A DNA stretch of 64,000 bases, from the NCBI GenBank assembly GCA_950295325.1, contig OX485804.1, positions 45,930,429-45,994,428 on the forward strand. Direction: 5' to 3'. The notes below the pieces were generated by a model. The model made no database searches, had not been told where the DNA came from, and saw only the letters and a program-made list of their open reading frames with translations. Within the stretch, counting starts at the first letter, position 1. Every line of letters starts with the position of its first letter. Below, piece after piece: positions 1 through 64,000 of this stretch. This DNA is from Polytrichum commune. Its lineage: Eukaryota; Streptophyta; Polytrichopsida; Polytrichales; Polytrichaceae. The translations under genes and the position numbers were made by a program.

Positions 1-352
1 TTTTCTAAACGGGGTGGTTTAGAGTTGGGCCACAAATTGTGCATGTATGTATCTTGACACGTTAATGTGTCAAGTCTCACGCGGTTATTTGGTAGGCGGT
101 ATGCATGATGCTTGTAAGAAAACTATAATTCTTAGCTAGTGGCTTTGCATCGGTATAAAGAAGAATCTAGTCCCCATATGTCGGGACACTCTTGCAAAAT
201 AAACAATACTCATGTTAAGTGTTACTCATTTTGCAAGGGTGGACCAACATAAAGGGCGGGGGGCATAATTCCACCATAATTCTCGGCACTAGGATCCAAC
301 GACCTAATGCTAAGTATTGTTATATCAACCATTTCTTATCCGTAAGAGCCAC

Positions 353-354
<2 letters not shown>

Positions 355-408
<54 letters not shown>
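355..408. repeat. (CT)n microsatellite
   Basis: About 27 uninterrupted CT units. It creates a meaningless Leu-Ser repeat peptide in one frame. Confidence 0.97.
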
Positions 409-413
<5 letters not shown>

Positions 414-1018
414 GGCAAGTCATCCAAACCCCTCACTCCCTTATAGATATAAAGGTCAAAGTATTCTAAAACATACTCTAGAATTATGTATCCTAGGTCA
501 TCTAGGGTACGTTGAGAATAGTCATTTTAGGAACCCCATAGGTGATCAGATATGAAGGTAATATTACAACTTGAAAACCGATCTTACATTTATACAATCT
601 ACCCTAACCATGATTATCTTTAAGATGTGCGTGCCTATTGTCGGCACTTCCAAGTCCCACAAGGTTGCCTTACTTATACCATTGAAATTTTGTATAGATG
701 GTGTCAACAATTTTGCACTTCTATTTTTGGAAAGTATCGCCAACAAAAATTTGACCAAATTTCACTGGCGAGAGTTATTAACTGTGAAAATTGAGGTTTT
801 CTTCTTCATTGGATTGAAGGGAATCCCATTGTAGTTTCTACTACATATGTGTCATTCAAGATACTCGGCAATATTTGTTCATACATCATATTGCATTTCG
901 AACAACAAGTAGCCCTCTCATATTTGGCAGGCATGTGTAATATATTTCCACCAATGAGGTTTTATTTTAGAAAGACGCGTGTGCTTAAAATGGTTGTAAA
1001 ACCAACTCATTGATAGTC

Positions 1019-1190
1019 TTAGGTATGTTAGCCTTATGTGGTCTATATTTGAGTGGTATATGGGAAGGCTATAGTCAAGATTAGACCCCAAAAAGACATG
1101 TGTTTTGATGGGATCGAATTATCTGCTCAAACTATATCAACCAATCTAAGGTTCAATTGGGAGGAAAGTCTTATGTGATTACTTAAGGAG
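1019..1190 (+). repeat. Partial copy of the TA-flanked MITE family
   Basis: It shares the order of landmarks of the copies at 4984, 7616 and 63643: a GGTA-like start, TATTTGAGTGG, then AGACATGTGTTT, a GGGATCGAATTA-like block, and a TCAACCAATCTAAGGTTCAA-like block. The 3' half is not recognisable, so this is a truncated or strongly diverged copy. Confidence 0.55.
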
Positions 1191-1805
1191 AAAGAGAATC
1201 CACCACTTTGCCTACTTAATTCATTCCTTCCTTTTGCTACACCTTCGAGGTGCCTCACCCACTAAGATTGTGTTGTATTCAGATGGCATGTTCTATGTGT
1301 TGATGAGTAAATGTTTGTCTGTCATGATTCAAGATATGTGCACTTGTTTTGATTTGAGACCCATTATTGACACCTGAAAATAAGTATATAGTGAACATGA
1401 TGCATATACTACATGATCCTTAGATAATAAAACCAAATGACGACATAACCTAGGCTATGTGAATACACGACAAGTGAACGATGAAGGTGCACACACCTTG
1501 TAACTTTAAAAAATCCCAATCAAAGAGGACATAAATAAAATAAAATAAACATTGGCATTCATGCACCGTCGTGAATGGGAGGCCATTTTGCCTTACTTTG
1601 ATCATGTTTTAAGCTTACCAAGTGTCAAGGTAGGGTTCCTGCCATCCTTCTGGAAAGTGGTCTCCATCAATCAAAGAGGACATTCTCTAGTTCAGGCTCA
1701 CATTAAGAGCATGTAATCATGGAGGAGACATCAAAAGCATACGTTCCAAAAATGTTGAAGTGATGTGTGCAATATCTCATCACAGAGCTATAGCTAAACT
1801 CCAAC

Positions 1806-2911
1806 CAGTGCTCAAAATTGAAGTCTTCAGTGCCCTTCAAATGGGTTTTGGGACTTCAAAAAATACCTCAAGGAAAACAGCCCTTCAAAACATAATCCTC
1901 ATGTCTAAGTGCTCCCTTCACTTGAAGTGCTGGATAAATAGTACCCTTCAAGTATTGTTCATCATCTCAAGTAGCCGTTTAACTCCGGCTATCTAACTTT
2001 GGGCTCCATATCTCAGATCCAAATGGGAATTAGTCCAGATGGGAATTGTATGTTGATAGGTTTGGTTGTGAGAAAGTGCATACTTTGCACTATGACTCTA
2101 TGCCCGGGTGTGATGTAGGGGGCTCATTGGAGGATTGCATCACCCTTGGTAGACTATACGTCCAAAAGGTTATTGACTCACTAAATGATCGCTTCCCCAA
2201 CTTGCCCATTTTTAATGTGGCCAGGCTTTTCAACCCAAAACACTATCCCTTGGATGCATTGGATCGAGGCACTTTAACTAAGCAATGGTTGAACCGGTTG
2301 GTGACACATTTCAAGTGGAGCTCTGTTCTTGTTGATCAAGCCAATGCGGAGTTGCTTGAATTTGTGGAGATGTTATCTTCAGCTTGTCAACACCGAGGTA
2401 TGCATGAAGATTGGGTTTTTTGTGGCCGTGACCGAGAGTTTAAGATCAATTGGCCAACCCTAATGTTGCTATGGTAAGCCATACTTGTGATCCCTACTAG
2501 CGTTGTTGTTTGTGAGCGTGGTTTTTCAAAGCAGAATTGGGTTAAGAGTGAAAGGAGAACATGCCTAAACCTTGACACACTTGATGCATTGATGAGGGTT
2601 AGCCTAAACAGTTTGGGAGTTGAATTCATGGATTGGAATGGCATTTTTGACACTTGGAAAACCGCTACAGTAACCAACAAGCGTAGGGCATTGTCACTTC
2701 AAGAGGTGGAGTTAGATAGTTGATTCTCCATTATTTCATTGTACTAGAAGCATGTACCATGCAAATCATGCATAATTTTAATATAAGTTTTATATGTCTT
2801 TGAAAATTTTCCATTGACGTCCTAGATTTAGATATGCCCTTCAATTGCAATGCTGAAATTTCAGAGCCCTTCAAAATGAAATTCATATGAGGGCTTCAAT
2901 TTTGAGCACTA
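1806..2911 (+). mobile_element. Deleted hAT-superfamily DNA transposon
   Basis: The ends are terminal inverted repeats: CAGTGCTCAAAATTGAAG on the left and its inverse CTTCAATTTTGAGCACT(A) on the right. Both flanks carry the same 8-bp sequence ACTCCAAC (1798-1805 and 2912-2919). An 8-bp target duplication with a CAGTG terminus is the hallmark of hAT elements. The last base of the right end is A where G is expected. At 1,106 bp the element is far too short for a whole transposase, and it carries only the C-terminal part. Confidence 0.93.
2046..2723 (+). pseudogene. hAT transposase C-terminal remnant (dimerisation domain)
   Basis: Two in-phase ORFs are split by a stop at about 2475-2477. The downstream part carries the hAT C-terminal dimerisation signature: PTSVVVCERGFSKQNWVKSE, then a RTCLNLDTLDALMRVSLNSL-like run. 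The upstream part (FNPKHYPLDALD, then a WSSVLVDQANAELLEF region) resembles the catalytic-domain tail of zinc-finger-like hAT transposases. The N-terminal BED finger and the first catalytic residues are missing. The element could move only if helped in trans, and its damaged right terminus makes that doubtful. Confidence 0.88.
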
Positions 2912-2919
2912 ACTCCAAC

Positions 2920-4071
2920 CTATCTTCTACAAAACTTGTCAGAGACATCCAGCTGCTTGGCAAGTTTACAATCACCACAAAATACGCCCTAAAACTCCAA
3001 ATGGAGCATATTGGATATTTTAAAACCCCCATTGAGACCCAAGTGCAAGTAAACGGGGCCGTGCTTGGACCGTTTAATATGGAAAACCAAGCAAGAAAAT
3101 TTCTGATCACATAAGACATAGATGGCAAAGTGTACTTCAAAGTGAGAAAATAACTTCTGGGTTTAGGTTTTAGGGAAGACTCACTTGCACAAGTGACTAC
3201 CTAGTGAGTCCAATGCAATTGGAGCCTGTCAAGTTACATCCCGAGTAGAAACTAGATAGACTACAGTTTGTCAGATGCAAGCTAAAATCTTGTCTTGGAA
3301 TAGAAACCTTGTTGGAATCTTGTCCTTCTTAGAGTGTATTCCAGATGGAACAGAAGTCATAGTTTGGGAAGCCCCATAACCACTTAGAATTTAAATACCA
3401 ACAATCAATGAGAGCAAGGGACATTGAGTATGGAGCCTAAGGATAAGCTAGGAGAATTGGGGCAAGGACCTATTAAGTCATCTGTGCAATTCTTGGACAA
3501 TTATGGCCATTGAAACTCTGAGTGTTGCATGCCTCTCCTTATAATCTTGGCAAATACTAGAGCTTCAATAAACACTATGTATGCGAGGAAAAGGGTAGGA
3601 AGGAAGAGGGAGAGAAGGGGAGAGAATTATGAGGAGTGCAAGGAAGGTAGTTGATTGCAAAATTGTTGTTGCATGCACTTGCTACTTTATTAAACAAATG
3701 TTAGCCAACTCTATACAATGCTCATGGCAGAGAACTAAGGGAGAAATTCCTCAATCTTGCATCCCAAGCAACATGATTTTTATAGAATTTTTTCCAGGTG
3801 TGCGAACTAATGAGAACTACCTAATTTGGTCTCGTGCTATCCTGGTTCATTGCACCCGTGCACATGAATAAATGGGTCAGATCCTCCACTCAACAGACCA
3901 CCTTTGAACCCTGGCCATCTGACCACTGCGTCAACCCTTGTGCGCCCTTGCCATTCCAAAGTTCCACAATGTGGAGTGGATTAGTGATCCTTGAAAAACT
4001 GCTACAAGAGTATCAGGTTGAAACTCTTTTCAATATTGAGCTCAAATATGACAGAAATTTGAATACTCAAA
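2920..4071. other. Intergenic, possible Copia LTR/gag trace
   Basis: Most of this stretch is unassignable. At about 3795-3910 the plus strand encodes a stop-broken peptide with NYLIWSRAILVHC followed by MGQILHSTDH. This resembles the start of Copia gag (a WxxxM/L motif near the N-terminus), and the purine-rich, LTR-like DNA before it would fit. The match is short, so this is a suggestion only. The 3' end of the minus-strand gene at 4072 must also lie here. Confidence 0.3.
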
Positions 4072-7000
4072 TCACAAAACACACTGAACACTCTGGCAGA
4101 TTGGGCAGCCCATATACAAAGCTGGAACACCAAATTGTGTTTCCACAGAGAAAGTTGGTTGTCCAGAACATCCTGAATTCGTGTGGTCTTCATGCACATC
4201 AGCCAACCTTGTCTGTAAAAATGCAAGCCCGATCTGTACAAGGTGAACCAGATTCATCAGTGAGATCATATCAATTGCAAAGCAAGAGCAGAAGGGACTC
4301 TTCAATTTAATGCATTCTGAACAATGAGACAGATAAATCTACAGACTATCCAACCTCCAGACACTATGTTCGACCAATATAAGATAGAAGGTATTAGATG
4401 CTCTTCTCTTGCTTAAAACATTTCATATTCTTGCTTATCCAATTTCTTAGTTTACATATTACAATGCTTCTGTGATTCAGTACCACTATAGTACACTAAT
4501 AGTGTTGTGCAAACACTAGGTGCTACACCCTCAAACTGAATATATAGCAGTGAGTGATCCACATGATGAAACAATTGTGAGGTCATCCATGTGGATGCAT
4601 GAAATGCAGGAATTCCCTCTAATAAGCTACCCAAAATTTATGCTTCAAATTTTTCCTTTTAAAGCATTCTTTCAATTTCAGGAAGTGAATTGAATCTGCA
4701 TCTCAATATGTAGATAACAAAATCTGACCCTTTAAAGCTACACAACAATGTCCAGAATGTGAACTTTGCTCCACTGGTTGTCATGATCTGATTTAAGGCA
4801 GCACAAATATAAAGCATGGAAGCTCAAAAGAGCGAAAAAGTGCAGTACCTGACTGTCTTGGGTGTCAAGTCGAAAATGCCCACAACTGCAAAGGATCCTG
4901 GTCTTAATCTGTTGCAGTTGCCTGGTTTTACACACAGGACACAAAACTCCATCCTTGCCACACAACCATCGTATTAGTGTATAAGGTAAGCAGGCCTAAT
5001 TAGATTGTTTATCTTAATTGGATACCTATAATTGGGTGGTGGGTGGTTGGGTGCAAATCTAAGAATGGACACCTGAAAGACATGTGTTTCAAGAGATTGG
5101 ACTACGTGCTCAAAATGTATTAACCATTCTAGGCTCAATAGTCAACATATTGGGGGGACCTATGTGGCCTTATGATTCACCATCAGTGGACTTTGATAAT
5201 CCTACAATTTGAGATTAGCTCCAGAACTTTCCGGGATTGATCTTGCTCCCTTAGAAACATTTGCGGACACATAAAACTTTAAACCTTGTGAATTTGAGTA
5301 GTGTAAGGTAGAAAACAGCAAAAAGGAACCATATAAGGCCCATCTACCTTACCAGCAGCATAGGTGGATAGAGTAAGGTTGGCCTTGTCCGCACACAGAA
5401 GATTGTACCCAACAACCTATTGACCGCTCTCATGTTTATATCCAAATTTTAATCAACCTACTTGTCAACGTTGACACTCATCACTGCAAAAGACACTTTT
5501 TGTTGAACAGGTTGTACACTGTACCTACTTTTGTATCCTGACATAACAAACTCTTGCACCAGGTTGAAGTTTGTTACTTGCTGCTGTGGTATAAGAAGGT
5601 GACTGCTAACCAGAACCCACCTATCTATCTATCTATCTATCTATCTATCCATCCATCCATCCATCCATCCATCCATCCATCCATCCCATCTATTCACACC
5701 ATGGAGCAATTGAACTTATGTAGATGCTGATCATATATTCGTTCAAATTCTGACAGAATAATTTCCCTCAATCTAAAACTTCATTTGAACATAATCTCTA
5801 ACTGATAGATCTCTTTCACTAAACTTCCTAAAATGATCGTTTAAAAGCGTGTTCTACTTCATAGGTGATGCATGTTGAACACCTCTAATAATGATAAAGT
5901 CGACATGTTAAATTGCTAGAACAATAGAATCAATCAAAATGTTCATGGAGGGTGGGTGAAGAAAGAAGTACCCCCTCTTGCCAACTTTGTAGGAGCTCAG
6001 CAACTGCCTGTTCCTCTAGTGCATGAGCTGCCTCATAATCCTCCAATATTGCAGCTTCTGCACTCAAGAACATACACGGTTAGCAGTGCATAAGAGAATG
6101 TGCAATTTAAATAAGGTCTTGGAGAAAAGTAAAATTCACAGTATCAGTATTATGGCTATACAAAGTATTCAACAGTATTATGGCTATACAAAGTGCATGA
6201 GAAGCAAGAAACTTTGTCCAGATATGTTACCTTGCATCCTCATGTCCGCCTGCAGGTCATCATACAATGCATACTCCATGGCAAGCATAAGTTCTTGGTA
6301 ATCCACATCAGCAAGCTCGGATGGGGCTTGTGTTGCCATTGGGTCATACTCCCACAACATGTCTGTGTCTTCATCTCCTGTAGCTGAGTTGCCTCCATTC
6401 CCATTGTTTCGAGTTGCATCGCCCGATGTTTGCCTTACTCTGCTGAGCTCATCAGCTAGAATGCCTTGAAATGTAATTTTGACAGCCTACATACAGCTTT
6501 GCACCAAGACAAATCATCAAAATCTTTCCTAAGCTTCTTAGAGCTTGGCAACAGTATCAGCAACCAGGTTTGATCTGATGTCGGTGTAAAGAATGTCTAC
6601 CCAAAGTTAAAGATCAATGCAGCTAGAGTGCTTTCATATGTAAATTTTACAGCTTACATACATCTTGCACCAAGCAAAATCATCAAAAGCTTTCCAAAGC
6701 TTCTTAAAGGTTGGCAACACTATCAGCAACCAGGTTTGATTTGGTGTAGGAATAAAGAATGTTTACCCAAAGTTTATCAGTATATCTGCTATGTCCACTT
6801 CCACCAATACAGGAGCAACTGAATTTAGACCTTAATCTAGTTAAAGAGGCTCCCACACTACATGTGCATTGTTTTATACATAAGGTTTTGCGCACAGTTG
6901 CAATTTTCTCATATTTTTAATTACCTCCCAAATCAACAAAAATGGGACACCACATTTGAAGACCCCGTGACACTAGTTCTGTGGTGTCTGCAACCTGATG

Positions 7001-8610
7001 TCTGGCCAGAGAAACATGATCAATAGGTGTAGACCATTGTTGGACCAGTATATGGGTGCATGGATGATATTAAACCACAACATCAATAAACAGTATTAAA
7101 GTAACTATCCAAATTGTAACATTTGAAAGACTAATCAGCATTCATACTTTATGGGTATCACAAGATGAAAGAAAAATTGGGTAGCATATATACTATTTAA
7201 AAAAGTAGCAATACTATAAATAAGAATCATGCATAGTAATACAAAAACGTATATAATCGAGATTTGGCTGATTCTATACCAGATCTGGCACCCTATTTGA
7301 ATGTGTTTTCCCGTACTGAGGATGAATTGGCAGTGGGAAACCACTATATTAGCAATTTCTCGAAGGAAGAGTATAGAATTTTTTGCTGTTGAAACGACAG
7401 GGTTGTGTTGGGCATAGCGATGTCACAATAACGAAGAGATGAGATTGTTTGGGTCATTACCATCCTACTACAATATTGATGCTATTGTACCTTTACCTAG
7501 ATACGAAGGCTCTTGCATGGTGTACAGATACCCATACCCTGCCCATATGTAAATTTCTCGTTATATATACCACGTGGTAACCAAAAAGAAATTTTACCGG
7601 ACCAACATTGGTGTATGGTAAGTAGGCCTTTCATGGTCGCTAATTTTAGATGGGCAGCTGTATTTGAGTGGTGTATCTAAGGACAGACACGAAAAAGACA
7701 TGTGTTCAAAAACGGATTGGACTACGTACTCAAATCTTGTTAACCATTCTAGGCTTGATAGTCAATATAATTTTGGGGGGCGCCTATATGACCATTTAAT
7801 GGGCTTGCAAATCTGCACTGTTGATTATGAATAAGATATTCATACGAGCTCCAAAAATTATGAGGAAAATGGCTATGGACACAATTTGGAATTGGCAATC
7901 ATCTCGCACTAATTGCAATCCTACGAGAAGTGGGTGCAGAGCTAAAAGCGTCCATTTAAGGCCCACTTATCTTAGACCATGTGTACAAGAGTGACAGCAT
8001 TTATGTACCTGGCTCTGCTGTTGAGTACTCGTTGCAGGTGAAGATTCAGAGTCACTCCGGATCTTCCAAAGCAGTTTGAGACGATGTTCTCGTACTCTTC
8101 GTAGACACTCCTCCTTCAACTGTAGGAGTTGAAACAATGTTGGTCAAATAGTGATACTTAAATTCAATTTAAAGAGAATTAAACTGGACATCCTCGGAAT
8201 CTATGAAATATAAGACATATGATGAATGCAGAAAACAGATTTGAAAGAATCTTGTCTAAGAACAAAGATGGCTAAATAACTAAGGTCTTCAAGGAACACA
8301 AGCCTGGAATACGATTCTGCATCATCAACACATTCAACCCAATTGCAACCAAATCGAACCAAGTGCGAAATGTCCTCTTCCAATAGCCTTAAACCCTAAA
8401 TGAAGTTCACGAGCGACCAACACAATTTTCAGATGACCCACAACCCGATTTTGGCACAATGAACGATAGATCGATCCTCAATTACAGATTCGCCAAAGCA
8501 CTGATAACCCCACAAAAAGAAAGAGAAAACGTGGAGCTACTTATTACCTTGTCTTTCCAGCGTGGGGTCCAAGCCTTCAGTGAGGCTCGATGTTGTCCGT
8601 TGCCCTCCAT
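4072..8610 (-). CDS. RPAIN: RPA-interacting protein (nuclear carrier of replication protein A)
   Basis: Six exons, read 8610-8548, 8119-8009, 6486-6231, 6057-5972, 4953-4849 and 4212-4072, join in phase to 253 codons with GT-AG introns. Exons 1-2 give the conserved N-terminal motif (SLKAWTPRWKDK, then LKEECLRRVREHRLKLLWKI). Exons 3-4 give the middle domain: ILADELSRVR, DMLWEYDP, then an acidic helix with EALEEQAV-like residues and SWQEG. Exons 5-6 give the C-terminal zinc finger (CPVC, CSCG and a final CPIC). In animals this family binds RPA and carries it through importin beta into the nucleus for replication and repair; the same role is inferred here. The start is the first ATG before the conserved block, and no stop or frameshift is seen. 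Introns 2 and 4 hold related MITEs. Part of exon 3 with its upstream intron is tandemly duplicated. Confidence 0.9.
4984..5349 (+). mobile_element. TA-flanked MITE, copy in intron 4 of the RPA-interacting protein gene
   Basis: 366 bp with imperfect terminal inverted repeats (AGGTAAGCAGGCC and GGCCCATCTACCT), flanked by TA on both sides. A TA duplication points to a Tc1/mariner (Stowaway-like) origin. It is related along its length to the copies at 7616 and 63643. Its left end lies about 30 bp from the exon 5 acceptor on the minus strand, so the branch-point region of that intron is probably MITE-derived. Confidence 0.75.
5621..5687. repeat. (CTAT)n/(ATCC)n compound microsatellite
   Basis: About seven CTAT units pass directly into about ten ATCC units, inside intron 4 of the RPA-interacting protein gene. 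Confidence 0.97.
6454..6783. repeat. Tandem duplication of the exon 3 5' end and adjoining intron
   Basis: Two copies of about 165 bp (6454-6618 and 6619-6783). Shared landmarks are CAGCTAGARTGC, CACCAAG, CATCAAAA, GGCAACA and TATCAGCAACCAGGTTTGAT. The left copy includes the functional acceptor and first codons of exon 3. The right copy is a decayed duplicate upstream in transcription order. Confidence 0.9.
7616..7972 (+). mobile_element. TA-flanked MITE, copy in intron 2 of the RPA-interacting protein gene
   Basis: 357 bp between TA dinucleotides. The start TGGTAAGTAGGCC and end GGCCCACTTATCT form the terminal inverted repeat. Internal landmarks TTTGAGTGG, GACATGTGTT and GGATTGGACTACGT are shared with the copies at 4984 and 63643. 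Confidence 0.75.
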
Positions 8611-9651
8611 TTCGAGCTTAGTGTTGGATTTTTATCCCGGCGATGGTGATCAGAAGCTGACCAAAAAAAGCTGAAGAATTGAGCAATCTATGTGTAAGTC
8701 ATGTATTTAGGTGTGTGCACACCAAATTGAAACTTGAAGGGGATTGTTTGCGAGACTCCAAGAGCATCCGAAGCACATGCATTTGTAAATTCTCTGAATC
8801 TAAGAAGACGAAGAAGAAGAAGAAGAAGAAGAAGAAGAAGAAGAACTTTACACTCTAAGAGGAAAAAACACAAAGTGAAATATACTTTCCTTCCTCCGAT
8901 CCACCTCCCCGCCACTTCAAGGCTGGCAAAAAAAGTGATGAAATGACCAAGGGAAGTAAAAGACATGCAACTACTACCGCCAGTTAGCACAACAAATTTT
9001 ACATTGATGGCGGCCTTCATTGTCCAATGCATGTTCCAATTTGATTTGAATCAATGCTCGTGATTAGGAACCTATCCAAGGAATCTGCACATAACTTATA
9101 ATAGGTTTATAACAATGTTGGTGTGGTATATAGGTGAATGTTTGTCATTAATAAATTTTAGTATCAAAGAACTTGTCCAGGGTATCAAATTTGTAATATT
9201 AATCAAATATTGATATTTGGTGGCTATGTTGAGGTGAGAGAATGATTGAATATCTAAGAAAATATTTGGGTCTATACCATTTTAAAACCATATTATTGAT
9301 ACTAGGGTGATTTTGCCTAGGTATGAAGATTCTTACATGGTATATCAAAGACCCAAATTGTATTGACACAAAAACTATTGTCAAATATCCATATCAAACT
9401 ACACAAAATATATTCGCCAATGCATCTTCAAATCACAAACAACATTTTTATTAATTGGTCAAGGTTAATTCCAATACAAGACAAATTGTTTATTCCTTAA
9501 TTCCAAGATTTAATCATTACTCACAACTTATGCAACTAACAACGATTATCAAAGTCAAGCTATAATCTTGATTGCCATGCACAACTTGCAACAACAACAA
9601 CCATGGTAACACACGAGACAATAGTTGATTTGGTTAGCTTGCATTTCATAC
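8611..9651. other. Upstream region of the RPA-interacting protein gene, no other gene
   Basis: Includes a GAA microsatellite (8803-8845) within 250 bp of the start codon. The remainder is AT-rich with no supportable exon. The promoter should lie here, but I could not single out a convincing TATA box. Confidence 0.5.
8803..8845. repeat. (GAA)n microsatellite
   Basis: About 14 units of GAA/AAG, which make poly-Arg and poly-Leu in two spurious overlapping ORFs. Confidence 0.96.
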
Positions 9652-9654
9652 TTA

Positions 9655-10169
9655 GGGGCGGTTTACACTATGGACCAAGAGCCATGACCATGAAATTCTA
9701 AAATCTGTGATTGGAGAGTAAAGTGCTCTTGGTCCCATTTGGCTTTACACTACCTTGAAAAAAGGAGAATGACCACTAACTTTGAGGTCCCCAAAAACTA
9801 CTAAAATCTGCCATTTGGATAATGTGCCATGGTCCAACGGGTTTTCCGTTGAGGTGAGGCAAAATGCTCGACTCAACGGAAATCAAGGGAGCCGTGAGGC
9901 TGAAAATCAGCCATTGGCTGAATTTTTTTTTTAATAATTTTTTTTCCCGATTTTTTTTGGGCATGTATTAAAAAAATCAGCACCTTCACTTTTTGGTGTG
10001 TGGTCATTCCTCTTGGTCCACATTCGGTTTACACCTAGTGAAGGGCCCATGAACCATGAAAACTAATATTTTAGTAACTCGGACCATGGAAGTCGTCCCA
10101 TGAAGTCGTCCCACGCAAAATAGGCCTCTTACGTGGGACGACTTCATGGTCCATAGTGTAAACCGCCCC
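9655..10169. mobile_element. PIF/Harbinger-type MITE (Tourist-like)
   Basis: 515 bp with near-perfect terminal inverted repeats: GGGGCGGTTTACACTATGG on the left, its inverse CCATAGTGTAAACCGCCCC on the right. Both flanks carry TTA (9652-9654 and 10170-10172), the Harbinger target duplication. It contains an internal hairpin near the right end (two inverted copies of ACGTGGGACGACTTCATGG-like sequence). There is no coding capacity, so it depends on a transposase elsewhere. Confidence 0.92.
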
Positions 10170-10321
10170 TTAAAGATCTCGTCTCTAGACTATGTATTAA
10201 CCCGAAACTCTAATGAAGTCTAGGACAACTTATGCCTTAATCTCCTTGGTAATCCAAAGTTCATCCTAACTCAACGTCACTTACTCAATCTTCATCTTTC
10301 ATTTCCATCATTGACCAACTA

Positions 10322-11270
10322 CCGTAGGTTCATAGTTGGTTCCACACATGTTAGCCGAATAATTAATTAAAGTTCAAAAAGTAGGTTCGGCACCTAAAAA
10401 CAATATATTCACATTTTTGGCAATTTTCTCTTTTAATTTTTAAAAATTCAGCTTAAATTCATTTTTAATTTTCTATTTAAGCTTATATCTTGTACATCTC
10501 TCTTGCATTGAATGACAAGTAAGATGTGAGTGAGATATCAGAGTCGAGAATGCTCTGTGCTTTACGCAAGTAGAGTGGAGTTGTGTTCAACAATGCATAT
10601 GGGATATGTAAACTTTGAGGTGAAGCACCGAGTTAGACTTCATTTTTATAACACGCATAACTTTTGCATAGAGTCTTCAAATGACATAAAATTTGTTGGA
10701 GGTGAAAGATTACTTGATTTCTAAACTTTTCTTAGACCAACAAAATTCCAAAAAAGTTGATCTTCTATGCACAAATGAGCTCCGAAAAAGTGTTATGAAC
10801 GCATTTTAATTTTTTGATCTTTACACGGCTGCAATGTTTTGTCCATATCTTTTGCATAAAGACTTATTTTGACACAAAACTTGTTGGAGGTGGAAGAAGG
10901 ATTAATTTCTCAACTTTTGTTAGTTGGACAAAATTCTATAAAACTTCATCTTCTATGCTCAATTGGACTCCAAAAATTTGTGTACAACACATTTGAAAAG
11001 CCTCACCTAGAGTCTTGCTACTTCTTAACCCATATTCTTTGTGGACTAATGTAAGTGAGCTTGATTACAAAAGGAGCACCTTCTCTCTTTCAAAATTCAC
11101 ATATGCTTCCACTGTAAGTAAAACTCTAGTGAGAAGTAAAAATTTCTTACTTTTCGGCAATTTTGAAAAATAATTAATTTTATATTCGGCAAAAAATGCC
11201 AATAATATTCCAAAAATTTTGACTTCTTTTTTTTGAATTATTTAGTGTCGGACCAGCTATGAACCTACGG
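10322..11270. mobile_element. 949-bp TA-flanked non-autonomous element (mariner/Stowaway-like)
   Basis: Terminal inverted repeats CCGTAGGTTCATAGTTGG and CCAGCTATGAACCTACGG, each flanked by TA. Inside are two diverged direct copies of about 190 bp (about 10655-10790 and 10850-10975). Shared words are CTTTTGCATARAG, TTGTTGGAGGTG, CAAAATTC, ATCTTCTATGC and GACTCC or GAGCTCC. It has no transposase and is longer than a typical Stowaway, so it may be a deletion or duplication derivative. Confidence 0.85.
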
Positions 11271-11339
11271 TATTCAAAAGCATTTTTTCATCACTTTAGT
11301 TTATCGGGTTTATTAATCTGACCAACTTGGCATATTTAA

Positions 11340-12610
11340 TTAACATAAGACTATAGTGTTTACTTTAACTATAGTCATAGTTTATCTATACTCTTAATCT
11401 TCTCTCTTCATTTTGTCCTCTCTCATTGCCTCTCACATGCCTCAACAATGGCTATAGTTCCCGTCTTAGGTTAACACTAGGCCTTTTGGCTTCCTCACAC
11501 ACGATTGTTACCTTCCACAAGTCTTAGTTCCTCTCGTGGTTTCTTTCCTAAACAACCCTAGAACACTCTACTTTGGCCATCCCTCTCACAGGGAGACAAT
11601 AATTGCACCTAATTATGGACTTAACCTAGGATTCGGCTCTCACAGCATGTCCCTCAATGTGCCCCAATCATCCAAACTCTCTATTCATTCAGTGACTCAT
11701 GTCTATAGTTTATCTAGCTTCACTCCGAGATAATTGTTCTCTCACTTTCTCTCATTTCTACTGCCTTCTTCGGGCAAAGATTTTGCATATGTTCTTAACT
11801 CCAATGGATTTTCTACTCTAACAGTTGTATCTTTCTCTTTCGAGGTTGACCCTCTCCTCTCTATTGTCCTTGGCTATTGAACTTTGAAAAAGATTTTGGT
11901 CTTAGGACAATTGTTGCACAATCTTCAATTTCTTCCGACGATAGTCTTAACTCCCGAGATCACTCTCTAATGCCTTATGCCTTTCCATTCTTCCCTTTCT
12001 CATTTGCTCCTTCATTGCTCGTTCTATTTTTCACAATCTACTTCTCTTTTTTTCTTCAGATTGTCTCGTCTTCTCACAATTTGTTCAATTCTCTATTCAC
12101 ATTGGTTTCATTCTTATCAACTCTCAAACGTTCCCTCTCACAATTACAAACTTAATCACTTGCAATCACAACAATGGACAATGGTTTTCTAATCTTGCAC
12201 TCCTACAATTCAGACAAAAAATAGTCCGACCACACTCGGCCATTCAATCGACTCAAAATTCAAAATAACATTATACTTCAAAAGAATATGGTACCCCGCA
12301 ATCACTGCAATGATTACTTAATTTACTTAGAGAATAGTTTAACTATTGTCCTCACACAATCTATGTGTTGTGGGAGACAAATCCACAAGTTCAACAATGC
12401 GCTCAAAACTATTCAGAGAAATGCCCGCCTATCTCCCTCTTGCCAGCCCCTTTGGCGCGGTAGGGACGACAATAGTCTTTGTAACCAATTATGGGCACCT
12501 AAGCCCACACTAATTGTTGTAACTACCTTCCTAGCCTATAGTTAATTATTTTCATCTATGTGGATGTCACTTCATCCACCTACTACCTATCTATCCATAG
12601 TTTAACTATT
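11340..12610. repeat. Dispersed short motif array (RRC-NATAG-YY type), left cluster
   Basis: Many copies of a quasi-palindromic word of 8-10 bp are scattered here in both orientations: for example ACTATAGTC near 11369, GGCTATAGTT near 11450, GACGATAGTC near 11938, GACAATAGTC near 12469, AACTATTGTCC near 12344. The same word family is denser at 14.23-15.31 kb. The two clusters flank a decayed Tc1-like transposase, suggesting subterminal repeats of one element. No matching terminal repeats were found. Confidence 0.5.
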
Positions 12611-13440
12611 TGGCCAAAAATTTGGCACACACTTCTAGAGGAGTTCGATAGGATTCGTGTCGGGGGAATGTGGACTCCATGGTAGTACTCTAATTGCGTG
12701 ATCATTGACCCATTTGATTGTTGACATGTTGGTATGTTTTGGATCATTATCATGTTGGAACACCCATTCCCCCGTTTCTTTTCCAAATTTCACAACTAAC
12801 AAAGGCTATCATGTAAGATGTTATGATATTGCTTGTTTTTCATTTTTCCTTCAATTTTGATTAGCTCCAACGCCCTCCCAACTCATGCAACCCCAAACCA
12901 TGATGCTCCCTCTTGCGTGCTTCACAATCTTACTATCCGCACAATTGCTTAGGGGTTCCCTATGCCTCTTCAACAATTCAATCATCAACCCCCCCCCCCC
13001 CCCCAATGTTGAATTTACTTTCATCTAGGAATACAACTTTCTTCTAGTGCTCTTCCATACAATCCTTATGTTTCTTTGCCCATTCATGCCTTAATTGTTT
13101 GTGACAATCCAAAAGGAGAGGTTTTTTCTTCTTAATTGTAGATTGTTGTCCTTGGCATTTTAGTGTTATTCTTATTTTAGTGTTAAGGGAAGTTGTGATC
13201 TTTGAAACCTCTCGAAGAATCCTTTGACAATTTATTGTAGACTTTTGTTCTTCTATTTGCACCAATCATCCCAAGTAATGATCATCCCTTTCACTAAAAT
13301 TGCATAGATGCCATGATCTTCACTTATCCTTCAGCGTTTTTGTAGCTACTTAACGTTTAATGATGCGACTAATTGTTGATGGCGTTGTTCCTAAAAACTT
13401 GGCTATTGTATGACAACTTTGTTATTCAATATGGAAGTTA
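12580..13440 (-). pseudogene. Tc1-like (DD34E) transposase, decayed
   Basis: On the minus strand, pieces of a Tc1 transposase follow in order with stops and frameshifts between them. There is a helix-turn-helix (GTTPSTISRIIKR), then CHKQLRHEWAKKHKDCMEEH and FLDESKFN (first catalytic Asp), then [23 protein letters not shown] (second Asp) and [17 protein letters not shown] (Glu). Exactly 34 residues separate the second Asp from the Glu, the DD34E spacing of the Tc1 branch rather than DD39D plant mariners. A poly-C run (12989-13004) interrupts the central region. At least five stops or shifts mean it cannot make protein. Confidence 0.88.
12989..13004. repeat. Poly-C run within Tc1-like pseudogene
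   Basis: Sixteen consecutive C residues just after the FLDESKFN-coding segment (minus strand), shifting its reading frame. Confidence 0.95.
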
Positions 13441-13499
13441 TTCAATATGGAAGGCTATAACATATGCACACATTTCTAAGGAAATTTTGGGGCATGGTG

Positions 13500-13575
13500 G
13501 AAGGGGGAATTGAACCAAAGACCTTGTGAATGTAAAGCATAAGTGTTAACTAGTGAGTTATTACTTACTATGACA
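13500..13575 (-). mobile_element. tRNA-like SINE head or tRNA pseudogene
   Basis: On the minus strand, TAACTCACTAGTTA (13547-13560) resembles an A box, and GGTTCAATTCC (13506-13516) is a close B box at a suitable distance downstream. The acceptor stem does not pair well and an anticodon is not clear. A functional tRNA is therefore unlikely, and a tRNA-derived SINE head or tRNA relic fits better. Confidence 0.4.
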
Positions 13576-14229
13576 TGGGTTGCTCCCCTAATTTAGCAAA
13601 TTTGAAAAGTTCCAAAAACAATGCAACACCCCAAACACACATTTTTACCATTTACTATTCGCTTGTAAGTCCAATCGCCATGGAAACCGACATGATGCTA
13701 GCCACATGCTTCATTAAGAGTGTGTTGGGCACCACGTGATGTAGGCTTTTCCCATTTATGAGAAAATGTAAATTTCATTTATTTGTAAAGGGTATTGCAT
13801 TATTTTTGGAAGTCATTGTATTATGTAATGCCCCATAACTTCAAATAAATTTTGTTTGACATTGAATGCAAAAATGCCACTTCACCCAAATCCAACACTC
13901 ACTAGGAGCCCATGTTCCAGTTGCAACAAAAGGAGGCACTATCTCCTAGGCACATGGTTCTAACAATTCCAAGCCTCCCAATCCTTCGGTCAAATTTTCA
14001 TGTGCCTCCAAACCCAAACTCGCACTCAAGTACTAGATATTCGAAGTTAGTGCATTAAAATCTATGTGCACTCACAATGGATCACATAAATAAACAGGAG
14101 AGTGCAAGACTCATTAGATGGTCATTATGTTGTTGGAGGTCACATTCATTCCCTACCTAGGTTATCTCAAAAGATGAAAACCTACTCTCATGTTTATTTA
14201 TGTGATATGCCGTCTGTAAACGCAATTTT
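13576..14229. other. Intergenic, nothing recognised
   Basis: No domain-bearing ORF and no clear repeat boundary. The ORF at 14102-14458 enters the motif array and shows no family resemblance. Confidence 0.5.
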
Positions 14230-15315
14230 TGGGCTATCGCCTAGCTGGAGAGCTACCATTTTCAAATTAGTGACAATTAGCGGCAATAGTCGTTTAAAGG
14301 CAAATCACCAGTGTGAAACGAGGGCGATAGTCACTCCTAGACGGTTGCAACCGCCTTCACCTCCCCCGCCGATAAGGAGGAGGCTGACCATCGCCAAGAC
14401 AGGCTATTATCATTTTGTAGAATCTTGCAATAGTCTCAGAATCAGAGCAATAGGCTAGGAAGTCGAGCACTCAGTGATTGAGGCCGGCAGCAATAGGCAA
14501 TGCCAAGCAAAAGACTGGCAGAAGTAGGAGTAGATGCAAGAGCCGAGTGATTCGGACTTTGATGTGACTTGGGAATTTGACAATATGAGTAAATTGTTTG
14601 TGAGATGCAATTGTCTTCAATGTGGAAGTTGTTTGTCGTGTGATTGATAATCGTGAAATGTCTTGTGTGATTTCTGGCAATAGCCGTGTGCGTTGAAATA
14701 GACGTATCATCCACCGAGAAGGTGAGGAACTTTGTAATCGAGTCGGGAAATAGCAATGGTCGAAGTCGGACTATGGCCATTGTCTTGTGAGTGAGTCGTG
14801 TCAATAAAGCAAAGGCTGATTGCCGAGAAAGAAGGGCAATAGTCTAGTGGAAGAAGGAAGAATTGAAGTCTGAGAATGGCAATGGGCAAGAGAGAGAGAC
14901 TTCTCTCAGTCTGTTGTAGAAGTTAAGGGCTATCTGTCGAGAGTGAAGGAAGGGGCCATAGCCGAAAGCAAGATCAAGTCCTTTGGCAATTAGGCAGTGA
15001 GTGGTGGAGTCTTGGAAGTCTGTAACTTCCGTGAGACAAGGCCTGGGCGATAGGCTATGTTAAGGGAAGTCATGAGAGAAGTCCGTGAGGGTAAATAGTC
15101 GAGGTTAGGGCCATCGCCTGTTCGGACAGAGAGCCGAAGCGTCGAGGAAGGGCTATCGCCTGAGTCCCTTGGCTATCGCCTGTCTGTTACAGAGAGACTA
15201 TGAGTGAGAGTTGAGAGAGTAACGTCCTGTAGGGCTATAGGCTTAGCAGGTGTCGTCCCTAAGAGAGAAGAGAGCAAGAGAACAGAGAGGCCGCTCGTGG
15301 GAGCATAGCCAAAGG
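14230..15315. repeat. Dense quasi-palindromic motif array, right cluster
   Basis: About twenty copies of a word of the type GGC-NAT-AGYC / GRC-TATNGCC occur in 1.1 kb, in both orientations. Examples: GGCTATCGCC near 14239, 15149 and 15171; GGCAATAGTC near 14281 and 14846; GGCGATAGTC near 14324; GGCAATAGCC near 14677; GGCCATAGCC near 14955; GGCGATAGGCTATG near 15047; GGCCATCGCC near 15109. Spacing is irregular, unlike a satellite. Such dense short motifs resemble transposase-binding subterminal repeats. No gene is seen. Confidence 0.6.
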
Positions 15316-16360
15316 CCTACTCTAAGACATTACCTGGCGTGTAGCCGTTGCAGTGACTGCAGAGACGATACGAGTTATTCGCAGGCGTGAGCTGCAAAAG
15401 ACATTACCATCTCAGGAAAGAGAGATTGACTACTTAGTGTAAGACATTACCAAAGGCTAATACTTTCGAGCTTAAAATGTAATTAGGCCTTAATCAAGGA
15501 ATATCGCCTACATTGTTGATGCATTGATCATATATAATGCTGTGGGGATTTGTGTGGACAAGTTGCCAAATCAGTTGAAGATGAAGATGATGATTACAGT
15601 CTTGTGAAGATGGGCTGGATGACTGTAAGTCAAATTAAGATGAATTAATTTGAAGTTATTGCAAAGCTCAATTCTTGTTATGCAAAGACGATGTGGTTAC
15701 AAAAAGACATTACCCCGGACTTCGGTCCTGACGAATTGCCAAGGACTACTTGCCAAGCTTTTGAGCTTCACGACTAAAATAGGTCAAAGACATAGAGTGA
15801 TAGAAACTTTCCCTAAGGATAGGACATAATCACTTTTGACGGAGGAAGCACAAGGAACCATAAGAGTGGGGAATAAGTGGAATTAAGAAGGAATGAAGGA
15901 AGAAAGATCCTAAGTTGTTATTATAGTCCTTAAATCCAATGTGACATTAACCCTTATAGACACTATCTCAGTCTTCCTGGAGACTTTGTTCCTTGGGTTT
16001 TGTTATTTTGAGCCATAGCAAAAACTTACTACACCGTCTCTATCAAAAACCCAAGTTATAAATAAATAAATAAAATTTATTTATTCAAATTTGGTGGCAC
16101 CTATTGATTTAAAAGAAATAGACCAAAGGGGTGTGCTTCCAATGTGAATCGATGGTTATTTAAATCCAAATTGTTTTCAAATATTAACCTTCACTACATA
16201 ATCCTTCTAATCCTGAAGTGAAACTATACTATCAAAAATTCCATTAATATCTCTACCAACTCTTCTCCAACATTTTCCACCACTTCAAGATGATATGGCT
16301 CAAACCTTTCAAACAAAGAATGTGTGAATGTGTGAACATGTCCAAGTTTATGCATATATC

Positions 16361-16395
<35 letters not shown>

Positions 16396-16424
16396 ATTAC
16401 TTCAGTGCACTTTGATTTAACTTG
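15316..16424. other. Intergenic with four AAGACATTACC motifs
   Basis: AAGACATTACC occurs at about 15324, 15398, 15441 and 15704, all in the same orientation. A CAA microsatellite (16360-16395) precedes the left Copia LTR. No coding exon is supported. This is pre-insertion flanking DNA of the big nest. Confidence 0.5.
16360..16395. repeat. (CAA)n microsatellite
   Basis: About twelve CAA units, 30 bp left of the Copia LTR. Confidence 0.95.
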
Positions 16425-16693
16425 TGTTGAGAGACAAGCAAAAATACAAAGTATAACAAGCATTAACACAAAGTATGAGCCGGAGCTCTATTCCATTAAG
16501 ATTATATAGGGGTGAAGACAATTGGTTAACTCGAGTTAAGGTTTAGAGTGTGACTGGATTTATCATCCATCTACCTTATTGCTATCTACCTACTGTGACT
16601 TAACTGGTTATTAAGGACCAGTCGGGTAGGTATGCTTGCTAAGCTATGGATGGAACCGGAGAATGAATGGATGACATTCATCATGTCTTAACA
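16425..16693 (-). repeat. Copia 3' LTR
   Basis: 269 bp, TGTTGAG to CTTAACA as read on the plus strand. It is preceded by ACTTG and followed on the right by the complement of the polypurine tract CCAGGAGGAG. It matches the LTR at 61516-61776 with scattered differences plus one small insertion near the left end. Confidence 0.9.
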
Positions 16694-16784
16694 CTCCTCC
16701 TGGAACGATGATCTTCCTCGTTAAAAAAAACTTCATGATGTTGTGAAGGAAAAAAAGTAAAGTCATCGTTCGCCATCTAATTCA

Positions 16785-17111
16785 CTATAGTTCAGTGAAG
16801 GTCCTCATACCAGCCGCAATGATGAGCTTGCGGTGCTGAGGAGTTGGTAGTGCCTTGGTGAGGACGTCGGCGATGTTGTCTAGTAATGCAATCTTCTTGA
16901 CCTCGACCTGCTTGGTCTCCGTGAGATCTTGAGTACAGCCGAAGAGGTGAGGACTGATGTGTTTGACACGGTCGGCTTTGATGAATCTGGAGGAAACTTG
17001 CTCGATGCAGGCCACGTTGTCTTCAAAAATGGTCGTGGGTTTGTTCATCGATGGAAGGCCACTCATTTGAAGGATGGCCTGTTGCATAGTGCGTAGCCAA
17101 ATGGCTTCACG
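16785..17111 (-). pseudogene. Copia RNase H, C-terminal part
   Basis: Minus-strand residues EAIWLRTMQQAILQMSGLP, then PTTIFEDNVACIEQ and DVLTKALPTPQHRK, are the classic end of Copia RNase H (the ED-N pair and the LTKxLP motif). The coding sequence continues without loss on the far side of the CACTA element: the last codon before the insertion (Arg, with ACG duplicated) joins HEAS at 38749. This proves the interruption. Confidence 0.92.
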
Positions 17112-17182
17112 CACTAGTAGAAAACATGGTAAAAAAGAACCGTAGTCGTTTTCCCATTACAGTTCTTTTGACCACTGTTTTG
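17112..17182 (+). repeat. CACTA left terminal inverted repeat
   Basis: 71 bp. It differs from the right copy (38675-38745, inverted) at about one position (ATTACAGTT against ATTACGGTT). Confidence 0.92.
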
Positions 17183-17349
17183 CCACATGTTGCACCAAAC
17201 GTAAAATCATGTTACAGTTGAAGTTTCCACTGACTGCCGATTGAAAATACACATGAATATGTTCCACGCGCGTTTGGAGTGCTGGCCATTCCTTATGTTC
17301 CACATGTATATTCCTCTCATTATTCCTTACGTGATATTGAATGAAACCG

Positions 17350-17676
17350 TTGTGAGAAAATTGCGAAAAAGATCCGCAGTCGTTTTCCCATTGCGGTTTG
17401 TTTGACCACCCTGATGTGCAGTCACTAAACGACTGCAGAGTTTTCTTTTTTCTTTTGCGAATGCAATTTTGAAATTTGGGGGGCATGTAATACACCGTTG
17501 GAAAGGTATTTTCAAGACCTTTCCAGCAGTATGTTAAATGCCCCAAAATTTCCAAAATTTAATTTGGTAAACCAAAAAAACAAATATGCATATCTTTAAC
17601 AATTGCAGATTAGGGTGGTCAAAAGAACCGCAATGGAAAACCGACTGCGGATCTTTTTCGCACTGTTTTCTACTAG
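17350..17676. mobile_element. CACTA-derived MITE nested in the left arm
   Basis: A second pair of related inverted repeats lies just inside the main end. GCGAAAAAGATCCGCAGTCG near 17362 pairs with CGACTGCGGATCTTTTTCGC near 17640-17660. The right end finishes in CTGTTTTCTACTAGTC, a close relative of the CACTA terminus. The left terminus is damaged (GTGAGAAAATT where a CACTAGTAGAAAA-like end is expected). About 330 bp, no coding capacity. Confidence 0.7.
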
Positions 17677-20134
17677 TCGAATAAGTGGAATCCAACATTG
17701 GTTATATATATGTGATTATGTATGAAATTCCTTCATATATATGAAGTGAGTTGTGGCCTTGCTTGCACTAGTTCTCTTTCATCGTTCATCATGCTGCGAC
17801 AGCATTTGATTGTGTGAAGTACACTGGTACATCACTACCTGGAATGCGAAAAATTAATGGCCATGCACACAGTGACTTCACCTCCTTGTTTGTAAATAGT
17901 TTAACTTATACAGTCTCCGAGATGTGAAAGGTGATCGTAGAAGGCCACTTAATACAATTTAATACGCTACCTTGTGGTGTGGGTGGTTTCTGCTGTACCG
18001 AGCACCCGGAGGTGAGCACAATATTGAGTCTGCTACCAAGAAGACAATGACTGGTATACCTTCCAATGCAAAGTGGGCATAAGTCTCCCTACATTGTGCA
18101 AGTTTCCACCGATAATTGTGTCTACGACCGTCAACTGTGCATACAAACAAATTCAGGGGATGCGCTCCCAACTTCATCCTTTGCCATCCTCCAGCCGAGG
18201 AGAACATGCACCGGGAACATGCTTTCACATAGTCACCATGTTGTATTTTCTAGAAAATATAATGCATCTACATTCTGAATACCCACAGTAATGCTACCAT
18301 GTCATTTCATGTGTACTGGGAGCATATGTGCACTGGTGACAACCCACTTGAACAAAGTTGTAATTCCAGCCTCGTATTTACCACAGATGCCTTACTTTAA
18401 TTTCCTAAAACATCGCAGGGTCATCTACACATTCCGTTTTCTTGCAACACAATGTCACCCTTCTCAAAGTTCAATGCCAACTCATGGGCTTCATGGAGTG
18501 CTTCAAACTATGGATGTACAAGACGCCTGCAAAATTGAAAAGACAACATAATGTACCACGTACGATATTAGGAAATGTTGATAGCAGAAATGAGTATATT
18601 GATATTGTGCTTCAGAAACATCACCACATATAGTGCCGTGTATGGGAAGGAACTCTTGCCAAAGAGAGTATGTAACACACAAAAAGGCACTGCCATACTA
18701 TTTTCAAACCGAAGAGGGGGTCATTGCCATCAGTTCAATACAACGTACGAAGTCACTATTGAGTTCCAAAGCGGCTAAGAATACTCCACTTAGGGTAAGC
18801 TTCCTGTTGCATTTCACAAAAAACATTTCCAGATTGTTTGGATGTAAGTCATTTCATCTTTTTCATCAGTTAGCACTACTTCAAGGTTGTGTGGGCCAAT
18901 CGAAAGTGGGCAGCATTCTCCTCTTCATCGGGGGCCCATGCGCAACAACTCCTCTTTTGTTTTCCAGCACACCTTCGCAACCTCATTCAATTTAGTGAAG
19001 TCTTTCGTCTGTGAACATCATTGGCCCCATATCTTCATCCTGTGGATACACACAACTTTAATAAGATTTCTCGCCCTAAACATATATGTTGGACACACCC
19101 ATTACATGCAACACCTCCTACAAGCATGAAAAATAATGCCTGCAGCTCTGAAAAACAATATTGAATATGCTTTTGAATGGTTGCAACCACATTATCGAGT
19201 GGATGGTTTGGGAATCTTGGTAATCCACATCTATGCTTCTCAACAGAATGGTGCCTTTTGGTTTCAAAACCCGACATAAACTCGGAGTGCATCTACTGAT
19301 GCTTGGAGTCTACAACTATTGTGCAAAACTACCACACGGTCGGAGGTCACCTTGCATTGGGTTTCTCACCTTGAAACTGCACAACGCACATTCAAGTTAA
19401 AATGGCGGATCATGCTTTCCTTCTAGGGCTCTGCTTTACAAATTCAGATCCATCGCTCCCAACAGCTCCCATTCCCATCCTACAGTCAGGGAGAACATGC
19501 AGCCTGCACGTGCACACGTGGGTTGTTCTTCTCCATATAGAAGGGTATTTTTTGCAACAATCAGCAACAAACGTCGGGTTTAGGATGAGCAACATAGAAT
19601 TTGAGGCTGCTGTAGGGTTTTTTTAACAAATACCTTTCACGACTTTGATGGGGGCTAGGCTCAAAATTGCAAATTCAATATTCAGACAGGAGTCCGAACA
19701 AAACATTACTGATAGCATCCATCTTAGAAACCCAAAAATAATAAAAACAAAAATGATACAGAACCAATGCAATGAATGGGGAGAACCAACTGTTGGAAGC
19801 AAATTGTATGCAATTGACTTTAAGATGTTGACTCTGGTTTCCACTGGCTATTGTAGAATAATTGCTGCAGACATTATAGAAAACACAAGACATTGCTTGC
19901 AGGGAGAATCCGCCTCCAAGTACACAGTTATGTGAATTAGTCACAAGTGGAGGGCTGACACCAACTGGAGGGCCAAAATCAGACTCTTACAGGCATCCGG
20001 GCCGGAGAAAGACCTACCAATGCATCGTCTAGGGAGTGAAGGTCACCTAATACAATTAAGTACAGATATCATAACCTGAATACCATAATTGAAATTGGAT
20101 TGTTGTGCAACATGAACAGTCACCTGGGATGGCG
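17677..20134. other. CACTA left arm, non-coding
   Basis: ORFs overlap on both strands (for example 18066-18278, 18633-18995 and 19645-19935), none with a recognisable domain. Likely regulatory and subterminal DNA plus the 3' region of the TNPA-like gene. Confidence 0.5.
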
Positions 20135-23100
20135 TTACGAAACTTTCTTGCCCAAAACCTTTGTGTTCTCGCCTTTGTTCCTCAGCAACACGGTGTCCCG
20201 CACCTTGCCAGCTTCCTGCGATTCGCCTTTCTTGCATAATGAGCTGGTTGTCTTACCTTTCGGCCCGTGATTGGTGCCAATCGACGATGCCCTGCCACAA
20301 ACAGTTGAGGTAACATTACCCATCATGCGCGTTATTTCTTCCATGCTCGGAATCTGCATGATGTAACACACACCCCACAATATGGGGCAATTGGGCAGTC
20401 CCTCCGCTTGATCCAGGAAAGCAATGTGCTTTGGATAACGCTCGTCCTTCTTGAACATCACCGGAGTGTCCTTGTAGAAAACCCTGATGACGGAAATCAT
20501 TTGTTCCCCTTTCTTACACAAATCTTGCTCGTCATTTATGCACCTGGACTTGTGGTTGATTCCAGCATAGGCCTCCGCCACCACCTTACCTTCGAACTTT
20601 GGGTGCAAAACCCAGACCTTCACTCTTACTCTGATGGGATTCTACATCACAAATTGCGAATCACACAATTTAATTTAATAACATCACAGTCAGAGACTTC
20701 ATATGTCAACGTCAACCCGCTTCACATACATCAGATCCTTTGTGCATGAAAATCAAAATCACATTGTTGCGATACTCACGGAATTAAGGGGTCGTCTGCC
20801 GAATTCAAGCTGTGTGATGACAGATGCGTCAATTTGCGGTGTTTTGTGCTTCTTGATTTGAGGACTTGTACTTTTTGTTCTGCCTCTTGGAGTCCTCCTC
20901 TCACAGGCTCTTGACTCATTCACCAACTTTCGTTTCACGGGGACCTTGGGTAACACAAGCAATTCTTCGCTGTCTGATTCTATTCCAATTGGATTGCGTC
21001 CAGGATCATCCTCGTCAGATTCATCACCTTCTTCCATGCTGATCTCGTCATTGCAATTGGACCTGTCATTCTTCTTCTGTGACTCTTTTTTGCACTGTCC
21101 AACATCATTGTCATTCTTCTTCCCTTTCCCTCCATCTTCATGTAAATCCTCTATGTCCTCGGGCCATCTCAACTTCGGAAAGGTGGTTTCAACATCAAGA
21201 CTTTTCCCGCCAACACTTTTTGTATCCCCCTCATAGCTATAGTTCATTACATGTGAGCTCTCAGGAGACCTCAAAGGGCTCTCTATATATTTCCTTGGTG
21301 AACTACCTCGTGAGCTTGAGTTCCTCACCTTTGGTGCACGCTGATTTCCAAACAGTTTCTTCGAAAATTTTATGGTTGGACGACGGCAATTGTCGGATGA
21401 ATTGTCGGAAGACAAAAGCTCTACGGGTTGCGAAGATCTCCCACCATCCCTGCTTCTGCTATTCTTTTCCTTCAAGTTCACCTTGGCACGTTCCATATGT
21501 GACTTCCCTTCTCTATGATTAGAGTCCATTAAACGGATTCCAGACGGCCTTTTTAACCCATTCAGCACCTCTGTTGCAGTGCGATTACTCTGCCTCGGAG
21601 CCTTGGCAGCCTCTGGTGCACTGTCATGTGCAAGATACATATGGGCTTGAGCAGAGACGTTGTTTGCCAGAGAGTCACATTCTGACGATAAGTTAGAAAC
21701 AAATTCATCCACCAAAGCATGCAATTTGTTGCTTATGTCTAACATGGGTGGTCGCTCTGAAGGATCATTCGATGGGGAAATCTTTGATGACTGTGACGGT
21801 TGCGTGCGATGCGGCAGTGCCGTAACCTTGGTAACATTTTCTTTGTGCTGTTCCACACATGTCCAACACACCATTCAGTTAGGATTTTGAATATGCATAC
21901 GGCATATTATCAAGGTAATGTACACAATAAAACCTTACAAAGTAGGGGGGAGTAATTACTGGGAGGCATGGGGCGAGAAGATGATTAAAACACTACAAAC
22001 TTGGGTGGTGTTTACATACTTTTGAAATAGGTAGTTTTTTGTGCACATAAGTAGAACTCAACACACCATCTTCACTCCCGCCAGCCTTCTGTTGCTCCCG
22101 ACAATCAACTTGGAGTTTCCCCTGCATATACACGTACACAGAAAACGTGTTAACAATGAAGTTCAATAAATGCAGTAAACCATGATTAGAATAAATTATG
22201 GTAATCAGTATAGTCAAGAGGGGTACGTGGACCAATCTGCCCCTCTATTTACAATAGCTACACCGTCATGTTAAAATTTGCACAAAGAATATGTGAGTGC
22301 AGGATAACGTACTGCCACGCCTTTTTTGGATGCTGCATTTGCCTTGTTTCTTTCGCATTCTTTGCTCCCTTCCCTTGACTTCCAATATTCTACCAATTGC
22401 AACCATGCCGCTGATGGACAATCAGCAGGCTTACTTTGGTCACCGTGTATTGTCCAATGACGATGGTACACTGCTCTATTTCTCTTGTATAGACGTTGCA
22501 GAAATCCCGCTACCATGCCTTCTGGAAGAGGCTTCTCTATTATGAACTGTCTCTTCACTTCTTTCATGATTTCTTGCATGGTGGATGGATTTTTAATGTC
22601 TATGTCGGCATTTGGAACAAGTGCAAGTGCAGCTAATTTTAGGGCGTTCAAGAACTGCGCTTTGTATTGAACTATGTCTCCATTGTTGTTTTGTTGGAGC
22701 CGGACTTGTGGCACTCTACCTTCCGCAATGGATCTTTTCACTTCTTTTAGATAGGACTTCTCTTCTACTCTAAGTTGTTTTCTCTGTGACAACGTGTAAG
22801 GTGGGGATGACTTACTGGAGTTCGTACTTAACAATATGGGGCTATTGCTTGTATGGATCACCGGCGTTTGCTCCTTCAAAGAGTCATGCTGCTCACGCAT
22901 GAAACCTCCTCCTGAAGAAGTGTGGGCACTAGAAGTTGTATGGCTGGCTCGACGTCCCAATGTGGATGGAGTCACCCTTGCAGTTTCTGCTCCCTTCTCT
23001 ATGGATGAGTCCCCACGACCCCCACTTGTATCTCTCTCGGTAGGGAATTCTCTTGGCCCCTCACATCTGGCTTGTCCCGTTGGAGGACCAACTCCCGGTC

Positions 23101-23551
23101 CGGCCTGACCCTCTGCAGGCTCCGCAGGCATACATTGGGTCCCTAGGCGAGGCTGCGTGCTCTCGTGCCCCGAACCATGCAATTGTTGGGAATTGTAGTA
23201 CTCCTTCCCTAGCATATATCCAGGTTGTGAGCTAAATGTTGCACCTTGTGGTAGATTGGCAAAAGGCAACAACATGCGGGTGGAGGATGTTCCTTCAAAT
23301 TGACTATCTTGGGGTTGTGCTGGATATGACAACTGGTTGGTGTATGCATTCGGGGATGCAATGGGTGTCCCAATACATGGAGGGTACATGGATTGGCCTC
23401 GACCACCTGGAGTTCCAAACACCGGCTGTGCAGTTTGCCAAGGGACTGTGCTTTGCGGTTGTTGGTAGGTCGTTGAATACGGCATACCAAACATCTGCAC
23501 AGGCTGTTCAACGACATTAGTGGTTGACATAGTTTTTCCCGGACGAAGCAT
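20135..23551 (-). CDS. CACTA TNPA-like protein (Ptta/En/Spm plant transposase family)
   Basis: Four exons, read 23551-22313, 22121-22020, 21847-20780 and 20641-20135, join in phase to about 971 codons without internal stops. The N-terminus is Pro/Gln/Ser-rich. Residues of roughly 270-410 hold the conserved Ptta/En/Spm region: YKAQFLNALKLAAL, GFLQRLYKRNRAVYHRHW, PSAAWLQLVEYWKSREG and ERNKANAASKKG. The third exon is charged and disordered with basic NLS-like runs (KRKLVNESR, KKHKTP) and acidic stretches. The last exon starts with a small folded segment (KVWVLHPKFEGKVVAEAYAG). In Spm, TNPA binds subterminal repeats and brings the ends together with TNP2; the same role is inferred. The start could instead be the Met at about 23530. 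Confidence 0.75.
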
Positions 23552-23559
23552 GTGTTGCT

Positions 23560-26500
23560 ACATGCGTCATTATATTAAGGGACGCCGACAAATCCGCCCA
23601 AGGGGGCAACGCTAGGGTTGCATGCCATGTTTGAGCCATTTCAATGTGGAACTATTATTACGTACAATTGAAGGTGAAGAGCAAGCAGACAACGTTGTGA
23701 TTTCAGACAACACATTGAGTATATCAAACAATGACCTGGGAATGCGGTTTACCTGTGCTTGGTTGAACCTTTGTGGTTGCGCATTTCCGACTCTGAATAC
23801 CTGCACATATAGGAACAAAAAAACTACACTAAGGTTGCAGAAAATATGCTTTGTTGCGGAGTCCTTCAACTCCCGGTGCGCATGTTCTGCCTTTCATACT
23901 CACAGAAGGGCGTGCATCAAAGTGGTCCAACTTCAAGACCAGACTGCACATAACACGTACCCCACGTGTAAAATCATCCACAAATTGTGTACTTCTAACA
24001 ACATCAAAGTCCGCGACATTGACACTCTCGTATTGGGAGTCCATGGTGTTGCTCTGCATTTTGCGGATCACAACGTTAGTTTAAGGGTGTACTTGTACAC
24101 AAAAGTGTTATGCAAACAACTATGCTATTGAACGCTCTATGATGGGTTAGCTTGCAACATTACAATCCACACCTCACATCCCAACAAATCATGACTATGC
24201 TCACAACAAAGGCTTCTATGTGGACACCTACTATTTATTATTCGGAATTTTTTGTCCTTGACTTGTAAAATTGTTTCTTTCCTCCTCACCTTCTGTTTGC
24301 AACGACAATATCTGCGGCATTAGAAGCAACATGCTATTGTACGTGGCATTATGGCAGAGGGCATAACTAAAAAGCACAATTTCAGAAAGTGCTATTCTGA
24401 CATCGTATTTTGACTACAAACACCACACAATTTTACTTGGAACACAATTGTGATTCCCAGAGGATGTGAACACTTGCATCCTCTGCATGTGCACATCTTG
24501 CAATTGTTGGCTCCACTTCAAGCCATTGCAACGTCAGCTTGGCACCAGTGCGTCTCTTCGTCGGTGCTGCATGCTTTGAATTGCCCACTTAGTAATATCC
24601 ACTTCGTGGTCTTTCATTGTGCCCATTTCTTCCATATTATGTCCACTGCACTTCACCAATTGTTGAGACATGGACAAACTAACGGGAACCTAAAAACCTG
24701 TCCAACTCAGTTGGATATTGTCTCTTTTTATATTAGCAAACCAATGGACATAGACTCATCCTATTCAAGATGTGAGTGTAGGAGTACATGCACTAAATAT
24801 TGTGATATTCGACACCCTATGCGCGAAAACCTTCAGACTATGGAGTTCGCGTTGCACATACTGTCACTTGCCATGTGCATTCCTAAACAAATGTCGATCA
24901 TTCGACACACTATGTGTACAGTCAAGGAATGGTAGATGCAAGATCTAGCGAATGGAACTGACTTGGAGTGCATTGGAGTGCATATCACACCTATCGACAC
25001 CCCCTATTCTATTCAAGAACCCAAGAAGACGACGCCAGTTCCAATACCTGATATGCTACTAATAATCTGAACCTGTGATGAAAAACAACTCCTGTTCAGC
25101 TTTTAGTTTATGTAGTCAATGAAATATCATGGAATGTGTTTCGTTATTACCTTACACAGGAGCAATTGTCAGATTGGGGAGAAGCTTCGGCCAGTCATGT
25201 GTGGGCTATCAGACAGCCACCATATATGTCAACGGCCTACAACCATATACAACCTATAAGCTGCGAGGTCACACACACGCACAACCGCATCCTGCCAATC
25301 TTACACAACAAAGCGTTACTTGCTAAATGTACACCAAAAGTCCAACAATTCTGCGATCGACGGAGGGAGCTTCCCGAATTTGGAGTCCAAAAAACAACAG
25401 TGATATTCATATAGATAAGTCGATCGTGACATAGGACAAACACAACAACAATGTGCATGTCAGCTAATACAAGAATGAGAGCGCCAAAGAGCATCATTGC
25501 CGACGCTCCTCTTCCACACAGCCTGCACATTCACAGCCTATATCTCAACAGAACACACATGGAGAAGGACCTGGAACTTCCACATTTCCAAAGGAAACCA
25601 TTTTCAGGTAATATGTCACGGTACTTCCAGACTTGGCCCGCCCAACTCGGCAATCAACAAATAGAGTTGTAAAGGAGTGTCATGGCGAAATTGGGTGCTA
25701 TAAGCTAAAACAATGCTCCAAAGTCCTTTCAAGTCAAATGGTGACATTCTCAACAATGTTTCTGAATGAAGGAGAGGGAGCCTCTTCAGAGAGAGTTGAA
25801 ACTAGTTTACCTGATGTGAAGAAGTTATGTCGGGAATCAAACAATAAACTTGTCGCAAAAGGTTTCTGCCGCATTCCTATGTAAGCGCAGTGAGATGGGA
25901 TACCACAAAAAGAACATGGAGGGTGAGAGGGATACCACACAAAGAATTGTGTTCGAACAAAGAGGGTGAGAGGGATACCACACAAAGAAGTTGAATGTAA
26001 GAGACTGGTTCTAGTGGTTGTGATCCTTGCCGGATGGAAGGCCATGCCCGCCATAAGAGAACCCCCTTATACCTTTCCAACCACTCTGATCCAGAGGCGA
26101 TGACAACGGGGAGGCGAAGGAGACAACCTCAGGAGAAGGTCGTTTGAATGACAAAGAGGTGGGAGAAGGCGTTCTGAGCGTAACAATTGCAAAATAATCC
26201 GGAACGCAAGACACAGATGCAAGAGGGGGCTGCGAGTTCAGTGTGGGATAGCTTGGTTCGCCAACTGCCATCCTATGAACTCCCGCCTCTACAAACATTC
26301 TGTGAACTTGGCTCACAGTCTTCATGGCTTGTGCTAGAGAAAGGCCCCCCTGTAGATGCACTGACGAGTGCAATGTGTAGGGGGAGTGGGAATGACATTG
26401 ATGTGGCCCCATCATTGCCGGGGGCTGGATCAAATCTGGCGGGGAGGCGATGGCAATCAAGAAGTGAATACTAGCCCCCAGCAATGATGGGGCCACATCT

Positions 26501-29500
26501 ACGTCATTCCCACTACTTTTGCACATCCTTTCATGATTGCCCCTAATTGGGCCAGCTACCTAGGGTGGTACGTGGGCCCAAAGCCACCTGCGATCGACGG
26601 TGGGAACTGGCCCGGGCAGCAAAAAACTCCACGTGGACGGTGGTGATCATCCCGGGCACTTTGCGGTTGGATTTTGGGCGGCGGGCTCATCCACTAGTAC
26701 GCATCTCCATCCATTCGCCTTTGTCATCCCTGTCAACCCGATCCTTCTCTCCCTCGCCATCCTTCACGATGCGGTGATGTCTCTCTGTCGAGCACAATGT
26801 GAAGTGTGCGTTGTGTGACACCTTGGTTTTGTTTCCGGAGGTGTGGCGAAGAATGGAGGGAAGGGCCCAAAGAGACCATGCCATGGTGACACAGTGAGCT
26901 TGAAGCACGCTTCCTGATGCATCAGGCCGGTCTGTTGGATCGCTGTTGATCTTCGCCTTGAGAGTGAGGGGAGGTATTTTTGTTGCAAGGAATGCAATGT
27001 GTGAGGTCGGTGAGATCACAACTTACTTTGGTGTTCCTTTCGTTGCCTTCTTTAACTTTGCTCTCCTGCACCTTTGGAGCCCATCTTCTCTGCAGTCTTG
27101 CAAGTGAGGAACAGGAATTACACTCCATGCCCAAGTTGTGGTGTGTTGTCACAAAACATGTTTTAGGATGCCAAGCACTCCTTCAACACTGTGGCCACGG
27201 TAGTGATGCCCTCAAACGTCCAAAGTATGCAGACTAATCTACAGTCTAGTGAGTCCATTCTCTCATGGCTTCCCTGTCTGCATGCTTTCCTGGTAGTTTG
27301 CAGCATATTGTATCAAGTGACCCATAATGTTTTCCAAGGCAAAGGTTGTCTTTGCACCCACCTGTTGGTTGGTATGTAGAATTGGTAGTGACCTACTAGC
27401 TGACTTGTGATGCAGGATTGAGGCAAGTGGCGATGTAGTGTTCATACCAACCAAGAATCCAATCCGGCGACAACGTCGCTGCACAGTACAATGACAGATC
27501 TCTGTGAAGGATGTTCGAACTCGCATGTTCTAGCGTTATTGATTTGCAATGTTCAGGACAAACCTTTTCTGCAGGCTTGGTGTTGATAACTTCTGGTGTT
27601 GTCGTCGGTCTTGTTTGAAAGTGCATTGTTGTTGTGTATATCTCGGGTTACAAATGGTGTTACTTTATGTTGGTGATTGTTGTGTTATTTCTGTGAAGAG
27701 ATTGAGTCATAGATCCCCAATCATATTTGGACTTGTTGAAATCGGACTGATCTCATGGCTTATTGGATGTGGAGGTCTCCATGCCGTTGAAGATAACTTT
27801 TGCCGCGTTTAGACACGGTGGACAAGTGGGAACTGGCTGCCAAGGACCACCGTGATGACTACCTGAACCATGAAGGCAAGTCCGCTTCCCAACAATCTAT
27901 GTCTACTTTGGCATAGATCCTTGGTGACCACTCCAAAGGTACGCAATAAATAAACTCATTCCATGGTATTCAAATGCTCCGAGCCACTTTGAGCTAGATC
28001 GGACTGGTTTGGTTGTGGGAGTAAAGCATTCCTGCAATTACGAGTTTCAAAGCTTGCTATGTAAAGGTGTAGAGTCTATGTAGATGACCCTACCATGGCA
28101 TGAGCATTACTTCTGCACATCTGGGGCGTCGTCATCTCTTCCTCATCAATGTATTCGGGCGAACTAGACCCAAGACTATGAAGTCGGAAAGTGTGCGGTA
28201 TTTTTTGACTTGCACTGTATTGGATGATTCGTAGCTCTGGATTATATATCTTGAATCATGAAACTAGTTTTGTGGGTTCCTTGTTATCTTTATATGTAAG
28301 TAGTGTCTGAAACAATATTGAACTGGTATCAAACACCAATATTTGAGTCTTACGAAATAGAAAGCACACGAGTAAAGTCCTTGATACTGTTATTGATGTT
28401 GGTAATTGATACCATGCACTCACCTACATACCATTCCAACATTGGTCTGAACCTCGATGTTTACTACAGAGTTGGATCATTCATATGTTATTGACATCTC
28501 TCTACAATGTGACCACTTGACTCCCAATTGCTTCCAGAACGGTTTTTTCTCTAGAAGACAAATTGGACAGGCGCTTCTAGAACATCTGGCGGATGACAGT
28601 GCACTGGTATTACTCCATTTTCTTTGTAATGCAATGGTATACCTCAGTAAAACCCAAGTGTGTATTATGGATGGGACTTTCCCCATAATTGTGTTTTACA
28701 TTATGAAATAGGGTGGCTAGCCCAAGAATAGTATTACTTACTCTCTTATGTGTCTTGTTTTTTTCTCATAGTGGAGGAATGTGGGTGACCTGGATATTTT
28801 GTACCAACCATTTGGGATCCTATGGGTTTGTCCCTTGGGGAGGTAAGTGCTAACTGGCTTGTCTGAGCCTATTCGAGGTGTACACCTTTGGAAGGAGGTA
28901 GTAGTCTTCGGGGGGATGTTATTTCGTGTGATGCATGTTTCCAGATTACCACAGTTTGAGACACTTTTTATTGTTAAATAACTTGCAACCAATTGCAATC
29001 GTCACATGTGATTTGATGGATTCTATTTCTGAATCGTTTGTAAATTTCAAAACTAACCTAGATTGGTGATTGTTGTTGGTTTGTAGTTGGAGTGCACATC
29101 CATCGCCATCAAGGCAGATGGTGTTTAAAGAGGCTGGGGTTGCCGCTATCCATTGCAATTTTGCAGTCAGGTCTTTCCTTTGTGCTTCACGTGTTGTATT
29201 GACCTTCCCTAAGCGTGGGAATGATAAGGGGATTTGGTCCATTCCAGAAAGTGAAGAGACTCTCATGGCGTGCGAACTAAATGTGTTCATCCCATTAACA
29301 ATGAAGTTCCACGCAATGTTGTGATCCTGGGTCCACACTACAGAGGTAACATCGATTTCCTTGCGATTGTTGTTTTTGCAGACACGTTCGTACTGATGTT
29401 GTACCAACAGTATTTGTGCATTCGATAGGAAACGCAATGGTGGAAATTATATGTTAATGGAGGACAAAATGACTTGATCATGCAGGTCCACAACCCAAGT

Positions 29501-29560
29501 GCTGGCCGCCGAGGTGCTTGATTGAACTGACGTTGAGTTGGGAACCTCGGAGTTTGCCAA
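23560..29560. other. CACTA central region between divergent genes
   Basis: About 6 kb without a convincing exon. It holds three direct copies of a GGTGAGAGGGATACCACACA-like word at 25900-25990 and a strong inverted repeat at 26377-26519. Many short ORFs (such as 26011-26526 minus) have neither domain nor consistent frame. The promoters of the two diverging genes must lie here. Captured host fragments are possible, but I recognised none. Confidence 0.5.
26377..26519. repeat. Large inverted repeat (hairpin)
   Basis: Two arms of about 50 bp (26377-26430 and 26467-26519) read as near-perfect complements: AGTGGGAATGACATTGATGT pairs with ACATCTACGTCATTCCCACT, and GGCCCCATCATTGC with GCAATGATGGGGCC. 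The loop is about 40 bp. Confidence 0.85.
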
Positions 29561-29565
29561 GGTAT

Positions 29566-32500
29566 ATGAGCATGGAGGATGAACCAAGAACCCGACTACC
29601 ACTACATCATCCAGGCCGCATCAGGGCAAGGGACCTGAAGTTGCAGCACAGAGATGAAGAACGTGCAAACATGAATAATTTGTCAAGATATAGGTGCCCG
29701 TGCAATCTTTGTGGGGGTCGGAGGCGGCCCTACAAGACTAGCACAGTTGCACGGCACCTACGGCATCGAGGTAGGCATGGTGCCTTGAGAGGATGGACAG
29801 AGGTAATGTTTTTCCTATACCATGCCTTAGAGGTTGGTTTGCCAAAGTGCTTATATGGATTTTTTGACTTGTAAGTAATCTTGTGCACAAACATGTGTCA
29901 ATTTATTATGTTGGCATTCAGGGTGATGACCACGACTCCTCAGACGAGGAATGGGACAACCACATTGGGAGACACGCTAGAGCATTTCTTGGCCTTAATG
30001 AGCCAATTGTTGAGATAGCACTAGATGACGGGGTAGGAATCGGAATGATGGTACGGAACGCTTTTGCGCGTGCGGACGACATTCACATGCGTGCGTCTGC
30101 AGACGGTTGCTCTTCGACTAGTGTTCCGGATGGCTCACCAATGCACCATCAGCTATTTGGAGTTGAAGAGCCGGTTGGTGTTAACAACATAAATGTGCGT
30201 GGAGAAGTTGGAGAGGTTGCTGCTTCTGAACAAAGACCCATGTGTACATCCACAAGTGACACGGATATGCAGTCCAATTCCGCTTCAAGCCTAGGTGGGA
30301 ATCTGTCCGAGTCGGGTGACTCTCAAAACCAGGAGGCGTGTGGGCATGGAGAAGGACCTGGAAATGGAGGAACCAGCGCAGAGGAAGGATTCTTTGGCAC
30401 GCCTGTCAATGGGGTTCCGGAGGACGATGCAAGCGACTCGTCCAGTGAGAATGATTGGGATGCATCCAATGACATAACTAGTGATGGCGAGGATTTGGAA
30501 GACTTGTTGGGACAAATCCCAAACGATCGCATGGGATCGAATCCTGAGATTGACATTGCTGCCACGCTCCCATTGTATGAGGGTAGCACACTGTCAATGC
30601 TATGCGCGACTTTATTGATTGTGAATTGTTGCAAAACACATGGTGTTTCCAACATGTTCGTGAATGAGCTACTTATGCTCTTAAGCATGAGCATTCTACC
30701 TGTGGGAAATTCCCTTCCCAAAACAGAGTACGAGGCGACCAAAATTCTGCGTAGACTTGGTTTGGCATACAACATGATACATGCATGTCCTAGTGGTTGT
30801 TGTTTATTTAAGGGTGATTTAGAGGACAACGAAAAATGTCCAGTTTGTGAGGCTGATAGGTATAGAATGTGCGGTCGGTCAAGGGTACCGACCTTGATAT
30901 TGCGTCATTTCCCACTAATTCCACAATTGCAAAGAATGTTCAGTTCGAAGAAGTTGTCGAAGTTAAATGTATGGCATCATTTCAACAAGTCAGTAGACGG
31001 AAAGATGAGACACACAGCTGATTCTCCACAGTGGAATTTTGTGCACACAAAATTGGAACCCGAAGCGGGGAACGATATGTTTGGTCGGGATCCACGGGAT
31101 ATCCATCTCGGACTTGCTGTAGATGGCATGAACCCATATTCGGAAAAACGCAGCACCCAGAGCTTAACCCCAGTTATTGTATTCAACTACAATTTGCCTC
31201 CATGGATGGTAACAAAAAAATATTTTGTAATGTTATGTCTTTTGATTCCAACAAAATTAAGTCTAACCGGTTTGAATTTTGATGTGTTCATACAGCCGTT
31301 GGTAGATGAGTTGCAACAACTTTGGAGTCGGAGAGGCGTGCTCACACGGGACGCTAGGGCGTCCATGGGAATGGCTCACTTCAATATGAGAGCTGTTTTG
31401 ATGTGGACATTACACGACTTTCCGGCATATGGGCTACTTTATGGACTAACGACAAAAGGTTTCAAAGCTTGTCCTGTATGCGGACCACATACAATATCAC
31501 GTAGGTCCAAAATACTCCGAAAAAACGTGTACTGCAATTGCCATCGGAGGTATCTTCCACAAGACCACTACTTTCGTGGTGCGGACGCTGCGTTTGATGG
31601 AGAAGCATGTCACGAAATGTCGGAGGAACCACTGACTGGAAACCAAACAATTCGGCGTGGCTATCAGTCGGAGGCATACATTGATGGTGGGGGCACGGAG
31701 AAGGATGCTGAATTTCCAGGCAAGGAGCACGGTGTGAAGAGGGTATCAGCACTTTACCAATTACCATATTGGAGGGTTAGTCTTCAGAACTACAGACTGT
31801 GTATTTTCCTCATCCCTCTTACTACAAACAACATGGACCATCTATGGTTGTTGCTAATTTTTGTCTCACATAAACCAAAAGAAGACGATATCCTCTTATT
31901 CGTGTAATAGATATGTATCTTATAGCCTATCCATAATGTTAATTACTTGGCACATTGGACTGGAAAGTGATTAAGCTGTGAAATAGATAATATTGGTGGA
32001 CAGCTTATTCTTGGTGGCCGCTGTTGCACATCCCCAACAATTGGGGACGTGTGCAGGTTCATGACTGCTATATTATCCGTTCTATATATACTTGACGAGA
32101 CAGACAGGTAGTTGGAATAACTTCCCCCCTAATATTTCGGTTTTGTAATCAATCATTTATTCTTGTGATTCTTTTCTTTGCTGTGGTAAATGGTATAATG
32201 TTGTCATTCTGGTCCATCATAGTTGCGCTTAAGATTTGGTTTAGCTGCTGAATACCGAGTTAGTTACATGAATGCAAGTTCTTTTCTGTTCTATTTCATT
32301 TGTTCATGTGGATTTGTGGGTGGGTGAGATTTCCTGATAATTTGGATGGAGCTAAAACCGTTACTTCCAAGTGCCTGAGTATGCAATGTACTTGTCAGAT
32401 GAATAAAACTCTTAACTGATCTGTTAGCAATCGACATGGGGATCGTATGCATGTCTTTTCTGAACACCAGATGTGAAATTTCTAAGGTTCAAAGTGGGTT

Positions 32501-34824
32501 TGGTAGATGACCCAAAACCAACACTGGAGCCTGATATTTTAAATCAATATGTACATTCTTCAAAATCAATATGTACTTGTAATGCAAGAGTTTAGGGTAT
32601 CGATTGTGAGTGGGGTTATGGTTTTAGCAAGCTCTACCTCTCTTGAGAAGGTGCTTTCTCATGCTGTGTTTGACATGGACACAAATGATGCATAATTGTT
32701 GTAATCCAAATGGTGGAATATCTTTAACGTGCTACATGGATTGGCCGCAGAGACTTCCAATTCGGCACCTGCTGGACGTTATGCACATTGAGCGCAACAT
32801 ATGTGACAGCTTGTTGAAACTGCTATTTGGAGGGAAAGACACTGCAGCATCACGTCGAGACATGGAAGAGGAGAGAATACGAGAACATTTGTGGGTTCGA
32901 CGAGGGCCGTTAGCAGGTGGAAATTATTTCAAACCTGCGGCACCATATGTACTCAGCAAAGAGGAGCAGAAGATATTTTTGGAGCAATTGAATGGTATCT
33001 CTGTACCGACGGGATACTGTGGGCCAATAAAGCGGCACATACTCCGGAATCGGATTGGTAACATGAAGTCACATGACTTCCACATATTTTTTCAGTTTGT
33101 ACTCCCTGTTTGTTTGAGGCATCTTATGGATTCTGGGCCTCGACAGGCCATAATCCGATTGGCAAGGTTGTTCACTATGATATGCAAGAAAGTCATAAAT
33201 GTAGCTGAGTTAGAGCTTCTTCAACATTATGCAGCTGAAACCATGTGCTTAATGGAGATTTGGTTTCCTCCTTCCTTTTTTGACATTATGGTCCATTTGC
33301 CAATCCACCTTGTTAGACAAGTGAAGTTGTGTGGTCCAATTGCAAATGCTTGGTGCTATCCGGTAGAGAGGCACTTGAATGTTTTGAAAAAATATGTCCG
33401 GAATAGGGCACACCCCGAAGGTGCCATTGCTAACGCCTATATGTATGATGAAGCTTTGGGTTTTTGCACCGAGTACTTGAAGTTGTATCCTTTCACACGG
33501 CGAAGGATTTGGGACGATGAAGAGGAGCTAGGCGATTGTGGAGAACTATTGGAAGGAAGAGCCCTACACCGAGAACTAACGAGTGACGAACGACGAGGAA
33601 TCCATTCTTGGATTATAAGGAATTCGGAAGCAACCAGGGAGCCATGGAGGTAAGCTACATGTATACTTTGCCATGAACAATCTCTCTTTGGCAAGCACCT
33701 CTAATGTTTCTTCCGTGAAGTTGAACATTGACTTTATTTTATTTATGCATGATGTAGGCAGTACCAGGCCCTTGTGGAGCAACTAGAGGCGGACAGGGAA
33801 ACCTTCAGAAGAAATGCTGCATTGAGAGGGCTTACACGAAGAGAACAATATAGGTATCCAAATGACCTCTTACATGGACTGCCTGACTTTGTGGATTGGT
33901 TGCCACAGTACACGACCCAATTGGTGAATGCCCATGGTTCTAGCAATGTCGACATTGATTTACTCCGCCTCTCGGCTCTTCCCTCAAAGGAAGCCGAGAC
34001 TTACCAGCAAATGTGGGCCTATGGGAATCACTATAGGGTGGAGAACGAGGGACAGGATCTTGGATTTGTGACCCAAGACTATGGCATCGCCAGTATATTT
34101 GGAGCGGAGGAGGGACGGAGTGCAGGCGTGACCATGGTAGGAGTACTGAAAGAGATCATCGTCGTACGGTACTCGGCACAGAGGAGAGTTGTATTTCGTG
34201 GATCCTGGATCCGCAATGACCCTGGGCCACGATCATCAACGAAGGTAGACCAATATGGCTTCACCGTGGTACATTTCAATGATCGAATAGCAAGAGACAG
34301 GGAACCATATGTGCTACCGGCCACAGTCCGCCAGGTAAGGCATGTGTTGATCATCAACACAGGCATGTTGGAATGTGGCGTACCTCGCTGCATTATGTTT
34401 TATTATATCTTGCAGCTAAGGATGTGCTAATATTTTCTCAAGGAACACAATGACTTGTTATCCATTTCCTCACATGGAACAGGTGTTCTTCATCCAAGAC
34501 TGGTTGCATCCTGGGTGGCGTGTGGTGCTGCAGAAGGAGCCGCGATCAAGGAGAGTATTAGATAACAACGACGAACAAATATTGGGGATATCAGGGGATT
34601 TGAGTGGCCTGCAACTACCGGTGGACATGAACGCAGCAGAATTCCGCCCAAATCTGATGAATGCCGGGGAGACAGTTCCAGCAGCAGAGATGGCCAGGTT
34701 GAATGCCTTGGTCAGGGGGGAGGGACCACATGATGGCCAACATGCGAGAGCTCCTGGGCAAAGGGGAAGGGGAAGGGGAAGGGGAGGCAGGAGGAGAAGA
34801 TTGCCTAGGAGGAATATGAACTAG
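29566..34824 (+). CDS. CACTA TNP2-like transposase (Transposase_21, DUF4218, DUF4216)
   Basis: Exons 29566-29802, 29922-31775, 32751-33649, 33758-34334 and 34483-34824 join in phase to about 1,302 codons with no internal stop. The first exon encodes a zinc-binding N-terminal segment (CPCNLCGGRRRPYKT, then HLRHRGRH). The large exon has an acidic linker, then the Transposase_21 core: LGLAVDGMNPYSEK and MWTLHDFPAYGLL carry the two catalytic Asp regions, followed by KACPVCG. Exon 3 brings HLLDVMHIERNICDSLL, the DUF4218 block (MKSHDFHIFFQF, PPSFFDIMVHLPIHLVRQV, VRNRAHPEG). Exons 4-5 carry a DUF4216-like fold (STKVDQYGFTVVHFND, VFFIQDWLHPGWRVVL) and an Arg/Gly-rich basic tail. It cuts and pastes CACTA ends. 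The start is the ATG opening the first domain-bearing exon; the exact start is uncertain. Confidence 0.88.
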
Positions 34825-37800
34825 TGCAGAATAGCAGAAGTGGCAAAAACTTTGGAAGCAGAATCCTCCTTTTGGCAAAGCCAATCACAGATTAGGGTAC
34901 TTAACATTGATGAGCAGAGCTAGTGTGCTGGAAATATCAAATTTCAGAAATCTTATGCATTTGGACTCACATAATGAAACCCCGGTAAATGGTTTGGATG
35001 CCACACATTCTAGGAGAAGAGTAGAGAATTCACCTTTTCTATGTCTTACTTGGAAGAGTTCATGTGTACAGGTTACACAAATGTTTATTCACGTTTTGAC
35101 AATTATATGGAGCATGCCTTTCCTCTTGATGAGTTGAATGCATTGATCTGCACAGGAGAGGATTCACTTGGTGGCTACACCCTCACTCTGTTTTGATGTC
35201 TTCATTTTGTGTTTTGATTGGGTTTAGTCCAGTAGAATTGACGAATTGCTTCCTAAAGTATTCTTTGTTTACCATTTCGCTGGATCCAATTTGGAAGCAC
35301 CAGGAAGTTCAATAAATTGTGTGACATGAAGCTATTTGCGTATTGCAGGGACACAATTCAAACTGATTCCTATTCGGTTTTTGGTGGCAGGTTGATTCCT
35401 TGGACATGATAGCCTTGTTGGGTGATCGAGACCTCTTCAGTGAGGGAGTGAACTGGATTGGCAAGAACCTCCGATTTGACAAGGTACATTTTGTGAGAGG
35501 CAATACTACTTTCAGAATACCTCGGGAAGGAAAGGGACAAATTCAAGAGCTAAGCAGGATCTTGGATTGCTTCTACAGGGTATGCAAGTGCATCCTTATC
35601 ACAATGAGCTGTTACATTTGGCGGAGGATTTTGGACGGCGCCTGTTACCTGCATTTGAAACTCCCACAGGTACATCAGTGTAATCACAAGATAGACAGGA
35701 CTGATTTTTTTTTTATTCTGTGGATTGCCTTTCCTCAACAATGATGAATTCCACCCGCATTGATAAATTGAATCACTTTTTTTAGGTATACCATTTGGAT
35801 CCGTGAATCTAGTGCATGGAGTCAGCGACGACGAGAGTCAGGCAAGGCGAGCCTCTCCCAACAGCCACGTTCCTTAGTCTAGGGTGTGCCTCGTAGCCCT
35901 TGGTTTTGCTAGTGGAAGTAGAGAATGACATAATCATAGAACCTCACTTTGGATTTCATTACTTGAACCCTATCTTTTTCCAGTACTAGCAACTCTTGGT
36001 TTCATTTGTATACAGTTTCCTTTATGGTCTTTGTAGTCCTGAGGTTTTCTTTCGTTCTCATGTCATACTCTTCAAAGGTAGTGTAAAATGAAGGGAGTGT
36101 AAGATTCTGTCTCAAAATTTATGACAAAACATAAATAAGTGAATGAATAATATTGAATATAGAACCTTGTTGCTTATATATAACTTAGAATTTAGAATAT
36201 AGAACGTGCACAATTTCTGGTGCAGTGCAGTAGTTTTGTGAATTGTCATGTAGCATCAAGTGTCATGTGACGCCCTCTCTAGTTGCCACACATTGATTGC
36301 AAGATATTTCATGTGGGTTGATGATGGATGGTGTGGGCCTCCTTTTGGCAAAGGAGGAAGAATGCAAGTTCTGGCGGTCGTGAGCTTACAATTCAGGCTT
36401 GGGTTGTTGGAGACAGGTTGGAGAAAGGCCACAAACAGATGGGTTAGCTGTGGCAGTTTTGCAATACACCAATGAGGCTAGGGTTGTGAACTTTGATGGA
36501 GGCCCGGGTCTTCATGATGGATAGATTCTTCTTCCCTCGAGAAGGGCATTGTGTTCATATAGGCAGAAACCACTCATAGTTTGGCAGGGGACGGACATAC
36601 CTCAAAAAAGTTGGATTTCGTGAGTCTTGTACAGTCTCACATGTGCATAGTTCGGGTAAGTGTGAAGGGTGTTTTGCAATAGGCTACTTTGCAGAAGGCC
36701 TCGGATCCGAGGTCTGTTGTCCTTGGGGGTTGCTAAACTTGATTTGAGGTCAAGTTTATGGTGTCAGGTTGAATGTAGGCATGCCATGTTTGGGTTTCAT
36801 GTTTAGCTACATTCAAACTGACTCCATAAATTTGAAATCGAATCATTGTATTCTTCATATACAGAGACACGCATGTGTTCATCTAACCGGCCTTTCCAGA
36901 TTGGGGTGCTATGAACTGCTCAGCTCCAGGTAAAACTTTGACTCGTTATTCGTGCCAGTTGTTTTTACATGATCCGTGTATGCATTGTGGGCTTTTTTAG
37001 TTCGTTCAAACGGTCTTCAAATAGTACTTAATATGTAAGGTAATTTTTAACTTGTTAAGGAGAGGACATGGCAATTATCCTATTCATGCAATATTTGCAT
37101 CAATTTATAGTGAGTTTAGTGTAAGGTTAATTTTGTTACTCTGTCATGGAATGCATGCAGGTGGTGTCAGAGAGCAACCAGTGCCTCTATTTTAATTTCT
37201 TGCATATCAGCATTTGTTTATGGACCCAATTATTTATGACATATTGTACATTTTGGCACTATGACAGCTATATGGATGCCTCATGTGGGGGCAAAGATCG
37301 CCAATTTTGTCATCCCAGCAAAGGTCAGGGAGTTTGTGTTTGGTATAATTTCCACCCTAACATTTATGCTGTCAACAAATATTGTGATCAATGGTCCTCA
37401 ATCTGGCATGTAGTGGGATGCATGTAGTGTTTGTGACAAATAGGGCCAGATTACAATCATTGTTGAGGAGGACCAAAACTGTTGCGTCCAGTGAACGCAC
37501 TAATCACTGTACCCAAATTGTTGCTTGGAAATATTACAATTCTGGCACCATATTTGGAGCTTTTACACCTTTGCAATGTATGTTACAAAGTTCTTCTGCA
37601 TTTTGTCACGGGTGTGGAACACATGTATATGTATGTAGTCATTATCCTAAGACCATATAGGAGTCGATGAGTCATTTTCATCTATGCATGCACGCACTCC
37701 GATTTCCAATATGGAATTTGCATTCTCCTGCAGCAGTCCACTAGTGCATGTGTTAAGGGTATGTAAGGCATGTGGAGCCCAAGCTTTTACGCATTCTGTA

Positions 37801-38674
37801 AGCCGCACTGTGTACACCGAGTGCAATGAATTTGACAGAAACTGGGTTTCTAGGTCATATGTCAATGCGGCCAACAACTGGTATAGCGTGATACTTGAGA
37901 TTGAGCGTTTTTTGACTCATCCTTGTAGTTGAATGTTTCTGACGCAAATCTTTGCATTAGAGTGGAAGTTGGGAGGCACCCACATTTCGGGTGGTAGTTG
38001 AAATCGAGTGACAGTCGATTTTGAGTGACAATTGAATTTGAGTGACAGTGAAATTTGATTGACAATGGATTTTGAGTGCCAATGGATTTTGAGTGCCAAT
38101 GGATGTTGAGTGACAGTTAGACGTCACAAACACTGAATTCCGCAAGTCACATGAATTTGGGCATTAGTGTAGTTGGGTTATGGCTGAACATGTCTGACAG
38201 TCGACTGTGAATTGCAATGTGGATGACAGTTCAGGCGCATCTTGCAATTAATTCCAGATGCGCCAATTATGAGTAGGTGCATTCATGATCAGGGCTAGGC
38301 ATGAACACATGGCATGGCATTGGCCAGCCAACTATAAAGAATTACAGAAGACACAATTGTGCAAGATGCATACAAGTTATGTGACGATAATGTTATGTAA
38401 TTGCAGCAGATAGTACATGCATACTACAAGGTAGGTGTTCCCAATCAACAAGTGAATGATTTGGCAATGCAAATTACAGATACAAATTGGAATTCCCGGG
38501 CAATGTATACCATGAATAGTGCCGTAGGTATACAGTCATAATTTTGGAGGACAATTAATTGCACGCAAGTGCTTACACTACTGGTGGGAAAATCATCAAT
38601 GAATGCAAAAGCAGTTGGAACCTTGAATGACAATGACTCAAAATTAGAATTTAGTAAAAAAAAAAAAACCCCTT
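34825..38674. other. CACTA right arm, non-coding
   Basis: Downstream of the transposase gene I find no domain-bearing ORF. The arm holds a degenerate short tandem repeat (37985-38125) and ends in an A-rich stretch before the terminal repeat. The ORF at 35400-35744 has no recognisable family. Confidence 0.55.
37985..38125. repeat. Subterminal tandem repeat of about 19 bp
   Basis: Six to seven diverged copies of a unit such as GATTTTGAGTGACAATG (variants GAATTTGAGTGACAGTG, GGATTTTGAGTGCCAATG), about 0.6 kb from the right end. Such subterminal repeats are the usual binding sites for TNPA-type proteins. Confidence 0.8.
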
Positions 38675-38745
38675 CAAAACAGTGGTCAAAAGAACCGTAA
38701 TGGGAAAACGACTACGGTTCTTTTTTACCATGTTTTCTACTAGTG
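38675..38745 (-). repeat. CACTA right terminal inverted repeat
   Basis: Inverse of 17112-17182, ending CTACTAGTG, followed by the ACG duplication. Confidence 0.92.
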
Positions 38746-38748
38746 ACG

Positions 38749-39442
38749 GGAGGCCTCGTGGAAGGAGAGTACGTAGTTCAACATGATTTGTGGACGTAGC
38801 GGTCACGGTCTACTTGGTGGAGCGCCATGAGATCGGTGCGCTGTATTTTATGAAGATATAGCCGGTTTGAGACTTGCCTGAAACGGGGTTTGTCTTGAAG
38901 CCAGAGTTTGCGTATCCAATAATGTCACTGGAAGTATCCTTGCAGAAGTGTAGGCCGAGATCCTCCGTGCCGCGGAGGTAGCGCAGGAGATGCTTGAGGC
39001 CCTGCCAATGCCGGGAGGTTGGTTTCTGACTGTGACGCGCGAGGACGTTGACGGCGAATGAGATGTCGGGACGGGTATTCGTGGCGAGGTACAGTAGAGC
39101 TCCAACTGCGGCTAAATACTACGGTTTGTTGATCTCCTCCTCGTTGTCATCTGCTGGTCGGTAGGGATCATCTTCAGTGCGACTCTTGCCAATTATGGGA
39201 GCTAAAAGCGCATTGGCATTGCCCATGTTGAATGAGCGGATTAGTTTCTTCACATATGTTTGTTGATGAAGTAGTAAGCTCCCATCTGCATAATGTTTAA
39301 TCTGTAGTCCAAGACAATAGGATGTGCGCCCCAACACTTTCATTTCAAACTATTTGGTTAGTAGGTTTTCCATAGGCTTACTCAAGGTTGGGGTGCCAAT
39401 AGAGTTTAAGTCATTGACATAGACTGCGAGGATGACAAAACC
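38749..39442 (-). pseudogene. Copia reverse transcriptase C-terminus and RNase H N-terminus
   Basis: Minus strand: GFVILAVYVNDLNSIGTPTL (the YVDD box, here YVND), KVLGRTSYCLGLQIKHYADG, LLHQQTYVKKLIRSFNM, then LYLATNTRPDISFAVNVLAR and HWQGLKHLLRYLRGT. A frameshift occurs near NHVEL before the HEASR that joins the part beyond the CACTA. The Asp-to-Asn change in YVND and several stops mark it as dead. Confidence 0.9.
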
Positions 39443-39835
39443 GGTGGTGTCTTAGTAGCTCAAGGTTACACACAAAAACCTGGGATTGATTTTGAACAAA
39501 CATATTCCCCTCTTATGGATAGCATATCCTTCCGGTACCTCCTAAGTCTAGCCATCCAAATGGCATTAGAAACCCGTCTCCTCGACGTAGTCACAACCTA
39601 TCTCTACGGTGACTTAGATGCCCAAATTCACATCAAACCTCCTCCAGATCTCCTACCAAACACTACACGTGCACAACCCATGCGCTTCTCTGGATTGAGG
39701 ATATGCAAAGCCCTTTATGGCCTAAAGCAAGTAGGCCAGGCATAGTACCATCACCTGAAGTCCTTCTTGATTTCTCATGGGTTTCAAACTCACCCCGCCC
39801 CACCTTGTGTCTTCGTCCTACTAATCTCACTTTGA
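39443..39835 (+). pseudogene. Inverted segment of the Copia reverse transcriptase
   Basis: On the plus strand this reads LVAQGYTQKPGIDFEQTYSP, LDVVTTYLYGDLDAQIHIKP, RICKALYGLKQVGQA and PPCVFVL, the N-terminal RT palm. The neighbouring minus-strand pieces end with DKHGNILRFKVR (39836) and begin with GFVILAVYV (39442). These are exactly the residues expected before and after it. The segment has therefore flipped in place. Confidence 0.88.
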
Positions 39836-39942
39836 ATCTAAGAATGTTACCATGTTTGTCTCGCTTACAAGTGAAAATCAGTTTGTGTCCTATCGGTTTG
39901 GTAATGAGATCGGTGACAAGGAGTCCAAAGACGCCTCGTTAT
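39836..39942 (-). pseudogene. Copia reverse transcriptase, upstream part
   Basis: Minus strand reads LITKPIGHKLIFTCKRDKHG then NILRFKVR, the start of the Copia RT domain (KxKxDxxGxIxRxKARLV). It is followed to the right by the inverted leader sequence, so integrase is missing here. Confidence 0.85.
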
Positions 39943-40304
39943 CAACACCGTTAGCTCTTCCACTATAGCTCTTCCATCATAGTTTTTTCTAGCTCTTGCT
40001 CTTGCTTTTTTTCACCCTTTTTATGTTCTTTTCTCCTCCTTCTACAACATCTCTCCGTTAACCATAGCAGTCCACGAGCGTAGAGAACAACCTTAGGATT
40101 TCGAATTAGCAACAAAATTGCAAAACTTAGAGATAGATGTGAACAACAACCTTAAAGACGGTAGTGTAACACAATTGGAAAGGACAATTACTATAGCCGC
40201 ATGTATTGTAACCTCATGCACTGTAGCCGCATGCAATTGAGCCCAAATTAACACAGTTGATTACTATAGACCCCACAGTCATGGCCACGCAACGCCAACC
40301 CCGC

Positions 40305-42405
40305 TGTCGGGTAGAGAGGGTTCCGCCTTGGGAAAGCACTGGGCTTTTGGCTGCAACTAGATTTGTTTATCGGACCGTCGTATCTTCTGGTCTTCAAGAG
40401 TCTCGGTCTTCAGTTTCTTCAAATCTTCAAACTCTTTCCCATCGGTGTCGCGCACCTCTCCATGAGGAGTGCCCGAAACACCATGGGCACAAGGGGGACC
40501 CCGGAGTGACACCCGGGACTTGTGGCGCCGTTGGTGAGAGGGCCCAAGTGATCCTAGTGTGGATGAGGTCCCCAGGCGTTGGGAACGCCTCCCATCCACG
40601 AAGACTAGGAGGCACAAGGGTAAGGCCATGAGCTATGCGTAGCTCATGGCGTAGTGATTCTAGAATGCTCAAGAACACCTCAATCGGAGGTGTGAGCTAG
40701 GAGTTATGGCCATTTGAGTGGGGCGCTGTCCCGGGACAGCGCCCTGCTACAGCAGTGCCTGGGAGTGATTCCCGGGACTGCCAAGGTTCAAACAGGCATA
40801 ACTTCCTCAAGACTTGCCCGAATGGGGCAAGTGAGGAGTCCATCGGCATCTACGTGAAGCGTAGATGAAGATGGAGTGGTTGGTTGCTGGAATCAGACAT
40901 CATACAAGGAAGTTATGATGGTCTGAAGCTGCTGGGGGCTTCTAGGCCCAGCGGCTAAGGGAAAATGTCCACTTGGCCCCAACTCTTGGTAGAGAGACAA
41001 GAGGTTGGTTGACGGTGGGGTAGGGGCCCCGCGTAGAGTCCTAGAGGCTTATATGGGTGAGGTGGTGTGGCCTCACCCACCCGAGGCCGAACGGCACGGC
41101 CTCCATGGGCTTTGGCCCATTGTGAGGCCATAGTTGCCTAGTATGCTTCGGGTTGTTGTAGTGTTGCTCCGGCAACGCGATGATCAACATAAGATTGGAC
41201 TTCCATGAATGGAAGTCCACATCTAAGGAGTGGTTACCGATTAAAGGGGTGAGTCCCGAAATCAAAGTAGGAGGGTTGGTTCCCCTCCTATGAACTAATG
41301 GTCCGGGGTTAGAGGAGCTAACCATTAGCATGGCGGTATGTGAAGGGTTAGCGACTCGTAACCTTTGCTAGAATTGAAAATTGGCAAGATGGTCAAGGGG
41401 GGGCTAGCAAGGGTTGCGACAGTCGGCCTATCCTGTTGCAGCTCTAAATGGGTTAAGGATAAGGGTAGGGTGATAAGAAACCACATGCCTCAAACGGGTG
41501 AAACGGGACGTCAAAACACGAGTTGACGTCCGAAAGATTGGCTCCTAAACTTTCAAACCCACAATGACCAGCAATCGTGCCTCACCAATGGGAACAACAG
41601 AATACAATCTTGTGGGTCATCAATCCCACTTTGTTGTTACAAACACAAAATGGGGTTTTTATGGATTCCCACAAAATCCGCAACAAATTTACGATGCAAA
41701 AAATCAAATGCGACTAGCCTCCAAATCCGGTTGGGATTCACAGAAATGACAACGAACCACAAGCCACAACACACTTGAATCTTGAGAAGTCTTCAAATCT
41801 TCATATGAATACCAAATTGAGCAAATGAGATCTTTACAAAAAGCTAACAATAAGTACTACACTTCCTCAAAGTTTTGTTGCAAACAAAAGACATGTCCGT
41901 CTTCTATGGTCGGTCGAAGTCTCAACCCTTCTTTTTAAGAGCCAACATACCTCCCTCCACTCAAACTAGCACAACTTTTTGCTAACTTCAAATCAAGCAA
42001 GTGAGATCACTCTAGATAAACAACACCATGAAACACAATTCCTCCATTATTTTTTTCAATTTTTTTTTCATAAACTCACACACCATCCGCTTCAACCCAA
42101 AACCTCTTCTATTCAACAACCTCTTCTCTTACAACCACACCAAAAATAATCCTTTTTCTGAGAGAGACAAAATCCCCTTTTTACCTCATCACATGGGCTT
42201 ATAATCTCTCATTGGTCCAAAAATAAACTAAGAATAAAACAAAAGATAAGACTAAAAGGGTAAACTAAAAATAACTAAAAAATAACTAAGAGTAAAAAAA
42301 AAGTAATCTATTTCTATTTCCTTTTACTTTCCTCCAAATCAAATAATCACAATGCAATACTAAATAAGTACACATTTATATAGTGTACGCATTTACATTA
42401 CGACA
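40305..42405 (+). mobile_element. Solo LTR (family A) containing another solo LTR
   Basis: Begins TGTCGGGTAGAGAGGG and ends ATTACGACA, flanked on both sides by CCGC (40301-40304 and 42406-42409), inside Copia gag. It matches the solo LTR at 57314-58469 along its length once the nested 976-bp insert (40446-41421) is removed. No internal coding region accompanies it. LTR-LTR recombination would leave such a structure. Confidence 0.88.
40446..41421 (+). mobile_element. Nested solo LTR (family B) within solo LTR A
   Basis: 976 bp, TGTCGCGCACC to TTGCGACA, flanked by ATCGG (left) and GTCGG (right), a 5-bp duplication with one mutation. The sister LTR at 57314 lacks this block and shows the empty site (CCCGTCGACCTATCC). 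It is GC-richer than its surroundings and has no supported gene. The overlapping ORFs at 40257-40678 are shadows. Confidence 0.85.
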
Positions 42406-42409
42406 CCGC

Positions 42410-43300
42410 GAGACTCGAACACATTCTTTCTTTTTCGATCCGCTCGAGCTATATGGATCCAATTACTTAGGGTGGAACATTGACACGCGTGCATACTTGC
42501 GTGCAGAGGAACTCGACACCACGATCGCTCCTGCACACGAGGAGGAGATCCTAACCTCACACAAATGACATACGCTACTCATCTTGCGTCGACACCTCGA
42601 TTCTTCACTTCGACAGCAATACATCCAAGTCGAGGATCCTGCCGAATTATGGGCGGCGCTGGCGGCACGATTCAAGCATGAAGAGACCATTTTTCTGCCA
42701 CAAGCCCGGAGCGACTGGATCGGCCTCCGCGTAATGGATTTTCCAAATTTCCTCGCATTCAACTCCGAGCTTCACCGCATTGTAGCCCAACTCCGGCTCT
42801 GTGGCGACACCATCAACGACGCCGAGATGATCGATAAGACCCTCTCTACTTTTCCTCCTGCTTGTGCAATTTTGGTTCAACAATATCGCAACATGAAGTT
42901 TACTACACATTCCGAACTCATGTCCTACCTTCTGTTAGCCGAAAAACAACAACAACTGCTCCTCAAGAATGCAGAGTCAAGGCCAGCTAAGGAGATTCAC
43001 AACAACGAAGTCCAGATCCCGCTCATGACAACTAGCTCGGCACCCACACCACACCCGAAGCCGGGCAATCCAAGCAGGGAGTCCCACATCTCCGACGCAT
43101 CACGCCAAAAACCAAAGGGAAATTAAAAGCCCGAGCACACGTGGAACCGATCTTCCAAACCCCAAAGGTACGCGAATCATACCAAAACCAACCGATCCTC
43201 TCAATCGTTGAGAAAAACAGAGAAGGGAACTTGTCATAAATGCGCCAGAAAATGCCACTATGCTAAAGTCTTCGAATGACGACACCATCGAACACAGCAG
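42410..43300 (+). pseudogene. Copia gag (UBN2-like) with zinc knuckle
   Basis: Plus strand, broken by a stop near 42568. It reads ETRTHSFFFDPLELYGSNYL, GWNIDTRAYLRAEELD, then LRRHLDSSLRQQYIQV, LWAALAARFKHEETIFLPQA and LRVMDFPNFLAFNSELHRIV, then a knuckle CHKCARKCHYAKVF. In a CX2CX4HX4C knuckle the last Cys is lost (Phe at that place), and a Cys has replaced the expected Gly. It packages Copia RNA in a live element; here it is dead. Confidence 0.87.
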
Positions 43301-43459
43301 GAAAGTACTCTACTCTCTCGTGTCTAATCACTGAGTAATCTAATTTTTTTAGAATATTTGTTTTCCCGGCCTTCCTACAAGTTGTTTTAGCAATGGAAAT
43401 ATGCTAACAGTCTCTTGCGACAAAGGATATACTTTAGGAGCGTTCCCACTAACTATGAC

Positions 43460-43924
43460 CTAAGGCGGGGGCTTGGTGGGACTGCCCTCTTCATCTGAAG
43501 AAAGTGTAATTACAGACTGAACTCTAACGTTTTCTACAATTGGCGTGTCGAGACCGGGCTCGAGCTTGACCTTCACATCACGTGGCAGAAGAGTTTGAAT
43601 GGTGTAGGTAGAGGAACAACGAGGAGTGAGGATCTCAGTAGATGCAGCCATCCGAGAATCAGTGAGGCCATACACTCGGTAACTACATGGATAAAGACTC
43701 CAAAACAAATTATTGCTCTCATCTCGCTGCGATAACCGACCAAACGTGTGTGTAAGTTCTGACGTCAAATCGTCAAAAATATCCTCCTCAACACTAATAG
43801 TGACCTCTCTGAAGCCGAACCGAATACTCAGACGTTGTAACGTCACGTAAGCTAGTCCGTCCTCTTCTATCCGAAAGGTAAGTGGGACTCTCACTCCATG
43901 TGCATAGAGGACAGCCATCCCCAA
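43460..43924 (-). CDS. Hypothetical protein with C-terminal SUMO-interacting-like motif
   Basis: 154-codon ORF, unrecognised. It starts MGMAVLYAHGVRVPLTFRIE (Met 1 or 3), has a mixed alpha/beta-looking N-terminal half, and ends with VITLSSDEEG. That hydrophobic core plus Ser/acidic tail looks like a SUMO-interacting motif. No transposon domain is visible. It lies about 0.7 kb upstream of, and divergent from, the methyltransferase-like pseudogene, so the pair may be linked. It may be a fragment of a larger spliced gene or a chance ORF; codon statistics would decide. Confidence 0.4.
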   Translation of the reverse strand: MGMAVLYAHGVRVPLTFRIEEDGLAYVTLQRLSIRFGFREVTISVEEDIFDDLTSELTHTFGRLSQRDESNNLFWSLYPCSYRVYGLTDSRMAASTEILTPRCSSTYTIQTLLPRDVKVKLEPGLDTPIVENVRVQSVITLSSDEEGSPTKPPP

Positions 43925-44635
43925 CTCTGCTTAAGCATGAATATGAGCCATGATGAGGGGAGTGAGGACTTGCACTAAGAGGAAAATATGAAACATGATT
44001 CTAAACATTGTGGGCCATCTATATATTACAAATGGACTGCCAACGACAACGACATGATCCACATGATGGATGAACTCTGAACGAAAGCTTCACTAATATT
44101 TTCAATATGAAAACAACCGCCCTTGAGTCTAAAAATGATGGGTAACGTTGTCACGATATATATAAGTATAGCGTACAAGTCATGGTAGATATTCTACTCG
44201 ACAAGCAATTAAATATGATTATTTGGCACCGACTTAAAGTATGATTCATAACTAGGTCTAGAGATAGACTTGATGTTTCAAGATAGGAATAGAACGAATG
44301 ACAAAGACCCAATTGGGCATTAAATATAGGACTGTCCCTCGTGCGAACACTTGTATAAGATCTTGTGATACTCATTTCCTTGTTTTAGAATCATAAGTTA
44401 TGGACTCTCGAGTGCCGTAAGATGTGTTCGGTTCAAAGGAGGGTTTTGGGAGTGTTGGAGTAGACATGCTCTGAAGTAGACATGTTGTTGTTGGTCTTGT
44501 TGTATTATATGATAACATTAAATACATATGAATGTGGAGAACGGACAATTTATTCTTGATGCAAAACAACAATAAGACATGAGACGTTCATTTTCTATTT
44601 GTTTTGCTAATTAATTACCGATTTGATTTGTGCAA
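43925..44635. other. Intergenic between divergent 43.4- and 44.6-kb genes
   Basis: AT-rich, with no supported exon. Would contain the upstream region of the methyltransferase-like gene. Confidence 0.45.
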
Positions 44636-47600
44636 ATGCTTGACGAAGATGTGTCCGCACATTCACAATTCTCAACTCCCTTGAAGAAACGCAGACGAAA
44701 GGGATCCTCCAAGTACTCGACACGGAAAACATTAGAGCGGTCGAGGATGGGGAAGAATTTGACTAGATTTACAAAATGCGGCATAGGTGCCACCACACGA
44801 TTTCTAACATTTGAAAAAATAGTGGAAGACACGGAACTCCTCAATGAAGGGATTGATATGGAACAACCTGACATCTATGGGAAAGAGGATGTAGAAATTG
44901 TTAGTGAAACAAGGCTTGATATCCAAGATAATGAAGAAGAAGTGGAGTCCCAAAACACACTAGAAGTAAGAATTTGACCTATTATCTATTGAATGTTAAT
45001 TTCCTAGTCATTGCCTAGAGTGGAAGTAGAAACTTATTGGTTATTGAATTTAGGGTTTGGAATGGGGTGTTGGGAAGGAGAGGATGAGTTCTCATTCCGT
45101 ACGGCCTCACTTGATGGCAAAGAAGGCTCATGGGAGGGGGAACGCCACTATGCCTCTCACCATCACTTCTCCCCGACCACCAATGTTGCCATGCCGCAGA
45201 TCAATGCGGAGATCCGTTGGCATGGCCAACGAGCAACAAGTTGGGAACATCAATGAGGTGGTATTGGAGGTAGTGGAGGAAGGCCAAATGGGAGAAGATG
45301 AGGAGAAAGAAGATGAAGACAAAGATGAAGATGAGGCTAGCCAACTAAGGGGGGAGGAAGAAGAAGAAGAAGAAAGTGGAGGAGAGGGCGAGGAACATGA
45401 CCCAAATGAAAAGGAGGAAGAGGATCACAGGGAGGAGGAAGAGGAGGAGGCAAATGACAAGGTAGAACATGCCAAGGAGGACGGCATGAGCGAGGGGGAT
45501 GATGGAGAAGTGCACAAAACCTCTCCAATCCAGGTTTTCTCCCCCAAACCCTAACTTTTTCATTATGGCATGAGATTTTAGTGTTTCCAAGTCCAATAGG
45601 TTACATGTTGATAGTTTAGGTTTTAGGGCATAGTCTGCCCCGATGCTAGTGTTTCCAAGTCCAACAGGCCACATGTTGATAGTTTAGGTTTCGCTTCATT
45701 CATTTCAGGTATGCATTTAAGATTGATCAAAATCTGATTTTTAAGTGTACGACAGTCTCCAACTTTAGTTGCAATCTATGAAAATCATCCGGGAGTTTTA
45801 AGGCATAGTCTGCCCCGATGCTAGTGTTTCCAAGTCCAACAGGTTACATGTGGATATGTTTTGCTTAATTGATTTCAGGTGGGGTATTTAGATTGATCAA
45901 AATCTGATTTTTAAGTGCTTTTAAATGTTCGAACTTCAGCTACTATCTGTTACAATCAACAGGGAGTTTCTACGACATAGTTTGTCCCGATCCTAGTGAT
46001 TCCAAGTTCCATTGATTTCATGTGGAAGTTTTCGAGTTTTGTTTTATTTGAGATTGATCAAAATCTAATTTTTAAGTGTACGACAGTCTCCAACTTTAGT
46101 TGCAATATGTGAAAACCATCCGGGAGTTTTAAGGCATAGTCTGCCCCGATGCTAGTGTTTCCAAGTCCAACAGGTTACATGGTGATATGTTTTGCTTAAT
46201 TGATTTCAGGTGTGGTATTTAGATTTATCAAAATCTGATTTTAAGTGCTTTCAAGTGTTCGAACTTCAGCTACAATCTGTTACAATCAACAGGGAGTTTC
46301 TACGACATAGTTTGTCCCGATCCTGGTGCTTCCAAGTCCCACTGATTACATGTAGATGTTTTCGAGTTTTGTTTTATTTAAGATTTATGGAAATCTGATT
46401 TTTAAGTGTTCGATAGTCTCAAACTTTAGCTGCAATCTGTTAAAATCAACTGGGAACATTGTTTGTCCCGATGCTAGTGTTTCCAAGTCCAAATGATTAC
46501 ATGTTGATTACTTAGGTTTTGCTTCATTCATTTCATGTATATTTTTGAGATCTATCAAAAGTTGATATGTAAGTGTTCTCTAAAGTCTTGACCTTTAATT
46601 TGTTATTGTTTCAAACTCAACAGGGGAGGTTTTGGGGCATAGTTGAATTTGATTATAGTTTTCTCAAGTCCAACTGGTTACATGTTGATATTTTCATAAT
46701 ATGCTTTATAACCTTCATGTATATTGTATGCATTCCTAAAAAGTTATGGGTAATTTATGAAGAACCTCGACCTTCAACCTGTCATGTTTTTCAAACTCAA
46801 GTAGGGAGGTTTTTGAAGATAGTCACACTTGATCCTAATGTTTCTAAGGTCAAGTGGTTACATGTTGATATGTCCATGATATGCTTTATTCATCAAAAAT
46901 ATATTGTTTGAATTCATAGCATATTATGAATATCTTGTCTAAATTTGTTTTGGTGAGTTCAAAAAAATTAATTCGATAGGTTTCTAATTATTTATTCTTT
47001 ATTATGTGGATGTTAATTTTCGAGTTTTTGGAAGACAAAGATCTTGATGCCCGTAGGTTGAAAATAACATATTTTAATTCTATCATCAACCAACTGCGGG
47101 TGACCCCACATGCAAAATCACGATTTTGTGTTCCATTGTATCGTCTTGTGGTTTTACCGTTGGTTAGACCAATCCTTGAAGGTGATGTTCAATTATTAGA
47201 AACTGAATTTTCCACTGGCTATAGGGAAGGAGATCGTGTGTTATATGTGTCGATTATCAAAAATGATGGTACTTCTCTTGATGTTACGGATGAGACAGTT
47301 AGCTCTTGGGACCAACATTGGCAACGTGCAAATCAATGTTTTGAGAAGGAATTGGATAAGGACAAAGATTTGCATAAATTTAAGGGCAAAATGTTTTATG
47401 TTTGGAAGGGTAACCATCGAGTGACATCATGGTTACGCCACATTGAACGCCACATTGAACGCCATCATTCTGATGAAGAACACTGGCATTATTCAGTGGA
47501 TTGTATTTTTTTGGATCCAAAAGGCTCAGTCGGAGTATTCCTCGATGCTATGAATGATGTCAACCGGTTAGTAACAATTACCAAACTCAACCATTTTATT

Positions 47601-50600
47601 TGATATTTTTGTTTTTAATGATTTGTATGTTGTGTGCATTGCAGATCCACTGAGAACGATCATGTCAAAACCAATTTACCCCACAAGATTCATCGCATAC
47701 GGAATATAGGCATTTTAAAGCTTGATGAATTTAAAGAGCTTATTTCATCTGAGGACTACGCAAATTGCGTGAAAAAAAAATCAAGAACTACGTGGTACCG
47801 GGTATCATTTGATGATTGATGTGTTTGCAACTTTGGTTTATAAGGTATAAATTTAAATTTTTGTTTATTTTTATGTTTGATTCAAAAAAAATTAAGTGTG
47901 TAATTGCTATTGATGTATGACTCTTATTTACAGAGAGAGGTGGTGACTGCTGCTGATGAGGCATCCAGGTTGTACAAAGAAAAAACTCCAATAAAAAAAC
48001 AATCTGCAAAAGGAGAATGGGAGGAAGTGAACAAAGCTACAATTGCAATTGTCAGATCGTTTAGAAAAAAAGAATTTGACAAGATGCTCGCGGTAACGGA
48101 TCCTACAAATGGAGATGATTTCATGGTGGAGGTATGTTCTTATACAAACACTTTTAAAATCATTATAATTTGTTTAAGTTTTTTCGGTTTTAATTTTTGA
48201 ATGTTGTTGTATGCAGATTAATAAACACTGGACTTCAAACTCTAAACCAGTGTTTGTAAATGAAACTTCCATTATTATTTGAAACTTTCGTGAGCTAGGT
48301 AGATTTTATAAATGGTGGAATTCTAGTTCTATGTCTCGGATTTCTCTACATTTGACTTCAAATGATACCAAAAACTCTGAATTAGATGCATGGTTATCAA
48401 AAGCATCATTTTGGGCTCAGGTACTTCTATTTTCATTAATGATAAATAAATATTTTACTAAATGCATGATTTCATATTGGGATGGATTAATGTATTAACG
48501 TGTTGATGTGTATTTTGATATAGATGGAAGTATCCGTTGTCAATGAATTTGAATCAATGAAAGATGAAATGGGAAATATCGAATTCAACACATGCGCGCT
48601 ATTACTTCCGGATTACATCGAAAAGTGGAGAATTTTGTTATGGGGAAAAACATTTATGACAATAATGGAAGGAAATCCATCATTTATAAAATCTACCCAG
48701 CTCACGAAAGTTTTTGGAGCAGATTCAATCATTAAGCGTATTCTTTATAGGTTGGATATTGTGATGCAATTTGGTTTTTACTTTACTTATCACTATGATT
48801 TATTTTTTATGTTATTTAATTATGAAAGTTCTTTCACTTTGTTTGTGGTATTTATTTTCAGATGATTTTTAAATTCCTTGGATTTAAATTCATTGTTGGT
48901 ATTTACGACGAGAATTGGTGGCGAAGGGTGCTATTCTTGAACAAAATTTGCCTCAATATTGGGCAGCGTGGGTTGATAAATCCAGTGATCTCTGTATTTT
49001 CGAACCATCTCATATGGAAACATGGCCTCTGAGAATTTTGCAATCGTGTCCTTGGTTTTTAGAATATGCACTTACATTTTGTATTGCAGAAGAAGAAGAA
49101 GAAAGAAACTCTGTTGGTGATGATGTTTCTCTTCCAACCTTAACTCCTTCAGAAGTTGTTCATATTGTTGTTTCAGAGGTTCGTAGAAACCGCAAACGCG
49201 GTTTGAAAGTAACTAACACTTCTTCTCAAGAAAATATGGTTCTAAGATCATCATGAACAAAAACACCTATGGTGTCAGGAGCATGTGCAAGTGAGGATCA
49301 TGTGGACCTTTCGCAGTATGATAATTGTGTGCAGATGACTGGGATATCAACATTGGAAGTATTGCCTCGGACCTCTGCTCAATTTATGTTGGAAAATACT
49401 TCCGTTCTTAAGGTTGTCACTGGAGAATCTCCCGGTGTGTTGTTAAAGACAAATAAATTTGTCAAACAAGTAAGCATTTTGCCAATATTTATATTTTTTC
49501 GCATTATCAATTTTGAAAAAAAAAAGTTTGATTATAAGCGATATTGATAAATTTTTGTTGTTTGCAACAGTTTGATGGTTTGAGAACTACAAATGTGTCC
49601 AATGACACATGCCCGCATCGAGGTTTTGATTTGTTAATTGCAGACTTACCTGAAGATCTCTATGTGCCGCATATTTCTTTTCCTCCTTCAGTTGTTCTAG
49701 AATGGAATAAGCATAACACCACCGAAATTGAAGCAATATTTGAATTTGCATTTTCGTTCCTTCACGACAATGCATTCATTTTGTTGTTTATTTCGGAATG
49801 TAAACATGTACGTCAAGATGTTCGTACATATTCGGCTACTTACGGTTTCACTTTATTGAAAGATTGGTGGGATGTAAATGGCATGAAATTGTGCTCTTGT
49901 ATCGATGTTTCTGCCACAGTAAGTACAATTTTTCTTCTTAACATTTTCAATGCATTTTGAATTTATGTAAAATAAATTTTTTAAAAAAACTAATATGTGT
50001 ATGTTGTTTATTTGTGGCAGTCACGCAAGTTCCAAATCTTGTTATATTGCCGTGAGAAGAATGCACATGTGAAAGTATCATTCAACAAAAATCTTGAGTT
50101 CGAAAAGCAAGGTGTATGTGTTGGCGAAGATGATGTTTATTTTAATTACACAACTGAAAAAACTCAACTAATGAATGGTTCTGTGCCTTGGCGAGGAGCT
50201 CGGGAAAAACATCCTATCTTAATGCAGATGTTTGTTGAGGCTTTATGTAAGCCTGGAGCGGTAGTCATTGATGTCACAGCTTCTACCGGTGGGTTTACAA
50301 TCTTAATATCTACCATCAACATTCAATTTTTCTACCTTAATGATTCAAAAAACTTTCTTTCATCCAATGCATTGTAATGCTTATAAAACATATACTGATT
50401 TTTTTAAAATTTTTCATTTCAGGTGCCTCTGTCCACGCATGTCGTAAAAGTGGACGCCATCTTGTTGCTTATGAGGCAGATGATCTAATCTTCAATAAGA
50501 TACTTCAACCGCTTCGCGAGCTTTCATCTCAAAACCCCGTAGTTGGTCAATCATCACAACCACCTTCATTGGAGGAGGATGATGAACCTCCTCGCAAAGT

Positions 50601-50907
50601 AGCAAGGAAATCACGTTTGAGTACGTGAGTTTTGCCCAACCTATTGGAATTTATGATTATTTGTGAACTTGTATATCGTCAAAGTTACTAACCCTCATTG
50701 TGTATATCTAAATGCAGTGTTGGCAAGATGATGGAGCAATTGTCATCTCCTCCGAGGTCGTTGTTGCTTCCTGTATATGCGGAGAGCATTGCTCTTGCAC
50801 AAGCGGCCACATCAACACCTACACGTCGGCCAAAGTCTCGCAAGTTTAATTCCAATGTGGAGATGTTCTTTCATTTAGAGGCATCAGAGGACAATGGAGG
50901 CATTTAG
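44636..50907 (+). pseudogene. Beta-class (N4/N6-type) amino-methyltransferase-like gene, decayed
   Basis: Likely exons: 44636-44965, about 45054-45530 (very acidic), 47025-47565, 47645-47801, 47934-48131, 48217-48420, 48524-48750, about 48862-49469, 49571-49918, 50021-50288, 50423-50624 and 50718-50907, most with GT-AG borders in phase. The C-terminal part has the circularly permuted layout of beta-class amino-methyltransferases. A motif IV-like block (FDLLIADLPEDLYVP) comes first. The SAM-binding half follows: HPILMQMFVEALCKPG, VVIDVTASTGG (motif I) and ACRKSGRHLVAYEADD. The usual DPPY/NPPY catalytic motif is replaced by ADLPE, so catalysis is doubtful. TGA stops at 48280-48282 and about 49254-49256, plus a frame break near 48915, disable this copy. 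The upstream region (residues with KGKMFYVWKGNHRVTSWLRH) is unrecognised. Alternative: a live paralogue family with diverged function. Confidence 0.6.
45560..46920. repeat. Intronic tandem array of about 165-bp units
   Basis: Eight to nine copies share RGCATAGTYTGYCCCGATSCT, TTCCAAGTCCAA and GATTACATG or GGTTACATG blocks at about 45640, 45805, 45970, 46130, 46296, 46455, 46640 and 46815. Two subtypes (GTCTGCCCCGATGCTAGTG and GTTTGTCCCGATCCTRGTG) partly alternate, giving a dimer of about 325 bp. Copies decay to the right. Confidence 0.9.
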
Positions 50908-51463
50908 ATAGTTGAAAATACCATCCACCATATGTTGGATTGGATTGGATTGGATATGGTTGGTTTGAAATGTGATATGACATTGAATTTGGTATTCCAA
51001 TAAAAAAAATAAAAAATTGAAGCCACTCTTTGCATTATTTTTGAATTACCACAACTAGTGGAGACTGATTTTATGTGAGCAAATTCCTCTTATTCATAAA
51101 CGATATGCCCAAATAATTTAGTCCGCCCCCCCCCCCAAACGCCTACATCAATTCATTTCTCAATACTTGAAATGTGTTTGCATTTGTTGTGTTGAATCTA
51201 GTAACAATGTTGAAATTCATCATGAAACTCTCATGCCAATCTTGTGGTTATTGATTTTGAAAGTAGAATCGTAATAAATTCATTAGGTTCGTTGCATTTT
51301 GTTTGTACTACCTACTTCTAATATTATAGAGAAATACGCAATCAATTATGCCAAAATACCACGGTTATAGGATAATATTGGGTGTAATTCCAAATATTTT
51401 TTCCACCCTCCCTTCTCAAAACTTACCGCTCATTGCTCACCGCTCACATGATAGCACCCCCCG
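50908..51463. other. 3' flank of the methyltransferase-like pseudogene, nothing else recognised
   Basis: AT-rich with a short poly-C run (about 51127-51136). The left limit of the Gypsy element (near 51464) shows no LTR, so its 3' end is missing. Confidence 0.5.
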
Positions 51464-52330
51464 CCCATAGGCATGGCTCTCTGGAAGAATTGAGCCCGCT
51501 CCTGCAAATACTCTGCCCAAATGTTTGGATCATCCAAGTCCACAACATGAGCTAGTTTTTTCTGAATAGAACTCGGGAGTATAGGCTCACGTCCATACAA
51601 CAACTGATACGGGCTGTAGGACGCCAAAGAGGCATGCCTATTAAATCGATAGCCCATAGCAATCCAAGGCAACATAAGGTCCCAATCCCGGTGGCTCCCC
51701 CGAAGTAATCCATAATTCCTCAAGCCACGCTTGGTTGTCTGAACAACCCGTTCAGCCAAGCCATCCGCCTCCAGATGATCCTGAGAGGTGGTGCGGTGAT
51801 CTATGAGCGTCTTAGTACACAACTCCTCAAAAGTACCGAGAAACTCCCTCCCTTGGTCCGTCAATACCTCAGCCGGTGCTCCAAAACGTGCCAACACACG
51901 ATCCAAAAAGGCGGCCGCGGCCAACTCTGCAGAGTTTTGGGGTAAAGCAACAAGCTCAATCTACTTGCTAAAATGCCCCACCATCACCAACACGTACTTT
52001 GCTCCACATGGCGTAACAACCAACGGTTCCGCAAAGTCTAGCGACCAATGGTAGCCCAATCCCATGATAGGTAAGGGCTGTAACTGAGGTGACAAGGTGT
52101 TAAAGCTAGATCTGACCCGGTCACAAACTTCACACCTCCCGACATAAGCAGCCACATGCTGATACATGCCAGTCCACCAATATTGGCCACGCAACATCGA
52201 ATATGTCTTGCGTATGCCAAAATTGGCCAAGTTCCTCGTGCATTTGTCGCACCAAGGAGACCCTCTGATCCGGCCTAGGGATAATACGCCTTGTCCCATC
52301 TGACCACAATCGAAATAACAAATTGTTTTC
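51464..52330 (-). pseudogene. Gypsy integrase, C-terminally truncated
   Basis: The zinc-binding start (YWWTGMYQHVAAYVGRCEVC) is followed by the core: SLDFAEPLVVTPCGAKYVLV (first Asp), VLTDQGREFLG (second Asp), ADGLAERVVQTTKRGLRNYG (Glu) and SPYQLLYGREPILP. A stop splits it near 51960. The C-terminal DNA-binding part is lost. Confidence 0.92.
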
Positions 52331-52349
52331 CCAACTGAACCTTGTTATT

Positions 52350-52915
52350 CGATGTCCAATCCTATCCCTTTCCATTGCCGAAATAGACGAAGGAAAGGTC
52401 CCCTGCTGGAGCTTATGCAATATAGGAAGATCTTCCCATATATTCGCAACAGTTTGAGGTCGATCAGTCTCATCATCCGAGCCTTGTATCGGAACCTCAA
52501 CAGCCGCATACCAACCTGGAACCGCCTCTCGATCACAATCTCCATGCCACCCGGCCCCGGTCAAGTCCTCATCCAAAGGACTTGGATTGCGTGATAGTCC
52601 ATCTGCATCCAGGTTGGTAATTCCAGCACGGTGCACCACCTCAAAGTCATACTCTTGAAGCAACAAAGCCCATATGGCGAGCTTGCCAGTAAGCTTATCC
52701 GACTCCATCAACCACTGTAACGGCTGATGCTCAGTCACCAAAGTAAAGCGCTGACCATAGAAATATGGCCGGAAATGGGCAATAACCCACACCGCCGCCA
52801 ATGCTTCTCCCTCATAGGACGAATAATTGGCCTCCGCCGTGTTGTTGCTTCGCGACGCGTAAGCAACAACATACTCCCGGCCAAAGTCATCTTTCTAAGT
52901 GAGAACTGTTCCTAA
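52350..52915 (-). pseudogene. Gypsy RNase H and linker
   Basis: Begins within LGTVLT*KDDFGREYVVAYAS and continues RSNNTAEANYSSYEGEALAA, PYFYGQRFTLVTEHQPLQWL and VHRAGITNLDADGLSRNPSP, the usual Ty3/Gypsy RNase H to integrase linker. The first catalytic Asp region is missing, lost at the junction with the foreign block to the right. Confidence 0.92.
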
Positions 52916-54258
52916 ATTGTCACCAAAAATTCTCCACCCTTCGATTTCGTCCTAGCCCGAGTGGAAAAATTATAATGACACGTAGAAAATCCTCCCTCGG
53001 TAATTCAATAAACATCATAAGTCAAAAACATCATAAGTCAAAAACTATAAGAATGTGTCACTATTTTTTTGGAAGTTTGGACATAGTCTCGGTTTTTTTG
53101 GCTTTCAAAAATTCATATGAAGTCCAAAAAATGAGTTCTTGGTATCCATGGATAGGTAATGAAGTCCTCTACATGAATATGTAATAATATTTCTACTGCC
53201 ACAAAGTATATGGTCGCAATTCTACGCTGTTCCCTTTGAATCTGCATTTTTTCACTAGTTTTTGGAAGTTTGGACATAGTCTCGGTTTTTTTGGCTCTAA
53301 AAAATTCATATGAAGTCCAAAAAATGAGTTCTTGGTATCCATGGATAGGTAATGAAGTCCTCTACACGAATATGCAATAATATTTCTACTGCCACAAAGT
53401 ATATGGTCGCAATTCTACACTGTTTCCTTTGAATCTGCATTTTTTTACTAGTTTTTGGAAGTTTGGACATAGTGTCGGTTTTTTGGCTCTCAAAAATTCA
53501 TATGAAGTCCAAGAAAACTAAATGCTCCAATAAGAAACTTTGCACATCCGCATAAGTATAAGGCTAATCAATTTAAATCAAAGTATTCAAACAAAGCCAT
53601 AAATTGAACTTTAAGTTATTCACGCCCAACTATTACTAACAATAGGTCAAGCCCTCTTCAAGGCCAACTAGCCTTGGCTCTTAACCTTACACCCATGCAT
53701 ACACACGTGCTCCTATCTTGCTTCCCACGCACCCACACTTATAACACGTGGGGTGCCAAGGAGCACGAAGGAAAAAGAGGAGGAGTGAGGAAAGAACGAG
53801 GTCTTAAATAATGAATTTAAGGAGGTGAGCACCTTCAAGGCTCACGATAAGCCTTCGAAATCTCCTCCTACTTTGTAGGCTCTCATCTTATCTCTTAAGC
53901 CCTTTTCCTAAAACAAACACCAAAGGTCCTAATTCAATCATTTAACTACCATTGGGTCTCTACCTACTACGCTCACCAACTACGGAGCTTCCTTTTACTA
54001 CTACATTTTTAATCAATCCACTCCAAATGAGCCTAATGCTTAAACCTAGCTTCTTTGAAGCTTCACTCTTTTTATATTTTTGTAAATAATCATAAAACAC
54101 TAAAACATCACTTGTAATGGTTTACAAGAGTTAAAACAAACATGTGGGCCCATTTTGGGCTGACATAAACCCAATGAGCTCCAGTCCGTATGCAACTAGA
54201 AAGATTTGGAAACATTTGGACGTCGAAGCACTGGAGCCGTACCCAATTTTTGCTGATC
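52916..54258. other. Foreign block replacing part of Gypsy pol
   Basis: Between RT (ending NFSLISK) and RNase H lies 1.34 kb of AT-rich DNA with a 193-bp tandem repeat. About 60 codons of pol are missing at the junctions, so the event included a deletion. No LTR or inverted ends were identified. Confidence 0.6.
53071..53510. repeat. 193-bp tandem repeat
   Basis: GGAAGTTTGGACATAGT recurs at 53071, 53264 and 53457, an exact 193-bp period. There are two full units plus a partial third. The full units are nearly identical (CATATGAAGTCCAA, TGGTATCCATGGATAGG, TATGGTCGCAATTCTAC in each). Confidence 0.95.
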
Positions 54259-55110
54259 AAGCTAAAGTTCTTGACGAATCGTCGGTAGTAATTCGCCAAG
54301 CCCAAGAAAACACGAAGTCTCGGCACATCAACTGGTGCCGGGATCTTCTGCAAGGCATCCACCTTAGCTTGTTGCACCCCAAGACCTCCTGGAATAATCA
54401 TATGACCTAGGTATGCCAGTCGGTCATGGAAAAACTTGCACTTGCCATGGTGTAAGCGCAATCCCCACCGCTGCAAGCGTTCAAAAACGGCTTGCAGGTG
54501 CCTAACATGATTTTGTGGTGTCTTGCTGAAGATGATCATGTCATCAATATAACACCGAGCAAATGGCAAGCCAGAGAGGACCTGATCTATCACTCTTTGA
54601 AACTCAGCATGTGCATTCTTGAGGCCAAATGGAAGAAACTTCCAATGGTACAGTTGATCCTTCCCATCCTGATCAACTCCCCAGAATGCAGTCTTCACCC
54701 GATCTCCCATAAGTAATGGGAGCTGGTAATAGCCGGATCTCAAGTCCAACGGCATCGAACAATTCCTCCGGGATTGGCATGGGATACCGATCCGACTTGG
54801 TCTTCCGGTTAACTGGACGGTAATCCCCGCACATCCGCTTATCCGTCCAATTGCCAAAGATGTTCTTCTTCGATGGCATAACCGTAGCACAAGCATACTC
54901 CCCGTTGGACAGTTCGATTAGCCTTGCTGCCAAGAGCTCTCGGCAACGAGCCTTAACGCCAATCCGCTCGGAAACACTGAGCCTATAAGGTCTTCGAAAA
55001 ATGGGATGGTCGTCCTCCAACTGAATGTGGATGGGTTTCCTTTATAGCCTTCAAGATCTTGAAGGCTAAAGGCAAAACACCTATGGTACGAGTGAATAAA
55101 TGCTCGTACT
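54259..55110 (-). pseudogene. Gypsy reverse transcriptase
   Basis: Minus strand: LELGLHLTGAEARKVRAFIH upstream, then DDHPIFRRPYRLSVSERIGV, RMCGDYRPVNRKTKSDRYPM, LDLRSGYYQL, FWGVDQ, FLPFGLKNAHAEFQRVIDQV, CYIDDMIIFSK (the YxDD catalytic box) and FLGLANYYRRFVKNFSLI. At least one frameshift near 54780 splits the domain. The catalytic aspartates are present. Confidence 0.93.
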
Positions 55111-55547
55111 TTTCGTGCCTCAGCACCAGTGAGATGAAGGCCCAATTCCAATGGCCAATCATCAAACTCTGTGGTCTTCCTCTCCACTAGAAGAGAGCCA
55201 CATGGTGTTGGCACGCACTCTAACTGCTAATGAGAGGAGGGGGCCTTAACCATGCCCCCAACCTCTGTGCTAGCAATAAAGTCCATCCCCTCTTCATCAC
55301 CACCAATATGTGATGATGAAGCCACCACCGGAGGTGAAGAAGCCAAAGCAGTTGAAACCCGTTAAGCTCGGAGCTCCTCCATGACCTGCTGCTCAAATCG
55401 AAAGATTCGTTCAGCTTCTCCAACCATGACCTCAATTCCCTCCTCCATGGATGTAGACCGCTGTGCCCCCTGACCAAAATCCGCTGCCCCCATAGATAAC
55501 AATTGGTCACCATGGTGTCATTGCAAGGCAAGGTATAAACCAACAGT

Positions 55548-56489
55548 TTACACCATGGTATGAAGATCCATGGCTTGGCCCAACACAAAGCGTTGTTGGC
55601 CCTTAGAAAGGCCAGGAGTTGCGGTGGTACCCGTGCGGAATCCTATGGCACGCTCCCGTTCATCAGCCAAGGGTTCGGTGTGGGTTTTGGTGTTAGCATC
55701 CCACACCATACCCGGCCCCCGATCGCGGAAGACGAATGACTGTGAAAATGTCATAAAGGTGGGAAAGGCCCTCCGTGGTGCTCCCACTTTGTTGACCAAT
55801 GCCAACGGGGGTAAATCATCTCAAACAACCGGCAAAGAGGTCCGGTTTGGATCCAAGATGTCATCCACCTTCTGATCCAAAGGTGGAGGCATTGCAGAAA
55901 ATGCTGCAGCTAAAGTAGATGACGGTGCGAGGTTGGTCCAAATCCACCGTGGCCGGGGGGCATAAGAACCAATGCTCGCGGCATCCACAAAAATGGGATC
56001 TCCAAGGTGTTGACGAACATAATAATCACCTTCCAACACCTTGTCCCAAGAGTCTCTAAAAAAATGTACATTATCGAAAATATACCCTGGAGGAAAAGGT
56101 TGGTAGAAAAACCACCACTGCATGAGGCGGATGAGGTCCCAAAATAGACTAGACCTGGGATCCTCTAGTCCTCCGCCTGCTCCAGCACGTGAATGGCCCT
56201 GGCATGGCCATCCCGCAATCACCATATCCACCGAACCCAAGTGTCGTAAGTCGGCCTCACTGATGAATGTGACATCACGAGGGAGACGTGAAAAACACCC
56301 AGGAATGGCAGTTGGGTGTAACTGTTGGGGGTACAATACCATCAACTGGTGAAGATGGTGACGAGCCACACGGGTGGACACTGGAGAGTTGTCCACATAG
56401 ACATACCGTTTGACTGTGAGGCCAGCCTCCAATACGGCTGTTAATCCCGTCCCAATGCCCCCAAACAGTTCCACCAAAGTAATCCCCGC
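55548..56489 (-). CDS. Cytosine-5 DNA methyltransferase domain inside Gypsy pol
   Basis: A domain of about 314 codons, in frame after the protease. Residue numbers refer to the ORF starting at 57215: motif I LVELFGGIGTGL (F251-G257), motif II YVYVDNS, motif IV IAGWPCQGHSRAG with catalytic Cys 338 (codon 56204-56202), motif V GLEDPRSSLFWDLIRL, motif VI-like YIFDNVHF (ENV expected; Asp 381 replaces Glu), motif VIII-like PRPRWIWTNL. A TGA at 55823-55821 breaks the frame. Beyond it motif IX (ADERERAIGF) and motif X (GQQRFVLGQAMDLHTM) continue to a TAA near 55545. The short VIII-IX gap resembles Dnmt3/DRM enzymes, and PCQ resembles Dnmt1/2 types. It would methylate cytosine with SAM. Retrotransposon DNMTs are known from dinoflagellates and charophytes. 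This copy is probably inactive. Confidence 0.9.
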
Positions 56490-57215
56490 GTCTGGCGGCC
56501 GCCACAAAATGGGATGTGCCAATGCCGACGGGGCATCCGGTATGACCGGTGTCCTAGGAGTGAGAGAGAGGACAATGTCCTCACACCTCCGGAATAGGTC
56601 GGCGGAATCGCGCCAGGGAGGAATGGGAGCCTTGGGATGGCGCACCACTGCACTCTTAGGTGCCATATCCCGTTGATCGTATGTACTCCCCATGAATGCC
56701 AGTGACTCCTCCAACAATGCGGAACCATAAGGCAAAGTATCTACAATAGCATCACATCCAAAGACCATGGATAATGGTGCTATGGTCGCGGCCGCCGCGA
56801 ATGCCACAGAAATAAGCTCCCTATGGCCGTCCCCAACAGACCAACTTGGTCGGATCCACGCCTCCTCAGTCCAGTTGTCCAAACCAAAGCCAAGAGGATA
56901 AAGTGCTTGCTGACCAACTAAAATATCATAGTTGGTTGCATCCGTCACCATACACCTAAGAAGAAGAGGTGCTGGTGGATCTCCAGGTTTCACTCGGAAG
57001 CTAAGCTGTAATGGCTCCCAAGTATAACATGTGGCCCTCTCCACGTGACCAACGGATGTGACAATGGTGAATGGACATGGAGCCAAGTCCTCAGCCGCCA
57101 ATCCCAACTCCTGGGCAAGCCTCTTGCCGATCATAACCGGTTGTGCCCCTGAATCCATCATCACACAACGGGGAGCAACCCGAGTGGCATTGCCCCCAGT
57201 CCGACTGACCACCAA
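56490..57215 (-). CDS. Gypsy retropepsin-like aspartic protease and linker
   Basis: The ORF that continues into the methyltransferase begins with CVMMDSGAQPVMIGKRLAQE, where D21-S22-G23 is the retropepsin catalytic triplet. It is followed by PFTIVTSVGHVE, LSFRVKPG and TNYDILVGQQALYPLGFGLD, the second half of the fold. Residues of about 120-240 form a linker leading to the methyltransferase. The protease would release the enzymes from the polyprotein. The ORF start shown is only the first Met; translation should come from gag, upstream of the solo LTR. Confidence 0.9.
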
Positions 57216-60200
57216 ATGTCGATATCATTCACCATATGTACGACACCGGGTCGAATGCCACGGCGTTCGCGAGCAGGTCTAGCAGCTACATCAGACAGAT
57301 AAGCTGCTTCCGCTGTCGGATAGAGAGGGTTCCGCCTTGGGAAAGCGCTGGGCTTCTGGCTGCAACTAGATTTTATCGGACCCATCGAATCTTCTGATCT
57401 TCAATCGAATCTTCCGGTCTTCTAGTCTTCAATTTCTTCAATTTCTTCTAATCTTCAACCTCTTTCCCGTCGACCTATCCTGTTGCGGCTCTATATGGAT
57501 AAAGGGTAAGGGTAGTGTGATAAGAAACCACGGCTTCGGACGGGTAAAACGGGACGTCAGAACACGAGCTGACGTCCGAAAGATTGGCTCCTAAACTTTC
57601 AAACCCACGGTGACCAGCAATCGCGCCTCACCAGTGGGAACGACAGAAAACAACCTTGTGGGTGATTAATCCCACTTCGTTGTCACAAACAACCTTGTGG
57701 GTGATTAATCCCACTTCGTTGTCACACAGGAAACAAATTACGATGCAGAAATGAAATGCAACTAGCCTCCAAAACCGGCTTGGAATCACACACACAAGAA
57801 AAAGACAACGTGCCACAAGCAACCACACATTCGAGTCTTGAAGCCTTCAATTCTTTAATCTGTCCGTCTTCTATGGTCGGTCGAAGTCTCAGCTCTTCTT
57901 TTAAGAACCAACATACTTCCCTCCACTCAAACAAGCACAAATCTTGATTGCTAACTTCCAAAACAACAAGTGAGATCTCTCATGAATCACAAATCCCTCG
58001 TATTTTATTCCATATTCTTCTCAAAACAACTCACACCGTGAGCTTCGAATCCACTTCTCTCTCTCAACAACTTCTCTCCCACAATAATCACCTAACATCT
58101 TTCCTTCACCACCTCTCCCTATCCATGCGAGAGACAAAGTTCTCTCTTATCCTCATCACATGGCTTCTAATCACCCATTGGTCCAAAGTAACTCAAGATA
58201 ACTAAAAGACAAAAATAAACTATGAGTAAATAAAAAGGTAATCTATTTCTATCATTTGGTAAAGGTAACTAAGAGTAACTATGAGTAAACATAAAGGTAA
58301 GCAACTTCTATCCACTTCTATCCTTAGGTAATGATAGCTAAAATAAACTATGAGTAAATAAAAAAAGTAATCTACTTCTATTCTTTATTATTTTTATCCA
58401 AGACCAAGAATCACAATGCAATATTAAATACGTACACATCTATATAGTGTACGTATTTACATCACGACACCGCGGATTGTGGTGAGTCATAAGACGTAGT
58501 CGGCCCCCTGTCATCTGAGGTGTGTGCATCAAAAGACGCAATGGTCTCTGCGGCAAGCCTCGCTCGCCGGTTGGCCACTTCATCGGGGTCTTCAGAAGCG
58601 GGGATGTCTGTAGTGGCTTGGGCCACGGTCAGGGAAGGTGAGGATGTTTTCCCTTCCAAAATCCTACCCGCTAAGTGGAAGACCTTAGCAGGTTGGAATT
58701 CTGGCGACGACCACTCCATAGCCGTGAACAAAAGGGTGTGCAACACTTTGGATGCCAAAGTGTGCACCATGCCAGTCGCTGGATTCGAAGTCTCCAAGCT
58801 CGAATGATGACCACTTACAGATTGGACCGCATCCGCCAATCCAAAAGATAATGGCAAACGGGCCTGGCCAATATGATCCGTGGGACCATTGCTCCGAGCT
58901 CGTAAGCTCTCCATATAGTCCCCTGTGGTCGAGGGCGTGGCTCGTGACACGGATTGAGCATGTGTCACCGCTGCGGAACTCACCATTTTTCCTGAGGCTC
59001 CGAACATATAATAATCCGGAGTAGAAGAACTAGCCTTAGCAGCGGAGGAGGACAATGAGTTCAAGATTTGGCCAGATGACGCCAAACTTTTGAACCTCTC
59101 CTCCAATGCTTCAATCTTCCCCTCCAACGCCTTTTCCCGATTGGAAGAAGGACGTTTCTCTGGATGGAGAGCAAAGCAGTTCTCCACCATGTGATTGTTC
59201 CACCCACAATGGGAGCACGTCAACTGCTTGGGTAAATGCTTACCTGCCCCCTTCGTCGAATCCTTTGCGGGATCAAATGGTTTCCGCTTTGGATTGCCTA
59301 CGGTCTGGGCTTGCCTTTGCTTCGAAGGACAATCCTTCTTAGCGTGGCCCGCCTGCCCACAAGACCAACAATGCAAGGTCTTTTCCACCTCCGCCTCCGC
59401 CAATCCTGCAGTCGCGACTGGCGCCTTCCGGGATTTGCTAGAATCCACTAGCAAGGACACCAAATTAGTGGCATCGTGCTGACACAATGCACGATCACAC
59501 TGCTCCACAATGGCGAATGCCTCTGTGAGTGTCGCTCGACCACCATAGTCCATGATGATCCTGGACAGCGCCAAGTCAAGGAAGCGTTTGTCAATCTTGG
59601 ACAAAAACACCTTCACCAATTGATTTTCCGCAAACACACCTCCAAATTCTCTGGTAAACCTCGCCAACCTCGTATACATGGTACGAGGTGTATCGTCATT
59701 CTCTCGTCTAAAATCTTGTATCCGCTGCATCTGGTCCCGACGGAAACCTCCATACTCCTCATGTAGATGCAGCTCAAATGCCCGCAACGGCTCAAAAACC
59801 GGCAGAGCTCCCAAAGAGGCTAAAGCCGCCTGGGTAGCCTGGGCATAACGGGAGAGTGGAAGAATAAAGCTTGACGTATTCGCCACAGCGGGAGCAGAAC
59901 CCTTATCCTTGGGTACACCAGGAGAAGCTCCCTCCACATCCACCACATATACTCCCTCTGGCACGTTTGACTTAACCTCAGGGACGGCCATGAAACTGGA
60001 AGCTGCGCCTTCCTTCAATGCGGATACCAACTCAACCCGAGTCTCCCAGTACCGCTCCACTTGGCGCAACTCCATCCAATGAGCCTCCGTCCACTGCTCA
60101 TAAGTTTGGAGAGTTTCGTGCTCCAAATGCTGAGGCAGAAGCTCGAACGTATACCAATCGTTAAAATTGGTATTGCGTTGGCTATTCTCTCACATTCATG

Positions 60201-60290
60201 TACGAAACCGGATTTTCCAGTCTTGCAGAGAAATGATCCCTGATCGACCGGAAAACCGGTCCCGTATCCCTCCCCTAGTCTCCTCCTCCA
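57160..60290 (-). pseudogene. Gypsy gag with two zinc knuckles, split by a solo LTR
   Basis: A 554-codon open stretch (60126-58462) lacks only the first codons, which begin near 60290 (MEEETRGGIRDRF) with a stop between. The N-terminal half carries the retrotransposon gag fold (AFELHLHEEYGGFRRDQMQR, YTRLARFTREFGG, FLSKIDKRFLDLAL). Two CX2CX4HX4C knuckles follow: CWSCGQAGHAKKDC (C253-C266) and CSHCGWNNHMVENC (C304-C317). Past the solo LTR (57314-58469) gag resumes with EAAYLSDVAARPARERRGIR and passes to protease. It packages element RNA in a working copy. Confidence 0.88.
57314..58469 (+). mobile_element. Solo LTR (family A) inserted in Gypsy gag
   Basis: 1,156 bp, TGTCGGATAGAGAGGG to ACATCACGACA, flanked on both sides by CCGC (57310-57313 and 58470-58473). 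It is the sister of the solo LTR at 40305-42405 without the nested block. A 38-bp segment (ACAACCTTGTGGGTGATTAA start) is tandemly doubled at 57649-57726. Gag reads through cleanly if it is removed. Confidence 0.9.
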
Positions 60291-60388
60291 TATTGTCAAA
60301 GGTTCCCACCCACAGGATGTGAGACCGAGTGATAGTCCTCACGCCGAAGTAGGCTGAAAAACCTCGTTGGGTGCTACCATTGGTTCAA

Positions 60389-61082
60389 TGTCTGAGAGGT
60401 CCGAGGGATGACCTTCTGATGTTCATGGTAACGGATAACGATAGTGTTGAGTACGAGTTGTAACCATAAACCCACAATGGAATGGTCATCAAATCAACAA
60501 CCCAAATGAATTAGTATTCAGGTACAAAGAGAAAAGTGGTCAAAGACAACATGTATCACCCTTCAACTTGATGTGACATCTACAAGAAAACATTTTTCTT
60601 CTTGTTGCTCCAACAATCCGCGGTTTTCTCTGTTCCAAAACTCTGGAACTTTGTCTCTCCTTGCCCCCATGCGCCCCCTTGCATGTTACATCTCAAGAAT
60701 CAAGAAAAAAAGAGAAAAAAATATAAAAATGAAGCATTCTTGCCAAGTGAGAAGGAAGAGAGTCAAACACTCATAAGAGCTCTAAATCTCTCTTCAAATG
60801 CACACAATGAGTCAAACTATCTCTCACTCCACCGTAGGAGAATCCAAGAGTGTAAATAGGGGAAGAAGAACTTAGGATTTATTGCAAAAACATGCAATCT
60901 TCACCTCACACAAGCTTTCTCCACACACTCACTAACAAGACTTGACTTGGCAAGAATACCAAGCCAAAGAGGAGGCTCTTTACTTAGGAGCCTTCCTCTC
61001 CACATCTAGATTTATCCATCCAAATCTAGATGGATGAAATCCAACAGATAAGGTGTGGTCATCGACGCCGTATACCGTGACA
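60389..61082 (-). repeat. Gypsy 5' LTR
   Basis: On the minus strand it starts TGTCACGGTATACGG at 61082 and ends near GAGACA at 60389, giving TGTC...GACA termini and about 694 bp. The primer-binding region follows (TTGAACCAATGGTAGCACCC). The outer edge is fixed by Copia gag sequence resuming at 61083 (GTTCCATCCTAAG). The inner edge is less certain. Confidence 0.7.
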
Positions 61083-61515
61083 GTTCCATCCTAAGTAATT
61101 GGATCCATCTAGCTCGAGCGGATCGAAAAAGAGAGAATGTGTTCGAGTCTCGCGGGGTTGGCGTTGCGTGGCCATGACTGTGGGGTCTATAGTAATCAAC
61201 TGTGCTAATTTGGGCTCAATTGCATGTGGCTACAGTGCATGAGGTTACAATACATGCGGATATAGCAATTGTCCTTTCCAATCGTGTTTCACTACCGTCT
61301 TTAAGGTTGTTGTTCATATCTATCTCTAAGTTTTGCAAATTTGTTGCTAATTCGAAATCCTAAGGTTGTTCTCTATGCTCGTGGACTGCTATGGTTAGCG
61401 GAAAGATGCTGTAGAAGGAAGAGAAAAGAACAGAAAAAGGGTGAAGAAGAGCAAGAGCAAGAGCAAGAGCTATGGTGGAAGAGGTATGGCGGAAGAGCTA
61501 ACGGTGTTGATAACG
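61083..61515 (-). pseudogene. Copia leader and gag start
   Basis: The minus strand directly after the 5' LTR begins CGTTATCAACACCG (primer-binding region), then a leader of about 330 bp, then ATGGCCACGCAACGCC (MATQRQPRETRTHS) and FFDPLELDGSNYLGWN-like codons, where the Gypsy insertion cuts gag. It pairs with the inverted copy at 39943-40304 and 42406-42480. Confidence 0.88.
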
Positions 61516-61776
61516 TGTTGAGAGACAAGCAAAAACACAAAGTATGAGCATCAAAGAATGAGCCGGAGCTCTATTCCATTAAGATTATATAGGAGTGAAG
61601 ACAATTGATTAACTTGGGTTAAGGTTTAGAGTGTGACTGGATTTATCATCCATCTACCTTATCGCTATCTACCTACTGTGACTTAACTGGTTATTAAGGA
61701 CCAGTCGGGTACGTATGCTTACTAAGCTATAGATGGAACCGGAGAGTAAATGGATGACATTCATCCTGTCTTGACA
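61516..61776 (-). repeat. Copia 5' LTR
   Basis: 261 bp, TGTTGAG to CTTGACA on the plus strand, followed by ACTTG, the same 5 bp that precede the other LTR at 16425. Confidence 0.9.
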
Positions 61777-62176
61777 ACTTGGATACGCACACTCTGGTAA
61801 GTCCCGGAGACTCACAAAGTTGCAACATAAAACACTGATTTTTTTTTTTAATTCTGGCATCAAGGCATCCGAGTTCACAAAGGTAGATAGGCACATGCAC
61901 CTTGAGACATGCTTAGGTATATAGATATTGTCCACACAAAAATGTTCCCATCGGAAAGATAATAGGTTTCTCACAGATCGAATCATGTGTCTGATCTGTA
62001 GATGTAACCTTTTCAAGCATGAAGCACGCGCGACGCAACTAGAGCAGCTATCTCACCCCTGCCTGCCTTCGTTTCTCCTCTGTCTCTCATCCCTGTCAAT
62101 TGCTTCGACCGAGTTGAGGGTTGTTGTGGGTTCTGCTTACAATGGCGAGGTAGCATAACAGCTGATGCGAACGACA
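61777..62176. promoter_or_regulatory. Upstream region of the right-hand host gene
   Basis: The first host DNA beyond the nest. It includes a pyrimidine-rich 5' leader-like tract (TTTCTCCTCTGTCTCTC near 62070) within 110 bp of the start codon. The retroelement nest therefore ends about 400 bp upstream of this gene. No clear TATA box was singled out. Confidence 0.4.
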
Positions 62177-63460
62177 ATGGCTTCTTGTGCGACTAGGTGT
62201 GTGCAATCTCTCCATCTGTCGCTGTATTTGCTTTTGTATGTTTTGGGTTAAGCTTTCAATGAATGAATGAATGCTGCTGGGATTTCGAATTTTGGATCTG
62301 GTTGAAATTTCCCATGTGAATTTGCTCAATCCTGGATGCAATTTGTGGGACTTTGTTCAAGTGCACGTGATTGGGATCATTGTCAATGCCTAGTCCATGT
62401 GGAGCTTCATCGTCCTACATGATTGACATGATGCTTAAATTTTATTTTTTTGTTGAGGATCCTCGATTGCAAGATTTTTCCTGTTTTTTAATGGCCGGAG
62501 GCTGGACAATCCCAACCCTAGACTCCAGTGCTTTTGTTTTGTTTTTTTTTTTTTGTTCTTTTTGTTTTTCCAATTGACTGTCACAAATTTCACCCATCAA
62601 GGGCAGATTTGTTTCTACAAAGAAAACCTATGTGAAGGCAATTGGTGACTCCTTGATGGTCGCTGAGGAATACAATTAGGCTTTGAATTACCTGCGGAGA
62701 TTTTCATATGTATTTTCTGCTCTAAGTTGTTTAGATTGTTTCTTACACGATGCATTTTGTATAGTGATGTGTATTTACATGACATGACAATGACTGGAGA
62801 ATGAATGATTCCAACCCTAGGTTTTCGTGTGTGTGTGTGTGTGAGAGTGTGGTTTTTTTTTTTTTTTTATAGTTTCCAACTCTCCTAAATCACTCACCTA
62901 TCGAAATGCTTCAAGACAAATTTGTTTATGTAGAGAACACAATAATTATTTGAAAGCAACTGGTAACCATTTGATGGCTGCCGAGGAGTACAAGTAGGAT
63001 TGAAATTTCTTGCATAGTTTTTGTACATGTTTTTCACTCTTGTTTGGTGTACCGATGTGTTTTACATGACATGGCAGTTATTGGGCTATTAACAAGCTTT
63101 CTTTGTTGAAAACCTCATGGAAACCCTTGATGTGTGTTGTGCAGCGTGGGTTTAGGTGTCAATCTACAATTGCAATCGAGTCGAATTTTGGATCATCAAA
63201 CAAGGGGATTATCGTTGACACAAAGACAATGCAGGGGCCGATCATGCGAACAACCACATTGTACAGGGTTCAGTTTGCAGCAGAGGGTTCAACTACTTGG
63301 TAGACCTAGAAATTATTCGATTTTACGCCTTGTAACAAGAAATGTGGCCACACCAAATGACGATTCTTTGGCTGTTGGGCTGCGCTCTAGGGAGGGTGGT
63401 GTTAGGGGGCAACCATCAAAATATAGTTCCTTCAACAGCAAGCAAGCGGATATTACCGAG
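62177..63460 (+). CDS. 5' end of a host gene, probable organelle-targeted protein (partial)
   Basis: Exon 1 (62177-62196, MASCAT) splices in phase to exon 2 (63145-63460; AG plus C gives Ser), yielding 112 codons. The product begins MASCATSVGLGVNLQLQSSR and is rich in Ser, Arg, Gln and Leu, poor in acidic residues and without domain, like a plastid or mitochondrial transit peptide. Exon 2 ends ACCGAG at a GTACTACC donor, and the remaining exons lie beyond the window. The function cannot be named. The intron contains a tandem duplication, and intron 2 a MITE at 63643. The plus-strand ORF without splicing is the weaker alternative. Confidence 0.55.
62545..63110. repeat. Diverged tandem duplication of about 313 bp
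   Basis: Two copies (about 62545-62857 and 62858-63110) share, in order, a poly-T run, CCAAYT, a TCACCYATC block, CARATTTGTTT, AAGSCAAYTGGT, TTGATGG then CTGAGGA or CCGAGGA, and TTTACATGACATG. This lies in intron 1 of the right-hand gene. Confidence 0.8.
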
Positions 63461-63642
63461 GTACTACCAGAATGAAAACTAATAGTATATTATTAGGTCA
63501 TGTAAATTCTGAATGATTCTAATCAGCATTTGACAGGGGATTCTGCTGCACCAAAGTATGTCTCATTTGAATCCTGTGTGCAAAAGTGACAAGGGTTTGA
63601 AGTTTTAAGGTAGACAATCTCACTTGTTTACTTTTCTTATTA

Positions 63643-63984
63643 GGTCACCTATATTTGAGTGGTTTGTGGTTTGGTGTGGCTCCAAATAATGGATGCCAAA
63701 AATAATGAAACTTGTCTGAAAGAGATTGGACTGTATGCTCAAAATATGACAATCATTTTAGGTTGAATAGTCAGCATAATTGGGGGGACCTTAATGACCA
63801 TTTAATGAGCTTGAGAATCTTCACTTTTAAATAAATAAGATCTTCATGTGAGCTCCGAAAACTACGTGGACAGTGGCTACAGCCTTTATTTGGATCTGCT
63901 AATCATCTTGCACAAATTGCATGTTTCATATCCAAGGAGAATATGGCTAGTTGGAAAAAGTAACCATTTAAGACCCATCTATCT
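63643..63984 (+). mobile_element. TA-flanked MITE copy in intron 2 of the right-hand gene
   Basis: Starts GGTCACCTATATTTGAGTGG after TA and ends near ACCCATCTATCT. Internal landmarks AGAGATTGGACTG, TTGGGGGGACC, GACCATTTAATG and GAGCTCCGAAAA match the copies at 4984 and 7616. The end lies close to the window edge. Confidence 0.7.
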
Positions 63985-64000
63985 TGTTGGTAGATGACCC

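Follow-up and report, generated by a model that had tools for sequence, protein, structure and literature searches.

A dead Polytrichum commune copy of a Ty3/Gypsy-type retrotransposon that carries a Dnmt3-like DNA methyltransferase

The window analysed here is a 64,000-nucleotide stretch of the Polytrichum commune genome (C2:45930429-45994428, within a 407.8-Mb, 64-contig assembly in which seven contigs of 42.1–77.9 Mb make up ~406 Mb). On its minus strand, from 61082 to ~51463, lies a decayed Ty3/Gypsy-type retrotransposon with the order gag, protease, C5-DNA methyltransferase (DNMT), reverse transcriptase (RT), RNase H and integrase. The original prediction of a Gypsy element with a built-in C5-methyltransferase was borne out, with a PF00145 match (6.7e-10) and RT, RNase H and integrase downstream. 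The DNMT is a conserved, standing part of a high-copy element and no accident, as it was found directly upstream in all 30 best-scoring of 150 scored matches to the pre-RT region in the same genome, and has dN/dS values of 0.27 and 0.15. The copy seen here is dead and truncated; in better-kept copies, ORF1 (gag, protease, DNMT) is followed by an in-frame UAG and by ORF2 (RT, RNase H, integrase, PHD finger). We consider it fairly probable that this UAG is leaky, that the DNMT methylates the element's own new copies and that the PHD finger guides integration.

The two-ORF layout is seen in L007, a 9,285-bp contig with a 127-nt terminal repeat. L007 ORF1 encodes gag, with CCHC-like knuckles recognised by eye, protease and DNMT, and ORF2 encodes RT, RNase H, integrase and the PHD finger. 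Pfam matches in L007 were RVT_1, RT_RNaseH, Integrase_H2C2 and rve, while protease matches were below cut-off only. L007 is filed in a cyanobacterial (Synechococcales) bin, and its content is that of a eukaryote-type retroelement; P0016 is likewise a retroelement contig in a Candidatus Obscuribacterales record. Both placements are probably bin contamination.

The copy in the window

The 5' terminal repeat of the window element (A1, 60749–61082) starts TGTCACGG at 61082, and matches A1 and A2 of another copy in this genome at 84% and 91%, respectively. As comparison with another copy set the 5' end at 61082, the piece at 61083–61515 was rejected as the element's own LTR and is flanking, probably target, sequence. 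This piece matches window positions 39937–40304 and 42403–42478 (self-BLAST). The sequence adjoining 61082 is copia-like and was probably the target of the insertion. A Copia-type gag (PF14223, slightly below cut-off) is found at 42569–43126, and the sequence at 61083–61515 is related to its upstream region. Elsewhere in the window, a CACTA-type transposase (PF02992, 4.5e-60) and DUF4218 lie on the plus strand at 29868–33653.

The gag region with its CCHC knuckle spans 58450–60470 (tblastn with pieces of L007 gag) and includes an open frame at 60189–58465; the zf-CCHC match scored 20.0 bits, slightly below the cut-off of 20.8. An insert of ~1.2 kb (57305–58474), recognised by self-BLAST and as a gap in the tblastn chain, separates gag from protease. 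By self-BLAST, this insert and window 40301–42410 are two copies of one inserted sequence. The aspartic protease region (56502–57215), with the DSG motif, is 57% to L007 by tblastn, and its PF13975 and PF13650 matches are below cut-off.

The Dnmt3-like methyltransferase follows at 55344–56501. It is 57.5% to the L007 DNMT and has motifs I, IV, VI, VIII, IX and X; the fold of the L007 relative also forms part of the basis for this assignment. The frame from 57224 to 55821 (minus strand, 467 aa) carries the PF00145 match, and this profile check, proposed at the outset, placed it above the family cut-off; the aspartic-protease matches upstream of the DNMT in this frame are below cut-off. A single minus-strand frame had been proposed for 55548–57215. 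Protease and DNMT do share a frame, but it is not one open frame, being interrupted by a stop at 55823–55821 and ending at another at 55550–55548. Motifs IX and X lie beyond the first stop, in 55820–55548, in the same frame. The methyltransferase core is therefore present, as predicted, with motifs IX and X included, but motif VI reads DNV rather than ENV in the window copy. The proposed span also covers only part of an element that reaches 61082 and breaks off near 51463.

In frame with the DNMT and the pre-RT is a TAG followed by CAGTTA (55221–55229, with the TAG at 55229–55227), a UAG CARYYA context that is kept in other copies. The predicted order, with DNMT between protease and RT in pol, was correct, but the DNMT is the end of ORF1 and this in-frame TAG precedes RT. 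The pre-RT linker and RT occupy 54249–55226 (tblastn; RVT_1, 3.8e-24) and contain frame changes. A second insert of ~1.2 kb (52916–54165), which contains 193-bp tandem repeats, interrupts the start of RNase H; RNase H (52583–52915) and a truncated integrase (51463–52432) were both identified by profile matches and tblastn. No match to a PHD finger was found at the integrase end with L007 parts as tblastn queries, no 3' repeat block was seen in comparison with other copies in this genome, and the 3' end has been lost. With its stops, frame changes, two inserts and missing 3' end, the window copy is dead and unable to make its proteins. A repeat search for LTRs within the 64-kb window and scans for tRNA and Rfam families were unproductive or weak.

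The methyltransferase as a standing part of the element

When the window frame was used in a protein search, 39 homologous proteins were returned (best E value 1.1e-203), of which the best-scoring shared 88% identity over 75% of the query, so the homology is well beyond chance. One of these, P0035, is named Closterium. The longer L007 ORF1 returned 42 relatives, including proteins from Marchantia polymorpha (P0059–P0062 and P0064) and Closterium (P0080). In many relatives gag, protease and DNMT are found in one protein, and the protease–DNMT junction is common to the homologues. When PF00145 was used to search the P. commune genome (408 Mb), 352 candidates were returned; all 123 that were scored exceeded the family cut-off and 18 lie in open frames of at least 1350 aa, though part of these matches could be host genes. 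The corresponding pre-RT search returned 463 candidates, and 34 of the 150 scored have open frames of at least 1040 aa, one with an internal stop.

It is next to impossible that an assembly error or a chance insertion fused a host methyltransferase gene with a retroelement: the protease–DNMT junction was found at many loci, with every one of the seven large contigs represented, as well as in unrelated records, and the second copies refute such a fusion. A shared junction in second copies had been set beforehand as the test of the original prediction; it was found in homologues and in this genome, and since the order protease–DNMT–RT is common to second copies, the ground on which the prediction had offered to be refuted is removed.

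Among 200 proteins, 119 had a DNMT match. By position, 49 were classed as A, with the DNMT between protease and RT, and 53 as B, with it between RNase H and integrase; 16 were unplaced and one was ambiguous. RT or RNase H precedes the DNMT in 28 of the 53 class B proteins; the rest are partial proteins, classed by an integrase after the DNMT with RT missing. P0029, which is of window type and has an internal deletion, was misfiled in this class and is absent from the trees.

A model of the L007 domain, as representative of the kind of METHYLTRANSFERASE, had a pLDDT of 88 and a pTM of 0.89. When it was used in a fold search, all 50 listed PDB matches (of 178 at E ≤0.001) were DNMT3A, 3B or 3C entries, with TM scores of up to 0.67 by query and 0.82 by target. 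By sequence, the 29 best of 49 PDB matches to the L007 DNMT were DNMT3, followed by HaeIII, HhaI, 3g7u and DRM; the best single PDB match of the window frame was the E. coli enzyme 3g7u. Motifs I, IV, VI, VIII, IX and X are in canonical order and not rearranged as in DRM (the window copy is altered at VI and carries stops). A DRM origin was rejected, given the canonical motif order and the far weaker DRM matches. The predicted fold of the relative's domain and the motif order support a Dnmt3-like DNMT. Animal DNMT3A and DNMT3B share the catalytic fold and motif order but have PCN where the element has PCQ, and identity in the listed fold alignments is 20–22%. The mixture of Dnmt3-like and PCQ features noted originally was confirmed, as 42 of the 44 protease-side and unplaced sequences have the Gln of PCQ. 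Pfam scans of the L007 frames matched neither ADD nor PWWP. In the DNMT tree with outgroups, the sequences from outside the elements were one partial DNMT3A and bacterial or phage enzymes, and rooting was weak, with very long outgroup branches (2.8–3.9).

A scan of viral contigs returned six loci, and those examined were phage- or Streptomyces-type C5-methyltransferases. Four Streptomyces and phage-type enzymes (L001, L004, L005 and L008) have the peptide IAGWPCQ in common with the element; as the scan patterns included IAGWPCQ, sharing this peptide says nothing about kinship.

The catalytic Cys and the Glu of ENV are present in all 44 full-length protease-side and unplaced sequences (window excluded), and each in 35 of 37 RNase H-side sequences. 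An alignment of 40 sequences (38 loci from this genome, the window and L007) has the Cys in 38, with two not covered, and the Glu in 35, with Asp in the window and L046, Lys in L033 and two not covered. Two RNase H-side proteins of Tetrabaena socialis (P0128 and P0132) have lost the catalytic Cys and Glu motifs in the alignment, and by eye a partial RNase H-side protein of Volvox reticuliferus (P0117) has lost the catalytic motifs too; in these three the domain is retained but seems to be dead. Glu replaces Pro before the catalytic Cys (EC for PC) in 18 of 37 RNase H-side and 2 of 44 protease-side sequences, which to our knowledge is unusual among C5-methyltransferases.

Codon comparisons used stop-free, single-frame copies (24 DNMT, 34 pre-RT, 8 protease), a choice that leans to intact copies and lowers the values somewhat; the doubled copies L014/L037, L023/L097 and L026/L096 were removed, and pairs with undefined or very small dS were omitted. 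For the DNMT, dN/dS was 0.27 within subfamily 2 (114/136 pairs), 0.15 between subfamilies (96/102 pairs) and 0.09–0.12 in comparisons with L007, in which dS approaches saturation; 14 very close pairs within subfamily 1 gave 0.45. The pre-RT gave 0.18 within subfamily 2, 0.09 between subfamilies and 0.10–0.13 against L007. For the protease, the within-subfamily values were 0.58 and 0.78, from 3 and 6 pairs, and comparison with L007 gave 0.13. These values point to purifying selection on the DNMT domain, less clearly within very close copies.

Trees were built from DNMT domains of at least 270 profile positions, with L004 and L006 omitted from the outgroup tree. In the 65-row DNMT tree without outgroups, which counts unplaced rows as class A and includes P0017, P0022, P0024 and P0032 (meant for thinning or dropping), class A plus unplaced rows and class B are split at 100/100, and the Marchantia sequences group with the window's clade (100/96). 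The RT tree is also split into two sides, at 100 by SH-aLRT: one contains 7 class A rows and 18 rows without a DNMT in the same protein, the other 24 class B rows and one without DNMT. The two different sites in pol, together with layouts that are split in the DNMT tree and nearly so in the RT tree, could reflect two separate captures of Dnmt3-like genes rather than one capture and a later move inside pol. A single capture followed by one move would also be expected to give the same RT/DNMT split and a shared PHD-bearing integrase, in trees drawn without plant host Dnmt3, and we hold two captures to be possible but somewhat doubtful.

The in-frame stop, the PHD finger and the termini

In L007, a single TAG followed by CAATCA lies directly between ORF1 and ORF2 in the same frame. 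TAG and CARYYA were found in all 37 resolved loci of this genome (33 CAATTA, three CAATCA, one CAGTTA), which represent 36 distinct copies because L014 and L037 are the same copy. At L019 the pre-RT alignment gave no resolution, and reading down from the DNMT gives TAG CAATCA and then a second TAG. Among 20 further copies, 19 fit TAG CARYYA, the exception being L066 with TAG CTAGCA. Thus, 57 copies in this genome, the window included, all have the TAG and 56 have CARYYA, in a sample drawn mostly from two subfamilies of one genome. A random hexamer matches CARYYA about once in 512. As the sampled copies are kin, the argument rests on the hexamer being kept where neighbouring bases differ, between the two subfamilies and L007.

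UAG CAR YYA has been described as the essential context in tobacco mosaic virus (TMV), with 32% readthrough in one plant assay (PMC2754532). By analogy with this TMV-type context, readthrough of the stop is likely in this element. Expression of ORF2 by re-initiation, or by splicing across the stop, seems quite unlikely to us. One Marchantia gene model (P0060) does place DNMT and RT in one protein, perhaps through splicing or because its lineage lacks the stop. On the other side, the DNMT and pre-RT are in a common frame in 34 of 37 loci, the TAG is present in every copy in which the stop was read, CARYYA is kept while its neighbours differ in the two subfamilies and L007, and the context is the one published as essential in TMV (PMC2754532). 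If readthrough is the route, most ribosomes would stop at the UAG, so that the methyltransferase would be made in Gag-like amounts, and a minority would read on to give the full polyprotein, the parts of which the protease would free.

The L007 integrase ends in a PHD finger (PF00628, 4.3e-10), and the finger was matched in all ten 3' pieces from the P. commune genome. The nearest solved relatives of the L007 finger include those of CHD4, PHF12, UHRF1, KDM5 and PHF21A, several of which are readers of the unmodified H3 tail. By analogy, the element's finger may be specific for the H3 tail without K4 methylation. When the integrase end with the PHD finger was used as a query, 268 matches were returned, and the PHD label is common among the 120 listed, including Haematococcus, Volvox and Tetrabaena records. 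In P0112 (labelled Chrzof1) and P0074, the stretch C-terminal to the finger resembles an adenine methyltransferase by eye; PF02086 was matched in P0112 only, at 0.0027 and below cut-off, and P0074 had no match.

The termini were analysed in ten copies picked among those with long open frames, which are not a random age sample. The 5' repeat A1 (333–567 bp) recurs near the 3' end as A2 in eight of these, at 99.3–100% identity, which indicates recent insertion. The pair is missing in L088, where the 5' sequence is probably too short to reach the repeat, and no A1/A2 repeat was found in the L086/L087 pair when it was looked for. B1 (~105–110 bp), which precedes A2, recurs after it as B2 in nine of ten 3' pieces. 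The layout is thus A1 ... B1-A2-B2, in which the 3' block exceeds the 5' repeat in length. In all eight copies, with A1 and B2 as the ends, the termini are TGTC...GACA and the target duplication is 4 bp long. The joint between B1 and A2 reads GACA-GC-TGTC in all eight and in L007, and looks as though the element's two ends had once been joined.

The order protease–RT–RNase H–integrase with a DDE integrase, the TG...CA termini and the short target duplication are those of Ty3/Gypsy elements, but one identical LTR at each end was not found; the repeats are LTR-like but split. Split direct repeats (A-coding-B-A-B) are those of DIRS elements. Membership of DIRS was rejected, as no tyrosine recombinase was found in the three L007 frames scanned, which have an rve integrase instead. 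The split repeats and 4-bp duplications together indicate ends that are DIRS-like, yet insertion like that by a DDE integrase.

Known relatives and a possible role

The closest published element is KnitGypsy-Dnmt3 of Klebsormidium nitens, in which a Dnmt3-related, intronless DNMT under purifying selection lies in a Gypsy Pol ORF, with DIRS-like repeats (de Mendoza et al. 2018, PMC5890265). Compared by description, the two families share a Gypsy pol, a non-rearranged Dnmt3-type DNMT and DIRS-like split repeats; the window family stands apart by its host, by the probably leaky UAG behind the DNMT, and by having an integrase PHD finger and 4-bp target duplications. In the main text of PMC5890265, PHD, Marchantia, Volvox and readthrough are never mentioned. 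A search on KnitGypsy-type terms returned this paper as the sole related match, and among titles and abstract openings on Gypsy-integrase PHD fingers, Marchantia DNMT3, Volvox and split repeats, such an element appeared only there. No sequence named K. nitens was among the matches listed in our protein searches, in which most rows are nameless. In a 2025 survey (PMC12344493), LTR Copia and DIRS elements of streptophytes and dinoflagellates are mentioned as carrying an embedded DNMT3, with de Mendoza et al. 2018 as the source. Because a Gypsy-Dnmt3 element has been published for K. nitens, this kind of element is already known, and to that extent the suggestion of a new family or host lineage does not stand. 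It holds in that the host, the relatives in Marchantia and Closterium, the probably leaky stop, the PHD finger and the duplications of 4 bp go beyond the parts of PMC5890265 consulted.

SymbioDIRS-Dnmt3 of Symbiodinium, as described in PMC5890265, also has a Dnmt3-type DNMT in the ORF of RT and DIRS-type repeats, but it uses a tyrosine recombinase, whereas the window family has a DDE integrase and 4-bp duplications. Chromoviruses are, in outline, Gypsy elements with a chromatin-reader domain at the integrase C-terminus; theirs is a chromodomain, whereas the window family has a PHD finger and a DNMT. The likely readthrough has parallels in RIRE2-type rice Gypsy elements (candidate) and the TMV replicase (proven, with UAG CAR YYA; PMC2754532), the difference being that the product upstream of the stop in the window family includes a methyltransferase.

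In the reading that we favour, the methyltransferase would be packaged and would mark newly made element DNA, either inside the particle or where it integrates, to the element's possible advantage, and the PHD finger would steer the integrase to histone H3 without K4 methylation. Some points go against self-marking. The observed/expected CpG ratio is 0.62–0.77 in the coding parts of the window element and 0.49–0.67 in four surrounding stretches, so CpG is not depleted relative to the surroundings and the values give no hint of added self-methylation. When the K. nitens Gypsy DNMT was tried in yeast, no methylation resulted, an outcome that its authors called inconclusive (PMC5890265). The domain is also dead in some relatives, and in this genome L033 and L046, like the window, have another residue in place of the ENV Glu. 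Alternatively, the DNMT may bind nucleic acid or have a structural role within the Gag particle, or its methylation may be directed at host targets and not at the element's own DNA. This would fit both the CpG values of the window element and the RNase H-side proteins P0128 and P0132, which keep the domain without its catalytic Cys. We consider it unlikely, because all 44 protease-side and unplaced sequences keep the catalytic Cys and the Glu of ENV and the domain is under purifying selection, both of which would fit an active enzyme. The DNMT may serve as camouflage, as self-restraint or in a structural role.

More tentatively, and with some doubt, these elements may form a long-lived green-lineage clade with a complete 'read and write' kit for chromatin. 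In the readthrough product, a PHD reader of the H3K4me0 type would be joined to a Dnmt3-type writer, the amount of which a leaky stop like that of viruses would hold at Gag level; this would rebuild the pairing of ADD and catalytic domains in animal DNMT3. New copies would then arrive methylated, as camouflage or self-restraint, and in the RNase H-side clade, which is seen in volvocine algae, the DNMT would have moved within pol and been partly disabled.

Retrotransposons are among the main targets of DNA methylation. A methylating enzyme as a conserved and selected part of such an element raises the question of how self-marking would benefit it, and as young copies with open frames are present in this genome, the question can be tested in a living plant and not only in fossils. 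The leaky stop leads to a specific prediction of dose and the PHD finger to one of target choice, while the two DNMT positions in related pol genes offer a natural comparison of the domain's role.
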